From NCBI GenBank assembly GCA_003222675.1, contig QHWT01000057.1, positions 1-64,000 of the forward strand: a stretch of 64,000 nucleotides of DNA. The letters are read 5' to 3'. The notes under the pieces were generated by a model. That model did no database searches. It was not told the origin of the DNA and worked only from the letters and a program-made list of their open reading frames with translations. Every line of letters starts with the position of its first letter. Within the stretch, counting starts at the first letter, position 1. Source of the stretch: Acidobacteriota bacterium. Lineage in GTDB: Bacteria; Acidobacteriota; Vicinamibacteria; Vicinamibacterales; 2-12-FULL-66-21. The position numbers were made by a program, and so were the translations under genes. Below are positions 1 to 64,000 of the stretch, piece by piece.

Positions 1-1098
1 ATAGGCGCGAGCGAGCGTGAAGTGCAGGCCCGGGCTGTCCGGCGCGAGCGTGATGCCGGTCTGCAGCTCCTTGATCGCCCCGTCGATATCGCCGGTCTCG
101 AGCAGCGCCTGGCCGAGCGCTTTCCGCGCCGGGAACGCGTTCGGCGCCGCAGTCACCGCCTGCCGCGCCCAGGGCAGCGCCGTCGGCGCATCGCCCTGTT
201 TCAGGTACTCGTACGCGATCTGCATCAACGCCGATGCGTGGCCGGGCTGCAGCTCGAGTTCGCGTTTGAATTCCTCGATCGCTTTGTCTCCCTGCTCCTG
301 CAGCAGGAAGACTCCATGTGCATAGTGCACGTTTGGCGTCTCGGGATAGCGGTCGACCAGCGCCTGAAACGCCTTGGCGGCAGCAGTGGTGTTCCGCGTC
401 GCCATCATGTAGCTGGCCCGCCCCGCCATGAGCACCATCTCGCGCCGCGTCGCAATGCCCATCGCCTCGATCACGCGCGGATTGTCGTCCCCTTCCGCCG
501 CGAACTCGCCAAGCGTCTCGAGCGCCTGCTCGTATTGTTCCATCCGGGTCATCAGAATGGCGGCGTGGTATCGCGCGACGCCGGCCAGGTCAGGCGTGTC
601 ACCGACCCCGAGAATGCGCGACTGTAGCAGGTGCTGCAGCGATCGGTCGTACTCCTTCAACCCGAATTCGCACAGACCGAGAAACGCATACGCGGCGCCG
701 TTCTTCGGCGCAAGCCGCAGCACCTTGCGAAACGCATCCCGACCTTGCGTGTAATTGTCGAGCGTGTAGTACGCGGTCCCCTGATACCAGTAGCCCTCCA
801 CGTAATCGGGCTTCAGCTTCACAGTCTTCGCGTACAAATCAATTGCGTCTTCCCATCGTTCGGCTCGGCGTGCCTCGGTCGCCGCCTGCACCAGCCGATC
901 GAATTCCGCTGACGTTGCGGTGTTCGAGCCCGCCTTTCGCGGGGACTTCGTGGTTGCGGCGGACGCCTGGCCCGATGGCCTGGAGGGCGGCCTCGCACCC
1001 GTCGCCTGCGCGTTGAGCCGCAATTGAGTCACCAGGAGGAACACAGCCACGCTCGCCGTGAGACATGGAACCCAGTTCGCCAAGCGGCGCGGCGGCAT
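1..1098 (-). CDS. TPR-repeat protein, 3' end outside the window
   Basis: A reading frame open from an ATG at 1098 down to the window edge (366 codons, no stop). The N-terminus has a hydrophobic stretch (VAVFLLVTQL) that could be a signal sequence or anchor, then an Ala/Pro/Ser-rich linker, then tetratricopeptide repeats. Clear examples are YWYQGTAYYTLDNY and, near the edge, KALGQALLETGDIDGAIKEL. TPRs are protein-interaction scaffolds, so no catalytic role can be read. The start overlaps the stop of the upstream TPR gene as TAATG, implying translational coupling and a shared mRNA. The last part of the protein is not visible, so a C-terminal catalytic domain cannot be excluded. Confidence 0.8.
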   Translation of the reverse strand, partial: MPPRRLANWVPCLTASVAVFLLVTQLRLNAQATGARPPSRPSGQASAATTKSPRKAGSNTATSAEFDRLVQAATEARRAERWEDAIDLYAKTVKLKPDYVEGYWYQGTAYYTLDNYTQGRDAFRKVLRLAPKNGAAYAFLGLCEFGLKEYDRSLQHLLQSRILGVGDTPDLAGVARYHAAILMTRMEQYEQALETLGEFAAEGDDNPRVIEAMGIATRREMVLMAGRASYMMATRNTTAAAKAFQALVDRYPETPNVHYAHGVFLLQEQGDKAIEEFKRELELQPGHASALMQIAYEYLKQGDAPTALPWARQAVTAAPNAFPARKALGQALLETGDIDGAIKELQTGITLAPDSPGLHFTLARAY

Positions 1099-2228
1099 TA
1101 CTCAGACCCTCCCTTGCCGCGTTGCTTCGATTGTGCTTCGACGTTCAGCTTATCGACGATCGCCTTTTCGCGCTCCGCATCTTCCTTACGCTTGAGACGA
1201 TTGTAGGCAGTGGCGAGCTGCACGTGCGCTTCGATCAGATCGGGCGCATCCTTGATGATGCCTTCGAGCAATACGACGGCTTCGTCCACTTTGCCGGTCT
1301 GCAAGCGCAGGGTCGCGAGCAGCTTGCGCGCAGTCAGGTCCCGCGGGCGAATCGTTGTCGCGCGCTCGATGTATGTTTCGGCTTCCTCGAACTTCTGTAC
1401 GGCCTTACGCATGCTGCCGAGCTGCAGGTTCGCTTCGAAGTCGTTGATGTTCAGATCCAGCTCCTCGCGGAATGCGCGGTCGGCTGTGTCGTGCTCGCCG
1501 AGGGCTAGCAGGCACCGACCATACAGCGAGTGGGCCGTAAGGAGTCGTGGATTGAGCTGCACGGCGCGCTTGAACTCCGCTTTCGCCGCCGGATAGTCCT
1601 GCGGCGCAAGGTAAGCGAGGCCCATGAGCAAGTGGCCTTCGGCGGATTCGCCGGCGCCGAAGATCCGATCGATGTACTTCTGACCCTCCGCTCGGTCGTC
1701 GGTGTGCAGCAGCGCAGTGCCGAGCAGGTACGCGTAAGCGAGATCGCCAGGGAACATAGGCTCGCGCGGTTTGAGAAGCGCGACCAGTTCCTGATCCTGT
1801 CCGGTCTGCAGGTAACAATCGGCAAGAACGAGATAGGCGTTTTTGGCGTCAGGATCCGACGCGACGACGCGCTTGAGTTGCGGAATCGCTTGATTGGGCC
1901 GCGCGGACTTGTAATAGGCGAGCGCAAGATTCAGACGCACCGTGCTGTTTATCGGATCCGACTTCAGCGCAGCTTCATACTGTGCGATTGCATCGTCGAA
2001 CTGCCCGAGTCGCACATACGCGGCGCCGAGATTCGACAGGGCGTCCGCGCGATCGGGGATGATCGTGAGCGCCGCCTTGTATGTCTCGATGGCGCCCAGT
2101 ACATCGCCGGCCTGCTGCAGCTCGAGCGCCCGCGCGAAGAGCCGCTCGAAGTCCTGGGCCTGCTGCTCCTGCGCGCGCGCGTGTGCTGCGCTCAATAGGA
2201 ATAGAAGAAGGGTGAAGAACCGGGCCAT
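1098..2228 (-). CDS. Exported TPR-repeat protein
   Basis: A 376-residue protein starting MARFFTLLLFLLSAAHARAQ, a clear signal peptide ending at an A-R-A-Q type cleavage site. This supports the ATG at 2228 over the upstream in-frame ATG at 2312. The rest is about nine TPR-like repeats, for example ADALSNLGAAYVRLGQFDDA and AYYKSARPNQAIPQL, ending in a charged tail. It is expected in the periplasm as an assembly or scaffold protein. The stop overlaps the start of the next TPR gene (TAATG), so the two probably act together. A rho-independent terminator lies just upstream, separating it from the TonB receptor gene, so it should have its own promoter. Confidence 0.85.
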   Translation of the reverse strand: MARFFTLLLFLLSAAHARAQEQQAQDFERLFARALELQQAGDVLGAIETYKAALTIIPDRADALSNLGAAYVRLGQFDDAIAQYEAALKSDPINSTVRLNLALAYYKSARPNQAIPQLKRVVASDPDAKNAYLVLADCYLQTGQDQELVALLKPREPMFPGDLAYAYLLGTALLHTDDRAEGQKYIDRIFGAGESAEGHLLMGLAYLAPQDYPAAKAEFKRAVQLNPRLLTAHSLYGRCLLALGEHDTADRAFREELDLNINDFEANLQLGSMRKAVQKFEEAETYIERATTIRPRDLTARKLLATLRLQTGKVDEAVVLLEGIIKDAPDLIEAHVQLATAYNRLKRKEDAEREKAIVDKLNVEAQSKQRGKGGSE

Positions 2229-2263
2229 AGATACAGGGTGCCGCAAGGTCAGAGTGTACCCCC

Positions 2264-2305
2264 AAAAACACGACGAGGAGGAGAGTCGTTCAGCTCTCCT
2301 CCTCG
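2264..2305 (-). terminator. Rho-independent terminator after the TonB receptor gene
   Basis: Perfect 12-bp inverted repeat, arms CGAGGAGGAGAG (2274-2285) and CTCTCCTCCTCG (2294-2305), with an 8-nt loop. On the minus strand it is followed three bases later by TTTTT (2268-2264). It lies about 105 bp past the receptor stop codon. Confidence 0.75.
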
Positions 2306-2366
2306 GTTTCATGGAAGAAGTCAGGAGCCAGGAGCTAGAGCGTCACGGATGTCATCTCTTTTGACG

Positions 2367-2390
2367 CTCCAGCTTCCAGCTTCCAGCTTC
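2367..2390. repeat. Heptamer tandem array (CCAGCTT)
   Basis: Three copies of a 7-bp word, CCAGCTT, in the short spacer between the TonB receptor stop codon and the terminator. It belongs to the window-wide set of heptamer arrays; similar AAGCTGG words recur at 34790-34812. Confidence 0.7.
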
Positions 2391-2408
2391 TGACACGCCC
2401 GCTGACAA

Positions 2409-5400
2409 TCAGAAGTAGTACTTCAGGACGAGCTCAATCACGCGGTGTCCGCGTTTCAGATTCACCTTCCCGAAGTTGTCCTTCGTCTGCGGGGTGAAAT
2501 CGAATCCCTGCGTCGGATCGCACACGTCCGTGAAACCGCCCGCGCCGTTTGGCACGTGGCTGACCCGCACCCGGCACGTGGTGTCCAGCAGCAGGTTGAT
2601 GTCGTTCCCATCGACTGCGGTCGTGGCATATGCCTGATTGAACAGGTTGAAGAACCCGATTCGGAACTGAAGCCTCTGTTCGCCAACCGTCGAGAAGTTC
2701 TTGAACAGGGTCAAGTCGTGGTTGAAGCGCGTAGGCTGCCGGAGGTTGTACCGCGGCACGAGGTCGCCGTTGCTGCCGAACTCGGGCACCGAGATACAGT
2801 TGATGTCCAGAACCTTCTCGCCGACACCGCCGTTCCCCGTGCGCGGATCGCAGGTAAAGACGGGCGCCAGCGCATTTCCGCCGTTGTTGCTCGGGCCGAC
2901 GACGTCAGAGGTGCCGAAGTACGCGGCGGCGATCCCTCCGCTTCCTGCGTCGCCAGCGAACGTGAGCCGGTACGGAATGCCGCTGGCCATGGATGAGATC
3001 CCCGATACCTGCCAGCCGTTCAGAATGCCGCGGCCGATCGGATTATTCATCCCGCTTTTCGCGCCGTCGGGCAGGAACGCGTTCCACGACACGTTGAGCA
3101 CGTGCGTCCGGTCCTCGTTCAGCACGCCGTAAGTGCGCCTCGGATCGTACGGGTCGATCGAGCTGTACTCGCCACCGAGCGTGCCGCGATTGCGGCCCAG
3201 CGTGTACGCGACGAAGTACTGCAGGTGGCGTCCCGTCTGGCGGCTCAACGTGAGCTGCATCGAGTCGTAGTTCGATTCGCCACGGAAGTCATACGATGTG
3301 ATTCCGTTCAGCGCATTGAACTTCCGGAACGACGCAAGATTGTCGCCGACGCTCGCCACCGCGACGCGGTTGACGGGATTTGAGAGGTCGACGCCGTTGA
3401 ACGTTCCGCTGTTCAATATTCCAAACGGCATCACGTTTCCGTTGCTGCGGCTCACCAGATTACGGCCGCGTGTGCCCACGTAGCTGAGTTCGACCACCTG
3501 ATCGAACGGCACTCGCCGCGCGTAAGAGACGCTGAAGCTGTGCGTCTTCGGCCACACGAACGAGTTCGGTGTCAGCGAGTTGATGCCGATGCTGCCGACG
3601 CGGTTCGCCAGAGTGGCTTCGTGCGCGGTGTCGTAGTTGAGACCGACTCCATTGCCGTAACCGCCGCCGGCCCAGAAATCAGTGCCGACATTGTACCTGT
3701 TAGGCGGCAGGTTGAGCGTTTGATCGTATTCGACGTTCCCCATATTGCGGTTGTAGAAGAGCCCGTAACCGCCGCGGATCACGTTTCGGCTCTCGCCGTC
3801 GATATTCCACGCGATGTTGACGCGTGGCAGCGCAAACGGCGATCGGTTGGGCAGGATACCGGCCTTCGCGCATCCGGTGTAGACGTAGCACACACCGTTG
3901 ACGCGCTCGAACGTCCCCGGGTCGAGGAAGGCACCCTGCGACGGATCGTACAGCGTCGGCGAGAAGTAGCCGCCTTGCCCATTCAGCTCCTGGTTGTTGG
4001 TCCAGGAACCAAACCGCACGCCGTACTCGAGCGTGAGATTGTTCCTGAGCTTCCAGCTGTCCTGCGCGAACGCGTCGATGTCCCAATAGCGGAACTCGCC
4101 GTACGGTTCGCCGACTGCCGGCTGACCGTTCTTCTGGCTGATGATTTTCGTCGCCGTGCCCTGCGTGAGAGAGCCAATCCTGCCGACGAGCATGTCCGCC
4201 GCCGAGTTGCCAGTTCCCGTGTCGTTGTCGGTGCCGAACCAGAGTTGGCCGGCCGTGTTGTTATCGAAGTTCTGCTGCTTCTGTCCGCGCTCGATCGCGA
4301 TGCCGAATTTCATCCCGTGCGAGCCGGCGAGTTTCGTGAGCTTGTCGCTGAACTGCAGCGCATCGTTATGCGCGAAGACATCGTTGGACTTCGCCCACAG
4401 GTTGCCTACCTGACCGCTGCCGCCCCAGCCGTGGAGAAGATCCGTCGGAAGGTATGGGCTCGGCGGTGGTCCGGGGAACTGGATCCCCTGGAAGGTCACC
4501 CCATTGTGGCCTTGCAGCAGGATGCTCGGGTCCTTGAAGCGATTGTCGAGCGTCAGACGGCTGAAGCTGACGAGGGCTTCGTTCGTCATCGACGGACTCA
4601 ACACCGAGACGAGGTTGCCCGCGTACGAACGGCCGACGTTCTCGCCGATATTTGGCGTTGGAAGTGCGACAACATCCCCCGGTGCCCACCACACGCCGCG
4701 TGGGCTCTCCGCCGTTTCGGTCTCGTGGGCGGCGCGGACGTACGCCTTCGTGCTGTTGCTGATGTTCCAGTCGAACCGCGACTTGAAATCCGTCCGGTTC
4801 GTCGGCTCCAGCCGGCTGTACACGTAGTTGTACAGGTTTTTCGGATCGTTGTAGTTCACGTCTGGATACAGGCTCGCGAAATACTGGCCGAGCGGCGTCA
4901 TATACGGCCGCATGTCATTGTTCGGCGCCGGATCGCCCGCACCAGGGAAGCCCCTTGGGATCTTGAGCTGCGCGACACTGTTCAGATTCGAGCCGCGGTT
5001 CGCCAGCAGTTCGCTGAAGTCACCATTCTTCATCGCCTGCGAAAACGTTCGCGTGAAGTGCGACCCTGAGTCGACCTGCTGCCGCTGTCCCTCGAATGCG
5101 ACGAAGAAGAACAGTTTGTCCCGGTTCTTCGTGTAGCTGTCGCCAAACGAGATCGGGCCGCCGACGTTTCCACCGGGATACTGGTATGTGCTCTTCGGCT
5201 TCACGGTGCCGGCGATCGAATTGGATCGGTCGTTCGCCGCGAGTCGATAGTCGCGCCAGTAGTCGTAGGCCTCGCCATGGAACTTCGACGAGCCTGATTT
5301 CGTCACCCCGCTGACGTTCATGCCGCCCGTGCCGTACTCGGCGGCGAAGTTCGAGCTCTGCACCTTGACTTCCTGAACCATGTCGTTGTTCAGGGAAACG

Positions 5401-6083
5401 ATCACGCCGCTGTTGCTGCCGATGTCGATGAGCGACGAACCGTCGAGCGCGACAGTGTTGCTCGAGGAGCGGATGCCATTCACCGTGTAGCCCTGCGTGT
5501 TGTTGCCGCCGCCGCCGAAGCTCACCGATTCACCCTGGTTGAACTCGGTGACGACACCCGGCAGGATGCGGAGGAGCTCGAGGGCGCTTCGGCCGACGAC
5601 CGACAGGTTGTCGATCTGTTTCGCATTCAAGACGCCCTCGCGAGCGCCAGTTTCCGTCTGGACGTATTCCTGCTGCCCAGTGACGGTGACGGTCTCGCTC
5701 TGCTGGCCGACCTCGAGACGCACGTCGATGCCCCGCGTGTCATTCGGACTCAGCGCGATGGATTTTCGCTCGTACGTCTTGAACCCGGATAGTTCCACCT
5801 TCAGGTCGTACGTGCCAGGGAACAGGGCCGCAAACAGGTACTGACCGCGATCATCGCTGACCGTGGTCTGTAGTCCTTTGTTCCCTGCGTTCGTGACGGT
5901 GACGGTCGCACCCGGCAGCACGCCGCCACTAGTATCTTGGATAGTGCCCCGAACCGAGGCAGTGGTGGAGCCCTGACCGAAGGCGGCGGTACTTGTTAGC
6001 AGCAACGTGCACAGCGTTGCCGTTGCCCACGCCGCTACGGAGGCCACGTCCTTCGAACGTGCCCGTGACACACAGGTCAACAT
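2409..6083 (-). CDS. TonB-dependent receptor, Oar-like, with carboxypeptidase-regulatory domain
   Basis: A 1224-residue outer-membrane receptor. A signal peptide (about residues 1-36, ending AAFGQ) is followed by a CarboxypepD_reg-like beta-sandwich (SVRGTIQDTSGGVLPGATVTV, about 42-130) and a plug domain (LSVVGRSALELLRILPG, about 155-270). A long beta-barrel ends in an aromatic residue (VLKYYF), as expected for BAM-mediated assembly. Such receptors in Acidobacteriota and Bacteroidota import large substrates using TonB energy; the substrate cannot be read here. It sits downstream of the histidine kinase/response regulator pair in the same orientation, with about 190 bp of hairpin-rich spacer between, so regulation by that pair is possible but unproven. 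Confidence 0.92.
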   Translation of the reverse strand: MLTCVSRARSKDVASVAAWATATLCTLLLTSTAAFGQGSTTASVRGTIQDTSGGVLPGATVTVTNAGNKGLQTTVSDDRGQYLFAALFPGTYDLKVELSGFKTYERKSIALSPNDTRGIDVRLEVGQQSETVTVTGQQEYVQTETGAREGVLNAKQIDNLSVVGRSALELLRILPGVVTEFNQGESVSFGGGGNNTQGYTVNGIRSSSNTVALDGSSLIDIGSNSGVIVSLNNDMVQEVKVQSSNFAAEYGTGGMNVSGVTKSGSSKFHGEAYDYWRDYRLAANDRSNSIAGTVKPKSTYQYPGGNVGGPISFGDSYTKNRDKLFFFVAFEGQRQQVDSGSHFTRTFSQAMKNGDFSELLANRGSNLNSVAQLKIPRGFPGAGDPAPNNDMRPYMTPLGQYFASLYPDVNYNDPKNLYNYVYSRLEPTNRTDFKSRFDWNISNSTKAYVRAAHETETAESPRGVWWAPGDVVALPTPNIGENVGRSYAGNLVSVLSPSMTNEALVSFSRLTLDNRFKDPSILLQGHNGVTFQGIQFPGPPPSPYLPTDLLHGWGGSGQVGNLWAKSNDVFAHNDALQFSDKLTKLAGSHGMKFGIAIERGQKQQNFDNNTAGQLWFGTDNDTGTGNSAADMLVGRIGSLTQGTATKIISQKNGQPAVGEPYGEFRYWDIDAFAQDSWKLRNNLTLEYGVRFGSWTNNQELNGQGGYFSPTLYDPSQGAFLDPGTFERVNGVCYVYTGCAKAGILPNRSPFALPRVNIAWNIDGESRNVIRGGYGLFYNRNMGNVEYDQTLNLPPNRYNVGTDFWAGGGYGNGVGLNYDTAHEATLANRVGSIGINSLTPNSFVWPKTHSFSVSYARRVPFDQVVELSYVGTRGRNLVSRSNGNVMPFGILNSGTFNGVDLSNPVNRVAVASVGDNLASFRKFNALNGITSYDFRGESNYDSMQLTLSRQTGRHLQYFVAYTLGRNRGTLGGEYSSIDPYDPRRTYGVLNEDRTHVLNVSWNAFLPDGAKSGMNNPIGRGILNGWQVSGISSMASGIPYRLTFAGDAGSGGIAAAYFGTSDVVGPSNNGGNALAPVFTCDPRTGNGGVGEKVLDINCISVPEFGSNGDLVPRYNLRQPTRFNHDLTLFKNFSTVGEQRLQFRIGFFNLFNQAYATTAVDGNDINLLLDTTCRVRVSHVPNGAGGFTDVCDPTQGFDFTPQTKDNFGKVNLKRGHRVIELVLKYYF

Positions 6084-6190
6084 GCTCTCTCCTCCCCCGT
6101 ACCAGAACAGACGAATACCTCAGGCTGAGGTATAGCCGTGAAGCCTATGAGCTGAACGTGGGCGCGTCAACCCGCATAAGGGGGGATAGC

Positions 6191-6253
6191 CGATATGTCG
6201 AAAGACATATCGGGGTCAGACCCCGGCGGAATTGGCGACTGGGGTCAGACCCC
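6191..6253. repeat. Three hairpins: GAAA-tetraloop stem and two GGGGTCAGACCCC palindromes
   Basis: A perfect 9-bp stem (CGATATGTC / GACATATCG) closed by GAAA lies at 6191-6212. It is followed by two copies of GGGGTCAGACCCC at 6212-6224 and 6241-6253. All lie between the response regulator stop (6276) and the TonB receptor start (6083). They could be terminator-like structures after the regulator, 5' leader structures of the receptor mRNA, or repeat elements. No U-tract follows on the minus strand. Confidence 0.7.
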
Positions 6254-6275
6254 GGTTGGTGGATTACACACTTTT

Positions 6276-6905
6276 TCAGGTTCCTAGCTGGACAATACCA
6301 CGCTGCAGGGCGACGGTGACGGCCTCCGTCCGGTCCGTCACGCCAAGCTTCCCGAGAATGCTGCTCACGTGCAGCTTGACCGTGCCTTCGGTGATGTCCA
6401 ATGCGTCGCCGATCTCCCGGTTGCGCCGTCCGCCGACCAGCAGCCTGAGCACTTCGATTTCTCGCATCGACAGTTCCGAGTGCGCGACGCGGTCGGCCAG
6501 ACGCGCCGCCACCTCCGACGGAATGTGACGCTGCCCCACGGCCGCCTTCCGGATCGCCCGCATCAATTCTTCGCGCTGCACCGACTTGACGAGGTACGCC
6601 ATCGCCCCGGCCTGGAGCGCTCCGTAGATCTCTTCGTCGCACACGTAGGTGGACACCATCACGATCCGCGCGTCGGGAAATTCGCGGCGAATGGCCTGGA
6701 TCGTTTCCGCGCCGTTCATGCCGGGCAGCCGCAGATCCATCAACGTCACGTCCGGACGATGGGTCCGGAACAAGGCCTGCGCCTGTTCGCCGGACGAGGC
6801 TTCCGCGCACACCGTCATGTCCGGCTCGAGCGCGATGATGCTGGCCAGCCCCATGCGGACCAGGTAATGATCGTCGACGAGCATGATCTTCAGTTTGTCC
6901 GCCAT
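6276..6905 (-). CDS. LuxR/NarL-family response regulator
   Basis: A 209-residue two-component regulator. The receiver domain (1-120) has the acidic pair D11/D12, phosphoacceptor D57 (TLMDLRLPG) and the conserved Lys in AYLVKS. The C-terminal LuxR-type helix-turn-helix (about 143-205) reads LSMREIEVLRLLVGG...NREIGDALDITEGTVKLHVS. The start MADKLKIMLVDD at 6905 lies inside the end of the upstream histidine kinase gene (16-bp overlap), so the two are cotranslated partners. Its targets are not known; the TonB receptor gene downstream is the nearest candidate. Confidence 0.93.
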   Translation of the reverse strand: MADKLKIMLVDDHYLVRMGLASIIALEPDMTVCAEASSGEQAQALFRTHRPDVTLMDLRLPGMNGAETIQAIRREFPDARIVMVSTYVCDEEIYGALQAGAMAYLVKSVQREELMRAIRKAAVGQRHIPSEVAARLADRVAHSELSMREIEVLRLLVGGRRNREIGDALDITEGTVKLHVSSILGKLGVTDRTEAVTVALQRGIVQLGT

Positions 6906-9037
6906 GATTCCACCACCCGGGGAAGGGCCCTCGCATCCGTGTGACGTTCGGCAGGAACAGTGACCGACAGGCGCGTGCCGTTGCCGATCGCGGAATCGAT
7001 GTGCAGCACGCCGCCGATCTTGTCGGCGCGCTCGCGGATGCCCTGCAGGCCGAAGTGACAACCCGGCATGTCTTGCGCACCATGTCCCAAGCCACATCCA
7101 TCGTCGGTGACGATGAGCGTGGTGGCGTCGGGCTGGAACCGGATCACGATCTCGATGTGCCGCGCGCCGGAGTGTTTCAGGGCGTTCGTGAGCGCCTCGA
7201 GACCGATCCTCAGCAGGTGGTGCTCGAGCGCGGCGTCGAGCCGTTGGAGCGATCCCTCGACATGCACGTTCGGGATGACGGCGGTTCCGACCGTCATCTG
7301 ACGCACGAGATTCGTGAGCGCACCAGCGAGGTCGCGGCTCTCCAGCGCCTGCGAACGCAGATCCATGACGGACCGTCGCGTTTCTTCGATGCTGTAGCGC
7401 AGCATCTGCCGCGCCACGTCGAGCGATTGCTGCGCGACATCGGGACACGCCTTGAGGCTGGCCGACACTGCCTCGAGTTGAAGCGCGATACCGGTGAGCC
7501 CCTGCTCGAGCGTGTCGTGCAGCTCGCGGCCCACGCGAGTGCGTTCGGTCAGGACCGCTTGGTACTGCTGGCGCTTTCTGTTCGCGGTGGCCCTGACCCA
7601 GATGCCGGCGCCGCCGGAAACGAACGTGAGGAGCACGAGCATCACCACGCTGTGACCCAGCGTCCACCACGGAGCCGCGGAAATGAGCGCGACGTCGGCC
7701 GGCGATCGGAGGAACAACCGGAACGACGGCGGCGGTCCCCAGTGGTACGAGTACACGCCCGTTACCGCCACAACGCTTCCCGGCCGGATCCGCTCGAGCG
7801 CGTCGATGCCCGCATCTTCGGGGAGGTCCGCTTCGAAGACGGTCTCGCCGACTTTGAGCACCAGGATCCGATCGGTCGGATTCCTGAGCAGGCTGAGCAG
7901 GTTGCCCTCCATGTGCACCAGCGCTGCATCGTTCTCGGGTGTCATCACGTTGGTGGTGGCCAGTCGCAGAGGCGACGGCTCGGCGGCGGCACTTCCCGTT
8001 ACCTTGAATACGGCATTCGTGACGATGGGCTTTCCCGGCGTGACGGCAGGAAACCCGACGACTTCGACAATCGCGCCGGGTCGGACGCGCTGAGGCTGCT
8101 CGGTCTCGATCCGCGCTCCGCCGCTCCCGTCGTCCACGTACAACACATGACGCACGTGGCGGAACTTCGTCGTGCTGGTGAAGTCGCTGACCTCGACCGC
8201 GTGTCCGGGCACATAGCAGGTGACGACGCCGCGCACACGAATGCGTCGGTTCGCTTCGCCGTCGGCCGAATAGTTGTAGAGGCTGCGGATCGTGCGCGTC
8301 GGGAGTGAGAATGGATCGGGCGCCGGCTCCAGCACTGTGATGTCGCGCGTGTGACCCACAAACAACGAGACGCCTCGAAGCTGCTCGGTCGGCCCGAACA
8401 GCGTGCCGACGTTGCCGCGCAGGCGGACGCGCGCGTCGATGAAGCGCGCCAGATCGCCGGACGAGTAGTCCCAGAACGTCGAACGCACGATGCCGTCTCC
8501 ATAGGCGACATCTACGAATAAGGTGTGCATGCTCGGGTCCGACGACAACCACGCGCGCTGCACCACGCCGACGATCTCCACGTAATCGCAGTCGTGCCGT
8601 CCCGTCAGCATTGCGGAGAACGGAATGTGCTTCGGTCGCGGGAGCGGCGCGCGTCCGAGGCGCCGAATGGCCGTCGGCTGGACGTTGGGCGCGAACCCGC
8701 CGCGGACGGTGCGCCCCTCGATCTCCACGAGATCGCCACGCTGCAGCTCCGACCATGCCGGCACTTTCTTCCGGTCGGCGGGCGGAACGACGAACTGGCC
8801 GAACGCGCCGTCGTGAATCATCAGGCCGACATCAGCGATCTCGTCGATATGCGTCACGATGGCCCGAACACGGACGGGATAGCCCCTGGCGCCTTGATCC
8901 TGCGAAAGGGCGCGAATTTCCTGAACTGTCGTCAGAACGGGAAGGGCGCGGACGGTGTCGGACTGGGCCGCCGCAGGTGGTGCGAAGAGGCCAGCCAGCA
9001 GGGCGAGCGCGCTCGGTCGCAGAAGCCAGGCACGCAC
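6890..9037 (-). CDS. Sensor histidine kinase, HisKA_3/HATPase type
   Basis: A 715-residue membrane sensor kinase. A signal peptide or anchor (VRAWLLRPSALALLAGLF) precedes a periplasmic region of about 400 residues with beta-rich, OB-like repeats. One transmembrane helix (about 450-475) follows, then a HisKA_3 dimerization domain with phosphoacceptor H507 (RELHDTLEQGLTG), and a HATPase domain with TDDGCGLG and GLQGIRERA. The GTG at 9037 is chosen because the longer frame to 9169 would add Arg/Ala-rich sequence before the signal peptide and run into the divergent ROK gene. The 3' end overlaps the response regulator by 16 bp. The ligand sensed by the periplasmic part is unknown. Confidence 0.88.
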   Translation of the reverse strand: MRAWLLRPSALALLAGLFAPPAAAQSDTVRALPVLTTVQEIRALSQDQGARGYPVRVRAIVTHIDEIADVGLMIHDGAFGQFVVPPADRKKVPAWSELQRGDLVEIEGRTVRGGFAPNVQPTAIRRLGRAPLPRPKHIPFSAMLTGRHDCDYVEIVGVVQRAWLSSDPSMHTLFVDVAYGDGIVRSTFWDYSSGDLARFIDARVRLRGNVGTLFGPTEQLRGVSLFVGHTRDITVLEPAPDPFSLPTRTIRSLYNYSADGEANRRIRVRGVVTCYVPGHAVEVSDFTSTTKFRHVRHVLYVDDGSGGARIETEQPQRVRPGAIVEVVGFPAVTPGKPIVTNAVFKVTGSAAAEPSPLRLATTNVMTPENDAALVHMEGNLLSLLRNPTDRILVLKVGETVFEADLPEDAGIDALERIRPGSVVAVTGVYSYHWGPPPSFRLFLRSPADVALISAAPWWTLGHSVVMLVLLTFVSGGAGIWVRATANRKRQQYQAVLTERTRVGRELHDTLEQGLTGIALQLEAVSASLKACPDVAQQSLDVARQMLRYSIEETRRSVMDLRSQALESRDLAGALTNLVRQMTVGTAVIPNVHVEGSLQRLDAALEHHLLRIGLEALTNALKHSGARHIEIVIRFQPDATTLIVTDDGCGLGHGAQDMPGCHFGLQGIRERADKIGGVLHIDSAIGNGTRLSVTVPAERHTDARALPRVVESWRTN

Positions 9038-9141
9038 AGTGGCGGCATAGTAGCGCGGCCCAGCTGTCCCGTCCAGCGCCGGTCGGGCCCCTCGGGCGCG
9101 TTGCCAAGCTGTCGCCCCTTCTGTAATCTTCACCGTCAGCG

Positions 9142-10371
9142 ATGCCTGCGGATGTCCGGCGCTCATCAAAACACGGCAGCCAGGACTTCGGTGCCAGGCA
9201 CCCGACGCACCTTCGTGGCCTGAACATCGATCGCGTGCTGTCGATTGCGATCGATCGTTCCGGAACGTTCACCCGCGCGGAGCTGATCGAAGCATCCGGC
9301 CTGTCCGCCCCGACCATCGGCAGCCTGACGTCGCACCTGATTCGCACAGGCGTGATCACGGATCTGGGGACCGCACCGTCGCGCGGCGGCCGACGCCCGT
9401 CCCTGATGGAGTTCAACGCGCGGCACGCGTTTGTCGGCGGGATCGACGTCGGCCCGACACGCACGCGGCTCGCCGTCGCCGATCTCCGGGGCGCGCGGCT
9501 CGGTCATCAAATCGTCGACACACCTACGTCGCTCCCGCCGCCGCAGATGCTGCTGCGCCTGGCTGCTGCCTTCAAGTCGCTGGTGCGTTCCGCGGGAGCG
9601 CCGCTCGGCCGCCTCATTGCTGTCGCGGCCGGCGTGCCCGGGATCGTCCGCCCGCACGACGGGGTGGTCGCGTTTGCGCCGAACCTGAGCGGCTGGCACG
9701 ACGTCCCGATGCGCGACATCCTGACGCGCGAGCTGCGGACGCCGGTGCTCATTGATAACGACGTGAACCTGGCGTTGTTGGGAGAGCACTGGCAAGGCGC
9801 CGCGCAGGGTCACGAGACCTGCGCGTTCGTCTTCGTGGGGACCGGCATCGGCGCCGCCATCCTGATCGATGGCGCGCTGCACCGCGGCCATCACGACATG
9901 GCCGGAGAAATCGCCGTCATGTGCATGGGGCCGGAATATGTCGATCGCGACTTCGGCACGCACGGCTGCCTGGAAGCGCTCGCGGGACTCGACGCGCTCA
10001 AGACGCGGTGGACCGGTCGCGTGCCGTCAAACCACGATCACTGGATCCCGGCGCTGCTCGCCGCGGCCGCAGCGGGTGACGAGCAGGCACGAGAGGCGGT
10101 TACCGAGACCGCGCGGTTCATCGGCATGGCCACGGCGAACGTCGGCGCCGTTGTCGATCCTTCCATCGTGGTTCTCGGCGGAGCGATGTTCGCGCAGGCC
10201 GAGCCTTTCGTCGACGAAGTGCGGCGCATCGTCCATCAACTGTCGCGAACGCCGTTCGACGTCGTGTCCGCTGCGCTCGGCAAGGAGGCGCCGGTGGCGG
10301 GTTGTCTGCTGGTTGCTGCGGCCGAGGCGCGCCGTCAATTGCGCCAGCGGATCAGGGCTGCGTCTGCGTGA
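9142..10371 (+). CDS. ROK-family transcriptional regulator or sugar kinase
   Basis: A 409-residue protein with an N-terminal winged-helix region (about 25-80; FTRAELIEASGLSAPTIGSL) typical of NagC/XylR-like ROK repressors. A sugar-kinase-like ROK fold follows, with GGIDVGPTRTRLAVADL (phosphate loop), AAGVPGIV and GTGIGAAILIDG. The usual ROK zinc motif CxCGxxGCxE is degenerate here (DFGTHGCLE keeps only one of the cysteines), which fits a regulator more than an active kinase. It is divergent from the histidine kinase gene with about 100 bp between starts. Its effector would be a sugar or sugar derivative by family precedent. Confidence 0.87.
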   Translation: MPADVRRSSKHGSQDFGARHPTHLRGLNIDRVLSIAIDRSGTFTRAELIEASGLSAPTIGSLTSHLIRTGVITDLGTAPSRGGRRPSLMEFNARHAFVGGIDVGPTRTRLAVADLRGARLGHQIVDTPTSLPPPQMLLRLAAAFKSLVRSAGAPLGRLIAVAAGVPGIVRPHDGVVAFAPNLSGWHDVPMRDILTRELRTPVLIDNDVNLALLGEHWQGAAQGHETCAFVFVGTGIGAAILIDGALHRGHHDMAGEIAVMCMGPEYVDRDFGTHGCLEALAGLDALKTRWTGRVPSNHDHWIPALLAAAAAGDEQAREAVTETARFIGMATANVGAVVDPSIVVLGGAMFAQAEPFVDEVRRIVHQLSRTPFDVVSAALGKEAPVAGCLLVAAAEARRQLRQRIRAASA

Positions 10372-10384
10372 CGGGGGGATTCTC

Positions 10385-10475
10385 CCGCCTGAAGGCGGAA
10401 GCCACGAGTGAGGTATGTAGAAGGCCGGGTCTTCAGACCCGGCGTAATGCTGGCGGACCTGAAGGTCCGCCCTAC
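10385..10475. repeat. Cluster of three REP-like TGAA hairpins
   Basis: Three palindromes lie in the spacer between convergent genes. They are CCGCCTGAAGGCGG (10385-10398), GCCGGGTC-TTCA-GACCCGGC (10424-10443) and GGCGGACC-TGAA-GGTCCGCC (10452-10471). The last is followed by CTAC, which is GTAG on the minus strand. The stems differ between copies but remain perfectly complementary, while the TGAA/TTCA centre is fixed. The GTAG foot supplies the TAG stop codon (10472-10474) of the minus-strand CRTAC1 gene. The arrangement resembles enterobacterial REP elements, and the cluster may also act as a bidirectional terminator. Confidence 0.8.
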
Positions 10476-12142
10476 TTGGTGATCGTGACGATCTGATTCC
10501 CCTTCACGCGCTCCTGCTTCGTGGTCGTCCCATCGGGCCAGCGGACCTCGATGCTGTCCACAACCTCCGCTGATCCCAGGCCGAAGTGCTGGCGCATGTC
10601 GTTCTGTGAAATGTAGCTCGTGCCGCTCTGGATGAGCGCGCGTTGACGCACCGCGCCGGTGGTGACAGTGATCACTGCGCCGATCGCGTCGGTGTTCGGC
10701 GCGGCGCCTTTCAGTTTGACAATCACCCAGTTGCCGGCTGATGTGAGCTCGTTGTGCAGGACCTGCGGCCCGCCGTCGAGATCGTTGATGACGACATCGA
10801 CGCGCCCGTCGTTGTCGATGTCTCCCATGGCCAGGCCGCGGCTGACGCGTGGCTCGGTCAGCACCGGCCCAAACCTCGTCGAAACGTCTTCGAACGTGCC
10901 GTCGCCGCGGTTGCGATAGAGCAGCTTGCGCTGCCGGTAGCCCGCCGACACGCCCATCTTCACCTTATCGAGCTGCGGATACACGTGACCGTTGATGGCG
11001 ATGATATCCGCCCACGTGTCGTTGTCATAGTCGAGAAATGCATCGCCCCAGCCCACATAGGGAAGACTGCTCGCCGCGGTGCGCGAGCGGAACGACACGT
11101 CGGAAAAATGATCGCCGTCGTTATGGTAGAGCGCGTTGTATTCCTCGGCGAAGTTCGTCACGAAAAGGCTGAAGCGCCCGCTGTGATCGTAATCGCCGAG
11201 CGCGACGCCCATGCTGCCTTGTTCGGCGCCGTCCTCGCTGACGGCAACGCCGAGCGGAAACGCCTGCTCCTTGAACGTGCCGTTCTTCTGGTTCACGTAC
11301 ATGAAGTTCGGCGTCGAGTCGTTCGCCACATACAGGTCCGGCCACCCGTCGTCGTTGTAGTCGAACCACGCGATGCCAAGCCCGAAGTATCCGCGCGGAT
11401 CGGAAACCCCCGCTCTGTCCGACACGTCGGTGAAGCGGCCGTTCCCGTCATTGCGAAAGAGGAGATCGGATTCGCCCTGCAGGCCTCGCGGCCCGCACTG
11501 CACGGCGATGCCGCGGTACTCGCAGGTCTTGTCTTTGCCGAATTCCGGCAAGTGCGCGAGATCGATCTTCACGTAGCGGCTGACAAAGAGATCGAGATGG
11601 CCGTCGCGATCGTAGTCCGCGAAGCCGCAGCCGGCCGACCATCCACTCGCGCCGACGCCGGCGCGTTCCGTAACGTCTTCGAACGTGCCGTCGTGACGAT
11701 TGCGATAGAGATGATTGCCGCCAATCGCGGTGACGTAGACGTCTTCCCAGCCGTCGCCGTTCTCGTCGCCGGTGCAGACGCCCATGCCCCAGCCGGGATG
11801 CGCAAGGCCCGACTTCCCGGTGACGTCTTCGAACCGGCCGCTTCCCAGGTTGTGATAGAGCGCGCTCTGCGCGGCGTTCGAGTTGCCGGCTGTTTCGACG
11901 GTCAACGAATCGACGAAATAAATGTCGGGCAGCCCGTCGTTGTCGTAGTCGAACAGCGCGACGCCGCCGCTCATCGATTCGACGATGAACTTCTTTTCCG
12001 GAGCGGCGTGATGCTCGAACGTGATGCCGGCGTCCTTGGTGATGTCGCGAAAGAGGATCGCGGCGGGTGATGCGGGCTGCATCGCGCCCGCGGCGGTGAC
12101 GCACGTGACGGCGAGGAACAGCCCCGGAACCCTGATCGTCAC
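10472..12142 (-). CDS. CRTAC1-family FG-GAP/ASPIC-UnbV beta-propeller protein
   Basis: A 556-residue exported protein. A signal peptide (about 1-24) is followed by an FRDITKDAGITFEHH motif and at least six FG-GAP/VCBS-type repeats with calcium-binding D-x-D-x-DG loops (DYDNDGLPD, DYNDDGWPD, DIDNDGRVD). A C-terminal ASPIC/UnbV domain reads NTDAIGAVITVTTG...GTSYISQNDMRQHFGLG...IEVRWPDG. Such proteins are extracellular or periplasmic propellers of unknown biochemical role. It shares its architecture with the gene at 18400 and part of the one at 20091, so this neighbourhood holds three paralogous propellers. A TPR fragment lies directly upstream in the same direction. Confidence 0.9.
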   Translation of the reverse strand: MTIRVPGLFLAVTCVTAAGAMQPASPAAILFRDITKDAGITFEHHAAPEKKFIVESMSGGVALFDYDNDGLPDIYFVDSLTVETAGNSNAAQSALYHNLGSGRFEDVTGKSGLAHPGWGMGVCTGDENGDGWEDVYVTAIGGNHLYRNRHDGTFEDVTERAGVGASGWSAGCGFADYDRDGHLDLFVSRYVKIDLAHLPEFGKDKTCEYRGIAVQCGPRGLQGESDLLFRNDGNGRFTDVSDRAGVSDPRGYFGLGIAWFDYNDDGWPDLYVANDSTPNFMYVNQKNGTFKEQAFPLGVAVSEDGAEQGSMGVALGDYDHSGRFSLFVTNFAEEYNALYHNDGDHFSDVSFRSRTAASSLPYVGWGDAFLDYDNDTWADIIAINGHVYPQLDKVKMGVSAGYRQRKLLYRNRGDGTFEDVSTRFGPVLTEPRVSRGLAMGDIDNDGRVDVVINDLDGGPQVLHNELTSAGNWVIVKLKGAAPNTDAIGAVITVTTGAVRQRALIQSGTSYISQNDMRQHFGLGSAEVVDSIEVRWPDGTTTKQERVKGNQIVTITK

Positions 12143-12500
12143 TGGCGGCTGCCGCCCACGAACCCGGCTTCGCGGAGCGCCTTGACGGAGGCTTCCATCG
12201 CGCGCAGCTTCTGCTGGTAGCGCTCGACGTAGCGTTGTGCACTTGCCTCGTCGCCGAGGCGCGCATAGACCAGGCTCAATTGGTAGTCCGGTTTGGGAGA
12301 GCGCGGATCAGCATCCGCCGCAGCGATGAGCGCGTCGCGCGCCTCGGGGCATCGATAGCCGCAACAGGATCCGGCGCCTTCGTCTGCGCCTGGGCAGCGC
12401 TCATCAGTGCGACGAAGGGGAGGAGCAGGATGAACACTGTTTTTGAAATCGAAGGGTCGAAGGCGTGTCGAAGAATCGAAGCTTGATTCATTGTTGTCAC
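12139..12500 (-). pseudogene. Frameshifted small TPR protein
   Basis: A signal peptide in one frame (from 12500, or 12491; TVFILLLPFVALMSAAQAQ) ends at an alternative stop at 12276. The adjacent frame carries a TPR-like segment, EARDALIAAADADPRSPKPD then YQLSLVYARLGDEASAQRYV. That frame ends at a TGA (12141-12139), next to the CRTAC1 start. Joining the two needs one frameshift near 12355. The simplest reading is a small exported TPR partner of the CRTAC1 protein that has been frameshifted. A sequencing error is the alternative. Confidence 0.55.
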
Positions 12501-12551
12501 TTCGACACTCCGATGGTTGTTCGACTCTTTGATTTGAAGATCATTGTACCC

Positions 12552-14663
12552 TCACCGCGCGCCCGACAGCCACGAGCGCGCCTGTGCGATCTGGGTCTGG
12601 TAGCGATCCGGGGGCGCTGTCGCCGCGAAAAATTCCAGATACGGCCGAGCCTGCGCAATGCGACCGGCGCGAGTGAGAGACGCGCCGAGCAGATACAGCC
12701 GTCCGTACTCGGACGGATCCAGCGACGCGGCGGTCTTCCACTCAGCGAACGCCGCATCCTTTCGTCCCGCGTCGGCATGAAGTGCACCGAGCGAGCTGTG
12801 CGCGCGCGCGAGTGACGGGTTTTGCGCAATCGCGGACTCGAACGCGCGGCGCGCCTCGTCGGGACGATCCGCCATCAGTCCGACCGTCCCGATGTGGACC
12901 AGCAGCATCGCGTTGTTGGGCGCCTGCGACCGCGCGCGCTGGAGCGTCGCCAGCGCCGCATCGAACTGCCGCAGGCGCGCCTGCGCAAGGCCGAGCGACA
13001 CGAGCACCTCGATGTCGGGCGCCTCAGAATCGGTGGCAGCGAACGGCGTGAGCACGCGCACCGCCTCCGCGGGCTGCCCCGCATCGGTCAGATATGCGCC
13101 GAGGAGCCCCGCGGTCTGTGCGTTCTGTGGCGCGAGCACCAGCGCCCTTCGGATAGCGGCGGCGGCCGCGGGCAGGTTGCCGCTCTCGCGCTCGAGATGC
13201 CCCAGCTGCAGTTGCGCGAGCGCCATGTCGGGGTGCGCGCCTGCGAAACCGCGCGCGCGCACGAGCGCACCCTTGAGATCCCCGCCGAGATATTGACCGA
13301 CGATCGCCTGGAGATCGGCGTCGAGCACGATCAAACGCTTCGGATCGTCGGCGGCCGTGTACGTCGGCCGGGATCGCGTCTCACCGCCTCCCGCATATCC
13401 GAGGCTGCGCAGCCGTTCGCGGGTTTCTGCGCTCTCGCGCGCGGCGGCAACCGGTTGCGCGTTCGCATACGGACGCAGCGCCGCCCGCATCTCGTCGACT
13501 CGACGCGCCTCTCGGTCAGCAAGGTTGCGCTGCTCCTTCGGATCCGCGCTGACGTCGTACAACTCCGGAATCGGCAGATCGATGTACTTCACGTCGCCGC
13601 GCATGACGCCGGTGACCGGCGCCCAGCCTCGGTTGAGCGCACCCGAGAACGCCTCGAAATACGTCACGAGAGTGCCGGTCTCTGTCGCGCCACGCGCGGC
13701 CGGAATCAGGCTGCGTCCGCGCAGGCCGCTCGGCAAGGGGACGTTCAGAACATCGAGGATCGTCGGCAGCGCATCGACGTGCCGTGCCGGCGTCGAGACG
13801 GCCCGTGGCGCGAGGATCGAGGGCGCATAAAGAATGAATGGCACGCGCAGCGTCGCTTCGTACGCGAAGATCCCGTGCGTCGATTCGCCGTGCTCGCCGA
13901 GCGACTCGCCATGATCGCTCGTGAAGAGGACGAGCGTGTCGCCGTCGCGGCCGCGCGACAGGATTGGCTCGAGCAGCGGGCCCAGCGCGGCATCGGCCGC
14001 CGCGACATCACCGTCGTAAGGGACGTCCCGAAAGCGCGCTGAGAACGGTGCCGGCGGCGCATAGGGGAAGTGCGGCTCGTAAATGTGCACCCAGCACAAC
14101 GTGGGTTGGCCCTGCCCGGCCGCGAGCCACGCGCGCGCCCGCGCCACGGTTTCCGTCCCGCGCCGCTCCTGCTCGAGAAACGCCGGACGAGGTGTCGTGT
14201 CTACGAACCGATCGTCGTATTCATCGAATCCGCGCGCGAGGCCGAACCGGGCGTCGAGCGGAAAGGCGCTGACGAATGCGCCGGTGCGATACCCCCGCGC
14301 CTTCAGGATCGTCGCGATCGTGTCGATCGATTGTGGAAACCGGAACCCGCTGTTGTCCCGCACGCCGTGATCGATCGGCAACCAACCGGACAGAAGATTG
14401 GCATGGGAGGGCAAGGTCACGACGTTGTGCGCGTGCGCGCGATCGAAGCGCACGCCGTCACGCGCCAGCTTGTCGATCCAGGGCGTCAGGGCGCTCGCAT
14501 GACCGTACGCGCCAAGGGCGTCGGCGCGCAACGTGTCGACCGTGATCAGCAATACGTTCAGCGGTCGCCGCGGATGAGGTTGTCCGGCGGATCCGGAACA
14601 TCGGACCAGAAATAGAGCGGCAAGGATTGCGAGCCGGGCGAACGTCTTAGAAGACCTTGACAA
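12552..14663 (-). CDS. Sulfatase-like hydrolase fused to TPR repeats
   Basis: A 703-residue exported protein. A hydrophobic leader (AILAALFLVRC, possibly a lipoprotein signal although the lipobox is poor) is followed by an alkaline-phosphatase-superfamily sulfatase fold (about 35-400). Metal-binding motifs are LLITVDTLRADALG and LFTSDHGESLGEHG. The usual sulfatase CxPSR motif is replaced by T-L-P-S-H (VTLPSHANLLSG), so no formylglycine cysteine is present. The second half (about 440-700) is a run of TPRs (LGHLERESGNLPAAAAAI, LGALHADAGRKDAAFAEW). It is divergent from the TonB-receptor remnant and in line with the TPR fragment and CRTAC1 gene downstream. Confidence 0.87.
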   Translation of the reverse strand: MSRSSKTFARLAILAALFLVRCSGSAGQPHPRRPLNVLLITVDTLRADALGAYGHASALTPWIDKLARDGVRFDRAHAHNVVTLPSHANLLSGWLPIDHGVRDNSGFRFPQSIDTIATILKARGYRTGAFVSAFPLDARFGLARGFDEYDDRFVDTTPRPAFLEQERRGTETVARARAWLAAGQGQPTLCWVHIYEPHFPYAPPAPFSARFRDVPYDGDVAAADAALGPLLEPILSRGRDGDTLVLFTSDHGESLGEHGESTHGIFAYEATLRVPFILYAPSILAPRAVSTPARHVDALPTILDVLNVPLPSGLRGRSLIPAARGATETGTLVTYFEAFSGALNRGWAPVTGVMRGDVKYIDLPIPELYDVSADPKEQRNLADREARRVDEMRAALRPYANAQPVAAARESAETRERLRSLGYAGGGETRSRPTYTAADDPKRLIVLDADLQAIVGQYLGGDLKGALVRARGFAGAHPDMALAQLQLGHLERESGNLPAAAAAIRRALVLAPQNAQTAGLLGAYLTDAGQPAEAVRVLTPFAATDSEAPDIEVLVSLGLAQARLRQFDAALATLQRARSQAPNNAMLLVHIGTVGLMADRPDEARRAFESAIAQNPSLARAHSSLGALHADAGRKDAAFAEWKTAASLDPSEYGRLYLLGASLTRAGRIAQARPYLEFFAATAPPDRYQTQIAQARSWLSGAR

Positions 14664-14737
14664 AGTTAGCTCACCGCGAACACAACGGGTTTTTGTTGCC
14701 GTCTCATCAAGCCCCCCAATCGGAGGAGACCAATTCG

Positions 14738-15328
14738 ATGCGGAAGCGTGCAGTCTTGCTGTTCGTGACCACAGGTCTTCTCGTTGCGATGGCGCAACGC
14801 ACCATCGCGAGTCTCCGCGGCACTATGACGGACTCGACGCATGCCATCGTTCCAGGCGCCAGCGGTACAGTCGCCAATCAGGATACCGGCCTCACTCGCA
14901 CCGTGGCTACGAATGCCGAGCGGTTGTACTCGGTCAGCGAGTTGCCCGGTCGGCCGTTATTCGATAACGGTCGAACTGCAAGGCTTCAAAACCACCAAGC
15001 GCACTGACATCGCACTCAACGTCGCCGAGGACCGCAAGATTGACCTCGAGCTTGCGACCGGCGCCTTGTCGGAGAGCGTCGAGGTGAAGGCGGAGTCGAC
15101 GCCTGTCAAGACGGTTGGCTGCGATGTGTCCGGGATCATCAACGGCGAGCAGGATCGCGAGCTGCCGCTGAACGGCCGCAACTTCCTCGCAGCATGAACG
15201 TCCGGTCGGTGACGCTCGATCCGACGGGGACGAAGATCGTCTCCTTCGTTCCGTCAGGGACGTTCGCGCAGGCGACGCGGACCCGCGATGCGCGACAGGC
15301 GCAGTTCGGCCTGAAGGTGACGTTTTAG
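14738..15328 (+). pseudogene. Decayed TonB-dependent receptor remnant
   Basis: A good ribosome-binding site (GGAGGA near 14722) precedes MRKRAVLLFVTTGLL, a signal peptide. The start of a CarboxypepD_reg domain follows (SLRGTMTDSTHAIVPGA). The frame then shifts near 14955: the rest of the domain and the start of the plug (LQGFKTTKRTDIAL, RELPLNGRNF) are in another frame that stops at 15197. From 15194 the first frame resumes with a receptor-type C-terminus (RDARQAQFGLKVTF). The protein has therefore lost roughly 900 residues of barrel and is frameshifted. It is related in design to the intact receptor at 2409-6083. Confidence 0.85.
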
Positions 15329-15333
15329 AAAAA

Positions 15334-15365
15334 GAAGAGGGCGGGTGTCGACACCCGCCCTCTTC
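15334..15365. terminator. 32-bp perfect palindrome, probable terminator
   Basis: Positions 15334-15349 are the exact reverse complement of 15350-15365 (core GCGGGTGTCGACACCCGC). It lies six bases past the stop of the receptor remnant. A run of A precedes it (T-tract on the minus strand) but no T-tract follows on the plus strand. It could be a terminator or another palindromic repeat. Confidence 0.6.
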
Positions 15366-15535
15366 CAGCTGCGCGCGCCTTTCCGCCCGCCATGTTTTCC
15401 GGTATCCTCACACACACTCAAGCGGGAGTTCGTCGAGTAATGCATTTACATTAGTGACGCTGCCCCCGCGTCCGCGTTAGCGTGATATGCGTGGTGAGAG
15501 AGCTGCCTCGTACCGCGCTGGAGCACGAGAACCGA

Positions 15536-18403
15536 ATGACACGGCCGTCGCCGGAAAACCTTCGATCGTTCCTGGCAGCGGGCGTGTTCGTGTTCCTGTT
15601 GAACACGGCGTACCTCGCTGCCTTTGCCTCGCCCTCACTCTTCTACTTCATAAACGTTGTCGCGCACCTGGTCCTCGGGATCGTCCTCGCCAGCGTCTAC
15701 GCCCGGCGACTCTTCGCCGAGCGTCGCCAGGCGCGGCTTTGGATTGTCGCGGCGTCGATGGTGCTTGCCGCGGGCGTCCTCGCGGGGCTGGCGATTGCGG
15801 TCGTGGGTGCCGCCGGACATTTCCGCTGGCTGTTACCAACGCATATCGCGCTGTCGGTCGCCGGCGGCGTGCCCCTCCTTATTTATGGAGGCGCGATCGG
15901 CTACCGGCGGCTTACAGGGCCGCGCCGCGTCAGGTTCGCCGCCGCATGTGCCGCCGTCTGGCTCTGCGCGCTCGCGTCGGTGGTCGCGGCGTGGCGCTAC
16001 GACGCCTCACGCAGGCTGCAGTACCGCATCCTGAATCCGCTCGAGGCGCCGCTCGCGATGGATGAGGAAGGCGCCGGCCCCGACAGCCCGTTCTTCCCCT
16101 CGTCGGCGGACACCAACGTGCACCGCACGATTCCCGCCACGTTCTTCATGACCAGCCAGAGCTGCGGCCGGTGTCACGTCGACATCTACGACCAGTGGAA
16201 CTCGTCGGCGCATCACTTCTCGTCGTTCAACAACCAGTGGTATCGCAAGTCGATCGAGTACATGCAGGACACGGTCGGGACGAAGCCGTCGAAATGGTGC
16301 GCCGGTTGTCACGATCACGCGGTGTTCTTCAATGGCCGATTCGATCGCCCCATCAAGGATCAGATCGACACGCCCGAAGCGCAGGCGGGCCTGAGCTGCA
16401 CGTCGTGCCACGCGATCACGCACGTGCGCAGCACGATGGGTCAGGGAGATTTCGAGATCGAGTACCCGCCGCTGCACGATCTCGCCGCGAGCGATAACCG
16501 GGTGCTGCGCTTCATGCACGACCAGCTCACCTACATGGATCCGAAGCCGCACCGCGAGATCTTCCTGAAACCATTCCATCGGGAACAGACGCCTGAGTTC
16601 TGCTCGTCCTGTCACAAAGTGCACCTGGACGTGCCGGTGAACTCGTATCGCTGGTTCCGCGGCTTCAACGACTATGACAACTGGCAGGCCTCGGGAATCT
16701 CGGGCGAAGGGGCGAGATCGTTTTACTACCCCAAGGCGTCTCAGAAGTGCGCCGACTGCCACATGCCGAAAGTGAAGTCGAACGATCCGGCAGCAAAGGA
16801 CGGCTTCGTCCGATCGCATCGCTTCGCCGCCGCGAACACCGCGCTGCCGTTCGTGAACGGCGACAAGGCGCAGCTCGAAGCCGTGCAGAACTTCCTGCGT
16901 GACGGGCAGGTCTCGGTTGACGTGTTCGGCCTCGTGCGAGCGCCGGAGCCGTCCGGTAGCGCGAAGGCCACACAGGTCGCCAAGCCCGGATCCGAACCGG
17001 CGCTGGCCAGCACGTTTGCGGTTGGCGAAGAGTCCATGAACTTCGGCGCCGCGAGCAACTATCTTGCGCCGCCGGCGGAGGTGATTGCGCCGCTCGACAA
17101 GGTCGGCGCCAGCGTGCGTCGCGGCGATTCGGTCCGCATCGAGGTCGTCGTGCGCACGCGGAAGGTCGGCCACTTCTTCCCGGGCGGCACCGTCGACGCG
17201 TTCGACGTGTGGGTCGAGCTCGAAGCGGTGGACGAGAACGGCCGCACGATCTTCCACAGCGGGAGCGTGGAGGACGGCGGCCGCGGTCCGGTCGAGAAGG
17301 GCGCCCACTTCTATCGAAGCCTCCTGCTCGACGAGCACGGCAACATCATCAACAAGCGCAACGCCTGGGCCGCGCGATCGCTCGCGTACGTTCGGCTGAT
17401 CCCGCCCGGCGCCGCGGACACGATTCATTACCGCCTGCAGATTCCGGAAGACGCCGGTACCCGCATCACGGTGCGCGCGAAGGTGAACTATCGCAAGTTC
17501 ATGTGGTGGAACACGCAATTTGCGTTTGCCGGCGTCAGGGATCCGTCCGACATCAAGCCGGCTGTCGCGCCGTCGTACGACGATGGGCGATGGCTGTTCA
17601 CGGGCGACACGTCAAAGGTGTCAGGAGGGATCAAGGCGATTCCCGATATCCCGACGACCGTGATGGCGGAGTCGAAAGCGGAGCTGAGGGTGCTGCCGCG
17701 TGGCGCATCGCTGCCCGATACGAAGCCGCTGATGACGCCGCCCGTGCGCGAACGCTGGAACGATTACGGCATCGGCTTGCTGCTTCAGGGGGACATCACG
17801 AACGCAGAGAACGCGTTCCTGAAAGTCACCCGGATGGAGCCCGGATACGCGGACGGATGGGTGAACGTGGCCCGCACGCGTATCCAGCAGGGGAACATGA
17901 GCGACGCGGAGTCGATGCTGCGCAAGGCGCTCGAAATCGATCCCGAGCTGGCGAAGACCCACTTCTTCCTCGGCACCGCGCTGAAGGCGCTCGGCCGGTA
18001 CGACGAAGCGGTCGAGCATCTCAAGAAGGCTTCCACCAGCTACCGGCGCGATCGGGTCGTTCTCAATCAGCTCGGACGCGTGCTGTTCCTGCAGCGTCAA
18101 TTCCGGCCATCGGTCGACGCGTTCCAGAGAGTGCTCGCGATCGATCCGGAAGATCTGCAGGCGCACTACAACCTGATGCTCGCCTATCAGGGGCTTGGTG
18201 AGACGGCCTCAGCGGAGCGCGAGCGCCAGCTGTACTTGCGATTCAAGGCCGACGAGTCGTCACAGGCGATCACCGGTCCTTACCGCCAGTTGCATCCTCA
18301 GGACAACAACGAGCGGCAGCAGATCCACGAGCACGTGACGGCGGCCTCGCCTCCCAAGCCACAGCCGGCGCGCGGCACGGCCGTCGGCGGGCAGATTCCA
18401 TGA
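15536..18403 (+). CDS. Membrane-anchored five-heme cytochrome c with C-terminal TPRs
   Basis: A 955-residue protein. The N-terminus has about four hydrophobic segments (residues 8-140; LLNTAYLAAFASPSLFYF, LWIVAASMVLAAGVLAGLAI). A cytochrome c554-like region follows with five CxxCH heme sites: C210 (CGRCH), C255 (CAGCH), C288 (CTSCH), C356 (CSSCH) and C405 (CADCH). A beta-rich region (about 500-690) and TPRs (about 740-890) come next. The hemes should face the periplasm. The likely role is electron transfer or a redox reaction on an unknown substrate. The ATG at 15536 is preferred to 15482, which would add polar residues before the anchor. It overlaps the next gene by ATGA, opening a four-gene operon. 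Confidence 0.88.
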   Translation: MTRPSPENLRSFLAAGVFVFLLNTAYLAAFASPSLFYFINVVAHLVLGIVLASVYARRLFAERRQARLWIVAASMVLAAGVLAGLAIAVVGAAGHFRWLLPTHIALSVAGGVPLLIYGGAIGYRRLTGPRRVRFAAACAAVWLCALASVVAAWRYDASRRLQYRILNPLEAPLAMDEEGAGPDSPFFPSSADTNVHRTIPATFFMTSQSCGRCHVDIYDQWNSSAHHFSSFNNQWYRKSIEYMQDTVGTKPSKWCAGCHDHAVFFNGRFDRPIKDQIDTPEAQAGLSCTSCHAITHVRSTMGQGDFEIEYPPLHDLAASDNRVLRFMHDQLTYMDPKPHREIFLKPFHREQTPEFCSSCHKVHLDVPVNSYRWFRGFNDYDNWQASGISGEGARSFYYPKASQKCADCHMPKVKSNDPAAKDGFVRSHRFAAANTALPFVNGDKAQLEAVQNFLRDGQVSVDVFGLVRAPEPSGSAKATQVAKPGSEPALASTFAVGEESMNFGAASNYLAPPAEVIAPLDKVGASVRRGDSVRIEVVVRTRKVGHFFPGGTVDAFDVWVELEAVDENGRTIFHSGSVEDGGRGPVEKGAHFYRSLLLDEHGNIINKRNAWAARSLAYVRLIPPGAADTIHYRLQIPEDAGTRITVRAKVNYRKFMWWNTQFAFAGVRDPSDIKPAVAPSYDDGRWLFTGDTSKVSGGIKAIPDIPTTVMAESKAELRVLPRGASLPDTKPLMTPPVRERWNDYGIGLLLQGDITNAENAFLKVTRMEPGYADGWVNVARTRIQQGNMSDAESMLRKALEIDPELAKTHFFLGTALKALGRYDEAVEHLKKASTSYRRDRVVLNQLGRVLFLQRQFRPSVDAFQRVLAIDPEDLQAHYNLMLAYQGLGETASAERERQLYLRFKADESSQAITGPYRQLHPQDNNERQQIHEHVTAASPPKPQPARGTAVGGQIP

Positions 18404-20094
18404 CCAGCGTGCGGCGCATCGCCGCCTTCATCGTCGTGGTCGGCGCATCCGCCGCGTTGCTGGTCGGCGCTCCCGGCATTGCCATCACGTTCACCGACGT
18501 CACCGCCGCATCAGGCATCAAGTTCCGTCACGTGAACGGCGCGTTCGGCAAGAAGTACCTGCCGGAGACGCTGGGATCCGGCTGCGCATTTCTGGACTTC
18601 GACAACGACGGCTGGCAGGATGTGCTGCTCATCAACTCGATGCCATGGCCGTCGCGGCAGGGCCCGCCGTCGTATCCCGCGCTCTACCGGAACAATCACG
18701 ACGGCACGTTTACCGACGTCACACGCCAGGCGGGGCTGGCGGTGCAGATGTACGGCGTAGGTGTCGCCGCCGCCGATTACGACAACGACGGGAACATCGA
18801 CATCTACATCACGGCGCTCGGACCGAACCACTTGTTCCACAATCTTGGCGGCGGCAAGTTCAAGGACGTCACCATTACCGCGGGTGTGGGCGATCCGGCA
18901 TTCTCGACGAGCGCGATGTGGTTCGACTACGACCGCGATGGCAAGCTCGACCTGTTCGTGGCGAACTACGTGCAGTGGACGGCGGAGGGGGATCTGTACT
19001 GCACGCTGGACGGCAAAACGAAATCGTACTGCACGCCGGAATCGTACAAGGGACAAAGCGCGACGCTGTACCACAACCGCGGAGACGGCACGTTCGAAGA
19101 CGTCACGCGCAAGGCTGGCCTGTACGATCCATCGAGCAAGGCGCTGGGCGTTGCGCTGATCGACGTCGCCGCTGACGGCTGGCCCGACGTCTTCGTCGCC
19201 AACGACACGCAGCCGAACAAGCTTTATCGGAACCGCCACGACGGCACGTTCGTGGACCAGGGGATGACGGCAGGCGTCGCCTTCAACGAAGCGGGCGTGG
19301 CGCGCGCCGGCATGGGCGTCGATGCGGCTGACTACGATGGCTCCGGCCGGCAGGCGATCATCATCGGTAACTTCTCGAACGAGATGATGGCGCTGTACGC
19401 GAACGAGGGAAACGGCCTCTTCATCGACGAAGCCCCCTCGTCCACGATCGGGCAGGCGTCGCTGCTCACGCTGACGTTCGGCTGCTTCTTCTTCGACGCG
19501 GACCTCGACGGCCTGCTCGACATCTTTGCTGCCAACGGCCACGTCTCGGACGACATCAACAATGTGCAGCCGAAGGTCACCTACGCGCAGCCCGCGCACC
19601 TGTTCAGGAATCTCGGCGCGAAGAAGTTCGAGGACATTAGCACGAAATCAGGGACCGCTCTCCAGCAGCGCGTCGTCGCGCGCGGCGCCGCATATGGCGA
19701 TATCGACAATGACGGCGACCTCGATCTCCTGATCACCACGAACAATGGTCCCGCGCGGCTGCTGCGGAACGACGGCGGCAACCGCAATCACATGCTGCGC
19801 GTGAAGACCATCGGAACAGAGTCGAACCGCGACGGCATCGGCGCGAAGGTGCGCGTGACGACCGACACCGGCCCCGCGCGCCAGGTCACAGTGAAGACCG
19901 GATCCAGCTACTGCTCCCAGAGTGAACTGCCGCTCACGTTCGGCCTGGGAACGTCCACGAGCGTGAAGTCCATCGAGATCACGTGGCCGAACGGCAAGGT
20001 GGAACGGCTTCCGGGCACCGCGTCCGATCAGGTGCTCACGGTGCAGGAAGGCAAAGGCGTCATCCGCGCGGAACCGATCCGGCGCACATCATGA
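18400..20094 (+). CDS. CRTAC1-family FG-GAP/ASPIC-UnbV beta-propeller protein
   Basis: A 564-residue exported protein. A signal peptide (about 1-25) is followed by the family opening ITFTDVTAASGIKFRHVNG. FG-GAP repeats carry calcium-type loops (DFDNDGWQD, DYDNDGNID, DYDRDGKLD, DADLDGLLD), and an ASPIC/UnbV domain closes the protein (NRDGIGAKVRVTTD...GSSYCSQSELPLTFGLG). It has the same layout as the minus-strand gene at 10472. It overlaps the cytochrome gene by four bases (ATGA) and the next gene by four, so the products are probably made in matched amounts. A role as periplasmic partner of the multiheme protein is an inference from the operon. Confidence 0.9.
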   Translation: MTSVRRIAAFIVVVGASAALLVGAPGIAITFTDVTAASGIKFRHVNGAFGKKYLPETLGSGCAFLDFDNDGWQDVLLINSMPWPSRQGPPSYPALYRNNHDGTFTDVTRQAGLAVQMYGVGVAAADYDNDGNIDIYITALGPNHLFHNLGGGKFKDVTITAGVGDPAFSTSAMWFDYDRDGKLDLFVANYVQWTAEGDLYCTLDGKTKSYCTPESYKGQSATLYHNRGDGTFEDVTRKAGLYDPSSKALGVALIDVAADGWPDVFVANDTQPNKLYRNRHDGTFVDQGMTAGVAFNEAGVARAGMGVDAADYDGSGRQAIIIGNFSNEMMALYANEGNGLFIDEAPSSTIGQASLLTLTFGCFFFDADLDGLLDIFAANGHVSDDINNVQPKVTYAQPAHLFRNLGAKKFEDISTKSGTALQQRVVARGAAYGDIDNDGDLDLLITTNNGPARLLRNDGGNRNHMLRVKTIGTESNRDGIGAKVRVTTDTGPARQVTVKTGSSYCSQSELPLTFGLGTSTSVKSIEITWPNGKVERLPGTASDQVLTVQEGKGVIRAEPIRRTS

Positions 20095-23000
20095 CCGCTC
20101 GCGCCGGCGCCGTTGTCATTGCTCTCATTTGTGGCTTCCGTCTTGAGGCGGAAATCTTCCAGCAGACCACACGCCCCGCCGCGACCGAGACCGATCGGAT
20201 CGAGAACGCGTACCGCGCGAGCAATCGCGGTGTTGCGCGCCTCGAGCAATTTGACTACGACGCCGCGGCGGACGCGTTTCGCGAGGCGCTCCGGATCGAG
20301 TCGACGCTGGCGCCCGCGCGAGTGAATCTGGCGATTGCGCTCTACTACGCGGGGCAGATCGACCCCGCGCAGAAAGAGGCGCAAGCCGCCGCCGTGGCTC
20401 TGCCCAACGCCGCGCAACCTCCTTATCTGCTCGGCCTCATCGCCAAGGGACAGAACAGGTCTGACGAGGCAGCTGCCGCGTTCAGGCGTGTGCTGCAGAT
20501 CGATCCTGACGATGTGGGCGCGCGCGTGAACCTCGGCCAGGTCTATCTGCAGGAGCGCAACACGAAAGAGGCGCTGCCGCTCTTTCGCGAGGCGCTCGCG
20601 CGCGAGCCCTATAACGTTACGGCCGCGTACGGCCTTGCGACGACACTGCTGCGCGCCGGCGAAGCGGATGCCGGGCGCGACGCGATGCAGCAGTTTCAGA
20701 AGCTGCGCGACAGCGCGTACGGTGTCACCTATGCGCCCGGCTATCTGCAGCAGGGGCGCTACGCCGAAGCCATCGTCTCAACCGGCGCCGAGCCGGAGCT
20801 CGTGAACGAAGAGACGCCACGCGTGACGTTTGCGGACGCGACGGCGCAGGGATTTGCGCAGGCGCCGCGCGGGCAGCCGTCAGCCACGGGCGGCCTGACG
20901 CTATTCGACATGGATGGTGACGGCGACCAGGATCTGCTGGTGGTTGACACGGCGTCGCTGCACCTGTATCGCAATGATGCCGGACGCTTTACCGATGTGA
21001 CCGCCGAGAAGAAGCTTGACGTGCGCTTGCCTGGAGGAGGGATCGGTGCCGTCGCCGGGGACTTCGACAATGACGGGAAGCCCGATCTGTTCCTGTTACG
21101 CAACGACGGTGCGCGCCTGTTGCACCAGCGTGACGACAGGACCTTTGAGGATGTGACGAGCGCCGCTTTCGGATCGATGGGGGGAACCGTCGCGCGGACC
21201 GCGGCGTTCGTGGATGTCGATCACGACGGCGATCTCGATCTCGTGATCGCCGGGACGGCAGCCAGGGGCCGCCTGCTGCGCAACAACGGCAACGGCACCT
21301 TCACCGACATCGCGTCCACCGCCGGCTTCAGTGGATCTGCGGCGAAGGGGCTCGCGATCGTGCCGACCGACTTCGACAACCGCCGCGACATCGATCTCCT
21401 CGTGCTGAACGAGGACCGGGCGCCCGCGCTGTATCAGAACATGCGCGACGGCACGTTCAAGGACGTCGCGCAGGACGTGGGGCTTGCGGCGATCGGCGCC
21501 GCGAGCGCTATCGCGGCCGGCGATGTGAACAAGGACAGCTTTACCGATTTTTTCATCGCGCGCGTCGGGCAGCCGCCCGTGTTCGCGTTGAGCGACGGCC
21601 GCGGCAAGTTCGTCCTGCGCGACGCGCCCGCCGGGACCGCCGGCGCCATCGCGGCGCAGTTCGTGGATTACGACAACGACGGCCTGCTGGACCTGCTCGT
21701 CTCGGTGCCGACCGGGCTGCGTTTGTTGCGGAATCTCGGAACGCGCTGGGTCGACGTCAGCGGCGCTGCGTCGCTCGACTCGGCGACCGCGCCGGCGGCC
21801 CAGATGGCGATTGCCGACATCGACGGCGACGGCGACAGCGACGTCATCACGCGTAACGACAAAGGGGAGTTGAGGATCTGGCGCAACGACGGGGGGAATC
21901 GCAACCCCGCCGTCCGCGTCCAGCTGTCCGCGCGCGTCAGCAATCGCAGCGGAGCAGGCGTCAAGGTGGAAGTGCGGGCAGGCGCGTTGCGCGAGAAGCT
22001 CGAGACGTCTTCCGCCACCCCCGCTGTCGTCCCCGCAGATCTCCTGTTCGGCCTCGGCCGCCGCGCCACGGCCGACATCGTCCGGGTGCTCTGGCCGTCG
22101 GGCATCCTGCAGACGGAAATCGTGCCGCCAGGCGGCACATCCACGTCAGCGCCGGTTTTGATGAAGGTCGAGGAGCTCGATCGGAAACCCTCCTCGTGTC
22201 CGTTCCTCTTCACATGGAACGGCACGCGCTTCGAGTTCGTGACGGACTTCCTGGGCGGCGGCGAGATGGGCGATTGGATTGCGCCAGGCCTCTTCAACCA
22301 ACCCGATCCTGACGAGTACGTGCGCATTCGCGGCGATCAATTACGGCCGCGCGATGGACGCTACGAGCTCCGCATCACCAACGAGCTCGAAGAAGCGATG
22401 TTCCTGGATCGCGTGCAGCTCGTCGTGCTGGACCATCCACAGGACGTCGCCGTATATCCCAATGAAGGATTGCGCTCGCCGCCGCGGCCGCCGTTCCGCC
22501 TTTACGCCACGCGGGGAGCGCATCCGCCGCTCCGCGCCGTCGACGAGCACGGTCACGACGTGCTGCCGCTGATTCGCGCCGTCGATCGAACAGCACCGGA
22601 CGACTTTGGCTTGTCCCGGATCCGCGGCTATGCCGAGCGTCACGAACTGACGATGGATCTCGGTCCCACATCGGATCGCGTCGTCCTGCTGCTGACGGGA
22701 TGGACGGAGTATGCATTCTCGAACGATAACGTAGCCGCCCAGCAGGCGGGGCTGGTGATGCTGCCACCGCATCTCGAAATGAAAGACGATGACGGGACGT
22801 GGCACACCGTGATCGAAGACATCGGATTTCCGGTCGGGCGGCCGCAGACGATTCCCGTTGATCTCACCGGCAGGTTTCCCGGCGCTTCGCACGAAGTGCG
22901 CATCGTGACGAACATGCGGATCTACTGGGATCAGGTTCTGGTCGACACGTCAGGAGGTGACGCACGCGTGAAGACGACGAGAATCAATCCGAGCGCTGCG

Positions 23001-23504
23001 ACGCTCGGCCGACGCGGCTTCTCGGCGGAAACGAGTGCGGACGGCCGCGCGCCGTTCGGCTACGACTATGCGCACGTGAGCGAGGTCTCGCCGTGGAAGG
23101 TGCCCGCCGGACGGTACACGCGATACGGCGACGTGCGATCCCTGCTGATGGACAGCGACGACATGTTCGCCGTTGCCGCGCCGGGCGACGAGGTCGCGCT
23201 CGCGTTCGACGCGGCGCTGCCGCCGCTCGACCCCGGGTTCACCCGCACGTTCCTGCTGTACGCGGACGGGTTCAGCAAGGAGATGAACATCCGGTCGGCA
23301 ATGCCCGATGCGGTGGCGCCGCTACCGTTCCACGCCATGCGCAGCTATCCCTATGGCGCGGGTGAATCGTATCCGAACACGCGCGTGCATCGCGACTACC
23401 AGGCCCGCTACAACACGCGCATTGTCACGGCGCCGGTGCCGTCGCTGGAACTCAGCGCGACGCTCGCGCTGCAACCGGGTGGAGTTCACGGATCCAGGCA
23501 ATGA
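20091..23504 (+). CDS. TPR / FG-GAP propeller / ASPIC-UnbV fusion protein
   Basis: A 1137-residue protein. The ATG at 20091 (MTARAGAVVIALICGF) overlaps the upstream stop as ATGA. A short hydrophobic leader is followed by TPRs (about 40-240), FG-GAP/VCBS repeats (about 260-600; DMDGDGDQD, DVDHDGDLD, DIDGDGDSD), an ASPIC/UnbV-like domain (about 610-680) and a long C-terminal beta-rich region (about 690-1137) that I do not recognise. It combines in one chain what the neighbours carry separately. A REP-like hairpin (20134-20153) lies in the codons just after the leader (GFRLEAE), so the signal peptide region may have been altered by repeat insertion. Confidence 0.85.
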   Translation: MTARAGAVVIALICGFRLEAEIFQQTTRPAATETDRIENAYRASNRGVARLEQFDYDAAADAFREALRIESTLAPARVNLAIALYYAGQIDPAQKEAQAAAVALPNAAQPPYLLGLIAKGQNRSDEAAAAFRRVLQIDPDDVGARVNLGQVYLQERNTKEALPLFREALAREPYNVTAAYGLATTLLRAGEADAGRDAMQQFQKLRDSAYGVTYAPGYLQQGRYAEAIVSTGAEPELVNEETPRVTFADATAQGFAQAPRGQPSATGGLTLFDMDGDGDQDLLVVDTASLHLYRNDAGRFTDVTAEKKLDVRLPGGGIGAVAGDFDNDGKPDLFLLRNDGARLLHQRDDRTFEDVTSAAFGSMGGTVARTAAFVDVDHDGDLDLVIAGTAARGRLLRNNGNGTFTDIASTAGFSGSAAKGLAIVPTDFDNRRDIDLLVLNEDRAPALYQNMRDGTFKDVAQDVGLAAIGAASAIAAGDVNKDSFTDFFIARVGQPPVFALSDGRGKFVLRDAPAGTAGAIAAQFVDYDNDGLLDLLVSVPTGLRLLRNLGTRWVDVSGAASLDSATAPAAQMAIADIDGDGDSDVITRNDKGELRIWRNDGGNRNPAVRVQLSARVSNRSGAGVKVEVRAGALREKLETSSATPAVVPADLLFGLGRRATADIVRVLWPSGILQTEIVPPGGTSTSAPVLMKVEELDRKPSSCPFLFTWNGTRFEFVTDFLGGGEMGDWIAPGLFNQPDPDEYVRIRGDQLRPRDGRYELRITNELEEAMFLDRVQLVVLDHPQDVAVYPNEGLRSPPRPPFRLYATRGAHPPLRAVDEHGHDVLPLIRAVDRTAPDDFGLSRIRGYAERHELTMDLGPTSDRVVLLLTGWTEYAFSNDNVAAQQAGLVMLPPHLEMKDDDGTWHTVIEDIGFPVGRPQTIPVDLTGRFPGASHEVRIVTNMRIYWDQVLVDTSGGDARVKTTRINPSAATLGRRGFSAETSADGRAPFGYDYAHVSEVSPWKVPAGRYTRYGDVRSLLMDSDDMFAVAAPGDEVALAFDAALPPLDPGFTRTFLLYADGFSKEMNIRSAMPDAVAPLPFHAMRSYPYGAGESYPNTRVHRDYQARYNTRIVTAPVPSLELSATLALQPGGVHGSRQ

Positions 23505-24541
23505 CTATTCGTTACTCGGCGGCCGCCTGCCAGACCGATCTGCCGAACCCTCTCGATCGCCGTCAGATGCCGGCGAACACGGACCGCATGCTGGCGATGA
23601 TCGATGCCGCCGTCGCGGGCGCGGCGCCGTTTCTCCCCGTCCGCCTCGTCGTGTTTCCGGAGTTTGCGCATGCCGCGCCGGTGTTCCCGACCGTCGCCGA
23701 GCTGCGCGAGAAGATCGCGGTGCCGATTCCCAACGATCATACCGAGCGGCTGCACGCAAAGGCGCGTGAGCACGATGTCTACATCCAGAGCGGCTCGATG
23801 ATCGAAACGGATCCGCGATGGCCTCGCGCGTTGTTCAACACGACGTGTCTCATCGGGCCTGAAGGCATCGTTTATAAGTACCGCAAGGTGAATCCGTGGA
23901 TTCCCTACGAGGTCCACGCAAGCCCGCACGATCTCGAGGGCTATGACCAACCGCTGTTTCCGGTAGCGGACACGCCGATTGGGCGCATCGGGTGCGCGAT
24001 CTGCTACGACTGGCTGTTTCCGGAGGCGATCCGCCAGCTCGTGGCGAACGGCGCGGAAGTGCTCGTCCGCGTCTCCGCGTACATGGATCCGTGGGGCGCC
24101 ACCGAGCCGATGAACTGGTGGACGATCGTCAATCGTTGCCGCGCGCTGGAGAACACCGCGTTCGTCGTTGCAGCGAACCAGGGTGCCAGCCTGCGGCACT
24201 ACCCGCCGTACTCCTGGCCGGGCGGCAGCCAGGTGATTGATTTCGACGGCCGGATCCTCGCCGAAGCGAGTCCCGGTCCCGGCGAACGGATCGTTGTCGC
24301 GCCGATTGATATCAGCGCGCTCCGCCACGAGCGGGCACAGCGCAGCGGCCACCACATGCTCGCGCATCTCAGGACCGATGCCTACCCGGTCTATGCCTCG
24401 CCTCGATATCCGCCGCTCCGATCGACGGAACTGTCGTACGAGCGCAATCTCCAGCTGATCGAGGTTGCCAAGAGGATCACGGACAAGACGATGTACTCAG
24501 AGGGCACGGAGGCCACGGAGAAGATCACTCTTAAGAAATAG
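23501..24541 (+). CDS. Nitrilase-superfamily C-N hydrolase
   Basis: A 346-residue cytoplasmic-type enzyme without a signal peptide. The nitrilase catalytic triad is intact: E54 (VVFPEF), K129 (KYRKVNPW) and C168 (GCAICYDWLFPE). A second conserved Glu is in RALENTAFVV. Family members hydrolyse nitriles or amides, or transfer acyl groups. The motif context (KVNPW...CYDWLFPE) looks closer to aliphatic amidase/formamidase-like members than to beta-ureidopropionase, but the substrate is not readable. It overlaps the preceding gene by ATGA, so it is the fourth cistron of the cytochrome-CRTAC1 operon. Its last codons (SEGTEATEK) are encoded by the left arm of a large inverted repeat. Confidence 0.9.
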   Translation: MTIRYSAAACQTDLPNPLDRRQMPANTDRMLAMIDAAVAGAAPFLPVRLVVFPEFAHAAPVFPTVAELREKIAVPIPNDHTERLHAKAREHDVYIQSGSMIETDPRWPRALFNTTCLIGPEGIVYKYRKVNPWIPYEVHASPHDLEGYDQPLFPVADTPIGRIGCAICYDWLFPEAIRQLVANGAEVLVRVSAYMDPWGATEPMNWWTIVNRCRALENTAFVVAANQGASLRHYPPYSWPGGSQVIDFDGRILAEASPGPGERIVVAPIDISALRHERAQRSGHHMLAHLRTDAYPVYASPRYPPLRSTELSYERNLQLIEVAKRITDKTMYSEGTEATEKITLKK

Positions 24542-24570
24542 CTTCCTCCGTGGCCTCCGTGGCCTCTGAG
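24496..24570. repeat. 25-bp inverted repeat at the operon end
   Basis: Arms 24496-24520 and 24546-24570 match as inverted copies at 24 of 25 positions, with a 25-nt loop holding the nitrilase stop codon. The arms are made of the repeated word CACGGAGGC. The structure could terminate the operon, but no U-tract follows. The left arm is translated. Confidence 0.75.
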
Positions 24571-24609
24571 TTAAGGAGACTCCGTGGTTCTACTGACATA
24601 ATCTGACTG

Positions 24610-26379
24610 ATGCTCCGAAGAACTCTGGTCCTCATCCTCAGCGTCGCTACATTCGCCGCCATCCCGCGGGCCCAATCAGAAAAGCTCGATTACGCCGCCA
24701 TCGGGCAGATTCGTGACGAAGGGCTCAATCGATCGCAGGTCATGGACACGGTGTTCTGGCTGACCGATCGCTATGGCCCGCGCCTGACCGGTTCGCCGCA
24801 GATCCTCGAGGCGAGCGATTGGGCGATGAAGAAGATGACGGAGTGGGGCTTGTCGAACGCGCACCGCGAGGAATGGGACTTCGGCACGGGCTGGTCGCTC
24901 CTGCGTTTCAGCGCGCACCTCATCGAGCCCGAAGTGCAGCCGCTGATCGGTTTTCCCAAGGCGTGGTCGGTCGGAACCGAGCGACCTGTCACCGCGGAAG
25001 TCACACGCGTCACGATTCAGAACGACGCTGACTTCGCCAGGTATCGCGGACAACTGAAAGGAAAGATCGTCCTGCCGCAGCCCGCGCGCGCGGTCCACAT
25101 GCTCGAGGGACCCCTCATTCTGAACATGGATGACCTGATGACGAAGGAGGCGGAGACCACGCCGATTCCCGCCGAGCCGTCAACAAGCGCGGCGCAAATT
25201 CGCGGAGCTGCCGAGCAAGGCGAGGATCCTCGCACGCGCACGAGGACGCAGCAGTTCCAGCAGCGCGTGCAGCAGTTCTACAGGGACGAAGGGGTCGTCG
25301 CGGTGTTCGACCGCGGCAGCGACAGCGATATGGCAGCCGGCGGCAGCAATCTGTCGTGGCAACAGCAGCGCACTGACGGCGGCACGCTGTTTCCAGGCAC
25401 GGCCAACCGCAACACTGCTCCCGCGGGCGTCCCGCAAGTGACACTTGCCGTCGAGCACTACAACCGGATGGTGCGCCTGATCGAGCACAACGTGCCGGTC
25501 AAGGCGGAACTGGAGCTCCGGGTGCAGTTCCACGAGCACGCGAACGGGTTCAACACGATTGCCGAAATTCCCGGCACCGATCTCGCCGGTGAAGTCGTGA
25601 TCCTCGGCGCGCACTTCGACTCCGTCAATGCGGCGACCGGCGCGACCGACAACGCCGCCGGAAGCGCGGCGATGATGGAAGCGCTTCGTATCATCAAGGC
25701 GCTCGGCCTGAAGCCGCGCCGCACGGTCCGCGTCGCGCTGTGGGGCGGCGAGGAAGAGGGGCTGCTCGGATCGCGGGCATACGTCGCCGCCCACTTCGGC
25801 GACCCCCGGACGATGCAGTTGAAGGCCGAGCACGCGAAGGTTGCCGCGTATTTCAATCTGGACAACGGGACCGGCCGCATTCGCGGCATCTGGATGCAGG
25901 AGAACCTCGCCGTGCGGTCGATCTTCGAGCAGTGGATTGCGCCGCTGAAGGACCTCGGCGTCACGATCCTCGGCCCCCGCACCGTGACGCAGACCGACCA
26001 CGTGTCGTTCGACAACGTGGGACTGCCGGCATTTCAGTTCGTGCAGGAGCGGCTCGAGTACAACTCGCGCACGCACCACTCCAACATGGACGTCTACGAT
26101 CGGCTGCAGCGCGACGATATGGTGCAGCAGGCCACTATCGCGGCGATCTTCGCCTACGACGCGGCGATGCGCGACGAGAAGCTCCCGCGCAAAGCGCTGC
26201 CGAAGCGGTCCGGCGGACCTGACCCTTCGAGAGCCTCAGGGTCACCCCGAGCAAGGGGTGAAGCTCCGCCCTACGAGCCTGGTGTAGGCCGGAGCCTGCC
26301 GCGCCGAAGCCGCGGTTTCTATTCGCAGCGAAGGCGAGTCTTCAGACCCGGCATGCCCGGCGGTTCGGCGACCCGCTGA
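24610..26379 (+). CDS. Secreted M28-family zinc aminopeptidase
   Basis: A 589-residue exported peptidase. A signal peptide (about 1-22) is followed by a PA-like insert region and an M28 catalytic domain (about 310-525). The zinc ligands and catalytic residues are visible: GAHFDS (His, Asp), ATDNAAGS (bridging Asp), GGEEEGLLGS (catalytic Glu and ligand Glu), FNLDNG (Asp) and RTHHSNMD (His). It would release N-terminal residues from peptides in the periplasm or outside the cell. The last 50 or so residues, Arg/Pro/Gly-rich, are encoded by degenerate REP-like repeats (26213-26354) and are probably not part of the ancestral enzyme. The ABC transporter gene starts five bases downstream. Confidence 0.9.
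   Translation: MLRRTLVLILSVATFAAIPRAQSEKLDYAAIGQIRDEGLNRSQVMDTVFWLTDRYGPRLTGSPQILEASDWAMKKMTEWGLSNAHREEWDFGTGWSLLRFSAHLIEPEVQPLIGFPKAWSVGTERPVTAEVTRVTIQNDADFARYRGQLKGKIVLPQPARAVHMLEGPLILNMDDLMTKEAETTPIPAEPSTSAAQIRGAAEQGEDPRTRTRTQQFQQRVQQFYRDEGVVAVFDRGSDSDMAAGGSNLSWQQQRTDGGTLFPGTANRNTAPAGVPQVTLAVEHYNRMVRLIEHNVPVKAELELRVQFHEHANGFNTIAEIPGTDLAGEVVILGAHFDSVNAATGATDNAAGSAAMMEALRIIKALGLKPRRTVRVALWGGEEEGLLGSRAYVAAHFGDPRTMQLKAEHAKVAAYFNLDNGTGRIRGIWMQENLAVRSIFEQWIAPLKDLGVTILGPRTVTQTDHVSFDNVGLPAFQFVQERLEYNSRTHHSNMDVYDRLQRDDMVQQATIAAIFAYDAAMRDEKLPRKALPKRSGGPDPSRASGSPRARGEAPPYEPGVGRSLPRRSRGFYSQRRRVFRPGMPGGSATR
26213..26354. repeat. Degenerate REP-like halves inside the peptidase 3' end
   Basis: Contains GGCGGACCTGA (26213) and, about 46 bp on, GAAGCTCCGCC followed by CTAC (26270-26273). 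Then come GTAGGCCGG (26283) and GTCTTCAGACCCGGC (to 26352). These match the arms and GTAG/CTAC feet of the elements at 10385-10475 and 31881-31932, split or diverged. The stretch is translated as the C-terminal tail of the M28 peptidase. Confidence 0.65.
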
Positions 26380-26384
26380 TCCCG

Positions 26385-27284
26385 ATGATCATTCTTTCAT
26401 TCGATCACCTCTCGAAACGGTACGGCCAGACGACTGCGCTCGATGACGTCTCGTTCGATGTGCCCAACGGCGAGATCTTCGGCCTGCTTGGACCGAACGG
26501 CGCCGGCAAGAGCACGCTCATCCGGATCCTGATGGACATCATCCGGGCCGACAGCGGAGAAGTCCGCGTATTCGGCGAGTCGCGTCGCCGCGACCATCTC
26601 GATCGCCTCGGCTACCTGCCGGAGGAGCGCGGGCTCTACACGAAGCAGACCGTCATCGACGTGATGATGTACTTCGGGTCCCTCAAGGGGCTCGATCGCG
26701 CCGACGCGCGGCGGCGCGCGCTCGAATGGCTCGAGAAGCTGGAACTGCCGCAAGTCGCAACCTGGAAGATCGATCGCCTCAGCAAGGGCATGGGACAGAA
26801 AGTCCAGATCGCCTCGGTGCTCCTCAGCGATCCCGAACTGTGCGTGCTCGACGAGCCCACCACAGGTCTCGACCCGGTGAACGTGCGTCTGGTGCAGGAT
26901 CTCCTGATCGAGCGGCGTTCACACGGACGTACGACCATTCTGTCCACCCACCACATGAACCAGGTCGAGACGCTCTGCGACCGGGTCGCCCTCATCAACA
27001 AGGGGCGGCTGATGGTCTACGGCGAGGTCGACGAAGTGCGGCGGCGGTATTCGCTGCCCGAAGTCTTCGTCCGCGCCCATGGTCCTTTGCCGCCGGTGCC
27101 GCAGGTCGCGAGCGCTACGGAATCAGAGGCCGGAACGTGGCGGCTGCGGCTGGCCGATGGCGCGCCGCCCGCCGACGTGCTGACCGCGCTCGTCAGCCGC
27201 GGTGCGGTGATCGATCGGTTCGAGCCGGCACTGGCGCCCATGGAAGACATCTTTCTCCGCGTGGTCGGTGAGGCACACGTATGA
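26385..27284 (+). CDS. ABC transporter ATP-binding protein (NatA-like)
   Basis: A 299-residue ATPase with Walker A GPNGAGKST (about 36-44), Q-loop region GYLPEERGLY, signature LSKGMGQK, Walker B LCVLDEPTTGLD and H-loop STHH. The C-terminal extension of about 80 residues resembles that of NatA/CcmA-type exporters with DUF4162-like tails. It pairs with the permease that follows, overlapping by ATGA. Together they should form an ABC-2 type exporter; natA-like systems export ions or small molecules, and the substrate here is unknown. It begins five bases after the M28 peptidase stop, so the three may be cotranscribed. Confidence 0.93.
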   Translation: MIILSFDHLSKRYGQTTALDDVSFDVPNGEIFGLLGPNGAGKSTLIRILMDIIRADSGEVRVFGESRRRDHLDRLGYLPEERGLYTKQTVIDVMMYFGSLKGLDRADARRRALEWLEKLELPQVATWKIDRLSKGMGQKVQIASVLLSDPELCVLDEPTTGLDPVNVRLVQDLLIERRSHGRTTILSTHHMNQVETLCDRVALINKGRLMVYGEVDEVRRRYSLPEVFVRAHGPLPPVPQVASATESEAGTWRLRLADGAPPADVLTALVSRGAVIDRFEPALAPMEDIFLRVVGEAHV

Positions 27285-28603
27285 TCCGCTGGACGAAGAT
27301 CAAGGCGATCGCGACATTCGAGTTTCTCGCCGCGGTGAAGCGTCCCGGCTATCTGATCACCACGTTCGGCATGCCGCTGTTCATGGCGATCTACGCGGGC
27401 GTGGTCGCGCTGCCGGCTTATTACGCCCAGAAGAAGGACGCCGAGTTGTCCGTCTGGGGCGTCATTGACGAATCGAGCCTCCTCGCATTGAAAGGGGACG
27501 CCGAGCCGTCGGCTGATCGGCTGCCCGAAACCCTTCGCAAAACACTGGACGCGGCCGGGCAGCGGGGAGCCATCGCCCGCGCCATCGCGAGCGAACATTT
27601 CGTGTTCAGACCGTTTGAAGACGAAGCCGCGGCGCGCGCGGCGATTGCGGCGCGCAGCGTGAAGGGCTATTTCGTCGTGCCGCGTGAGTATCTCGCGACC
27701 GGACAAGTCAATAATTTTCAGGCTGACGACATCAATCTCTCGAGCTCGGACGCGCGCCGCGCGTTCGAGCGGCTGCTGCGCGAGCGTCTCGTCGCCGGCC
27801 TTGCCGATGGCCGGGTCGCCGCGCGGATCCTCAACCCGATTCAGGCCAATCGATCGTTTGACGTCACGAAAACAGGAGAAGTCCGCGAAGGAGGACGCGC
27901 GGCCTCCGCGGTCCGCATCGTCGTTCCGCTCGCGTTCATGGTCCTGTTCCTCATGTCGGTCCTGATGACGTCGGGGTACCTGATTCAAGGCACCGCGACG
28001 GAGAAGGAGAACAAGGTGGTGGAGGTGCTGCTGGCTTCCGCAAATCCAGACGAGATCCTCGGCGGCAAACTGCTCGGCCTCGGAGGCGCGGGACTCCTGC
28101 AGGTTGGCGTGTGGCTGTCGATCCTCACCGTCGCGGGTCTTGGCATCGTGCCGTTGATCCTCTCGTCGCGAGTCGAGTTTCCATGGATTTCGCTGGTCCT
28201 GGCGGTTCCGTTGTTTTTGCTCGGGTTCCTGTTTTTTGGGAGCCTGATGCTCGGCACCGGCTCGCTGGGCTCGAACATGCGCGAGTCGCAGCAGCTCGCG
28301 ATGATGTGGTCGCTCACCGCCGCCCTCCCGATGATGATGATGGGACTCCTCATTCGCGATCCGCACGGCGTCGCGTCGCGCGTGATGACGTGGATTCCCA
28401 TTACCGCTGCGCCGCTCGTCATGCTCCGGGCAAGCCTCGATCCCGGGTACCTGGCGTGGTGGGAGATCCTCGGCACATTCGTCGTCCTCGCGGCCTCGAG
28501 CTGGATTGCGCTTCGTATCGGCGGACGCCTGTTCCGCGTCGGACTCCTCAGCTCCGGCTCCCGCCCGAGCTTTCGAGAGATCATTCGCCAGGCGCGGCTT
28601 TAA
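27281..28603 (+). CDS. ABC-2 type transporter permease (NatB-like)
   Basis: A 440-residue membrane protein. One N-terminal transmembrane segment (about 23-45) is followed by an extracytoplasmic domain of about 160 residues and a cluster of five or six hydrophobic helices (about 205-425; VPLAFMVLFLMSVLMTSGYL, LVLAVPLFLLGFLFFGSLML). This is the ABC2_membrane_3 layout seen in NatB. The conserved cytoplasmic motif TEKENKVVEVLLAS is present. It overlaps its ATPase gene by four bases. The region downstream is entirely repeats. Confidence 0.92.
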   Translation: MIRWTKIKAIATFEFLAAVKRPGYLITTFGMPLFMAIYAGVVALPAYYAQKKDAELSVWGVIDESSLLALKGDAEPSADRLPETLRKTLDAAGQRGAIARAIASEHFVFRPFEDEAAARAAIAARSVKGYFVVPREYLATGQVNNFQADDINLSSSDARRAFERLLRERLVAGLADGRVAARILNPIQANRSFDVTKTGEVREGGRAASAVRIVVPLAFMVLFLMSVLMTSGYLIQGTATEKENKVVEVLLASANPDEILGGKLLGLGGAGLLQVGVWLSILTVAGLGIVPLILSSRVEFPWISLVLAVPLFLLGFLFFGSLMLGTGSLGSNMRESQQLAMMWSLTAALPMMMMGLLIRDPHGVASRVMTWIPITAAPLVMLRASLDPGYLAWWEILGTFVVLAASSWIALRIGGRLFRVGLLSSGSRPSFREIIRQARL

Positions 28604-28605
28604 CC

Positions 28606-28650
28606 ACGGATCACACGGATCACACGGATCACACGGATCGCACGGATCCC
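28606..28650. repeat. 9-bp tandem repeat (ACGGATCAC)
   Basis: Five consecutive copies of ACGGATCAC or close variants, directly after the permease stop codon. The word CCACGGATCACACGGAT is the reverse complement of the ATCCGTGT...GTGG words in the 47-bp array that follows, so the two blocks may pair. Confidence 0.85.
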
Positions 28651-28692
28651 ACCGAATGCACGGACCCACGGATCGCACAGATCGGATCGGTG

Positions 28693-28899
28693 TCTTCCGT
28701 GTAATCTGTGGCTCGTGGATTGCGCGGATCAGATCCATGTCTTCCGTGTAATCTGTGGCTCGTGGATCGCGCGGATCAGATCCATGTCTTCCGTGTAATC
28801 TGTGGCTCGTGGATTGCGCGGATCAGATCCGTGTCTTCCGTGTAATCTGTGGCTCGTGGATTGCGCGGATCAGATCCATGTCTTCCGTGTAATCTGTGG
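28693..28899. repeat. 47-bp tandem repeat leading into the aspartate kinase gene
   Basis: Four full copies of a 47-bp unit starting TCTTCCGTGTAATCTGTGGC begin at 28693, 28740, 28787 and 28834. A partial fifth starts at 28881. Copies differ by one or two bases (for example CCATG/CCGTG). The truncated copy ends three bases before the ATG at 28903, so the array occupies the whole promoter and leader region of the gene. No Shine-Dalgarno sequence is visible. Confidence 0.95.
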
Positions 28900-28902
28900 T
28901 TG

Positions 28903-30138
28903 ATGTCGATCGTCGTCCAGAAGTACGGCGGCAGCAGTGTCGCCGACGTAGATCGCATCCGGCAGGTTGCTGCGCGCATCATGCGCACGAGGGCTGCCGG
29001 TCGCGACGTTGCCGTCGTCGTGTCGGCGATGGGGGACACGACCGACGAACTGCTGTCGCTGGCGAAGCGCATCTCGACGAACCCAGATCGTCGAGAGCTC
29101 GACATGCTGCTGTCGGCGGGAGAGCGCATTTCCATGGCGCTCCTGTCGATGGCCATACGCGAGCTTGGCGGCGACGCAATCAGCTTCACCGGCAGCCAGT
29201 CCGGTATCATCACCAACGATCGGCACGTGGACGCGCGCATCATCGAGGTGAGGCCTTTTCGCGTGCAGGACGAGCTCGCACGGGGCCGCGTCGTCGTCAT
29301 CGCAGGATATCAGGGCGTGTCGTACCGGCGAGAGGTGACGACGCTCGGACGGGGAGGGAGCGACACGACGGCGGTCGCGATGGCCGCGGCGCTCGGTGCG
29401 GAGTACTGCGAGATCTGCTCGGACGTCGAAGGCGTCTACACGGCCGACCCTCGCGTCGTGCCGGGTGCGCAGCGAATCGGCGCGCTCTCGTATGAAGAGA
29501 CGCAGGAGCTGGCCGAAGCGGGCGCGAAAGTGCTCAATGCACAGGCCGTGGAGTTCGCGAAGGAGAAGGGAATTGCGATCTACGCGCGCGCGACCGCGTC
29601 GGCGCTGCCGGGCGCGGATCCATCTGCGGACGGGACGGTCGTTCGCCGCGACGCACCCCGGGCGCCAGGCACCGTTGCAGGCGTGGCGAGCGAGCGCGAC
29701 CTGCTCGTGCTGCAGGCTCGCGGCACGAGCGCGACGCTCGCGTCGCTGTTCGCTCTGCTCGACGCGCGCGGGACCGCGGGCAAGCAGCTGCACGTTGCGT
29801 CATTCGGCCACGGCTGCGACGGCATGACCGTGCTCGTCTCGCGCGAGAACCTGCACGATGAGGATCGCCTTCGCCGTGATCTTGCGGCGCGCTTTACGAC
29901 CGAAGCCTCTCTCGTCGACGGCCTCGGCGCGGTGAGCGTGATCGGCGCCGGCATCAACGCCAGTTACGCGAACGTCCGCCGCGGAACAACGATCCTCGAA
30001 GAGGCAGGGATCGAAACGCGAGGTCTCGCGACATCGTCGTTCCGGATTTCCTGGCTCATTGGGTCCGGACAGGTAGACGACGCCGTCGGACGTTTACATC
30101 AGGGATTCATCGAAGCGAACCCTCAACGAGTTCCGTAG
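28903..30138 (+). CDS. lysC: Aspartate kinase
   Basis: A 411-residue enzyme phosphorylating aspartate, the first step to lysine, methionine and threonine. The N-terminal kinase motif is [16 protein letters not shown]; further kinase motifs are [26 protein letters not shown] and [13 protein letters not shown]. Two C-terminal ACT-like regions (about 260-400; [32 protein letters not shown]) give allosteric control. The start [10 protein letters not shown] at 28903 is fixed by homology. The leader is entirely the 47-bp repeat array. It is a single-function enzyme, with no homoserine dehydrogenase domain. Confidence 0.94.
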
Positions 30139-30281
30139 CGGAAATCGCCGGCCTGCGGCCTAACGCGGTCAGCACCGCGACGTCGTCGTACTGCGCCGCG
30201 AGTCGGAACTTGTAGCGCGATGACGATCGATGCGCTCACGGTGAAAGAGCCGTGGGCCTGAGAGCCGCACGGCTATTCAAG

Positions 30282-30310
30282 AAAAAAGCCACGGACGAGG
30301 CCGGTGGCTT
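30282..30310 (-). terminator. Rho-independent terminator after rho
   Basis: Stem AAGCCAC (30286-30292) / GTGGCTT (30304-30310), followed on the minus strand by a run of T (30287-30282). It lies 38 bp past the rho stop codon and closes the tig-to-rho gene block. Confidence 0.8.
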
Positions 30311-30347
30311 CCAATCACCAAATCAGCGGAATCGCGAAATCACCAGA

Positions 30348-31637
30348 TCATTTCGATCCGTTCATCGATCCGAGGAACTCGCTGTTGCTCTTCGTCTTGC
30401 CCATCTTGGACAGCAGCAGCTCCATGCCTTCCTGCGGCGAGAGCGGGTTGAGGACCTTGCGGAGCACCCACACGCGGTTCAGATCGTCCTTCGGGATGAG
30501 CAGCTCCTCCTTGCGGGTGCCGCTCTTCTGAATATCGATCGCCGGGAATACGCGGCGATCGGCGAGCTTGCGATCCAGGTGGATCTCGAGGTTGCCGGTG
30601 CCCTTGAACTCTTCGAAGATCACTTCGTCCATGCGCGATCCGGTGTCGATGAGCGCCGTCGCCATGATCGTCAGCGACCCTCCCTCTTCGATGTTCCGCG
30701 CCGCGCCGAAGAAGCGCTTCGGCCGCTGCAGCGCATTACTGTCGACGCCGCCCGACAGCACCTTGCCCGACGCGGGGACGATGGTGTTGTAGGCGCGCGC
30801 AAGGCGCGTGATGGAATCGAGCAGGATGACGACGTCCTTCTTGTGCTCGACGAGCCGCTTCGCTTTCTCGATCACCATCTCGGCCACCTGCACATGACGC
30901 TGGGCCGGTTCGTCGAACGTCGAGGAGATGACCTCGCCCTTGACGGACCGCTGCATGTCGGTGACTTCTTCCGGGCGCTCGTCGATGAGCAGCACGATCA
31001 GGTACACCTCGGGATGGTTCGCCGTAATGCTGTTCGCGATGTTCTGCAGCAGCATCGTCTTGCCCGTGCGCGGCGGCGCGACGATGAGGCCGCGCTGGCC
31101 CTTGCCGATTGGGACCATCAGGTCCATGACGCGCGCCGACAGGTTGTCGGACGCGGTCTCGAGCTTGAGCCGCTGCTGCGGATAGAGCGGCCGATCGGGC
31201 GGCTCGAAGTTGACGGCTTCCACCTTGATCAGCGCGAAATAGCGCTCGCCCTCTTTCGGCTGGCGGATCTGGCCGCTGACGGTGTCCCCCGTGTGCAGGT
31301 CGAACTTCCGGATCTGCGACGGCGACACGTAGATGTCGTCCGGACCGGGGAGGTAGTTGTAGCTCGGCGCGCGGAGGAAACCGAAGCCGTCCGGCAGCGT
31401 CTCGAGCACTCCCTCCGAGAACAGGTTGCCGCTCTTCTCGGCGCGCGACTTCAGGATCTCGAAAATGAGCTCCTGCTTGCGCATGCCCGTCGCACCCGGC
31501 ACGTCGAGGGTCTTGGCGACCTTCGTCAGCTCGGTGATGCTCATCTCCTTCAGCGTCGACAGCTCGACGTTGTTGGATTGGGGCGGCGCGGCCGCGGTCG
31601 CTACAGTTACCTGCTCAGTCTTGCTATCAGTGTCCAC
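30348..31637 (-). CDS. rho: Transcription termination factor Rho
   Basis: A 429-residue RNA-dependent ATPase. The N-terminal helical domain ([18 protein letters not shown]) and OB-fold RNA-binding region ([22 protein letters not shown]) precede the ATPase core, with P-loop [15 protein letters not shown], Walker [18 protein letters not shown] and Q-loop [12 protein letters not shown]. Length is typical of the family (about 420). The start overlaps the 3' end of engB by 31 bp. A terminator follows. Confidence 0.96.
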
Positions 31638-32266
31638 AGATCATCCAGTCCTTCGCCCTTCGCTGCCGAGATGGGCAGTGGGGCGGTTCCGAGTTGCCGT
31701 TCGAACGACTTGAGGTTCTTCGCGCGCTCGCTGCGCGACAGCTTGTCGATCTTGGTTGCGAGCACCGTCCGGTTGACGCCGAGCGTGTCCAGCCACGCGC
31801 CCGCCTCGAGATCCGCCTCGAGGCCGGGATGCCGGGAGTCCACCAGATGGAGCACGCCGGCAATGCGATGCGGCGTGTCTGTAGGCCGGGTCTTCAGACC
31901 CGGCTCAGAGGCGGGTCTGAAGACCCGCCCTCCAGAAGAAAAGTAGGACTCCGCGATGCGCGCGAGCTCCGCGACCGAAGCCTCGCCGCCGCGCGCGTAT
32001 CCGTATCCGGGTAGATCGGCCAGATACACGCGCCAGCGGCCCGGCCCGCCGGGTCCGCCGTCCGCGTGCAGGCGATACAGGTTCGCCAGCCGCGTCTTTC
32101 CTGGCGCCGCGCTGGTCCGCGCGAGCTTCATGCCCGTCAGCGCATTGATCAGCGAAGACTTCCCGACATTGGATCGTCCAACCAGTGCGATGTGCGGGAT
32201 GCCGTCTTGCGGCACACCGCGCGCGTCCACCGCGCTGGTGACGAAGTGGGCTTCTAAGAGCTTCAA
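31607..32266 (-). CDS. engB: Ribosome biogenesis GTP-binding protein EngB/YsxC with repeat insertion
   Basis: A 219-residue GTPase needed for large-subunit assembly in well-studied bacteria. G motifs are G1 [11 protein letters not shown]2 region SAAPGKTR, G3 DLPGYG, G4 TKIDK and G5 ISAAKG. Between G3 and G4, after the helix ending ESYF, about 25 extra residues ([19 protein letters not shown] then TDTPHR) are encoded by two inverted REP-like hairpins at 31881-31932. The normal core resumes at [13 protein letters not shown]. The frame is kept, so the protein is probably functional with a surface loop. It overlaps rho by 31 bp. Confidence 0.93.
31881..31932. repeat. REP-like inverted pair inside engB
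   Basis: GTAG (31881-31884) is followed directly by GCCGGGTC-TTCA-GACCCGGC (31885-31904), then TCAGA (31905-31909) and the inverted partner GGCGGGTC-TGAA-GACCCGCC (31910-31929), followed by CTCC. The two hairpins can also pair with each other. The first hairpin is identical to that at 10424-10443. The pair is translated in frame within engB. Confidence 0.85.
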
Positions 32267-32314
32267 AAAGGCTTCGGGCTTTGGGCCTCAGGCGTCGGGA
32301 CGGGAGAGTACCTC

Positions 32315-32345
32315 CTGAAGCCTAAAGCCTGAAGCCTGGAGCCTG
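32315..32345. repeat. Heptamer tandem array (GAAGCCT)
   Basis: Four 7-bp words (GAAGCCT, AAAGCCT, GAAGCCT, GGAGCCT) lie in the spacer between lon and engB, with looser relatives (GGGCCTCAGGCGTC) just before. The same vocabulary appears inverted at 40238-40265. Confidence 0.7.
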
Positions 32346-32347
32346 AC

Positions 32348-34729
32348 TCAGTGTGAAACCGCCGGTTGATCGCCGGCAATGTCCGGCGTGCCCGGCGCGG
32401 GCGCGATGCCCGAGAGCGGCTCCACGAGTGCGATCTTCAGTACTTCATCCATCGACTCGACCATGTAGAGATTCAGCGCGTCGAGCACGTTCTTCGGGAT
32501 GTCCGCCAGGTCCTTCTCGTTGTCCTTCGGGACGATGATCGTCTTCAGGCCCGAGCGGTGCGCCGCGAGCACCTTTTCCTTGACGCCGCCAATCGGCAGC
32601 ACTTTGCCGCGCAGCGTGATCTCGCCCGTCATCGCGACGTCTTTGCGGACCGGGATGCGTCCGAGCGCCGACACGAGCGAGGTCGCGAGCGTAATGCCCG
32701 CGGACGGGCCGTCCTTCGGGATCGCGCCTTCCGGGATGTGGATGTGGACGTCCGTGGTCCGGTTGAAGTTTTTCGGGATGCGGAACTCGTCGGCTTTCGA
32801 TCGGACGTAGCTCATGGCAGCCTGCGCCGATTCCTGCATGACGTCACCCAGCTTGCCGGTGAGCGTGAGCCGTCCCTTGCCGGGCATCAGCGTCGCTTCG
32901 ATGACGAGGATCTCGCCGCCGACTTCCGTCCACGCGAGACCGGTCGCGACGCCCACCTCGTTCTTTTCTTCCGCGAGCGTCGGGCGGAAGCGCGGCACGC
33001 CGAGATATTCGGTGACCTTCGCCGCCGTGATCTCCTCGCCGAACTCCTTGCCGACGACCACGACCTTGCGCGCGATCTTGCGGCAGATCGACGCGATCTC
33101 GCGCTCGAGGTTTCGGACGCCAGCCTCGCGCGTGTAGCGGTTGATGATCGTCGAGAACGCCTCGTCGAGCAACGTGATGTTCTCCTTCGTGAGGCCTGCG
33201 CCTTCAACGGCCTTGGGCGCGAGGAACCTCCTCGCGATTTCGACCTTCTCCTGCTCGGTGTAGCCCGCGAGCTGGAGCACCTCCATCCGGTCGCGCAGGG
33301 CCTGCGGGATCGTGTGCAGCACGTTGGCCGTGCAGATGAACATCACGTTCGACAGGTCGTACTCGACGTCGAGATAGTGATCGAGGAACGCGTTGTTCTG
33401 CTCCGGATCGAGCACCTCGAGGAGCGCCGCCGACGGGTCGCCGCGGAAGTCCATCGACATCTTGTCGACTTCGTCGAGCAGGAACACGGGGTTCATCGTC
33501 CCGGCCTTCTTCATCATCTGGATGATCTGGCCCGGGAAGGCGCCGATGTAGGTGCGGCGGTGGCCGCGGATCTCCGCCTCGTCGCGTACGCCGCCGAGCG
33601 AGAGGCGCACGAACTTGCGGTTCATCGCGCGCGCGATCGACTTCGCGAGCGACGTCTTGCCGACTCCCGGAGGACCGGAGAACGTCAGGATCGTCGCCTT
33701 CGGCTTCTTCACGAGCGCGCGGACGGCGAGGAACTCGAGGATGCGGTCCTTGATCTTCTCGAGGCCGTAGTGGTCCTCGTTCAGGATCTCCTCGGCCCGC
33801 TTGAGATCGCGGCTCTCCTTCGTCTTCTTCTGCCAGGGGACCGCGATCAGCCAGTCGAGGTAATTGCGGGAGACCGTCGCTTCCGCGGACATCGGCGGCA
33901 TCGCTTCGAGCCGCTTCAGTTCCTGGACCGCCTTCTCCTCGACCTCCTCCGGCATCTTCGCCTGGTCGATCTTCTTCTTCAGCTCCTCGATCTCGTTGCC
34001 CTTTTCGTCCTTGCGTCCCAGCTCCTTCTGGATCGCCTTCATCTTCTCGTTGAGGTAGTACTCCTTCTGCGCCTTCTCCATCTGCTTCTTCACGCGAGAC
34101 TGGATGCGGCGATCGACCTGGAGCTTGTCCACCTCGGCCTCGAGAAGGCCGGCGATCCGATTGAGACGCTCGATCGGGGAAATGATCTCGAGCAGATTCT
34201 GCTTCTCGTCGACACCGACGACGAGGTGCGCGGCGATCGTGTCGGCAAGCTTGCCGGGATCGTCCACGCGCACGGCCGCAATCATCGCGTCGTAGTGCAG
34301 GTTGTTCGAGAGCTTCACGTACTGCTCGAACAGCGACACGGCCTTGGTCATCGTGCTCTCCGCGTCGACGCCCGTCTCCTTGTGCTTGGGGACGACTTTC
34401 ACGACGACGCGGTAGAAACCCTTGTCTTCCTTCCACTCGACGGCGCGCGCGCGCTCGATCCCCTCGACCAGCACCTTGATGTTGCCGTCAGGCAGCTTCA
34501 GGCTCTGGACGATGTTGGCGACGCACCCCATCGTGAAGATGTCCGACGGCTGCGGTTCGTCAACCGCGGCATCGTGCTGCGCCGCCAGGAAGATCCGCTT
34601 GTCCTTGCCCAGCGCATGCTCGAGCGCGCGCGTAGACGAGGGCCGTCCGATGACGAAGGGCATCATCATGTGAGGGAAAACGACGACGTCCCGCAGCGGG
34701 ACAATCGGAAGAGTTTCGTAGAGTTCCAT
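32348..34729 (-). CDS. lon: ATP-dependent protease Lon
   Basis: A 793-residue LonA protease. The N-terminal substrate domain ([19 protein letters not shown]) is followed by a coiled region ([18 protein letters not shown]), an AAA+ module with Walker [11 protein letters not shown] and Walker [12 protein letters not shown], and a C-terminal protease domain with catalytic Ser676 ([10 protein letters not shown]) and a Lys about 43 residues on ([14 protein letters not shown]). Length is normal. It lies directly after clpX in the tig-clpP-clpX-lon order common in bacteria. The spacer to clpX is a heptamer-repeat block. Confidence 0.97.
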
Positions 34730-34732
34730 GGG

Positions 34733-34812
34733 TTGACAGTTGCCAGCTGGCAGCCACCAGCTGACAGCTTCGAGCCACGCGGGCCGAAAGCTGGAAGCTG
34801 GAAGCTGGAAGC
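34733..34812. repeat. Heptamer-rich spacer between clpX and lon
   Basis: Contains GTTGCCAGCTGGCAGCCACC-like words (34738-34770) and a clean run of AGCTGGA 7-bp words (34790-34812) ending at the clpX stop. The two halves are partly complementary (CCAGCTG against CAGCTGG/AGCTGG), so the transcript could fold. Confidence 0.65.
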
Positions 34813-36062
34813 TATCCCGCCTTTTCGATGAGGGTGATTGGCTTTTCCTTGGTCTGCACGACCTCGCGGGTGATGACGCACTCGCGGACCTTCTTCTGGC
34901 CCGGCAGCGTGTACATCAGATCGAGCATCAGGTCCTCGATGATCATTCGCAGACCGCGTGCGCCGATCTTCCGTTGCAGCGCCTGCTCGGCGATCGCCTC
35001 GAGCGAATCGTCGGTGAAGCGCAGCTTCACGTTCTCGTACTCGAACAGCTTCTGGTACTGACGCGTGATGGCATTACGCGGTTGCGTGAGGATCTGGACG
35101 AGCGCGGGCTTATCGAGCTCGTGCAGCGTCCCGACGACGGGCAGACGGCCGACGAACTCCGGGATGAGCCCGTACTTGATCAAATCTTCCGGCTCGACCT
35201 GCTCGAGCGTCGTGCCGATGTCGCGATTCGCGACCGACTTCACGTCGGCCTTGAAGCCGAGCGTCTTCTTGCCCGTGCGGCGCTCGATCTGTTTCTCGAG
35301 CCCGACGAACGCGCCGCCGCAGATGAACAGGATGTTGGTCGTGTCGACCTGGAAGAACTCCTGGTGCGGATGCTTGCGCCCCCCCTGCGGGGGAACGTTC
35401 GCGACGGTGCCCTCGAGGATCTTCAGCAGCGCCTGTTGGACCCCTTCACCCGAGACGTCGCGCGTGATGGAGGGGTTCTCGTCCTTGCGGCAGATCTTGT
35501 CGACTTCGTCGATGTAGATGATGCCCTGCTGGCACTTCTCGATGTCGCCCCCCGCCGCCTGGAGCAGCTTCAGGATGATGTTCTCGACATCTTCGCCGAC
35601 GTACCCGGCCTCGGTCAGCGTCGTCGCGTCGACGATCGTGAACGGGACGGAGAGGAGCTTGGCGAGCGTCTGCGCGAGCAGCGTCTTGCCCGTGCCGGTC
35701 GGCCCGATGAGCAGGATGTTCGACTTGGTGAGCTCGATCTCGTTGCGGCTGCGCGACTGCTTCTGGATCTCGATGCGCTTGTAGTGGTTGTAGACCGCAA
35801 CCGCGAGCTTCTTCTTCGTCTGCTCCTGGCCGATGACGTACTCGTCCAGGAACTTCTTGATCTCCTGCGGAACGGGCAGGGACGAGCGGGCCCCGCCGCG
35901 CGCCTCGAACCGGTTGTCGTCCGCGATGATGTCGTTGCACACCTCGACACACTCGTCGCAGATGAAGACCGTCGGGCCCGCGATTAATTTCCGGACGTCG
36001 TTCTGATCCTTATTACAGAACGAGCAGCGGAGAATCTCTCCCTCGCCGTTTTTCTTGACCAT
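34812..36062 (-). CDS. clpX: ATP-dependent Clp protease ATP-binding subunit ClpX
   Basis: A 416-residue AAA+ unfoldase. The N-terminal zinc-binding domain has C13, C16, C35 and C38. Walker A is [10 protein letters not shown], Walker [11 protein letters not shown], the pore loop follows the GYVGEDVE motif, and sensor motifs lie in the C-terminal part. An IGF-type loop for ClpP docking is expected around the [11 protein letters not shown] region. It starts 12 bp after the clpP stop, so the two are in one operon and form the ClpXP protease. Confidence 0.97.
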
Positions 36063-36074
36063 GGGATGAACCTA

Positions 36075-36680
36075 CTACGCCCTTTTTCGGATAACGTCGT
36101 CAATAATACCGTATTCCTTCCCCTGGTCCGCTCCCATGATGTAGTCCCGCTCGGTATCATCCTGGATGCGCTTCAGGGGCTGGCCGGTATGCTCGGCAAG
36201 GATCTGGTTCAGCCGTTCCCGCGTGCGGAGGAGCTCGCGCGCGTGAATGTCGATATCGGTCGTCTGCCCGCCCAGTCCCTGCACCCAGGGCTGGTGGATC
36301 AAAATGCGCGAGTTCGGCAGCGAAAAGCGCTTGCCGTGCGCGCCAGCCGCCAGCAGCACAGCCGCGACCGATGCCGCCTGCCCGATGCAGTAGGTCTGCA
36401 CGTCCGGCTTGATGAACTGCATCGTGTCGTAAATCGCCATGCCCGCCGTGACCACGCCGCCCGGGCTGTTGATGTACAACAGGATGTCGCGATCAGGGTC
36501 CTCGGCCTCGAGGAACAGCATCTGCGCAATGACGAGGTTCGCGATAGTGTCGTCGATCGGCGTGCCGATGAAGATGATGCTGTCTTTCAGGAGGCGCGAG
36601 AAAATGTCGTACGCGCGCTCCCCGCGGTTGGTCTGTTCGACCACCATCGGGACCAACTGGGAGTAGGAAGAATAAGCCAT
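36075..36680 (-). CDS. clpP: ATP-dependent Clp protease proteolytic subunit ClpP
   Basis: A 201-residue serine protease. Catalytic Ser104 (GQAASVAAV) and His129 (ILIHQP) are 25 residues apart as in E. coli ClpP; the Asp lies in the [10 protein letters not shown] region. The oligomer interface motif [16 protein letters not shown] is present. I chose the ATG at 36680 ([17 protein letters not shown]), which leaves 64 bp to tig. The longer frame to 36785 would overlap tig and add Ser/Arg-rich sequence. MVVEQT at 36647 is an alternative start. Confidence 0.95.
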
Positions 36681-36744
36681 GCGAAAGCGTCCGCAGGAAC
36701 GAGAAACGACTGACTTGTTTGTGGGGAGCAGGGACGGGTTTGTG

Positions 36745-38049
36745 TTACGTTTGCATGATTGTAGCACGCGCGAGCAGGAAATCAATCGCTCGTTCGCGGC
36801 GCAACCCTGAATACACCCGCCCGACGCCCCCCTCCTTGTCCAGCCGCGCGCGAACGGCGGCCGGCGTACGGCCCGTGCGCTCGGCGTAACGCCCTATTTC
36901 CGCGTTGACCTCGTCCTCGGACACCGACAGCGCCTCGCGCCTGGCGACCTCATCCAGAACGAGCGCGCCGCGGACGGCCTCCGATGCGGCCTCCCGCTGA
37001 CGCTCGCGGAATTCCTCCCAATTGATGTTCGTCTTCATCGGGTCGATCTGCTGATCCATCAGGCGGCGCACGAACTCTTCGACGCGGCGATCGATCTCGC
37101 GATCGAGCAGCCCCTGCGGCACGTCGAACCGCACGCGCGCGGCGAGCTGCTTCATCAGGTCCGCGCGCAGTTCGCGTTCCGCTTCGTGCCGGGCCTCGTG
37201 CTCGAGATCCTCGCGCACGCGCACGCGCAGCGCGTCGAGCGAATCGAACTCGCCCGTGTCCTTCGCGAACTCGTCGTCGAGCGGCGGCACGAATCGCTTC
37301 CGGATCGCCTTCACCGTCACGTCGTACTTCACCATTGTTCCCGCGAGCTCGGCGATCGTGTAATCGTCGGGGTAGGTGATATCGAACGTCTTGGTCGATC
37401 CCGCCGTGAGCCCCGCGAGCTCCTGATCGAATCCCGGCGGGTTCGCCTGGGCGCCGATGTCCACGGTCACGCTCTCGTGACGATCGGTCTGCGGTCCCGC
37501 ATCGTCTGATGCGTCATCCGTCCTTTTCTCGGCCGTGCGGGTCAAGTCCATCAATACCGAGTCGCCCGTCTGGATTCCGCGTTCCTCGACCGGTTCGTAA
37601 CGCGCGGAACGATCGCGTAGCCGCGCGAGCGCCTCGTCGACGGCCGCGTCGTCAACCTGCGGTATCGAGCGGCGCAACTGGATCGTGCCGTAGTCCCCCG
37701 GATCGATCGCCGGTACCGTATCGAAGGTCGCCGTGAATTTCAGCGGCTGTCCTTCTTCAACAACGACGTCGCGGATGTCGGGCGTGTCCACGGGCTCGAC
37801 GCCGCGCTCGCGCAGCGCCTCGTCGACCGCGCGCGGAATGAGGCCGTGCGCCACGTCGTGGAGGATCTGATCGCGAAACCGCTGCCGTACGATCTTTGCG
37901 GGAACTTTGCCGGGCCGGAAGCCTGGGATGCGCGCAGCCTTGCTGTAATCGCGCGAAACCTTGTCGATTTCCGCATCGACGATCGTGCTCGGGATTTCGA
38001 CGACGAGATTCTTGCGGGTATCGCTGACGTCGATGTACTCGGTCTTCAT
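36745..38049 (-). CDS. tig: Trigger factor (ribosome-associated chaperone and PPIase)
   Basis: A 434-residue protein in three parts: an N-terminal ribosome-binding domain with the signature GFRPGKVP (about 43-50), a PPIase domain (about 150-245) and a helical C-terminal substrate-binding domain. The PPIase region is divergent and carries an insert rich in Thr/Asp ([20 protein letters not shown]). It is first in the minus-strand tig-clpP-clpX-lon-engB-rho block and follows tRNA-Leu. Confidence 0.94.
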
Positions 38050-38251
38050 GAACGCTTATCGGATTGACCGCCGGCCGATTGTTCCCGTTTTGCACGGATT
38101 GGCTCTGAAAAGGATGACCTGCCTCGACTTCACTGACAGCGGGTACGCACGTGGCTTGACGAGGTCCGCCTCCGCGCCTTCGGCGCTACAGCTTTCGCAG
38201 TATCACTGGCTTGCCGAGCCGAAGCTCGGGGCGCCAGCGCCGAGCGAAGGC

Positions 38252-38338
38252 TGGTGCGAAAGGGGGGAGTCGAACCCCCATAGCCTTTCGGCTACCGGAT
38301 CCTAAGTCCGGCGCGTCTGCCAGTTCCGCCACTTTCGC
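38252..38338 (-). tRNA. tRNA-Leu, anticodon TAG
   Basis: An 87-nt class II tRNA. Acceptor arms GCGAAAG / CTTTCGC pair perfectly, with discriminator A and an encoded CCA. The anticodon stem is CCGGA / TCCGG with loop CTTAGGA (anticodon TAG, reading CUA and by wobble other CUN codons). The long variable arm TAGCCGAAAGGCTAT and T-arm GGGGGTTCGACTCCCCC are clear. Confidence 0.97.
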
Positions 38339-38478
38339 CCGTCGACGTCGGCTCGACCCTGCGCCCTGCCGCGAAGGGCGGCGAACCAGCAACAGTCTAG
38401 CGTAACACGTCTTCGCACGAGGTCCGAGGGTGCAGATCGCCTCAGGCAAAATGGATGAAACAACCGGGCTGGTGTAAC

Positions 38479-38513
38479 GTGGCACGACAGCGCAGCCGTT
38501 TCCGTCGTGCCAC
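38479..38513. repeat. 10-bp perfect inverted repeat
   Basis: GTGGCACGAC (38479-38488) and GTCGTGCCAC (38504-38513) with a 15-nt loop. It lies in the 286-bp spacer between the divergent tRNA-Leu and the secreted Thr/Gly-rich protein gene, about 110 bp before the latter's start. It may be an operator or an mRNA hairpin. I see nothing else convincing in that spacer. Confidence 0.5.
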
Positions 38514-38624
38514 TTCACCTTAATAATCGGGGTGATCTCGCCGACTCAGTGGCGCAGTTAATGCACTCAGCCACCCGCACACTTCTTGGGCTCCGGAGGC
38601 CCCCAACGCGAGGAGGATGTTTTC

Positions 38625-39257
38625 ATGAAGAGGACGATACTTGCGACGTGTCTGGCGGGCGCATGCGCGATCGTGCTGTCGGCACAGACTCCTACACAGC
38701 AGCCCCCAACGAGCACTGCCGGCACGACCGGAGCGACGACCAGCCAGGACACGAGCCAAGGCAGCCAGCGCGGCCGTGGCGGTCCAATGACGATCACGGG
38801 CTGTCTGAAAGCCGGTGATACTGCTGGCACCTACATGCTGACCAACGTGCAGGGTATGGGACGTCGTCCCGGCGGCGCCGCCGGCGGGGCGGGCGATACA
38901 ACGGGCGCTGCCGGCACGACGGCCGGCGCGACGACGACATCTCCGCAAGGCGGCCAGGGACGCGGGATGAACCAGGTGATGTTGACAGCCGCGAGCGATG
39001 TCGATCTCAAGCCACACGTCGGGCATCAGATCGAAGTGACGGGCACGCCGGCGCGCGCCGGCCAGGGCGCGGGCACGACAGCCGGCGCGGGTACGACAAC
39101 GGGCGCCGGCACGACGACGGGCGCAGGCACGGCGGGCACCGCGACCGGAGAAACGGCGGCTGGTGGCGCGACGACGGCGACGACTGGCAGGGGCACTCCG
39201 CGCAACCTGACGGTCACGTCGATTCGCATGATCTCCGATACGTGCTCGCAGCAGTAA
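38625..39257 (+). CDS. Secreted Thr/Gly-rich low-complexity protein
   Basis: A 210-residue exported protein with a strong ribosome-binding site (GAGGAGGA at 38610) and signal peptide (MKRTILATCLAGACAIVLSA). Low-complexity Thr/Gly/Ala segments separate three conserved-looking beta strands: MTITGCLKAGDTAGTYMLTN, DVDLKPHVGHQIEVTGTP and NLTVTSIRMISDTC. These look like a small OB-like or DUF5818-like domain split by repeats; that family name is from memory and uncertain. The segment at 39072-39140 is a run of GAGTTT/GAGTAG-type codon repeats likely to vary in length. A terminator follows directly. Confidence 0.8.
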   Translation: MKRTILATCLAGACAIVLSAQTPTQQPPTSTAGTTGATTSQDTSQGSQRGRGGPMTITGCLKAGDTAGTYMLTNVQGMGRRPGGAAGGAGDTTGAAGTTAGATTTSPQGGQGRGMNQVMLTAASDVDLKPHVGHQIEVTGTPARAGQGAGTTAGAGTTTGAGTTTGAGTAGTATGETAAGGATTATTGRGTPRNLTVTSIRMISDTCSQQ

Positions 39258-39321
39258 CGGTCGTGAGTCGCTAGTCCGGAATCCGCGTTCCGGAGTCGGG
39301 AGTCGGTCAGACTCGAATGAA

Positions 39322-39354
39322 GCCAGCCCGGTAAGCCAACGGGCTGGCATTTTT
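39322..39354 (+). terminator. Rho-independent terminator before ku
   Basis: Perfect 9-bp stem GCCAGCCCG (39322-39330) / CGGGCTGGC (39340-39348) with a 9-nt loop, followed by ATTTTT. It ends the secreted-protein gene. Its position argues against the upstream in-frame ATG at 39353 as the ku start. Confidence 0.88.
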
Positions 39355-39370
39355 GTGTGAGGGCACCGAC

Positions 39371-40231
39371 ATGGCGCGATCGATATGGAAGGGCGCGATT
39401 GCCTTCGGCCTTGTCAACATTCCTATTGAGCTGTACAGCGCCGTGCGCGATCACCGGCCGAAGTTCCGGCTGCTGCACGCGAAGGATGAAGCGCCCGTGA
39501 AATACGAACGCGTGTGCCAGACCGAAGGGAAGCCGGTCGCGTGGGAAGATCTCGTCAAAGGCTTCGAATACTCGAAAGGGCAGTTCGTCGTTATCACCAA
39601 GGATGATTTCAAGACCGCCGCGCTCGAGAAGACAAAGACGATCGATATTCTCGATTTCGTGGATCCGGAGGAGATCGACGAGCGCTACTTCGAAACGCCG
39701 TACTACCTGCAGCCGGGAAAAGGATCCGAGCGCGCGTACGCGCTGCTGCGCGAGGCGATTCGCGAGTCCGGCAAGATCGGAATCGCCAAGATCATCCTGC
39801 GCGATGCCCAGCACCTCGCGGCCGTCGAGGCGATCCGCGACGCGCTGGTGTTGACGATGATGCGCTTTGCGGATGAATTGGCGGACTTGAAGGATTTCAC
39901 TTTTCCGCACAAGGCGGAGATCCGGCCTGCGGAGCTGAAGATGGCGCAGCAGTTGATCGACAACCTCACGGCGAAATGGGATCCCGCGAAGTACACCGAC
40001 GAATACAAAGAGAATCTGATGCGGGTCATCAACGCCAAGTTGAAGGGCAAGCGCCCGAAGCTGGAAGAGATGGCGTCGACGCCACAGGGAGCCGAAGTCG
40101 TTGATTTGATGGCGCGTTTGCGGGCTTCGCTCGAGGGAAAGACAAAGGCGGGCGCGGGACGTGAAACCGCCCGCAAAGGGGCGGCGTCCAAAGGAAGGAA
40201 AACCGGCCGTACGGGCCGCCACGTGGCGTAA
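39371..40231 (+). CDS. ku: Ku protein, non-homologous end joining
   Basis: A 286-residue bacterial Ku homodimer subunit that encircles broken DNA ends. The family opening MARSIWKGAIAFGLVNIPIELYSA is present, then the Ku core (ERVCQTEGKPVAWEDLVKGFEY) and a C-terminal Lys/Arg-rich tail (GRETARKGAASKGRKTGRTG) like those that modulate DNA binding and threading. Length matches the family (about 270-290). No LigD ligase/polymerase is in the window, although Ku and LigD genes are often adjacent. The start MARSIWKG at 39371 lies 17 bp after a terminator, so it needs its own promoter. Confidence 0.95.
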   Translation: MARSIWKGAIAFGLVNIPIELYSAVRDHRPKFRLLHAKDEAPVKYERVCQTEGKPVAWEDLVKGFEYSKGQFVVITKDDFKTAALEKTKTIDILDFVDPEEIDERYFETPYYLQPGKGSERAYALLREAIRESGKIGIAKIILRDAQHLAAVEAIRDALVLTMMRFADELADLKDFTFPHKAEIRPAELKMAQQLIDNLTAKWDPAKYTDEYKENLMRVINAKLKGKRPKLEEMASTPQGAEVVDLMARLRASLEGKTKAGAGRETARKGAASKGRKTGRTGRHVA

Positions 40232-40237
40232 GATTCC

Positions 40238-40290
40238 GGGCTTCAGGCTTTGGGCTTCAGGCTTTCGACCCCGGACCTCGGACCTCGGAC
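40238..40290. repeat. Two heptamer arrays between ku and egtB
   Basis: Four words alternating GGGCTTC and AGGCTTT (40238-40265), then CGGACCT twice with a third diverged copy (40272-40290), ending six bases before the egtB ATG. The CGGACCT word recurs inside egtB (40813-40845) and after egtD (42807-42837). Confidence 0.8.
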
Positions 40291-40296
40291 GCCGTC

Positions 40297-41646
40297 ATGA
40301 CTACCACCGTTGCCATCGACCGCCAGGCCGCCATCGATTGGTATCGCCGCAATCGGGTGCGCTCGGAGCGGATCTTCGATCTGATCGATCCGTCGGCGTA
40401 CTACACGCGGCCGATCTCGCTCCGCAATCCAATCGTGTTCTACGAAGGGCATCTCCCCGCCTTCAGCGTCATCGCGTTTTTGCGGCGGGGCCTCGGTCGG
40501 CCCCCGATCGATCAGCGGCTCGAGGAGCTCTTCGCGCGTGGGATCGACCCGGACAGCGAGGCCACGGCCCTGCCGCGCAGTGGCGCGGCGACGGCATGGC
40601 CGTCACGCGACGAGGTGCGGGCGTTCGCGCGCGCGTGCGACGAGGCTGTCCTGGAGGCGATCAACGAAGAGGTGCTGCCGCTCGAGGGCCTCTATACCGC
40701 ACTTGAACACGAAGCGATGCACCAGGAGACGCTGCTCTACATGTGGCATCGGCTGCCGTATGCGCAAAAGCGCGAGCCGAGGTTCGATCTTCGAGGTTCG
40801 AGGTCCGGACATCGGTCCTCGGACCTCGGTCCTCGGACCTCGGACACGGTTCGCATACCGGCAGGCGAAGCGATTCTCGGAGCGAACCGGACCACTACAG
40901 TCTTCGGCTGGGACAATGAGTTCGATGCGCATCACGTGCACGTCGACGCGTTTGAGATCGATGTGCTTCCGGTCACGAATGCTGACTATCTGGAGTTCGT
41001 CAACGCGGGCGGCTATCGCGCGCGTGAGTTGTGGTCGGACGAAGGCTGGGCGATGCTCCAGCACGATGCCATCGAGTACCCGATCTTCTGGATCCGCGAA
41101 GGAGTCGAAGGTCGCGAGGGAATCGAAGGAGCCAGAGGAGTCGAAGCATCATGGCGCTGGCGCGGGATGTTCGAAGAAATCCCGCTGCCTGCTGACTGGC
41201 CTGTCTACGTGAGCCAGTCCGAAGCCAGCGCGTACGCGCGGTGGAAGGGACGCCGCCTGATGACGGAACCGGAGTTTCACCGCGCGGCGTACGGCACGCC
41301 GTCAGGAGACGAGCGCGATGCATCCGACCCTCCGCAGGGACATTTTGATTTCGCCGGGTTCGATCCCGTTCCCGTCGGCGCGTTGCCAGCGGGCGCGAGC
41401 GCGTGGGGCGTGCGCGATTTGATCGGGAACGGGTGGGAATGGACGTCGACGATCTTCGCTCCGTTTCCGGGCTTCACACCAATGGCTTCCTATCCCGAGT
41501 ACTCCGCCGATTTCTTTGACGGCCAGCACTACGTCATGAAGGGCGCGTCTCCCGCGACCGCGAGAGAGCTCGTGCGTCCGAGCTTCCGCAACTGGTTCCG
41601 CGGCAACTATCCGTACGTGTACGCGAAATTCCGAACTGTCCTTTAA
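40297..41646 (+). CDS. egtB: EgtB-like sulfoxide synthase (ergothioneine biosynthesis) with two repeat insertions
   Basis: A 449-residue non-heme iron enzyme that joins a thiol (gamma-glutamylcysteine or cysteine) to hercynine. The N-terminal DinB-like domain supplies the iron triad H52 (GHLPAF), H138 and H142 (EHEAMHQE), matching the known EgtB spacing. The C-terminal FGE-sulfatase-like domain (about 186-449) has TNADYLEFV, ASAYARWKGRRLMTEPEF and GNGWEWTS. The interdomain linker (about 162-184; GHRSSDLGPRTSD) and a loop (about 268-285; EGVEGREGIEGARGVE) are encoded by tandem repeats. It is followed by egtD, giving a minimal two-gene pathway. Confidence 0.92.
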   Translation: MTTTVAIDRQAAIDWYRRNRVRSERIFDLIDPSAYYTRPISLRNPIVFYEGHLPAFSVIAFLRRGLGRPPIDQRLEELFARGIDPDSEATALPRSGAATAWPSRDEVRAFARACDEAVLEAINEEVLPLEGLYTALEHEAMHQETLLYMWHRLPYAQKREPRFDLRGSRSGHRSSDLGPRTSDTVRIPAGEAILGANRTTTVFGWDNEFDAHHVHVDAFEIDVLPVTNADYLEFVNAGGYRARELWSDEGWAMLQHDAIEYPIFWIREGVEGREGIEGARGVEASWRWRGMFEEIPLPADWPVYVSQSEASAYARWKGRRLMTEPEFHRAAYGTPSGDERDASDPPQGHFDFAGFDPVPVGALPAGASAWGVRDLIGNGWEWTSTIFAPFPGFTPMASYPEYSADFFDGQHYVMKGASPATARELVRPSFRNWFRGNYPYVYAKFRTVL

Positions 41647-41742
41647 ATCGAAGGAGTCGAAGGACTGTCGAACTATCGAAGGATCTCTCGATAATTTTTG
41701 TTTTTGTCGATTCCTTCGATCGTGCGTCGATTCCTTCGGTTG
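41645..41742. repeat. TCGAAGGA-type inverted arrays between egtB and egtD
   Basis: ATCGAAGGAGTCGAAGGAC-type words (41645-41686) are followed by the inverse TCGATTCCTTCG twice (41708-41740). The two blocks are complementary and could form a hairpin between the genes. The same TCGAAGGA words occur inside egtB at 41098-41150. Confidence 0.7.
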
Positions 41743-41749
41743 AAAACAC

Positions 41750-42724
41750 ATGCTGCAGACCGATCGCCTCGTAACCGACTTCGCCGCGGACGTGCGGCGG
41801 GACCTTGCGCTCGCGCCGAAGCAACTCCAGTCGAAATACCTGTACGATGCGCTCGGGTCCAGCCTGTTCGAAGCGATCTGCCGTCTGCCTTGGTACCGGA
41901 TTACGCGCGCCGAGCGGCGGCTGCTCGAGCAGCGCGCGCCGGACGTCATTGCGCGGCTCACGCGCGTATCGGCCGACGCGGTGCCGCTCTTCGTGGAGCT
42001 CGGGTGCGGCAGCGGCGAGAAGCTCGTGATCCTCGCCGAGGCACTGCAGACCGCTGGCGGACACGGGCGCGTGCATCTCATCGACATCTCGTCGCAGGCG
42101 TTGGAGCAGTCCGAACGCACGCTCGGCCGCCTGCGCCATTTCTCCGTCGTCGGCCACCGCGAAACGTACGAGGTGGGGCTGCGCCACGCCGCGGAACATC
42201 GCGAAGACGGCAACCCGATGCTCGTCCTGCTGCTGGGATCGAACATCGGCAACTTTGATACGCCTGCGGCCGACGGGTTCCTGGGCGAGATTCGTCGCGC
42301 GCTCGCGCCGGAGGATTTCCTGCTGCTGGGGGCCGATCTGGTCAAGCCGGAGCGCGATTTGCTCATAGCGTACGACGATCCGCTCGGCGTCACCGCGGCG
42401 TTCAATCGCAACCTCCTCGTCCGCATCAATCGCGAGCTCGGGGGCTCGTTCGATATTGACGCGTTCGCGCATCGCGCCGTCTGGAATCCGGCCGCTCAGC
42501 GCATCGAGATGCACCTCGAGAGCCTTGCCGACCAGGCCGTCACGATCGCGTCCGCCGGCATCACCGTGCGCTTCGCCCGCGGCGAGCGCATTTGGACCGA
42601 GAGCTCGTACAAATACGACGAGTCACAAATCGAGCAGATGGGCATCCGTGCCGGCTTTGCGGTCGCCGAACAGTGGATCGACGACGACGCGCGCTTCGCA
42701 TTGACGTTGTTCAGCGCGATCTAG
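41750..42724 (+). CDS. egtD: EgtD-like histidine N-alpha-methyltransferase
   Basis: A 324-residue SAM-dependent methyltransferase converting histidine to hercynine. The family start SKYLYDALGSSLFEAICRLPWYRITRAE is followed by SAM motif I ELGCGSGEK, LIDISSQALEQS, LLLGSNIGNF and the C-terminal substrate region FNRNLLVRINRELGGSFDIDAF. Length matches EgtD (about 320). It supplies the substrate for the upstream EgtB. No EgtA, EgtC or EgtE is present, as in cyanobacterial-type pathways where EgtB and EgtD suffice with a generic lyase; that comparison is from family knowledge. Confidence 0.95.
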   Translation: MLQTDRLVTDFAADVRRDLALAPKQLQSKYLYDALGSSLFEAICRLPWYRITRAERRLLEQRAPDVIARLTRVSADAVPLFVELGCGSGEKLVILAEALQTAGGHGRVHLIDISSQALEQSERTLGRLRHFSVVGHRETYEVGLRHAAEHREDGNPMLVLLLGSNIGNFDTPAADGFLGEIRRALAPEDFLLLGADLVKPERDLLIAYDDPLGVTAAFNRNLLVRINRELGGSFDIDAFAHRAVWNPAAQRIEMHLESLADQAVTIASAGITVRFARGERIWTESSYKYDESQIEQMGIRAGFAVAEQWIDDDARFALTLFSAI

Positions 42725-42733
42725 TCGAGGATC

Positions 42734-42837
42734 GAGGCCCGAGGCCGAGGCCCGAGGCCCGAGGTGCGGAATCCGTGGCTCTACTTCCGCTGCGCACATC
42801 GCATTTCGGACCTCGGACCTCGGACCTCGGACCTCGG
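42734..42837. repeat. Heptamer arrays after egtD (CGAGGCC and CGGACCT)
   Basis: CGAGGCC words (42734-42767, one unit being 6 bp) and, 40 bp on, four CGGACCT words (42807-42834). The words overlap those inside and before egtB. Confidence 0.8.
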
Positions 42838-42876
42838 CGCCTGCAGCGAAGACCCCAATCACCCGATATCCCGTGC

Positions 42877-43356
42877 GTGAGCACCGTGCGCCGACGCGCC
42901 GTCACCGCCAACAACTGGGGTAAGCCCGATCGCAATGAATCCGGAGAGCCAATCTGCCGCTGGTGCCGCACGGCCGTCCGCGCGCCGCGGCGGACGTTCT
43001 GCAGCGACGCCTGCGTGCACGAGTGGAAGGTGCGCAGCAGTCCCGGTTACGTCAGGGACAGGGTCTGGAAGCGCGACGCAGGCGCGTGCCGTCTGTGCGG
43101 ATTCAACGTGGGGAAAGCGGAGCGCCTCTGGCGGCGTCAGAAGCCGCGCGGGTTCGATCGCGTGGCGCGACGAAGATGGCGCGCCGCCCGTCCCCGGTGG
43201 GAAGCAGATCACATCGTCCCCGTCGCCGATGGTGGAGGAGAATGCGGGCTCGAGAACTATCGCTTACTGTGCAGGGACTGTCATCGCGCCGTGACTTCAC
43301 AGTGGCGCAAGACGCGAGTCACCAGTTGCCAGTTAGCAGTTACCGGTCGCCAGTAG
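42877..43356 (+). CDS. HNH endonuclease-like zinc protein
   Basis: About 159 residues from a GTG at 42877 (GTG at 42886 also possible; no ATG gives a sensible start). An N-terminal zinc-binding pair (ICRWCRTAV, FCSDACVHEWK) precedes the HNH module: CRLCGF, ADHIVPVADGGG and NYRLLCRDCHRAVTSQ. The DH...N...H order fits the family, with four cysteines for a structural zinc. Such proteins cut DNA, but this one has no neighbouring methylase or transposase. The last 12 residues or so (TSCQLAVTGRQ) are encoded by the heptamer array that begins at 43321, so the C-terminus was probably extended by the repeat. Confidence 0.8.
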   Translation: MSTVRRRAVTANNWGKPDRNESGEPICRWCRTAVRAPRRTFCSDACVHEWKVRSSPGYVRDRVWKRDAGACRLCGFNVGKAERLWRRQKPRGFDRVARRRWRAARPRWEADHIVPVADGGGECGLENYRLLCRDCHRAVTSQWRKTRVTSCQLAVTGRQ

Positions 43357-43474
43357 CCAGTCGCCAGTCGCCAGTCGCCAGTGTAGGCTGATTGGATCGC
43401 GGGCGGCGATAAACTGGAAACTGGCAACTAGAAACTGGCAACTGGTAACTGGCAACTGGTAACTGGTAACTGGT
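43321..43474. repeat. Opposed heptamer arrays between convergent genes
   Basis: CCAGTTG/CGCCAGT words (43321-43382) and then the complementary AACTGGC/AACTGGT words (43411-43474), nine or so in a row. The first block is partly inside the HNH gene and the second ends eight bases before the stop of the minus-strand gene. The blocks can pair as a long imperfect hairpin. Confidence 0.9.
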
Positions 43475-43482
43475 AGCTTTCT

Positions 43483-43698
43483 TTAAATATCTCGCGCGAA
43501 TGGTCCGTCCCATCCCTTCGATCGAAGCAGCTTTTCGAGTTCCACTGAACGCACGTTGAGAATCCTGGAATCCTCGAACAATTCCACACGTTCGCTGCCA
43601 TCAGGCATCGTCACGACGAGCGCAAACTGATCCCCTTCCAGCTGTTGCCGGATCTCGCAGCGCAGGTGCTCGCCCCGCCTCTCGTAGAACCAGATCAC
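43483..43698 (-). CDS. Small conserved-looking hypothetical protein
   Basis: A 71-residue acidic protein beginning MIWFYERRGEHLRCEIRQQL with alternating beta-strand pattern (FALVVTMPDGSERVELFEDS) and a helical end (SVELEKLLRSKGWDGP). There is no signal peptide or known motif. I do not recognise a named family. It is kept because the composition is protein-like, the frame is bounded sensibly, and no competing gene covers the region. Confidence 0.65.
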   Translation of the reverse strand: MIWFYERRGEHLRCEIRQQLEGDQFALVVTMPDGSERVELFEDSRILNVRSVELEKLLRSKGWDGPFARDI

Positions 43699-43931
43699 AC
43701 CATCGAAGGTCGCAAGACGAGCGCCGGCACCACAAAGACCGATTGCTCAGCTTTTGTGAGACACGAGGATCTGCTGTGCGCCGTTTCGGCACATGCCTCA
43801 CGGTTCCGTGACCGGCTGTGTGACGTAAGGCGTCGGGGCCCGCGCGAGGCGACGGAGTGACCGCGGCGTCCGAGCGCTGAAGAATGATGCAAACCCACTC
43901 CGAGCGACTCCCGTCTAAGCGTTGGAGTGCA
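43699..43931. other. Spacer with no recognised gene
   Basis: About 230 bp between the divergent small hypothetical gene and the DUF5916 gene. It should hold both promoters, but I cannot pick -35/-10 boxes with confidence. The 71-residue plus-strand frame here is a shadow of the minus-strand gene end. Confidence 0.5.
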
Positions 43932-46457
43932 ATGCTAAGAAAATCACTCGGCGTGATCGTATTCGTGGCTCTTCCTTCTTTATGTGCAGCTGATGGGCCC
44001 GCGCGGCTTGCGGCGACGGCGGTGCCGGAAGCCTCGGCGCTGAAACTCGACGGCGAATTCAACGAGAAGGTCTGGGAGCGCGCACCCGCGATCAGCGACT
44101 TCCGTCAGCGCGATCCGAAAGACGATGCCGCGCCGAGCTTTCCGACCGACGTGAGGGTTGCGTACGACGCGACGAACGTTTACGTCGCGGTCACCGCGCA
44201 CGATCCAGAGCCCGACAAGATCGTCGCGCTGCGCACGCGCCGCGACTCGTATTCGCCGTCGGACTGGATCAGCGTGATGATCGATTCGTTTCACGATCGC
44301 CGCACGGCGTTCGAATTCGCGGTGAACCCCGCGGGCGTGAAGCGCGACGCCTACTGGTTCAACGACAACAACCAGGACGACGGGTGGGATGCCGTGTGGG
44401 ACGTGGCGGTCTCGCGCGACAAGAGCGGCTGGCGCGCCGAGTTCCGGATTCCGTTTTCGCAGCTCCGCTTCCACAGCTCCAACGCCGCGACGTTCGGCTT
44501 CGCGGTGGCGCGACAGATCGGCCGCCTGAACGAAACCGACACGTGGCCGCTCATTTCGAAGAGCGCGAACGGATATGTCTCGTCGTTCGGCGACCTCACC
44601 GGCCTCAAGTTGGAGCACGGCCAGAAGCGTCTCGAGCTCGTGCCATACACCGTCGGCCAGCTGAAGACGCAACCGGTCGATCCGGGTAATCCGCTGGTGT
44701 CGAGGCGCGATCCCGACGCGTCGGTCGGCCTCGATCTGAAGTATGCGGTACGCCCGAGCATGACGCTGACCGCCACCGTCAATCCCGATTTCGGCCAGGT
44801 CGAGGCGGATCCCGCCGTCGTGAATCTCAGCGGCTTCGAGACGTTCTTCTCGGAAAGACGTCCGTTCTTCGTCGAGGGAAGCGGAATGTTCACCTTCGAT
44901 ATGGATTGCAACGACGGGTCGTGCAGCGGCCTGTTCTACTCGCGGCGCATCGGCCGCTCGCCACGTGGATCGCCGGCGGTGCCTGACGGCGCCTACACCG
45001 ACGTGCCGCAGCAGACGACGATTCTGGGCGCCGCGAAATTGACGGGGAAAATCGGTCGATTCTCCGTTGGCGCGCTCAATGCCGTCACCGCGGACGAGGA
45101 GGCGGCGATTGCCATCGGCAACCTGCGGCTGCACCAGTCGGTCGAGCCGCTGACCAACTATTCCGTCGTCCGTGCGCGCCGTGAGTTCGCCAACCAATCG
45201 ACCGTCGGCTTCATCGTGGCCAACACCGCGCGCAGCCTGGGCGTGGACACGTCATTCCTCCCGGACAAGGCGCTCGCGGGCGGCGTCGATTGGGACTGGC
45301 GCTTGAAGAAGCGCTACGCGCTGCAGGGCTATTGGGCCGGCAGCACGATTCACGGGACGGCACCGGCGATCGACGAACTGCAGACGAGCACGGTGCACGG
45401 CTTTCAGCGGCCGGATGCGGATCATCTGGATTACGACCCGTCGGCGACATCGCTCAACGGATACGGCGCCGCACTCGGCATCGCGAAAATCGGCGGTTCG
45501 AAGGTGCGCTTCAATTCGAATGTCGCGGTGAAGAGCCCCGGCCTCGATCTCAACGACCTCGGGTTCATGCGCCGCGCCGACGTGCGCTCGATGAGCAACT
45601 GGATCCAGTTCCGCAGGGACACACCGTCGAAGCACCTGCGGAATTTCCGGTGGAACCTGAATCAGTGGGCAAGCTGGAACTACGGCGGCGACCGCATGGA
45701 GCTTGGCGGCAATGTCAACGCGCATTGGCAATTTACCAACAACTGGCGCACGGGCACGGGTCTGACCGTGCTCGCACAGCCGTTCGACGACCGCGCGACC
45801 CGCGGCGGGCCCGGTGCGTACGGCAACGCGAAGGTCACCTACTGGCAGTATGTTGAAGGGGACGATCGGAAGCCGCTCAGCGTCGGGAACTTCTTCAACG
45901 TCGGCACGGATCACAAAGGGACGCGGTGGCTCGGGACGGAGCCGTTCGTCACATATCGTCCCGCCTCCTTCCTGTCGGTCAGCGGCGGCTTCCGGTACTT
46001 TCATAATGTGGACGGTGCGCAGTGGATCGAGAACACGGAAGACGGCCACAACGTATTCGGCCACCTCGATCAGACGACCATCGCGCTCACATTCCGGACG
46101 AACTACACGATCACCCCGCGGCTCACGATTCAGATCTATGCGGAACCGTTCGTCTCGGCGGGCGACTACAGCGGCTTCACGGCACTGGTAAACGGCCGCG
46201 CGCGGCGCTACGAGGATCGGTATGCGCCGTTTGCCTACGGCGCGAATCCCGATTTCAATTTCCGATCGTTTCGCACGACGAATGTCTTGCGATGGGAATA
46301 CAAGCCAGGTTCCGCGCTGTTTGTCGTGTGGCAGCAGGGACGTGAGGATACGCTGGACACGGGGCAGTTCAAATTTGGCCGCGACTTCGCCGGCATCTTC
46401 GGCGCGCCGTCGCGCAATGTGTTCCTGGTGAAAATGAGCTACTGGCTCAATTACTAA
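43932..46457 (+). CDS. DUF5916 outer-membrane protein with CBM9-like domain
   Basis: An 841-residue exported protein. A signal peptide (MLRKSLGVIVFVALPSLCAA) is followed by a carbohydrate-binding family 9-like sandwich (about 25-215; LKLDGEFNEKVWERAPAISD, DVRVAYDATNVYVAVTAHD, WRAEFRIPFSQLRF). A long beta-rich region follows with the family motif NPDFGQVEADPAVVNLSGFE then TFFSERRPFFVEGSGMF, and a barrel-like end. DUF5916 proteins are common in Bacteroidota and Acidobacteriota and lack an assigned function. The start at 43932 is chosen because the signal peptide begins there; an ATG at 43884 would add 16 polar residues. Confidence 0.9.
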   Translation: MLRKSLGVIVFVALPSLCAADGPARLAATAVPEASALKLDGEFNEKVWERAPAISDFRQRDPKDDAAPSFPTDVRVAYDATNVYVAVTAHDPEPDKIVALRTRRDSYSPSDWISVMIDSFHDRRTAFEFAVNPAGVKRDAYWFNDNNQDDGWDAVWDVAVSRDKSGWRAEFRIPFSQLRFHSSNAATFGFAVARQIGRLNETDTWPLISKSANGYVSSFGDLTGLKLEHGQKRLELVPYTVGQLKTQPVDPGNPLVSRRDPDASVGLDLKYAVRPSMTLTATVNPDFGQVEADPAVVNLSGFETFFSERRPFFVEGSGMFTFDMDCNDGSCSGLFYSRRIGRSPRGSPAVPDGAYTDVPQQTTILGAAKLTGKIGRFSVGALNAVTADEEAAIAIGNLRLHQSVEPLTNYSVVRARREFANQSTVGFIVANTARSLGVDTSFLPDKALAGGVDWDWRLKKRYALQGYWAGSTIHGTAPAIDELQTSTVHGFQRPDADHLDYDPSATSLNGYGAALGIAKIGGSKVRFNSNVAVKSPGLDLNDLGFMRRADVRSMSNWIQFRRDTPSKHLRNFRWNLNQWASWNYGGDRMELGGNVNAHWQFTNNWRTGTGLTVLAQPFDDRATRGGPGAYGNAKVTYWQYVEGDDRKPLSVGNFFNVGTDHKGTRWLGTEPFVTYRPASFLSVSGGFRYFHNVDGAQWIENTEDGHNVFGHLDQTTIALTFRTNYTITPRLTIQIYAEPFVSAGDYSGFTALVNGRARRYEDRYAPFAYGANPDFNFRSFRTTNVLRWEYKPGSALFVVWQQGREDTLDTGQFKFGRDFAGIFGAPSRNVFLVKMSYWLNY

Positions 46458-46592
46458 TCTGGTGATCTGGTGATCTGGTGATTTAATGATTTGGTGATCT
46501 GGCTTGCGGGCGCTACCGCCTCCGCATTCAGCAGCACGAGCGGTAGCGAGTGCGATGCCAAATCACCAAATCACCAAAATCACCAAATCATT
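46458..46592. repeat. Opposed TGGTGATC / ATCACCAA arrays between convergent genes
   Basis: TCTGGTGA/TTTGGTGA words of 7-8 bp (46462-46502) and the complementary AAATCACC words (46558-46590). They lie between the ends of the DUF5916 and WYL genes, the latter stopping inside the array. They can form a long hairpin across both 3' ends. Related words occur at 30311-30350 and 47693-47737. Confidence 0.85.
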
Positions 46593-47574
46593 CCAGCGCC
46601 GCGTACTGCGCGCGCGCCTTGTCGATCTCGTTGCGAATTTGTGCCGCCAGCGTCGGCGGTGACACAACGCGCGCGAGAGGGCCGAAGCTGAGGATCCAGC
46701 TCCGGAGCGCCCAGTCGTTACAGACATCGAGCGCGACGAGGAGGCTGCCTCCTTCCTCCTCGGTGTTCTGCTGCGATGGATGCCAGCGTCGTTCGCGGAC
46801 GTACGGCGCGATGTGGGGCTCGAACGCAATCTGGATGTGCTCCGGCGCGCCTTCGTTCACGCCAATCGAATGCGCGAACGCATCGTCGGGGAGCGCCGAC
46901 GGCGTGAACCCTTCTTCGCTGACCGACAATCCGCGGATTCGTTCCACCGCGAACGTCCGCATCGCCGAGTACTCCGGCACGAACGCAATCAAGTACATCC
47001 CGCCCTGCGAGTACACGAGCCGGTACGGCTCGATCGCATAGTCTTTCTCGCGGCCGCTCGACAACGAAAAGTACTTCATCGTGGCGCGCCGGTGACGGAG
47101 CGTGGCGTCGAGCAGGCGCGCGATGTAGTCGCGCTCGCCCTTCTCGTCGCTCGGACGCGGCGGCGCCCCCTTCGCCTGGAACACCAGCGGCAATCGATCG
47201 AGGAACTGCCGCATGCCGGGGGTCAGCGCAGCTGCGAGCTTATCGAACGCGCTCGCGACGTCTTTTTGAAAAGGCGTAGCGGCGAGGCACTCGACGAGCG
47301 TCCGGCTGAAATAGAGGGCGCTCAGCTCTGCGACGGTGAAGCCCGTATCGTCGAGCCGCTTGAACGCGCGCGCCTCCAGCATCCAGTACCGCTTTCCATC
47401 TATCTGCTCGTCGAACAACGGAAACCCGGCGCTCTGCAGCGCTTCGAGGTCGCGCCGGATCGTTCGGGTCGTGACGCCGGTGCGCTCCGCCAGATCGTCG
47501 ATCGTCAGCCTGCGCGACGATTCGAGGTCGCGGAGGATCGACCACTGGCGGATGACTTCGGCGTTACGCGGCAT
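46588..47574 (-). CDS. WYL-domain transcriptional regulator (YafY type)
   Basis: A 328-residue regulator. The N-terminal HTH_11 winged helix (about 8-60; LTIDDLAERTGVTTRTIRRDL) is followed by a WYL domain (about 140-240; IEPYRLVYSQGGMYLIAFVPE, EYSAMRTFAVERIRGL) and a WCX extension (WILSFGPLARVVSP). WYL regulators bind small or nucleic-acid ligands and often control DNA-damage or defence genes. The nearby targets are unclear. Its stop codon lies in a repeat array. Confidence 0.92.
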   Translation of the reverse strand: MPRNAEVIRQWSILRDLESSRRLTIDDLAERTGVTTRTIRRDLEALQSAGFPLFDEQIDGKRYWMLEARAFKRLDDTGFTVAELSALYFSRTLVECLAATPFQKDVASAFDKLAAALTPGMRQFLDRLPLVFQAKGAPPRPSDEKGERDYIARLLDATLRHRRATMKYFSLSSGREKDYAIEPYRLVYSQGGMYLIAFVPEYSAMRTFAVERIRGLSVSEEGFTPSALPDDAFAHSIGVNEGAPEHIQIAFEPHIAPYVRERRWHPSQQNTEEEGGSLLVALDVCNDWALRSWILSFGPLARVVSPPTLAAQIRNEIDKARAQYAALE

Positions 47575-47606
47575 TACAGAGAGAATACAGGAGACACCGC
47601 GTCCAT

Positions 47607-47770
47607 GTAGGCCGGGTCATCAGACCCGGCGCGCCGTCGCCGCGGGTGGGTCTTTAGCTTGGAGACGCACGCGCGGGAGCGCGTGCGAAGCACAATCACC
47701 AGATTACCCAATCCAGAAATCACCAAATCCCGCAGGGCTGTCTTCTTCGTCAGCAGCCTGCTAAAGACCC
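47607..47770. repeat. REP-like hairpin and long-range inverted repeat
   Basis: GTAG (47607-47610) directly precedes GCCGGGTC-ATCA-GACCCGGC (47611-47630), with one loop base changed from the usual TTCA. GGGTCTTTAGC (47648-47658) has its inverse GCTAAAGACCC at 47760-47770, the latter overlapping the 3' end of the nuclease gene. Between them lie loose ATCACCAGAT/ATCACCAAAT words. Confidence 0.7.
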
Positions 47771-50763
47771 GCCCCACGGGCGCTCTTCACGATCACCGTT
47801 CGCCGCACGGTTGTCGTGAAGATTCCGTTCGACGCCGTGTAGGTGAGCCTGTAGGTGCCAGGCTTCGTCACGTCGACGCCGCCAGTGACCCTCACCGACA
47901 GCGGACGATTCTGATCCGGCGTCGCGCCGCGATCCATCGCGACCGCGCCCGGATCGGTGAAGCTCGTGAATGCTGTAACCCTCATTCGAAGGGCGCCGTT
48001 CAAGGTGAGCACCGGCGCCTCAGGAAAGGAGAAGTACGCGATCGCCGCGTCGTGATCCGATAATCGCTCCGGACGCGTGATGTCGCCGCGGAACGATTCG
48101 GGGAAATCGGCGTCCAGCCGCGCGTATGCCATGCGGGTGAAGCGCCGCCGTGCGGGCTCGTTCACGAGCACGTGATCCAGTGCTTGCGCGTTGCCGGCGA
48201 AGCTGAAGGAGTATCGCTGCGCCGCCGGAAGCAGATCGACGACATTGGTCAGGTCCGGATTCACCAGGTCCGGGCTGGCGAGCACGACCCGGTCCGCCGG
48301 CGTCGGCCTTCCTTCGATCGTGCCCATCACGTCGACGTAGCCGTCGTTGAATGGGAACGCGTTGTAGTCGCCGACAGAAATGATCCGCTCGTCCGGCTTC
48401 GCAGCCTGGCGCGACTGGATGTAGTTCGCGAGGAATTCCGCTTGCGCGCGACGCTTCACCCGGATGCGCGCGCCATCGTCACCGTCAATACCTCTCAATG
48501 AACGCAGGTGGTTGAGGATCACGGTCACTGGGTACTTGACGCCGCGCGGGCTCGTCACCGCAGCCTCGAGCGCGAGCGAGGGGCGATCGTTCAGCAAGAG
48601 CGTACCGCCGTCCGGCGCGGTGTACGTGGCGTCCTTTCCAACCTGCGTGATCTTCACGACATGGACCCGACCTGCCGCGCGTTTGACCAGGAAGCCGACG
48701 TCGATGCCGCCGATGTCATTGCCTTCTTCGAGGAACGCGTCGTATTTCGGATCCGCCTCGGCATCGCGAATCGCGTCGGCGCTGATCTGGACCGCAAGCC
48801 GCCGCAGCACGGAGAGGTTCTCCACTTCGACGACGCCAAGAACATCCGGCGCGCGCAGCACATGGCGGATTGCGAGCGACGCCTTGGCCAGCCGCCCATT
48901 CAGCGCGTTCGTCGTGAGGACTGCGTCGTCGCGCGCGGGATCATCAACGTCGTCGAAGAACCGCTCCAGGTTGTAGTGCCCGATTGTGAACTCACGCGGC
49001 GACGCCGGCGGCACGGAGACCGCTGCCGCATTGCCTGTCGATGTCCACGCTGTGCCGCTGACCGAGGGCGGGTCGGGCAGAATCGTGTAGCTCCTGGACG
49101 CGTAATCGAGCGGTCCGGTAATGGCGGTCAGGACCTGGCCGGCGACGGCCTCAATCCTGCGTGCGCCGGGTAGCGCGCCGCTGTCGACGCGCAGCCGCTC
49201 TGGATTACCGTCGAATCGCGGGATATGTGGCGGGGCGTCGTCCGGCAGTGTTTGCGCCGGCTCGATGCCCGGCTCGCGCAGCGGCCGGGCCACGCCGTGG
49301 ATCACGGCGTAGAAGACACCCGTCGACGTTGACGTCGCGGTGGTTTCGTCAACGTATCCCTCCGTCGGCGAGATCGCGACGATATTCGCGCTGACGCGCA
49401 TGCCTTCGAAGCGCTCGAGCTGCTCGAAATTTCCGGCGGGATCCGTGTAGGAGGACCGGAGCGTCACCGGATGCGGGAGCATTTCGCCCGTCATCGTGAC
49501 GCGGAAGAACGCGTTCCCCAGCTCGGTCACCGGCGGACTCCCGGGATCGGCAATGGGCACGAACTCGTGAACCGTGCCGGACGCGACGACTTCCTGTCCC
49601 GTTGCGAGGAACGCCGGAGGCGACACGCCCGTGAACACGAAAAGCCCCTCCGACGTGCGGTCGTCCGCGTCGGTCTCAACGTCGCGGAGCTGAATGAAGA
49701 CGCCGTTGAACTTGATGGCGGTCACGATGCCTTTCGTCGTGACGTACTTGTCGACCAGGGGCGACGTGGGTCCTGGGCCCTGAATGTCGTGAATGGCGGT
49801 GATGGCCGTTTCGATCGCGAGCACGATCGTGCTCGCGCTCGTGCGTGGCACATTGTCGCTGACCGTGATCGACAACGTCCTGACGGCCGCCGTACCGGTA
49901 ACGATCGTGCTCAGCGAGAACCGGTTGTCGTGCGCCACGACATCACCGTGCGTTCCATCATCGAAAAATGAAGCGTTCGTTCCGCCGCCGATCGGCGAGA
50001 GATCACCGGTCACGCTGATGTTCGTGTTGGCCGGTCGCGCACCCGGCGTGACCAGCACGATCAGGAGTATCGTGCCGCCAGGTGGAACCGATTGCGGCAT
50101 CGCGGCACCGGCGCCGAACGGCGGAATACCCCGGCTGTTGTGCGGGGCCGGTTCGCCGATGATGAAGTCCGCGGCATTGTCGTCGGTGTCGACATCGCCG
50201 CCACCGAGACGCAGTGCGGCCTTCGGACTGGAGAGCGCGCCGGTCCCTCGCGTGCCCTCGAAACAATTTGCCGAGCCGTAACCCACAAAATCCGACAGGA
50301 ACACGCTCGCGGTCGGGCAGCTACCGCTCAGCGCTGCCGTGGTGTTCGCGAGAGCAACCTTACCGTTCGTGGCGTTCATCGCAATCCCCCCGATTGCGTC
50401 GGGCGGCGGCAGAGGCACGCCGTTCGCGCCGCCGCCCTCGCGCACAAGGTAGTACGAATCAGGTTGAATCGTGCCGGCGAGGTTTGTGACCTCCCACGTC
50501 GTTCCGTTGGCGGGCGAATACTGGACCGACCAGCCAGTCAGGTTTACCGGTACTGACGTCCCGTTGAACAACTCCACGTAAGCGTTCGTGAACGGCGCGC
50601 CGATGTTGCCGCCGCCTCCATACACCTGGCTGATCACGATGCCTCGCGTCACTGGGGCGGTCGAGACGATACTCGACGTGCTGCGCGGTATCGGCGTGGC
50701 GGCGCACTCGATACCGAGTGAAGCGGCGCACAGGATCAGCGCGCAGACGAGGCTCGAGCGCAT
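47761..50763 (-). CDS. Secreted LTD / endonuclease-exonuclease-phosphatase / Ig-like protein
   Basis: A 1000-residue exported protein. A signal peptide (MRSSLVCALILCAASLG) is followed by a lamin-tail-like domain (about 40-190; GIVISQVYGGGGNIGAPFTN, YVELFNGTSVPVNLTGWSVQ), Ig-like and OB-like regions, and an EEP nuclease domain (about 600-915; IGHYNLERFFDD, VVEVENLSVL, ILNHLRS, SVGDYNAFPFNDG, LDHVLVNEP, LSDHDAAIAYF). A C-terminal DUF5011-like Ig fold closes it (about 920-995; SFTDPGAVAMDRG). Catalytic motifs NLE, VEVEN, GDYNA and SDHD are intact. It resembles ExeM-type extracellular nucleases that degrade environmental or biofilm DNA. Confidence 0.9.
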   Translation of the reverse strand: MRSSLVCALILCAASLGIECAATPIPRSTSSIVSTAPVTRGIVISQVYGGGGNIGAPFTNAYVELFNGTSVPVNLTGWSVQYSPANGTTWEVTNLAGTIQPDSYYLVREGGGANGVPLPPPDAIGGIAMNATNGKVALANTTAALSGSCPTASVFLSDFVGYGSANCFEGTRGTGALSSPKAALRLGGGDVDTDDNAADFIIGEPAPHNSRGIPPFGAGAAMPQSVPPGGTILLIVLVTPGARPANTNISVTGDLSPIGGGTNASFFDDGTHGDVVAHDNRFSLSTIVTGTAAVRTLSITVSDNVPRTSASTIVLAIETAITAIHDIQGPGPTSPLVDKYVTTKGIVTAIKFNGVFIQLRDVETDADDRTSEGLFVFTGVSPPAFLATGQEVVASGTVHEFVPIADPGSPPVTELGNAFFRVTMTGEMLPHPVTLRSSYTDPAGNFEQLERFEGMRVSANIVAISPTEGYVDETTATSTSTGVFYAVIHGVARPLREPGIEPAQTLPDDAPPHIPRFDGNPERLRVDSGALPGARRIEAVAGQVLTAITGPLDYASRSYTILPDPPSVSGTAWTSTGNAAAVSVPPASPREFTIGHYNLERFFDDVDDPARDDAVLTTNALNGRLAKASLAIRHVLRAPDVLGVVEVENLSVLRRLAVQISADAIRDAEADPKYDAFLEEGNDIGGIDVGFLVKRAAGRVHVVKITQVGKDATYTAPDGGTLLLNDRPSLALEAAVTSPRGVKYPVTVILNHLRSLRGIDGDDGARIRVKRRAQAEFLANYIQSRQAAKPDERIISVGDYNAFPFNDGYVDVMGTIEGRPTPADRVVLASPDLVNPDLTNVVDLLPAAQRYSFSFAGNAQALDHVLVNEPARRRFTRMAYARLDADFPESFRGDITRPERLSDHDAAIAYFSFPEAPVLTLNGALRMRVTAFTSFTDPGAVAMDRGATPDQNRPLSVRVTGGVDVTKPGTYRLTYTASNGIFTTTVRRTVIVKSARGAGL

Positions 50764-50855
50764 TGCGAAGTCTGGTTGGGGATTAATCAAGGATCCTGCC
50801 GACAGTGACCTGCCTTGTCACGCCTCGAATTTACAGTTGCGGCAGGAGGAGACAG

Positions 50856-51065
50856 ATGGAACGCCAATGCCAGGCTGTTGCACGACGGCTGAATCTGGGG
50901 GAATTGCCCGCCGAGCGAATGACCAGTCGTGAGTCGCGAAACGCATTGCGATTGGCGACGCCCTCGGGCGAGCTGCGCGGTCCGGACAAGTATCGCGTGT
51001 TGGATTTGCGCCGTCGGCGGGCCCAGATTCGCGCCCGTCACGCGCTGTCTCTGATGCAGCCGTAA
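50856..51065 (+). CDS. Small basic hypothetical protein
   Basis: A 69-residue Arg-rich protein (MERQCQAVARRLNLGELPA, then DKYRVLDLRRRRAQIRARHA). A strong Shine-Dalgarno AGGAGG (50844-50849) sits seven bases before the ATG at 50856, which decides the start within a longer frame. No known motif is visible. The high charge suggests nucleic-acid or ribosome contact, but that is only composition. It is divergent from the nuclease gene. Confidence 0.55.
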   Translation: MERQCQAVARRLNLGELPAERMTSRESRNALRLATPSGELRGPDKYRVLDLRRRRAQIRARHALSLMQP

Positions 51066-51112
51066 CAAAGCTGCGCTACGACAGCCTGTGCCACCCACTT
51101 CGGGTTGTGACG

Positions 51113-51277
51113 CTATGCCGTCTTCTTCATTTCGAGCTTGCGAACGACAATACGCGCGGGCCTCTTCTGGTCACACTCGTGCCACCACATGCTCTCGCGC
51201 ACCCACCAGCCGTTTTCCCCCTGGTCATCAAAGAGCGCCCCGCACCGGGCGCAAACGTCGTATTCGAGTTTCGCCAT
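51113..51277 (-). CDS. Small zinc-ribbon-like protein
   Basis: A 54-residue protein, MAKLEYDVCARCGALFDDQG then NGWWVRESMWWHECDQKRPA, ending KLEMKKTA. CxxC (C9, C12), plus H33 and C35, would make a four-ligand zinc site. Four Trp in two pairs are notable. A weak GGGAAG sequence precedes the start. I do not recognise a named family. The coding reading is supported by the metal-ligand pattern and lack of any competing frame. Confidence 0.6.
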   Translation of the reverse strand: MAKLEYDVCARCGALFDDQGENGWWVRESMWWHECDQKRPARIVVRKLEMKKTA

Positions 51278-51424
51278 TTTCGCTTCCCGCCGCCAGCTCA
51301 GCAGGCGCTGACTCTGGTCTGTTATTGGTAAGACGCCCTAAGCACCTCGCTGGTTGCCGTCAAACGAAGCGGCTCGACCGCTGGTCTAATAGGTGATGCG
51401 CCTGCTCGGAGTGCCGTTGTCATA

Positions 51425-52261
51425 ATGAATCGCGGTTTCCTTGTCTTGTGGCTCATGGGGCTGCTCGGGTCGGTGACCTGGGCGGCGGAGCACCCGAAAT
51501 TCGTAAGCCAGCCACTCGCCGGCACCATCGTCGTGGACGGCCGGGACGACGACTGGATGGGGGTTGTCGAGCCCTTTGGGACCGAGCCGGTTTCGATCCA
51601 GGTCGTAAACGACGGCGCGTTTCTCTATCTGCGATTGGTCGCATCGGACCCGTCCGCGCGCACCCAGATCATGCGGCGGGGACTCATCGTCTGGTTCGAT
51701 GAGGACGGAAAGACCAAGAAACGCTTTGGGCTCAGGTACCCCGTGGTCGAGAGCAGTGGGGAACCGCAGGAACGGGGCCGCTACGCTGGCGGCCGTCGCG
51801 GAGGCGGCAGCGGCAGCGGAAGTGGCGGCGAGCGGGCGAACGACGAGTCCTACGCGCCGACCGATCGTATCGACGTCCTCAGCTCGAAGAAGGACGACGA
51901 GCGGAGTTTGACGCTGGATCATGCGTCAGGCATCGAGGCGGCCGCGCGTGTGGACCAGGGGACCCTCCGGTATGAGCTCAAAGTGCCGCTCGCTCGAAAC
52001 GACGATCATCCCTACGCGATCGGCACTCTGCCCGGAAAGACGATCGGGATCGGGATCGAGACACCGAAGGTGGACCGGCCTTCGTCCGGCGGTGGAGGTT
52101 ACGGTGGCGGTGGATATGGCGGCGGTCGCGGCGGTGGAATGAGAGGCCACGGCGGCGGCATGCGCGGCGGCGGTGGCGGCGAACGTGGTTTTCAGCAGCC
52201 CAAGCCGCTGAACGCCTGGGGCACAGTCGCGCTCAGTGCACCGCCAGATCGATCGCGCTGA
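51425..52261 (+). CDS. Exported Gly-rich protein with CBM9-like fold
   Basis: A 278-residue exported protein. A signal peptide (about 1-20, ending TWAAE) is followed by a sandwich resembling the CBM9-like N-terminus of DUF5916 proteins (TIVVDGRDDDWMGVVEPFG, FLYLRLVASDPSARTQIMRR, LIVWFDEDGKTKKRFGLRYP). Two glycine-rich stretches interrupt it (about 119-136 and 216-255; GGGGYGGGGYGGGRGGG). It may bind an extracellular surface or polymer. Its 3' end overlaps the convergent gene by 29 bp. Confidence 0.78.
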   Translation: MNRGFLVLWLMGLLGSVTWAAEHPKFVSQPLAGTIVVDGRDDDWMGVVEPFGTEPVSIQVVNDGAFLYLRLVASDPSARTQIMRRGLIVWFDEDGKTKKRFGLRYPVVESSGEPQERGRYAGGRRGGGSGSGSGGERANDESYAPTDRIDVLSSKKDDERSLTLDHASGIEAAARVDQGTLRYELKVPLARNDDHPYAIGTLPGKTIGIGIETPKVDRPSSGGGGYGGGGYGGGRGGGMRGHGGGMRGGGGGERGFQQPKPLNAWGTVALSAPPDRSR

Positions 52262-52661
52262 CGGAAGGATCGGCCGCGAGGCGCTCGAGCGTCATCAACG
52301 GCAGCCAGCCGACGATCGATCGCGACGCGGCCGACGACGAGACGATGATGCCGCCGAGCGCCTTGATTTTCTTTTCGAGAGCGGGCCGCACGTCCGCCCG
52401 GACATCGACCAGCACGCGTCCATGTCGATCGACCGGCACACTGCCGCGGCCTGCGGGAACGCTCCTCTGGCGGGCGTCCCCCCGCCGCCTGTAGATCTCC
52501 GACAGCACACGCGGCGCGATCTTGTTCTGCGCGACAGTACGCGCATCCCTCGGACTGCTCGCCGCCGGAATGTTGCGTTGTGCGCGCACGGCAGGTACGC
52601 CGATCGCCACTGCCGCTCCTGCGCAAAACACGAAGCTGACCGTACGTGCGGTTCGCAACAC
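52233..52661 (-). CDS. Exported protein resembling a subtilase propeptide
   Basis: A 142-residue exported protein. A signal peptide (about 1-27, ending AVRAQ) is followed by a short basic linker and a region of beta-alpha-beta pattern, VLVDVRADVRPALEKKIKAL then IIVSSSAASRSIVGWLPLMT and ERLAADPSVSAIDLAVH. The last part matches the style of fervidolysin-type or I9-like propeptides that precede subtilases, but no protease follows. It may act as a stand-alone inhibitor or be a truncated gene. It overlaps the convergent gene by 29 bp. Confidence 0.65.
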   Translation of the reverse strand: MLRTARTVSFVFCAGAAVAIGVPAVRAQRNIPAASSPRDARTVAQNKIAPRVLSEIYRRRGDARQRSVPAGRGSVPVDRHGRVLVDVRADVRPALEKKIKALGGIIVSSSAASRSIVGWLPLMTLERLAADPSVSAIDLAVH

Positions 52662-52740
52662 GGGTCTCCTCGCTTGGGATGAGCCGTAGATCGTATACCA
52701 GAACAGCCGTGGAACAAAACGGACTACACTGGCTCAGGGC

Positions 52741-52797
52741 TCATGACTCAAGGCTCAGGCCGGCTCAGGCCATAAGCCGGCATGAGCCATGAGACGT
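52741..52797. repeat. Heptamer-like GGCTCAG/CATGAGC array
   Basis: Words such as CTCATGA, GGCTCAG and CATGAGC, direct and inverted, fill the spacer before the propeller protein gene. A related short block lies at 60785-60822 before addA. Confidence 0.6.
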
Positions 52798-52811
52798 GAG
52801 TCTTCAGCCTC

Positions 52812-54050
52812 GTGTTTGCCGTTCTCCTATTCGCCATCCTGCAGGGCGGAGCTGTCTGCGCCAGCGTGGACGACTGCCGGCAGCAGGCGATCGATGCTGC
52901 CGCTCGCGGTGATTACGAAAGCTTCCACGATTTCGCCTGGCGCGCCGTGCAGAAGGGGAAGCCAAACGATCCAGCGTTGATGTATCTGCTCGCGCGCGCG
53001 CAGTCGCTCAGCGGCCGGCCAGGCGACGCGCTGGTAATGCTGCAGCGGCTCAGAGAACTCGGGATAACCACGGACGCGGCGATCGACGACGATTTCCGGC
53101 GCGTGCGCGCATTGAAAGGCTGGGCCGAGTTCACCGCGCCTGCGGCGTCTGACATCGCTGGTTCATCAACGCCCCCGACGCCGGTCCCGGCACCCGCCCC
53201 TGCGGTGTCTGCGCCACCCCCAACGCGCGATGCGGGTGCGGCTGCGCCGACAACAGCGCTGACGTTCGACGCCGGATCACTCGACCCGGTGGGACTCGCC
53301 TATGACGCGGTGTCGAGGCGATTCCTGGTTGGCGACCGAACGCAGGGTCGGCTCATCGTCATCGACGAGGTGTCGCACCACACGGTGATTCTCGTCAGCG
53401 CGGCTTCCGCGGATTTCCTCGCGCGGATTTCCGGGTTTGCGATCGACGCGAAGCGCGGCGATCTCTGGGTGGCGAGCACCGACGAACGGGAGAGCGCCCT
53501 GCACAAACTGCAACTCGTCTCTGGTCGCGTGCTGACGAAAGTCGCGACGTCCCGCGAGAGCGGTCCCGTGCGATTCGAGGACGTGGTGGTCGCGTCGGAC
53601 GGAACCGTCTTCGCCGTGGATGCCGCCGGCGGGCGCCTGTTCCGGCTCCCGCCAGGCGCACGCGAGTTCGAGATGGCTCACGAGATCGGATTTACCGGCG
53701 CGCGCGCGCTCGCCCATGTGAGCGGGAACACCTTCTTTGTCGGCACGGAGACGGCGCTGCTTCGTGTGGAGATCGGCCGGCGCGCGGCCTCGCCGCTGAG
53801 CGCGCCGAGGGGAACCTCGCTCGGGCAGATCGGGCGCCTCCAGTCATACGGCGGGTCGTTGCTGGCGATGCAACAGACCTCATCCGGCCCACGCCTCGTC
53901 CGCTTGACACTCGACGACGACGCGAAAGCCGTCAAGCGTCTCGAGGTGGTCGACGACGACGTGGCCTCCGAAACGGCCGGGGCGCTCAGCGGCGAGACGT
54001 TCTTCTACCTCGCGCGGAACGGCGCGATTCGAAGCCTCACCGTCCAGTAA
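52812..54050 (+). CDS. Exported TPR/beta-propeller protein
   Basis: A 412-residue protein starting at a GTG (52812); an in-frame stop lies just upstream. A signal peptide (about 1-17) is followed by a TPR-like helical part (about 20-100; YLLARAQSLSGRPGDALVML), a Pro/Ala linker (about 118-140) and an NHL/SMP-30-like beta-propeller (about 145-410; PVGLAYDAVSRRFLVGDRTQ, GFAIDAKRGDLWVAST, DVVVASDGTVFAVDAAGGRL). It probably binds a ligand or partner in the periplasm. No catalytic residues can be assigned. The dynamin-like gene follows after 28 bp. Confidence 0.82.
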   Translation: MFAVLLFAILQGGAVCASVDDCRQQAIDAAARGDYESFHDFAWRAVQKGKPNDPALMYLLARAQSLSGRPGDALVMLQRLRELGITTDAAIDDDFRRVRALKGWAEFTAPAASDIAGSSTPPTPVPAPAPAVSAPPPTRDAGAAAPTTALTFDAGSLDPVGLAYDAVSRRFLVGDRTQGRLIVIDEVSHHTVILVSAASADFLARISGFAIDAKRGDLWVASTDERESALHKLQLVSGRVLTKVATSRESGPVRFEDVVVASDGTVFAVDAAGGRLFRLPPGAREFEMAHEIGFTGARALAHVSGNTFFVGTETALLRVEIGRRAASPLSAPRGTSLGQIGRLQSYGGSLLAMQQTSSGPRLVRLTLDDDAKAVKRLEVVDDDVASETAGALSGETFFYLARNGAIRSLTVQ

Positions 54051-54078
54051 CTGGCAAGTGTTCTGCACCTGAGCGCGC

Positions 54079-55833
54079 GTGTCGCTAAAGGGCATACTGC
54101 ATCCGGCTGAGCAGGAGGTCGTGCGCGAAGAGCGACGGATCCTGAACGATCTGCGCGCGAGCCTCATCCGTTTTGGCGCGAGCGACGAAAACCTCGAGCC
54201 TCTCGAGCGCTCCATCGAACAACTCGACGAGCTGTTCCTGCTCGTTGTCGTCGGCGAGTTCAACGCCGGCAAGAGCGCGTTCATCAACGCGCTCGCCGGC
54301 GAGAAGGTCATGCAGGAAGGCGTCACGCCGACGACCGCGCAGGTCACGCTGCTGCGGTTTGGATCCGAACGATCGTCGCAGCAGATCGAGCCGCAGCTGC
54401 TCGCCGTCAGCGCTCCAGCGGAGCTCCTTCGCGAGATCCACATCGTCGATACGCCGGGCACCAATGCGGTGATCCGCGAGCACGAGCGGATTACCTCCGG
54501 GTTCGTGCCGCGGGCCGACCTGGTGCTGTTCGTCACGTCGGCGGACCGCCCGTTCACCGAAACGGAACGCGCGTTCCTAGAGCAGATCCGCGATTGGGGC
54601 AAGAAGGTCGTCATCGTCATCAACAAGGTGGATATTCTCGGCGGCGAGCGAGAGATCGCCGAAGTGCGATCGTATGTCGCGGACAACGCACGCCGGCTGC
54701 TCGGCGTGACGCCGGAGATCTTCCCCGTCAGCGCGAAGGCGGCATTCCGCGCGAAGAACGGCGAGCCGCAGTTCTGGCAGGACAGCGGCTTCGACGCGCT
54801 CGAGCGATACATCCGGTCTTCTCTCGATCAATCCGCGCGGACCAGGCTGAAGCTGCTCAACCCGCTCGGCGTGGGCGCCGCGCTGATCGATCGTTATCAG
54901 GTGGCGACGCGCGAGCGGCTGGACGTCCTGGCCGAAGACTTCTCGCTGCTCGAGGACGTCGAAGGGCAGCTCGCCGTGTACGGCAAGGACATGGCGCGCG
55001 AGTTCGAAGGGCGCATGGCATCAGTCGACAACGTCCTGCTCGAGATGGAGCGGCGCGGCCAGGACTTCTTCGACGACACGATGCGGATCGGGCGGATGTT
55101 CGACCTGTTGAACCGCTCGCGCGTGCAGGAAGGGTTTGAACGGCAGGTAGTCGCGGACGCGCCGCAGCAGATCGAAAAGCGCGTTAACGATCTGGTGGAC
55201 TGGCTCGTCGAATCGGACTACCGGCAGTGGCAGCGCATCTCACGTCACCTGGCCGACCGCCGGCGCGAATTCCGCGAGCGGATCGTCGGGGACGATCACG
55301 GTGATCCGGAGTCGCGGCCGTTTCACGACGAGCGGCGGCGGCTGGTGGAATCGGTCGGCTCGGCGGCCCAACGGGTCGTCGAGACGTACGATCGCCGGCA
55401 GGAAGCGAGCGAGCTTGCCGATGGCGCGCGCAATGCCGTGGCCGCGGCGGCGGCCGCGGGTGCAGGTGCGGTGGGGCTCGGCACGCTGGTCGCCTTTGCG
55501 GCCAGTACAGCGGTTGCCGACTTCACCGGCATCGTGCTCGCCAGCGTTGTTGCCGCGCTCGGGCTCTTCATCATCCCCGCGAAGCGGAGCCAGGCGAAGG
55601 GAGAGATGCGCCGGAAGATTGCGGACGTGCGCGCGCGTTTGTCCGCCGCGCTCAGAAAGCAATTCCAGGAAGAGATTACGAGAAGCGCCGCGCGAATGCA
55701 GGAGAGCGTCGGCCCTTACAGCCGGTTCATCCGCGCCGAAGGAGAGAAGCTGCGCGAGACCGATACTCGTCTGCGTCAGCTGGCGTTGGACCTTCAAAAG
55801 GTCCGCGAGCGCGTCGATGCGCTCGCGGCCTAG
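54079..55833 (+). CDS. Bacterial dynamin-like GTPase
   Basis: A 584-residue protein with GTG start. The GTPase domain (about 50-260) has G1 GEFNAGKSAF, G2 Thr in GVTPTTAQ, G3 DTPGTN and G4 INKVD. A long helical stalk (about 280-430) and two hydrophobic segments (about 455-520; AVAAAAAAGAGAVGLGTLVA, IVLASVVAALGLFIIP) follow, then a coiled-coil end. This is the BDLP/YdjA-like layout used for membrane binding or fusion. The role here is unknown; relatives take part in membrane maintenance or stress and phage tolerance. Confidence 0.9.
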   Translation: MSLKGILHPAEQEVVREERRILNDLRASLIRFGASDENLEPLERSIEQLDELFLLVVVGEFNAGKSAFINALAGEKVMQEGVTPTTAQVTLLRFGSERSSQQIEPQLLAVSAPAELLREIHIVDTPGTNAVIREHERITSGFVPRADLVLFVTSADRPFTETERAFLEQIRDWGKKVVIVINKVDILGGEREIAEVRSYVADNARRLLGVTPEIFPVSAKAAFRAKNGEPQFWQDSGFDALERYIRSSLDQSARTRLKLLNPLGVGAALIDRYQVATRERLDVLAEDFSLLEDVEGQLAVYGKDMAREFEGRMASVDNVLLEMERRGQDFFDDTMRIGRMFDLLNRSRVQEGFERQVVADAPQQIEKRVNDLVDWLVESDYRQWQRISRHLADRRREFRERIVGDDHGDPESRPFHDERRRLVESVGSAAQRVVETYDRRQEASELADGARNAVAAAAAAGAGAVGLGTLVAFAASTAVADFTGIVLASVVAALGLFIIPAKRSQAKGEMRRKIADVRARLSAALRKQFQEEITRSAARMQESVGPYSRFIRAEGEKLRETDTRLRQLALDLQKVRERVDALAA

Positions 55834-56048
55834 TCAGCCCCGCCGCGTCCGCCGCCGCGAGCGCGCGATGCTCGCGGGCTCTGGCGAGACCTCAGTCGAC
55901 GCGTTGCTGCATGCCGATTGACCTAATCCTGGCGAGCTGAAAGCATATTGGGCTGTCTGTTGTTGGTGCTGTTTGTCCTGGGCCGCGGTCTCCAGGACAC
56001 GCGAGACATGGGACTCCAAGCGGTCGGTGTTGCGGGAACAGCAGGATG

Positions 56049-56945
56049 TCAGGGATCGGGACTCTGTCCAGTTCCGGCACGAGTGGCCTCTGCCCGGGGC
56101 TGACGAACCATGATAGCGCGCGCGTAGAGCAAGGTGAAACCTGCGCGCTGCACGTTCTCCTGCGACTTCGATGCCGGCTGAGTCGTGACGATCGCAAGCT
56201 CGCAGCCCTCACGCGCGGCATCGACGAGGCGCGCGCGGAGCAGTGCCGACTGCACGCCACGCCGGCGGTGATCCGGCAGCGTAGCGGCGCCGCACAATTG
56301 GGCGAGACCGTCAATGATGCGGAGCGAGGCGCCACCGGCGAGTGCCCCGTCTCGATGCGCGAGGTAACACACCAGACCCGGGATTCGCGCGAAGTCATCA
56401 AACACGCGTTCGAGCGCATCACGCGCCACCGATTCATGCGAGGGAGGTCCATCGAACACGTCGGGATGCGCAAAACCCGTCGCGACGGCATTGAGCCACG
56501 ACGCGCCGTCGGTTTTCGATGCGCGGCCGACGCGGACGCCATTCGCCGCATGCGTGTCGCATTCGACGGCCGCACGATCGACGATCGCCTTCGTCAGCTC
56601 AAGGCCCAGAACGTGTTCGAAGTTGACGAGATGATAGCCGCGCCGCGCGAGCCGCGTCGCGACGTCCGGATCCGCCAGCGCCGCGAACTCGACCTGCAGC
56701 GGCGCGTCGCGTCGATCGAACTCGCGCTCGACGTCGGCGAGAACGTCCTCATCCAGCGGCGCGAATCCGAGCCCGGCGAGCTTGTTGAATGGTTCACCTG
56801 GTCCGCCGTAGACCGCTGTCGCGCCTCCCACCGGCGCAGTGAGCGCATCCGCGCGCCGCATCTTCGCGAGCTCGCCAAAGGCCACGGCCATCGCGCATTC
56901 CGCGCGTTCCACGCGCGCCGCGAGAGAGGTGGTTGCGAACAGCAT
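56049..56945 (-). CDS. GNAT-family N-acetyltransferase
   Basis: A 298-residue protein with a C-terminal GNAT fold (about 150-285; YLAHRDGALAGGASLRIIDG, LCGAATLPDHRRRGVQSALL). The acetyl-CoA loop R-R-x-G-V/x-A is DHRRRGVQSALL. The N-terminal half (about 1-140) also looks GNAT-like but lacks the loop (EPFNKLAGLGFAPLDEDVLA), as in tandem-GNAT proteins. I chose the ATG at 56945; the frame runs on into the G-rich heptamer array, which is not believable as protein. Substrate unknown. Confidence 0.85.
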   Translation of the reverse strand: MLFATTSLAARVERAECAMAVAFGELAKMRRADALTAPVGGATAVYGGPGEPFNKLAGLGFAPLDEDVLADVEREFDRRDAPLQVEFAALADPDVATRLARRGYHLVNFEHVLGLELTKAIVDRAAVECDTHAANGVRVGRASKTDGASWLNAVATGFAHPDVFDGPPSHESVARDALERVFDDFARIPGLVCYLAHRDGALAGGASLRIIDGLAQLCGAATLPDHRRRGVQSALLRARLVDAAREGCELAIVTTQPASKSQENVQRAGFTLLYARAIMVRQPRAEATRAGTGQSPDP

Positions 56946-56964
56946 GGCGGACAGTATGACCGAG

Positions 56965-57219
56965 GCGCGGGGCGCGGGGCGCGGGGCGCGGGCCGCGGGG
57001 CGCGGGGTGCGGGGTGCGGGCCGCGGGGCGCGGGCGCGGGGCGCGGGGTGCGGGGTGCGGGGCGCGGGGCGCGGGGTGCGGGGCGCGGGGTGCGGGGTGC
57101 GGGGCGCGGGGCGCGGGGTGCGGGCCGCGGGGCGCGGGGCGCGGGGTGCGGGTGCGGGGTGCGGGGCGCGGGGTGCGGGGCGCGGGGCGCGGGGTGCGGG
57201 GTGCGGGGTGCGGGGTGCG
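56965..57219. repeat. G-rich heptamer minisatellite
   Basis: About 36 copies of a 7-bp word GCGCGGG/GTGCGGG/CCGCGGG in 255 bp, with two 6-bp units. One strand is almost free of A and T apart from the T of GTGCGGG. Runs of G3-G4 every seven bases give strong quadruplex potential. It lies directly upstream of the GNAT start. Confidence 0.97.
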
Positions 57220-57245
57220 AGGCACGATCCCAGAGGCGCCACAAC

Positions 57246-57357
57246 GAACCCTGAACCGTGAACCGAGAACCGAGAACCGAGAACCGAGAACCGTGAACCG
57301 TGAACCGTGAACCGTGAACCGTGAACCGTGAACCGTGAACCGTGAACCGTGAACCGT
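57246..57357. repeat. GAACCGT/GAACCGA heptamer array
   Basis: Sixteen perfect-length 7-bp units: one GAACCCT, one GAACCGT, four GAACCGA and ten GAACCGT. It fills the region 5' of addB. With the G-rich array it makes up most of the 463-bp divergent spacer 56946-57408. Confidence 0.97.
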
Positions 57358-57360
57358 TGA

Positions 57361-57394
57361 TATACTGAGGAAACGGCTGCGCGGCGCAGCCGTT
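57361..57394 (+). promoter_or_regulatory. Candidate -10 box and leader hairpin of addB
   Basis: TATACT (57361-57366) is a plausible -10 just after the heptamer array, though no good -35 lies in the array. It is followed by a 10-bp perfect stem AACGGCTGCG (57372-57381) / CGCAGCCGTT (57385-57394) with a 3-nt loop, 14 bp before the addB start. Confidence 0.4.
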
Positions 57395-57408
57395 CACGGT
57401 GACCCGGC

Positions 57409-60400
57409 ATGGCGTCCGGGATGGAGCCACAGATGGTCCGCCTGTTCGAATCCTCTGCAACAGAACTCCGACTGGCCGAAGCGCGTGCTTTCGTCGACCG
57501 CGAGGCCCGGCGCGGCGACGTATTGATCGTTGCCGCTTCCCGCGGAGCCGCGGATGATCTCGCGCGTTCGATTGCCGTCACGCGTGGCGCCACGATCGGC
57601 CTGCACCGATTCAGCTTCACTCAGCTCGCCGCGCGGCTTGCCGCGCCGATCCTCGCCAACCAGCAACTGGCGCCCTCGACGTACCTTGCGACCGAGGCGG
57701 TCGCCGCGCGCGCGGCTTTTGATGCGCGCCGCGAACACGCGCTCGCGTACTTCGAGCCGGTCGCGGCCATGCCGGGGTTTGCGCGCGCGCTCGCGCGCAC
57801 GCTGCAGGAAGTCCGGCTCGCGCAGGTCGACGCCGATCGCCTGGCCTCTTTGCCGCTTGGCGGCCCGGATCTCTCGGAGTTGCTCGCGCGTTTCGACGAG
57901 CAGTTCGCGGCGGCGGCTGCAATCGATCGCGCCACGCTGTTCGACACCGCGACACGAGCGCTTCTTCCGGCTGAAGGCGGTAGCCACGGGAGCGGTGGAA
58001 GGAACCTTCAGCTGGGCGCCCCGTTGCTCCTGCTCGATGTCCCGCTTGACTCGCCCGTCGAGTTCGAATTCGTCCGTGCGTTGCTCCAGCCGCACCGTTC
58101 CGTGCTGATCACGGTGCCGTTCGGCGACATTGCGGCGTTGAAGCGCCTGCACTCGATTGGCCTCGAACCTGAGATTCTCGAACAGGAGGGAGACACCGAT
58201 CTCGTCGCGCTGCGCCGGAATCTATTCGCCACGCGCCAGCCGCCGATCCGCGGTGCGCGCGGCGACGTCACGTTCTTTTCGGCGCCCGGCGAAGGACGCG
58301 AGTGCGTCGAGATTGCGCGCCGCATCCTGCAGGAGTCCCGCGCCGGCGTGCCGTTCGATGAAATGGCGGTGTTCCTGCGCGCGCCGCAGCGATACGTCGG
58401 TCTGCTCGAGCACGCGCTCAATCGCGCGGGCGTTCCCGCGTGGTTCGATCGCGGCACCCGCCGTCCGCATCCCGCCGGCCGCGCGTTCCTCGCGGTCCTC
58501 GCGTGTGCGTGCGAACAGCTTTCCGCCCGGCGCTTCGCCGAATACCTGTCGCTCGCGCAGGTCCCATCCCTAGACGACAAGTCACGCGCGCCCGAGTTCG
58601 TGGCGCCGGACGATGAGGAGCTCACGCTGCCGGGGTCCGGGGTGCGGGACGCGGGATCCGACGAAGAGACGGAGGACGCGACCAGCGCCACCTCTTCTCT
58701 TCGTCCCGCATCCCGCGCCCCGGACCCCGATGAAGAAGCCATCGTCCACGGGACTCTTCGTGCCCCGTGGAAGTGGGAGACGTTGATCGTGGAGTCGGCG
58801 GTGATTGGTGGCGATCCGGCCCGGTGGCATCGTCGGCTGAGTGGGCTCGCGAAGGAGTTTCGCGTTCGCATTGCGGAGGAACGCAAGGAGGACCCCGAAT
58901 CGCCGAAGGCGGCACGACTCGAGCGCGACTGGCGCAACCTCGGTCACCTGCGCGCATTCGCGCTCCCGATCATCGATCAGCTCGCGTCATGGCCGGCGAG
59001 CGCGACGTGGGGAGAGTGGCTCGATCGGTTCGTCGTGCTCGCGCCGATGGTGCTCCGTCAGCCGGAACGCGTGCTGCGCGTAATCGAGCAGTTGCGCCCG
59101 ATGAGCGAGATCGGCCCAGTGCCGCTCGACGAGGCGCGCGATGTGATCGCCGGTCGGCTCTTGTCGATGGAAATCGATCCGCCCAAGAGCCGGTACGGCC
59201 GCGTGTTCGTCGGCAGCCCGCATCAGGCGCGAGGGCGCGCGTTCCGCGTCGTGTTTGTGGCCGGTCTCGCGGAGCGCATGTTCCCGCAGCGCCCGCGCGA
59301 AGATCCCATGCTCCTCGACAAGGAGATGCGCGAGCCGCTCGACGCCGGGTTGATCGTGCAGGAGGATCGCGGCCGCACCGAGCGGCTGTTGCTGCGATTG
59401 GCGGTGGGGGCGGCGACCGAACGGCTCTGGCTGTCGTATCCGCGGATCGAGATCGCGGAATCGCGCCCGCGCGTGCCGAGCTTCTATGCACTCGACGTGA
59501 TGCGCGCCGTCACCGGGCAGGTGCCGAAGCACGAAGCGCTGCAGGAGGACGCCGCCGTCGCCGGCGGAGCCGGACTGGCGTGGCCTGCACCCGACGCGCC
59601 ATCGGAGGCGATCGACGATCTCGAACACGACCTGTCTGTGTTGAAGCAGCTTCTCCAGGCCGAGCCGCGCGCGGCTGTCCGCGGGCGCGCGCATTACCTG
59701 CTGCGGCTCAACGACTCGCTCAAGCGATCGGTCACCGCGCGCTGGGCGCGTGGCCGATCGCTGTGGACGCCGTTCGACGGCATCACGCGCGTGACCGGCA
59801 TGACGAAGCCGATGCTCGAGGCGCAGCGGCTCGGCGTTCGGCCGTACTCGCTGTCGGCGCTGCAGAAATTTGCCGCATGCCCGTACCAGTTCCTCTTATC
59901 GGCTATCCATCGGCTCGAACCGACCGAAGAACCGGAGCCGCTGCAGAAGCTGGATCCGCTGACGCGCGGATCGATCTTCCACGAGGCGCAGGCGACCTTC
60001 TTCCGTGCATTGAAGGAACAGAAGCGCCTGCCGGTGGCGGAGGAGGATGTGCCGCACGCGCTGGCAACGCTCGACGCGGTGATCGCCGCGGTTTCCGCGA
60101 AGTACCACGAGGACCTCGCGCCGGCAATCGAGCGCGTCTGGCAAGACGAGATCGGAGACATCGCGCGCGATCTGCGCGTCTGGGCGCGGCGGCTGCCGCA
60201 GCTTGCGGGCTGGGAGCCTCGGCATTTCGAGTTTGCCTTTGGTCTCTCGGACGAAGGCCGCGATCCCGACAGCCTGCCGGATCCCGTGCTGGTCGACGGA
60301 CGTTTCAAGCTGCGCGGGTCGATTGATCTGATCGAGCGCAAGCACGGCAGCGAGACGCTGCGCGTCACCGACCACAAAACGGGAAAGAACCGGACGACCT

Positions 60401-60753
60401 GGAAGACGGTGATCGGCGGCGGCGCGATCCTGCAGCCGGTGCTTTACAGCCTCGCGATCGAGCAGGCGCTGCAGGTCAAAGTCGAGTCGGGCCGCCTGTT
60501 CTACTGCACATCGGCCGGCGGTTTCGTCGATCACGAGATCCCGATCAGCGAGGCGAACCGCCGCATCGGCCTCGAGGCCCTCGAGATCATCGATCGCGCG
60601 ATCGAGCTCGGCTTCCTGCCCGCCGCCCCCGCGGAACGCGCGTGCACGTGGTGCGACTTCCGTCCGGTCTGCGGGCCCGGTGAACCGCGACGTGTCGCGA
60701 ACAAGCCGGCGGAGAAACTTGGTGACCTCGAGGCGCTTCGCGAGCGTCCGTAG
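57409..60753 (+). CDS. addB: AddB-like helicase/nuclease subunit with 4Fe-4S nuclease domain
   Basis: A 1114-residue protein. The N-terminal half is an inactivated helicase-like fold (DVLIVAASRGAADDLARSIA in place of a Walker A). The C-terminal PD-(D/E)XK nuclease (about 815-1100) has D973 (GSIDLIE), D988 and K990 (TDHKTGK). The four cysteines of the AddB/RecB-type iron-sulfur staple are C824 (AACPYQF), C1079, C1082 and C1088. It pairs with the AddA-like gene downstream to process double-strand breaks. Two heptamer arrays (58632-58659, 58703-58729) encode a linker of low complexity (about 408-441), and a TGAA hairpin lies at 57967-57980. ATGs at 57421 and 57433 are alternative starts. Confidence 0.88.
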   Translation: MASGMEPQMVRLFESSATELRLAEARAFVDREARRGDVLIVAASRGAADDLARSIAVTRGATIGLHRFSFTQLAARLAAPILANQQLAPSTYLATEAVAARAAFDARREHALAYFEPVAAMPGFARALARTLQEVRLAQVDADRLASLPLGGPDLSELLARFDEQFAAAAAIDRATLFDTATRALLPAEGGSHGSGGRNLQLGAPLLLLDVPLDSPVEFEFVRALLQPHRSVLITVPFGDIAALKRLHSIGLEPEILEQEGDTDLVALRRNLFATRQPPIRGARGDVTFFSAPGEGRECVEIARRILQESRAGVPFDEMAVFLRAPQRYVGLLEHALNRAGVPAWFDRGTRRPHPAGRAFLAVLACACEQLSARRFAEYLSLAQVPSLDDKSRAPEFVAPDDEELTLPGSGVRDAGSDEETEDATSATSSLRPASRAPDPDEEAIVHGTLRAPWKWETLIVESAVIGGDPARWHRRLSGLAKEFRVRIAEERKEDPESPKAARLERDWRNLGHLRAFALPIIDQLASWPASATWGEWLDRFVVLAPMVLRQPERVLRVIEQLRPMSEIGPVPLDEARDVIAGRLLSMEIDPPKSRYGRVFVGSPHQARGRAFRVVFVAGLAERMFPQRPREDPMLLDKEMREPLDAGLIVQEDRGRTERLLLRLAVGAATERLWLSYPRIEIAESRPRVPSFYALDVMRAVTGQVPKHEALQEDAAVAGGAGLAWPAPDAPSEAIDDLEHDLSVLKQLLQAEPRAAVRGRAHYLLRLNDSLKRSVTARWARGRSLWTPFDGITRVTGMTKPMLEAQRLGVRPYSLSALQKFAACPYQFLLSAIHRLEPTEEPEPLQKLDPLTRGSIFHEAQATFFRALKEQKRLPVAEEDVPHALATLDAVIAAVSAKYHEDLAPAIERVWQDEIGDIARDLRVWARRLPQLAGWEPRHFEFAFGLSDEGRDPDSLPDPVLVDGRFKLRGSIDLIERKHGSETLRVTDHKTGKNRTTWKTVIGGGAILQPVLYSLAIEQALQVKVESGRLFYCTSAGGFVDHEIPISEANRRIGLEALEIIDRAIELGFLPAAPAERACTWCDFRPVCGPGEPRRVANKPAEKLGDLEALRERP
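58632..58729. repeat. Opposed heptamer arrays inside addB
   Basis: GGGGTCC, GGGGTGC, GGGACGC, GGGATCC (58632-58659) and the complementary-style GTCCCGC, ATCCCGC, GCCCCGG (58703-58729). They encode a Gly/Asp/Ser and Pro/Arg linker and share words with the addA array at 62793-62822. Confidence 0.85.
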
Positions 60754-60811
60754 GCGATGCGCGAGGCGCGCCATACACCAGCAAGTGATAAGCCAGCCTG
60801 AGTCCTGAGCC

Positions 60812-63800
60812 ATGAGCCCGAAGCCCGATCAAGCAGCCCGCGAGGCTATTGCCAACGCGCTCGACGACACGCTCGTCGTCGAGGCTGCGGCAGGCACCGG
60901 CAAGACGACCGAACTCGTGAAGCGCATCGTGCGCATCCTTGCCGATGGCAAGACGAAGGTGCAGAACATCGTCGCGGTCACCTTCACCGAGAAGGCTGCG
61001 GGAGAATTGAAGCTGCGTCTGCGCGAAGCGCTCGACGAGGCGAGACAGCGGGCGGGCTCGTCGGAGACGCTCAATGCCGCGCTCGCGGGGCTCGAAGAAG
61101 CGCACGTCAGCACCATTCATGGCTTCTGCGCGGAGCTGCTGCGGGAGCGTCCGGTCGAAGCCCGCGTCGATCCGTTGTTTGCCGTGCTGACGGAGCCGCA
61201 GGCCGAGCGTCTCTTCGACGAAGCGTTCGGCGGCTGGGTGCAGCTCAAATTGCAGGATCCGCCCCAAGGCATCCGGCGCGCGCTGCGCCGGTCGGTGTGG
61301 CAGGGATTCGGCGCGACGCCGCGACAGGAGACGGCGATCGATCGCCTTCGGCGCGCCGCGTGGGAGCTCGCCCAGTGGCGCGACTTCAATGGTGTATGGA
61401 GCCGGCGCGTGTTCGATCGCGAAGGGGATATCGATCGTCTCGTTGACGAGCTTCATGCCTTCGCGGCGCTCAGCGACAAGCCGTCATACGCGAAGGACCC
61501 GCTGTTCGTCGACACTGCTCCCGCGCGTCATCTAAGCGCGGAGATTGCGCTGCAGCAGGAGTCCCGCCTGAAGGCGGAAGAAACCACCGATTACGACGGC
61601 TGGGAAGCGCGCCTCGTCGATCTCTCACGAGATCGCAACTTCTCAAAGGCGCGTCATGGCCGCGGCCCCGGATACAAACAGGGGACTACGCGTGCGCGCG
61701 TCGTCGAGGCGCTCGATGCGCTACGCGTGAGCCTCGAACAGTTCCGCCTCAACGCGGACGCCGATCTCGCGGCGGCGCTTCAGCGCGAACTGTGGGGCGC
61801 GATTGATCGGTACGAGCAGCTGAAGGCGCGCGCGGGTGCGCTCGACTTTCTCGATCTGCTGCTGAAGGCGCGCGACCTCGTGAAAGGAAACGCAGGCGTG
61901 CGCCTCGGATTTCAGCAACGGTTCACGCACATCTTCGTCGACGAGTTTCAGGATACGGATCCGCTGCAGGCGGAGATCCTCCTGCTGCTCGCTGCCGAGG
62001 ACTCCGCCGCGACCGACTGGCGCACGGTGACGCCCGTGCCGGGTCGTCTGTTCATCGTCGGGGATCCCAAGCAGTCGATCTATCGGTTCCGCCGCGCCGA
62101 CGTGGGTATTTACCGCGACGTGTGCAAACGGCTCGAGGACTGCGGCGCGACGCTTCTCGAGCTCACCACGAGCTTCCGGAGCGTGCCGCAGATTCAGGCG
62201 TTCGTGAACGCGGCATTCGCACCGGTGATGACGGGCGACGCTGCGACGCTACAGGCCCACTATGTGCCGCTGTCGTCGCATCGTGGCGATTTGAAAGGGC
62301 GGCCCGCCGTCATCGCGTTGCCGGTTCCCGAGCCGTATGGCCCGCGCAGTGTGTCTGCGATGTCGATCGAGACATCGCTGCCCGATGCCGTCGGCGCATT
62401 CATCGACTGGGCCGTCAACGAGAGCGGGTGGAACGTCCGGAGCCGCGACATCTGCATCCTCTTCCGGCGGTTCGTCAGCTTCGGCGTCGACATTACCGAG
62501 CTGTACGCGCGCGCGCTCGAGGCGCGTGGCGTTCGTCACGTGCTCGTCGGCGGCAAGAGCTTCCACGATCGCGAGGAAGTGGAGACGATCCGCGCGGCGC
62601 TCGCCGCGATCGAGTGGCCGGACGATGAGCTGTCGGTGTTTGCGACGCTCCGCGGAGCGCTGTTCGCGATCGGCGATGAGGAGCTCCTCGAGTGGAAGCA
62701 GCGGTTCGGCGCGTTCCATCCGTTCCGCATTCCGGAGATGTTCCAGTCGGGACGCGGGTGGCGGGAGGCGCGGCGCGCTGGTTCGGAACCCCCGGATCCC
62801 GCACCCCGCACCCCGGATCCCGGCGACGCACGGCACTTGATTCCTATCGTCGATGCGCTGACCTTCCTTCAGCGTCTTCATCGGCGGCGCAATTACATTC
62901 CCGTCGCGGAGACGCTTCAGCAGCTGCTCGATGCGACGCGCGCGCACGTCGGACTGGTGCTGCGGAGCGCGGGAGAGCAGGCGCTAGCGAACGTGCTGCA
63001 CGTTGCGGAGCTTGCGCGTCAGTACGAAGTCGCAGGCGGATTGTCGTTCCGTGGATTCGTCGACGAGCTGCGCCTTGCGGCCGAGACTGCCCAGGCCGCT
63101 GAAGCGCCGATCCTGGAAGAGGGAAGCGACGGCGTTCGGATGATGACTGTGCACAAGGCGAAGGGGCTCGAGTTCCCGGTCGTCATCCTCGCGGACCTCA
63201 CGTGCAAGCTCGCGCGCGCAGAGGCTGGACGTTGGCTCGATCCCGGAGCGAATGTGTGCGCGCTCAAGCTCGGTGGCTGGGCGCCCATCGATCTCCTGCT
63301 GCACGATGCCGAGGAAGCCGCGCGCGACAGAGCGGAAGGCGAGCGCCTCGCGTACGTCGCGGCGACACGCGCGCGTGACGTGCTCGTCGTGCCCGCCATT
63401 GGCGACGGACCATATGAAGGCGGTTGGCTGGACCCACTGATGACCGCGATTTATCCTCCGGAATCGCAACGCCGCAGCCCATCGCGGTCGGCCGGAGGCC
63501 CCGAGTTCAGATCGAAGGACACGGTGCTGAAGCGGCCCGAGGGCGATCCCGCATCGGTCCGGACTGTCGCGCCAGGCACGTTCGTATTCGACGTGCCGGC
63601 CCTCGGCCCTCGGCCCTCGAACCGCGGCACGTATCACGTGACGTGGTGGGACCCGCACGCGCTGCACCTCGGCGCGGATTCCTCGTTCGGTCTGCGGCGG
63701 GACGATCTGATCGTGAAAGACGGCGACATGTTCGCCGTCGAGGAACGGCTCGCGGAGTACGAGCGGTGGCGCGACGGGCGCGCCGCCGTGATCGCGCAAG

Positions 63801-64000
63801 GCTCGCGCGAGACGCTGCGCGTGAAGACCGCCACGGCGTGGGCCGCCGAGGCCGCGCAACTCGGGATTGACGAGGCGCTGCTCGGGTCCGAGTCCGTCAC
63901 GATCGTCGAACTCCCCGGCGCCGAGCATCGCCCGCGCGGTCCGCGCTTCGGCACGCTGGTTCACGCGGTGCTGGCGACCGTTCCGCTCGACGCGAAGGAA
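60812..64000 (+). CDS. addA: AddA-like UvrD/RecB-family helicase-nuclease, 3' end outside the window
   Basis: A frame open from the ATG at 60812 to the window edge (1063 codons). UvrD-family helicase motifs are complete: Walker A AAAGTGKTT (about 25-33), motif Ia TFTEKAAGEL, motif II VDEFQDTD (D377, E378), motif III GDPKQSIYRFRRAD (417-430), motif V VHKAKGLEFPVV (780-791) and motif VI YVAATRARDVLVV. The beginning of the C-terminal nuclease region (RFGTLVHAVL) is reached at the edge. It starts 58 bp after addB and should form the AddAB complex for break resection. Three repeat insertions are translated: a TGAA hairpin (61564-61577) and heptamer arrays at 62793-62822 and 63597-63617. Confidence 0.92.
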   Translation, partial: MSPKPDQAAREAIANALDDTLVVEAAAGTGKTTELVKRIVRILADGKTKVQNIVAVTFTEKAAGELKLRLREALDEARQRAGSSETLNAALAGLEEAHVSTIHGFCAELLRERPVEARVDPLFAVLTEPQAERLFDEAFGGWVQLKLQDPPQGIRRALRRSVWQGFGATPRQETAIDRLRRAAWELAQWRDFNGVWSRRVFDREGDIDRLVDELHAFAALSDKPSYAKDPLFVDTAPARHLSAEIALQQESRLKAEETTDYDGWEARLVDLSRDRNFSKARHGRGPGYKQGTTRARVVEALDALRVSLEQFRLNADADLAAALQRELWGAIDRYEQLKARAGALDFLDLLLKARDLVKGNAGVRLGFQQRFTHIFVDEFQDTDPLQAEILLLLAAEDSAATDWRTVTPVPGRLFIVGDPKQSIYRFRRADVGIYRDVCKRLEDCGATLLELTTSFRSVPQIQAFVNAAFAPVMTGDAATLQAHYVPLSSHRGDLKGRPAVIALPVPEPYGPRSVSAMSIETSLPDAVGAFIDWAVNESGWNVRSRDICILFRRFVSFGVDITELYARALEARGVRHVLVGGKSFHDREEVETIRAALAAIEWPDDELSVFATLRGALFAIGDEELLEWKQRFGAFHPFRIPEMFQSGRGWREARRAGSEPPDPAPRTPDPGDARHLIPIVDALTFLQRLHRRRNYIPVAETLQQLLDATRAHVGLVLRSAGEQALANVLHVAELARQYEVAGGLSFRGFVDELRLAAETAQAAEAPILEEGSDGVRMMTVHKAKGLEFPVVILADLTCKLARAEAGRWLDPGANVCALKLGGWAPIDLLLHDAEEAARDRAEGERLAYVAATRARDVLVVPAIGDGPYEGGWLDPLMTAIYPPESQRRSPSRSAGGPEFRSKDTVLKRPEGDPASVRTVAPGTFVFDVPALGPRPSNRGTYHVTWWDPHALHLGADSSFGLRRDDLIVKDGDMFAVEERLAEYERWRDGRAAVIAQGSRETLRVKTATAWAAEAAQLGIDEALLGSESVTIVELPGAEHRPRGPRFGTLVHAVLATVPLDAKE
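61564..61577. repeat. REP-like TGAA hairpin inside addA
   Basis: CCGCCTGAAGGCGG, identical to the element at 10385-10398, is translated as part of SRLKAEE. A near copy (CCGGCTGAAGGCGG) is inside addB at 57967-57980 and shares the downstream word AGCCAC with the spacer copy. Confidence 0.8.
62793..62822. repeat. Heptamer array inside addA
   Basis: CGGATCC, CGCACCC, CGCACCC, CGGATCC, then CG. It encodes PDPAPRTPDP between helicase motifs, in a spot expected to be a surface loop. Confidence 0.9.
63597..63617. repeat. CGGCCCT heptamer triplet inside addA
   Basis: Three exact CGGCCCT units followed by CGAACCG. Three 7-bp units equal seven codons, so the insertion keeps the frame (ALGPRPS). Confidence 0.85.

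Follow-up and report, generated by a model that had tools for sequence, protein, structure and literature searches.

A GTAG-type REP population is present in Acidobacteriota of the class Vicinamibacteria, with RAYT partners in relatives. Three of its members stand side by side at 10382-10475 of the window (the whole 64,000-nt stretch of DNA that was analysed); the window is part of contig 25, in a genome of 7.16 Mb that is 99.9% complete. The preferred reading, held with a probability of roughly 0.9, is that these hairpins are REPs of the GTAG superfamily: non-autonomous elements of ∼24 nt, copied in trans by RAYT (TnpAREP), a single-domain HUH/Y1 transposase. The observations that lead to it are a foot-stem-cap anatomy, hundreds of dispersed copies, the formation of dimers, the placement of the copies and REP-flanked RAYT genes in relatives; the mechanism of copying would follow from these together with published biochemistry. 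A whole bacterial class is thereby added to a system known mostly from Proteobacteria.

Anatomy and abundance of the hairpins

The REP is a directional element: an 8-bp stem stands on a foot of GTAG or GTGG and is closed by a TTYA cap, which reads TGAA/TAAA on the opposite strand. The cap is organised as T-TY-A, in which a T-A pair is added to the 8-bp stem and TY forms the loop. The TGAA and TTCA versions are one directional element in two orientations. The copies in the window, and the gene that houses a pair of them, are:

10382-10405, minus strand: REP type E (CTTCCGCC), GTGG-CTTCCGCC-TTCA-GGCGGGAG, 8 pairs including one G-T, foot GTGG
10420-10443, plus strand: REP type A (GCCGGGTC), GAAG-GCCGGGTC-TTCA-GACCCGGC, perfect 8-bp stem, degenerate foot GAAG
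10452-10475, minus strand: REP type B (GGCGGACC), GTAG-GGCGGACC-TTCA-GGTCCGCC, perfect stem, foot GTAG
31607-32266, minus strand: engB/ysxC-like GTPase gene; a length-variable loop of it carries the REP dimer 31881-31933 in frame
31881-31904, plus strand: REP type A, perfect stem; left half of a head-to-head dimer within the engB/ysxC frame
31910-31933, minus strand: REP type C (GGCGGGTC), perfect stem, foot GGAG; right half of the dimer with 31881-31904
47607-47630, plus strand: REP type A, perfect stem, foot GTAG, cap ATCA
57964-57987, minus strand: degenerate type-E REP, foot GTGG; within an AddB/PD-(D/E)XK-like gene at 57409-60753
61561-61584, minus strand: degenerate type-E (CTTCCGCC) REP remnant, 6 of 8 pairs, foot lost

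An earlier sequence-only reading of this DNA had reported three hairpins with a common TGAA/TTCA centre, and all three are found at 10382-10475. The stem of the first hairpin, 10382-10405, given there as CCGCC/GGCGG, is longer (8 pairs) and stands on a GTGG foot. At 10420-10443, GTAG is present at 10417-10420, 3 nt outward of the degenerate foot. The TAG in the GTAG foot of 10452-10475 is also the stop codon of an open reading frame for an ASPIC/UnbV and FG-GAP protein (10472-12142). Further copies had been placed at 31885, 31910, 47611, 57967 and 61564, following the same rule or nearly so. This is borne out: the stems at 31881 and 31910 are perfect, 47607-47630 has a perfect stem but an ATCA cap, and the last two are degenerate copies.

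Copies were counted by pattern searches of the whole genome, and hairpins in a 1.60-Mb set of genome stretches. The main type, GTAGGSCGGRYCTTYAGRYCCGSC, has 124 exact copies in the whole genome and the second type, GTRGCTTCCGCCTTYAGGCGGAAG, has 55, against 0 for the reversed pattern in both cases. Chance inverted repeats in GC-rich DNA would supply some 5-bp stems in a window of 65% GC, but such counts against empty controls leave this origin a negligible probability. The 1.60 Mb contain 101 TTYA-capped stems of 8 bp or longer (TTCA 68, TTTA 33; foot strand, 4-nt caps); the next commonest cap that is neither TTYA nor its complement reaches 10, and in a Markov control TTYA does not rank among the top caps.

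In 84 of these 101 perfect TTYA hairpins a foot stands exactly before the 8-bp stem (GTAG 57, GTGG 27), and it is split by stem type: GTAG goes with GCCGGGTC, GGCGGACC and GGCGGGTC, and GTGG with CTTCCGCC, CTTCCGGC and CTTCCACC. GTGG copies tend to have TCYC upstream of the foot, and GTAG copies show an excess of CT there. CGTC, the tag of the CGTC REP superfamily, does not figure among the most frequent feet of TTYA hairpins in the 1.60 Mb. The population thus has what defines the GTAG superfamily: a GTRG tag, a 6-9 bp stem with a short loop, many dispersed and mostly intergenic copies, and dimers.

Stem covariation, placement and dimers

Covariation was assessed at 183 places that depart from one of four consensus sequences by at most 4 differences. 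At 26 pair positions both sides have changed (24 of these are Watson-Crick), where independent arms would give 3.4, and one-sided stem changes number 75 (21 G-T, 54 broken). Because the hits were chosen by similarity to palindromic consensus sequences, and much of the covariation is common descent within sub-families, the paired changes support a paired stem and are not a count of independent events. Stem diversity reflects mainly discrete sub-families, with paired changes above the independent expectation on top. The sequence-only reading had proposed selection for a hairpin and not for a sequence; since cap and foot are kept as sequence, selection is not for a hairpin alone.

Placement was derived from home-made gene calls and a tolerant scan that gave 150 copies. 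Between called genes lie 122 of the 150 copies, and 26 lie within them. Convergent spacers hold ∼2.1 copies per kb (45 in 21.7 kb), unidirectional spacers ∼0.54 per kb (67 in 124 kb) and divergent spacers ∼0.20 per kb (10 in 49 kb): the copies avoid promoter-side spacers.

This strong bias toward convergent and downstream spacers could also mean that what chiefly maintains the hairpins is a role at gene ends, in RNA or in DNA, as terminator, mRNA 3' stabiliser or protein-binding site, with mobility incidental; GC-rich stems of 8-9 bp and paired changes above expectation would fit such a role. It is nevertheless an unlikely explanation. The downstream flanks have no T-run of a Rho-independent terminator (the opposite strand there reads CTAC or CCAC), and it is the 5' side that bears the conserved foot. 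Occurrence across the class is extremely patchy, with the main type in 4 of 100 genomes and the CTTCCGCC type in 7 of 192, unlike a needed function. Some copies are within coding sequence, RAYT genes carry the same REP architecture around them, and a gene-end bias is also expected if insertions elsewhere are purged.

The dimer in the engB/ysxC-like gene (TIGR03598 match, 145.5 bits) coincides with a gap in the alignment to B. subtilis YsxC. The family's loop at this site is variable in length and content, and the extra residues are missing in two relatives; other insertions occur in this loop in relatives, one with a repeated SGLGAR-like stretch. In-gene copies are known for GTAG REPs from the text of PMC3733652, and the engB/ysxC dimer and the copy in the AddB-like gene are similar.

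Two-copy clusters (n=37) are tail-to-tail in 22 cases and head-to-head in 15. Tail-to-tail A-B pairs recur, with a spacer of 13-14 nt whose sequence is only partly alike and with outer flanks like CTCAKGRC/GTCATGAG. In orthologous spacers (loci L085 and L058), REPs are present in Bin1.33 (JABFWM), an assembly of the same genus, and absent from the window's genome; the two genomes share only ∼76-80% DNA identity, and the junctions of these empty-site comparisons are for that reason not clean.

RAYT genes in relatives and Y1 genes of the window's genome

Bin1.33 has 169 matches of the wider REP pattern and a RAYT gene on contig JABFWM010000669.1 (2-496), with the gene start at the contig edge. 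Beside it, at 489-608, are four REPs of types A and C, which is the REP type of the window. The protein scores 115.1 bits against NF047646 (REP-associated tyrosine transposase; cut-off 80), has HVH and YIVSNP motifs and matches E. coli TnpAREP (4er8) with E 1.4e-4. Its LWQegyyEHvlRD segment keeps W, Q, E, H and R (W-Q...E-H..R), the guide-contacting positions in PMC6006769. Set against the subclass 2.5/group 3 signature (DH[LF]H, WQ, YI[VI]ANP, D for E100), the motifs read DHVH, WQ and YIVSNP, with E in locus L106 and D in locus L107.

A three-sequence RAYT profile was searched against 193 genomes of the class (E 1e-15 or better), and RAYT-like Y1 genes were found in 60 of them. At least two GTRG hairpins with the same stem are nearby at 19 of the 30 RAYT loci examined, against 11 of 300 random segments taken from the window's own REP-rich genome. 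At most loci the upstream copies are oriented one way and the downstream copies the opposite way, with feet outward. Stems vary between loci (GTCCGGC, GTCCGCC, GCAGCCC, GGCCGGC, GGCAACCC, CGGCGGGG, CGCGACCC and GCCGGGTC among them) and the TTYA cap is nearly constant: TTCA (46) and TTTA (44) make up about three quarters of ∼120 hairpins. Dozens of RAYT genes in the class are thus framed by stems particular to each gene, with one cap in common. The association of GTAG-foot REPs with RAYT put forward by the sequence-only reading is well supported by these loci and by the Bin1.33 gene, and the RAYT genes of relatives presumably encode the movers of the REPs. The REPtron arrangement, a RAYT flanked by its own REPs, is found in Bin1.33 and at the 19 loci, and not in the window's genome.

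Two side observations concern these loci. TTTC-like loops occur in only two genomes of one genus. At L201 and L203, RAYT loci of one genus, the stem is GSCGGGTCC, which resembles those of the window but bears TTTC/TTTT loops in place of T-TY-A. Where the RAYT frame of locus L108 (= L186) begins, it is overlapped by GTCCGGC-TTYA REPs, and these code for repeats of the peptide VVSGFSRTR.

The search for a Y1 transposase suggested by the sequence-only reading gave a divided answer in the window's own genome. Two Y1 transposase genes are present, on contigs C9 (locus L021) and C50 (locus L022), both among other repeats, and the three-sequence profile finds no cognate RAYT at E 1e-15 or better. As the only Y1 genes in the genome, and with matches to the REP-associated transposase model (below its cut-off), they might be thought to move the TTYA REPs despite the other repeats that flank them. 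This is very improbable. No TTYA hairpin occurs within 1.5 kb of either gene; the flanks contain AGTGTGA-type and GGGGTCAGACCCC repeats, and the guide residues E-H..R are missing from both proteins. GGGGTCAGACCCC is a population of its own, with 25 copies in 1.6 Mb, and fits the GGGGWSAS TIR motif given for TIRYTs (TIR-associated tyrosine transposases) in the text of PMC3733652. Since both resident genes are flanked by unrelated repeats they are probably not REP movers, and they were set aside. A further dispersed repeat family of these two loci, GTGTGAGTGTC, has 18 copies per 1.6 Mb.

The REPs therefore look orphaned in the window's genome: with a cognate RAYT absent from the assembly, the copies are probably inherited and now passive, or the RAYT lies in unassembled DNA. 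REP arrays round RAYT genes may break short-read assemblies, as the Bin1.33 gene starting at a contig edge suggests. The enzyme may also have been lost from REP-bearing genomes, as has been reported for E. coli strains.

The CTTCCGCC type stands apart. It has 110 copies in genome G106 and 90 in G139, and in neither genome is a Y1 gene found, so that for this type a RAYT link is no more than putative; G138 has one copy and one Y1 gene. In Bin1.33 (G112) its foot is GTAG in 8 of 9 copies at the examined loci and in 20 of 20 among the matches listed, whereas GTGG is found in nearly all matches listed of the window's genome, G106 and G139. The sole REP-flanked RAYT of Bin1.33 sits among GTAG REPs. 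Tentatively, and with the odds rather against it, a natural switch of foot (guide) may have occurred, in which the CTTCCGCC lineage was re-targeted or captured by a different RAYT, with populations outlasting the enzyme. The GTAG/GTGG difference among relatives is a natural test of guide-directed target choice.

A model of copying and its relation to known systems

In the preferred reading, RAYT would bind the foot-bearing strand as folded single-stranded DNA, recognising a T-T-(N)-A cap together with a paired stem. GTRG, acting as guide, would select the cleavage dinucleotide, and strand transfer would then spread single copies and inverted pairs. Surviving copies would mostly be those in the least harmful position, downstream of genes. 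Stems could drift to new paired sequences with cap and foot fixed, because most of the stem would be read mainly as structure.

The biochemistry comes from the TnpAREP of Marinomonas Mb. Within its TTTA loop, in vitro selection (SELEX) favoured T12, T13 and A15, with no constraint at position 14. Cleavage was lost with T13C and reduced by a stem mismatch; replacing the whole stem by its complement had only a moderate effect, and an altered foot led to an altered cleavage dinucleotide (PMC8266576). If extended to the Vicinamibacteria enzymes, these rules would predict the genome pattern seen here: T-T-Y-A fixed, the stem free but paired, and the foot GTRG. Natural variation independently reproduces the SELEX result (T-T-N-A cap, free stem), and the substrate recognition rules of RAYTs become testable by comparing pairs of enzyme and REP.

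Mb is a REPtron of Marinomonas sp. MWYL1 from group 3 of TnpAREP/REP (PMC8266576), and the REPs here share its short perfect stem, its TTTA loop and the foot as guide; the T, T and A that it required, with a free third position, correspond to the TTYA cap. Differences lie in the third cap position, which here is nearly always a pyrimidine, in the stems and in the host; what is known of the system here comes from sequence. The E. coli TnpAREP (PDB 4er8) belongs to the same RAYT family and shows W-Q...E-H..R, the motif in contact with GTAG; its REPs, unlike those here with their short perfect stems, have a greater length and require a bulge.

The suggestion of a new REP class in Acidobacteriota is upheld in part. 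A literature search found no REP/RAYT report for Vicinamibacteria, and no earlier description in this lineage; RepRanger (PMC12306157) gives palindrome counts for three other Acidobacteriota, in a text without RAYT analysis. The architecture, however, is that of the known GTAG superfamily, as far as the text of Di Nocera et al. 2013 (PMC3733652) describes it: a terminal GTAG/GTRG tag, perfect stems of 6-9 bp in sub-families that differ by alternative residue pairs, very short loops that in many cases fit TY (here T-TY-A), head-to-head and tail-to-tail dimers, a convergent/unidirectional bias, RAYT association, and in-gene copies encoding 20-30 amino acids. Compared through that text, the REPs here may match one of its 24 families. 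They differ from its account in host lineage, as the text has only TIR-flanked transposases for Acidobacteriota, and in a foot that, inside a single genome, is GTAG or GTGG according to the type of stem.

REPINs/BIMEs of Pseudomonas and Escherichia are likewise inverted REP pairs. The recurrent pair here is A-B tail-to-tail with a ∼14-nt spacer, recognised from its arrangement in the sequence alone, and about half of the copies are outside such pairs.

Follow-up and report, generated by a model that had tools for sequence, protein, structure and literature searches.

Two heptamer arrays between a GNAT acetyltransferase gene and addB are not specific to their locus and lie beside a candidate addB leader RNA

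The two heptamer arrays that fill the divergent spacer between a GNAT acetyltransferase gene and addB are genuine and are not locus-specific: they are a known kind of heptameric spacer repeat, present in this genome in a multi-word and genome-private form. The explanation that we favor, at a probability of about 0.6, is that both arrays belong to a dispersed class of heptamer spacer DNA that is mostly neutral and whose extent selection limits, and that addB and GNAT are transcribed from -10 sites lying outside them. The window referred to below is the whole 64,000-nucleotide stretch of an Acidobacteriota genome that was analyzed. The names addB and addA, the latter for the long reading frame that follows addB, are our own assignment from the sequence and not database labels.

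The GNAT gene occupies 56049-56945 on the minus strand (Pfam PF00583), and its ATG is backed by homologues whose alignments begin at residue 1-2. Between this ATG and addB on the plus strand, TRF reports a G-rich array of GGCGCGG/GGTGCGG units at 56964-57223 (plus strand, period 7, 37.4 copies, score 366) and a GAACCGT/A array at 57246-57357 (plus strand, period 7, 16.0 copies, score 189), the latter containing ten consecutive identical GAACCGT units. An earlier note on this DNA had described two heptamer arrays filling the spacer, which is what we find, with 372 bp of repeat by TRF against the 367 bp it had claimed. The quadruplex potential that it ascribed to the G-rich array is likewise present on paper (36 G-runs of at least three, 31 of length four and 5 of length three, giving nine non-overlapping G3+N1-7 motifs). 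In the nearest relative, G001 of the same genus, whose AddB is 80% identical, a different gene lies upstream of addB.

Repeats of this kind are found throughout this gp6 Acidobacteria genome (7.16 Mb in 152 contigs); most named relatives that AddB retrieved are Acidobacteria MAGs, and several of these carry a gp6 label. Exact (GAACCGT)3 alone has 83 forward and 99 reverse matches (182) spread over many contigs, and since the same words recur genome-wide, the arrays are not special to the GNAT-addB locus. The significance that the earlier note attached to a neighboring recombination gene looks incidental, as arrays adjoin many genes. Within 854 kb, comprising 790 kb of other contigs plus the window, period 7 dominates the non-coding tandem arrays, with 46 examples against 8 for period 14 and 7 for period 8, and among coding arrays periods 21, 24, 18 and 7 are the leading ones. 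Array density is uneven, individual contigs carrying between 23 and 156 per Mb, and is an upper estimate because the contigs were chosen from the listing of GAACCGT matches. Three sampled relatives are likewise rich in period 7. At the same TRF threshold, 100 kb of E. coli K-12, a small control that differs in base composition, yielded no arrays, whatever the period. The window also holds, at 28605-28899, a 9/18-bp array and, directly after it, a longer tandem repeat (47-bp unit, 4.7 copies, 95% matches) that is unlike the heptamers.

The words themselves are nearly private to the genome. Among 149 genomes of the order, which we take to be Vicinamibacterales, the exact (GAACCGT)3 pattern occurs in two, this one and G003, and is absent from same-genus G001; the pattern of the G-rich word occurs in eight. 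Word sets therefore turn over quickly, and within its genome each word occupies many loci. One word is found at many unlinked loci and no shared mobile element accompanies it: a blastn comparison of 200-bp flanks of 64 arrays gave 35 pairs, of which 19 came from neighboring arrays of a single locus and the other 16 were short (17-70 bp) and are provisionally taken to be unmasked degenerate repeats. The possibility that the arrays are part of a larger mobile repeat was rejected, flanks not being shared beyond such neighbors and short matches.

Placement relative to genes is also informative. Of 60 arrays of period 7, 14 or 21 in the first 464 kb, 50 are non-coding. They fall in co-directional (37), divergent (9) and convergent (4) spacers nearly in proportion to the spacer bases that these classes hold (75, 19 and 6%, respectively). 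Across the 854 kb, half of the stop-side array ends (28/56) are no more than 6 bp from a stop codon, where 1000 within-gap shuffles gave 15.4 on average and 21 at most. Only 2 of 58 start-side ends lie within 6 bp of a start codon against 6.0 expected, with start codons that are approximate because genes were called by our own script. Array-side stop codons are TAG in 12 cases, TGA in 10 and TAA in 10, against a baseline of 263 TGA, 138 TAG and 88 TAA. Targeting of TAG, suggested by about half of 24 stops judged by eye in a first sample, was rejected when the larger sample gave only a mild excess of TA-type stops. In five of seven neighboring array pairs in the sampled contigs the two arrays carry the same word in inverted orientation, and no pair is a direct repeat; one of the five is in the window at 43313-43475, where two adjacent arrays carry the roughly complementary words CGCCAGT and AACTGGT. 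The pair at 56964-57357 is not inverted and is one of the two pairs made of unrelated words.

These features would fit a population of intergenic arrays that arise and lengthen in spacer DNA, for which we infer slippage as the lengthening route, and that purifying selection would halt at functional sequence such as stop codons, promoter cores and leaders. What counts against this explanation is that the same words occur at many loci that do not share flanks, which local slippage alone does not explain. Two further observations come from the genes downstream. The addA product carries an insert of about 20 residues (about 62755-62835) that is absent from all four aligned relatives covering the region, and its DNA holds CCCGCAC, the complement of the G-rich word. 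The addB coding sequence contains a long, near-perfect inverted repeat at 58634-58726 (z -7.5 as DNA for a 99-base stretch that folds as a long hairpin), made of G-rich heptamer-like words and situated in a loop whose length varies among relatives. Taken together, the insert and the hairpin point to dispersal of words into tolerated sites, beyond local slippage alone.

A dedicated and possibly template-directed process could instead write genome-private heptamer words into spacers and tolerated coding loops, a telomerase-like or hairpin-primed copying enzyme being a candidate. The idea draws on the recurrence of one word at many loci that share no flanks, a word set unlike that of the same-genus genome, the mostly inverted neighboring arrays, array starts at stop codons and the G-rich word in the addA insert; we nevertheless consider it unlikely.

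On the addB side, an extended -10 element, TGATATACT, lies at 57358-57366 on the plus strand, immediately 3′ of the last GAACCGT-array unit and at a position conserved in relatives. Among 30 addB leaders, 15 have TGNTANNNT at the leader start or immediately before it (0.85 expected by shuffling), and 26 have TANNNT there (8.8 expected). The earlier note held that the promoter region had been replaced by repeats. At addB this was rejected, since a conserved extended -10 and a conserved leader stand between the array and the start codon. Its deduction that expression of the two genes has to begin in the repeats or pass through them is likewise unsupported, because the addB extended -10 and leader and a -10-like CATACT of GNAT lie outside the arrays and so do the predicted starts. 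It was right that the predicted -35 and upstream regions of both genes would fall within repeats. The arrays would occupy the DNA that separates the two predicted -10 elements, and so would have taken over only -35 and upstream regions.

The addB transcript, with a predicted start near 57373, would run from the extended -10 just outside the array into a two-hairpin leader ahead of the Shine-Dalgarno sequence, so that addB probably still depends for its transcription on a conserved promoter and leader of its own. The predicted leader RNA spans 57368-57432 on the plus strand, with hairpin P1 (57374-57381/57385-57392), hairpin P2 (57404-57407/57416-57419) and the Shine-Dalgarno GGAG (57423-57426), all as placed by model R1. 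Relatives keep a constant order before addB: -10-like site, P1, linker, P2 (CCGG-CAYGGCGN-CCGG), Shine-Dalgarno and start. The ATG at 57409 that the earlier note took as the addB start sits in the P2 loop of this conserved hairpin, and the ATG at 57433 matches the Shine-Dalgarno sequence and the register of MIRLIESS in relative L010, which makes 57433 the more likely start. With this correction addB, encoding a PD-(D/E)XK nuclease subunit (Pfam PF12705), runs from 57433 to 60753.

Model R1, trained on 16 leaders, finds matches in 52 of the 149 order genomes (E<=0.01). In all 30 of the best matches given loci, 14 of them outside the training set, AddB lies downstream on the same strand, with an alignment that in one case (L166) starts only at residue 151. 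Base pairs covary across relatives, strongly so in P1, as in structured cis-regulatory RNAs. In 32 distinct sequences, aligned by fitting to model R1, standard pairs fill 98.2% of pair cells (85.0% when shuffled, 28-49% when slid), and 45 two-sided pair changes were counted against 11.4 after shuffling; six of the eight P1 pairs show such changes. P2 is nearly invariant, and covariation is therefore uninformative on it. Folded as a single sequence, the leader from the window does not stand out (z -1.36), the support for structure coming entirely from covariation. Rfam has no match to the leader. Across seven addB loci searched at E up to 1 it returned four weak matches to microRNA models, far below gathering scores and off the leader, that were taken as hairpins matched by chance. 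An alternative pairing that would hide the Shine-Dalgarno sequence was rejected (longest stem 4.28 against 4.30 shuffled, 32 leaders). Neither a ligand nor a switching partner was found, pairing of the linker with the Shine-Dalgarno sequence being no better than shuffled. Among 199 genomes of the phylum, three matched at E<=1e-4, and all three belong to the same order.

The leader resembles structured 5′ leaders and riboswitch-like elements in that a promoter, a covarying hairpin, a sequence-conserved hairpin and a Shine-Dalgarno sequence follow one another in a set order ahead of a single gene. It differs in that it has neither an Rfam match nor a ligand that we found, and in being tied to addB. 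In the literature searched we recognized no description of this leader, or of such arrays in Acidobacteria. We regard the leader as a strong candidate cis-regulatory RNA, hitherto undescribed, that precedes a double-strand-break repair nuclease.

Arrays reach other addB leaders as well. An array of period 7, 14 or 21 lies within 100 bp upstream in six of the 30, this genome included, and the words differ. In three of the six, from the relatives L150, L153 and L164, heptamer arrays end 4-24 bp from the leader and no -10-like TANNNT was seen, and arrays may have displaced the addB promoter there. Bounding at promoter cores is therefore not universal.

For GNAT the evidence is weaker than for addB and suggestive only. 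The transcript would start at or near the ATG (near 56945) from an adjoining -10-like site, CATACT (56953-56958, minus strand), which stands 7 nt before the ATG and is weak, with 4 of 6 consensus letters. A -10-like site lies at about the same place in three of five judged homologues (G010, G030 and G007) and was not found in the other two (G020 and G017); L109, L110 and L111 were left out of this comparison, their matches beginning at residue 3-5 with the start unresolved. A period-7 array is present in G030 too, ending 16 bp ahead of the matched reading frame.

A contingency switch, in which slippage would alter the unit number and thereby tune how one or both promoters are spaced or how strong they are, appears quite unlikely. 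The arrays do cover the predicted -35 positions of both genes, and the run of ten identical GAACCGT units suggests recent expansion. However, the addB -10 is of the extended type, and extended -10 promoters usually need no -35. Similar arrays adjoin many genes in all orientations, and heptamer-repeat loci were more stable than controls in Rehm et al. (2015; PMC4692102), where phase variation was thought unlikely. We regard as decidedly improbable a role as 3′-end or insulator elements, in which hairpins would stop read-through or protect mRNA ends and the present pair would insulate two promoters. The abutment of stop codons and the predominance of inverted over direct neighbors are what such a role would predict, but the GNAT-addB pair is not inverted, its divergent spacer contains no stop codon, and most arrays are single and hence unable to form long hairpins. 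Least probable is that the G-rich array folds into quadruplexes that modulate both promoters or replication: its G-runs and nine motifs would allow it and other heptamer repeats are reported to form quadruplexes in vitro (PMC4692102), but the GAACCGT array and most words of the genome (GAACCGT, CCAGCTT, CGGACCT and others) have no runs of three G, so the ability to form quadruplexes is not what the arrays share, and transcription from either predicted start would not cover the G-rich array, which is upstream of both.

The arrays resemble, in part, heptameric repeats known elsewhere. The G-rich heptamers GGGAATC and GGGGA(C/T)T of Xanthomonas and Nostoc (Rehm et al., 2015; PMC4692102) are alike in their period of 7, genome-wide scatter, over-representation in non-coding DNA, frequent position near or over stop codons, occasional inversion and lack of linkage to mobile elements. 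They differ in that here many unrelated words, mostly without G-runs, share one genome of a different phylum, and in that they are under-represented in divergent spacers, which here hold about their share. Neither of our arrays has a GGGNATC-type word with G-runs of at least three per unit: the G-rich array has G-runs but another word, and the GAACCGT array has no runs of that length. The TAACTGA direct repeats of marine Beggiatoaceae, some Cyanobacteria and Bacteroidetes likewise occupy many loci within a genome as intergenic arrays of a heptamer, but they (PMC4679880) consist of a single word just before start codons, proposed as a translational control site, whereas the arrays described here use many words, avoid start codons and abut stop codons.

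What is new relative to known heptameric intergenic repeats is the multi-word and genome-private form, and it raises the question of how 7-base words spread through a genome when no mobile element carries them. For the GNAT-addB spacer we infer that the arrays are mostly neutral. With all sequence as far as the predicted -10 elements overwritten by arrays, the locus gives a measure of the upstream DNA that a promoter can dispense with, and amounts to a natural linker scan of promoters in a poorly studied order. The candidate addB leader RNA is the more interesting by-product of this analysis and merits separate study.
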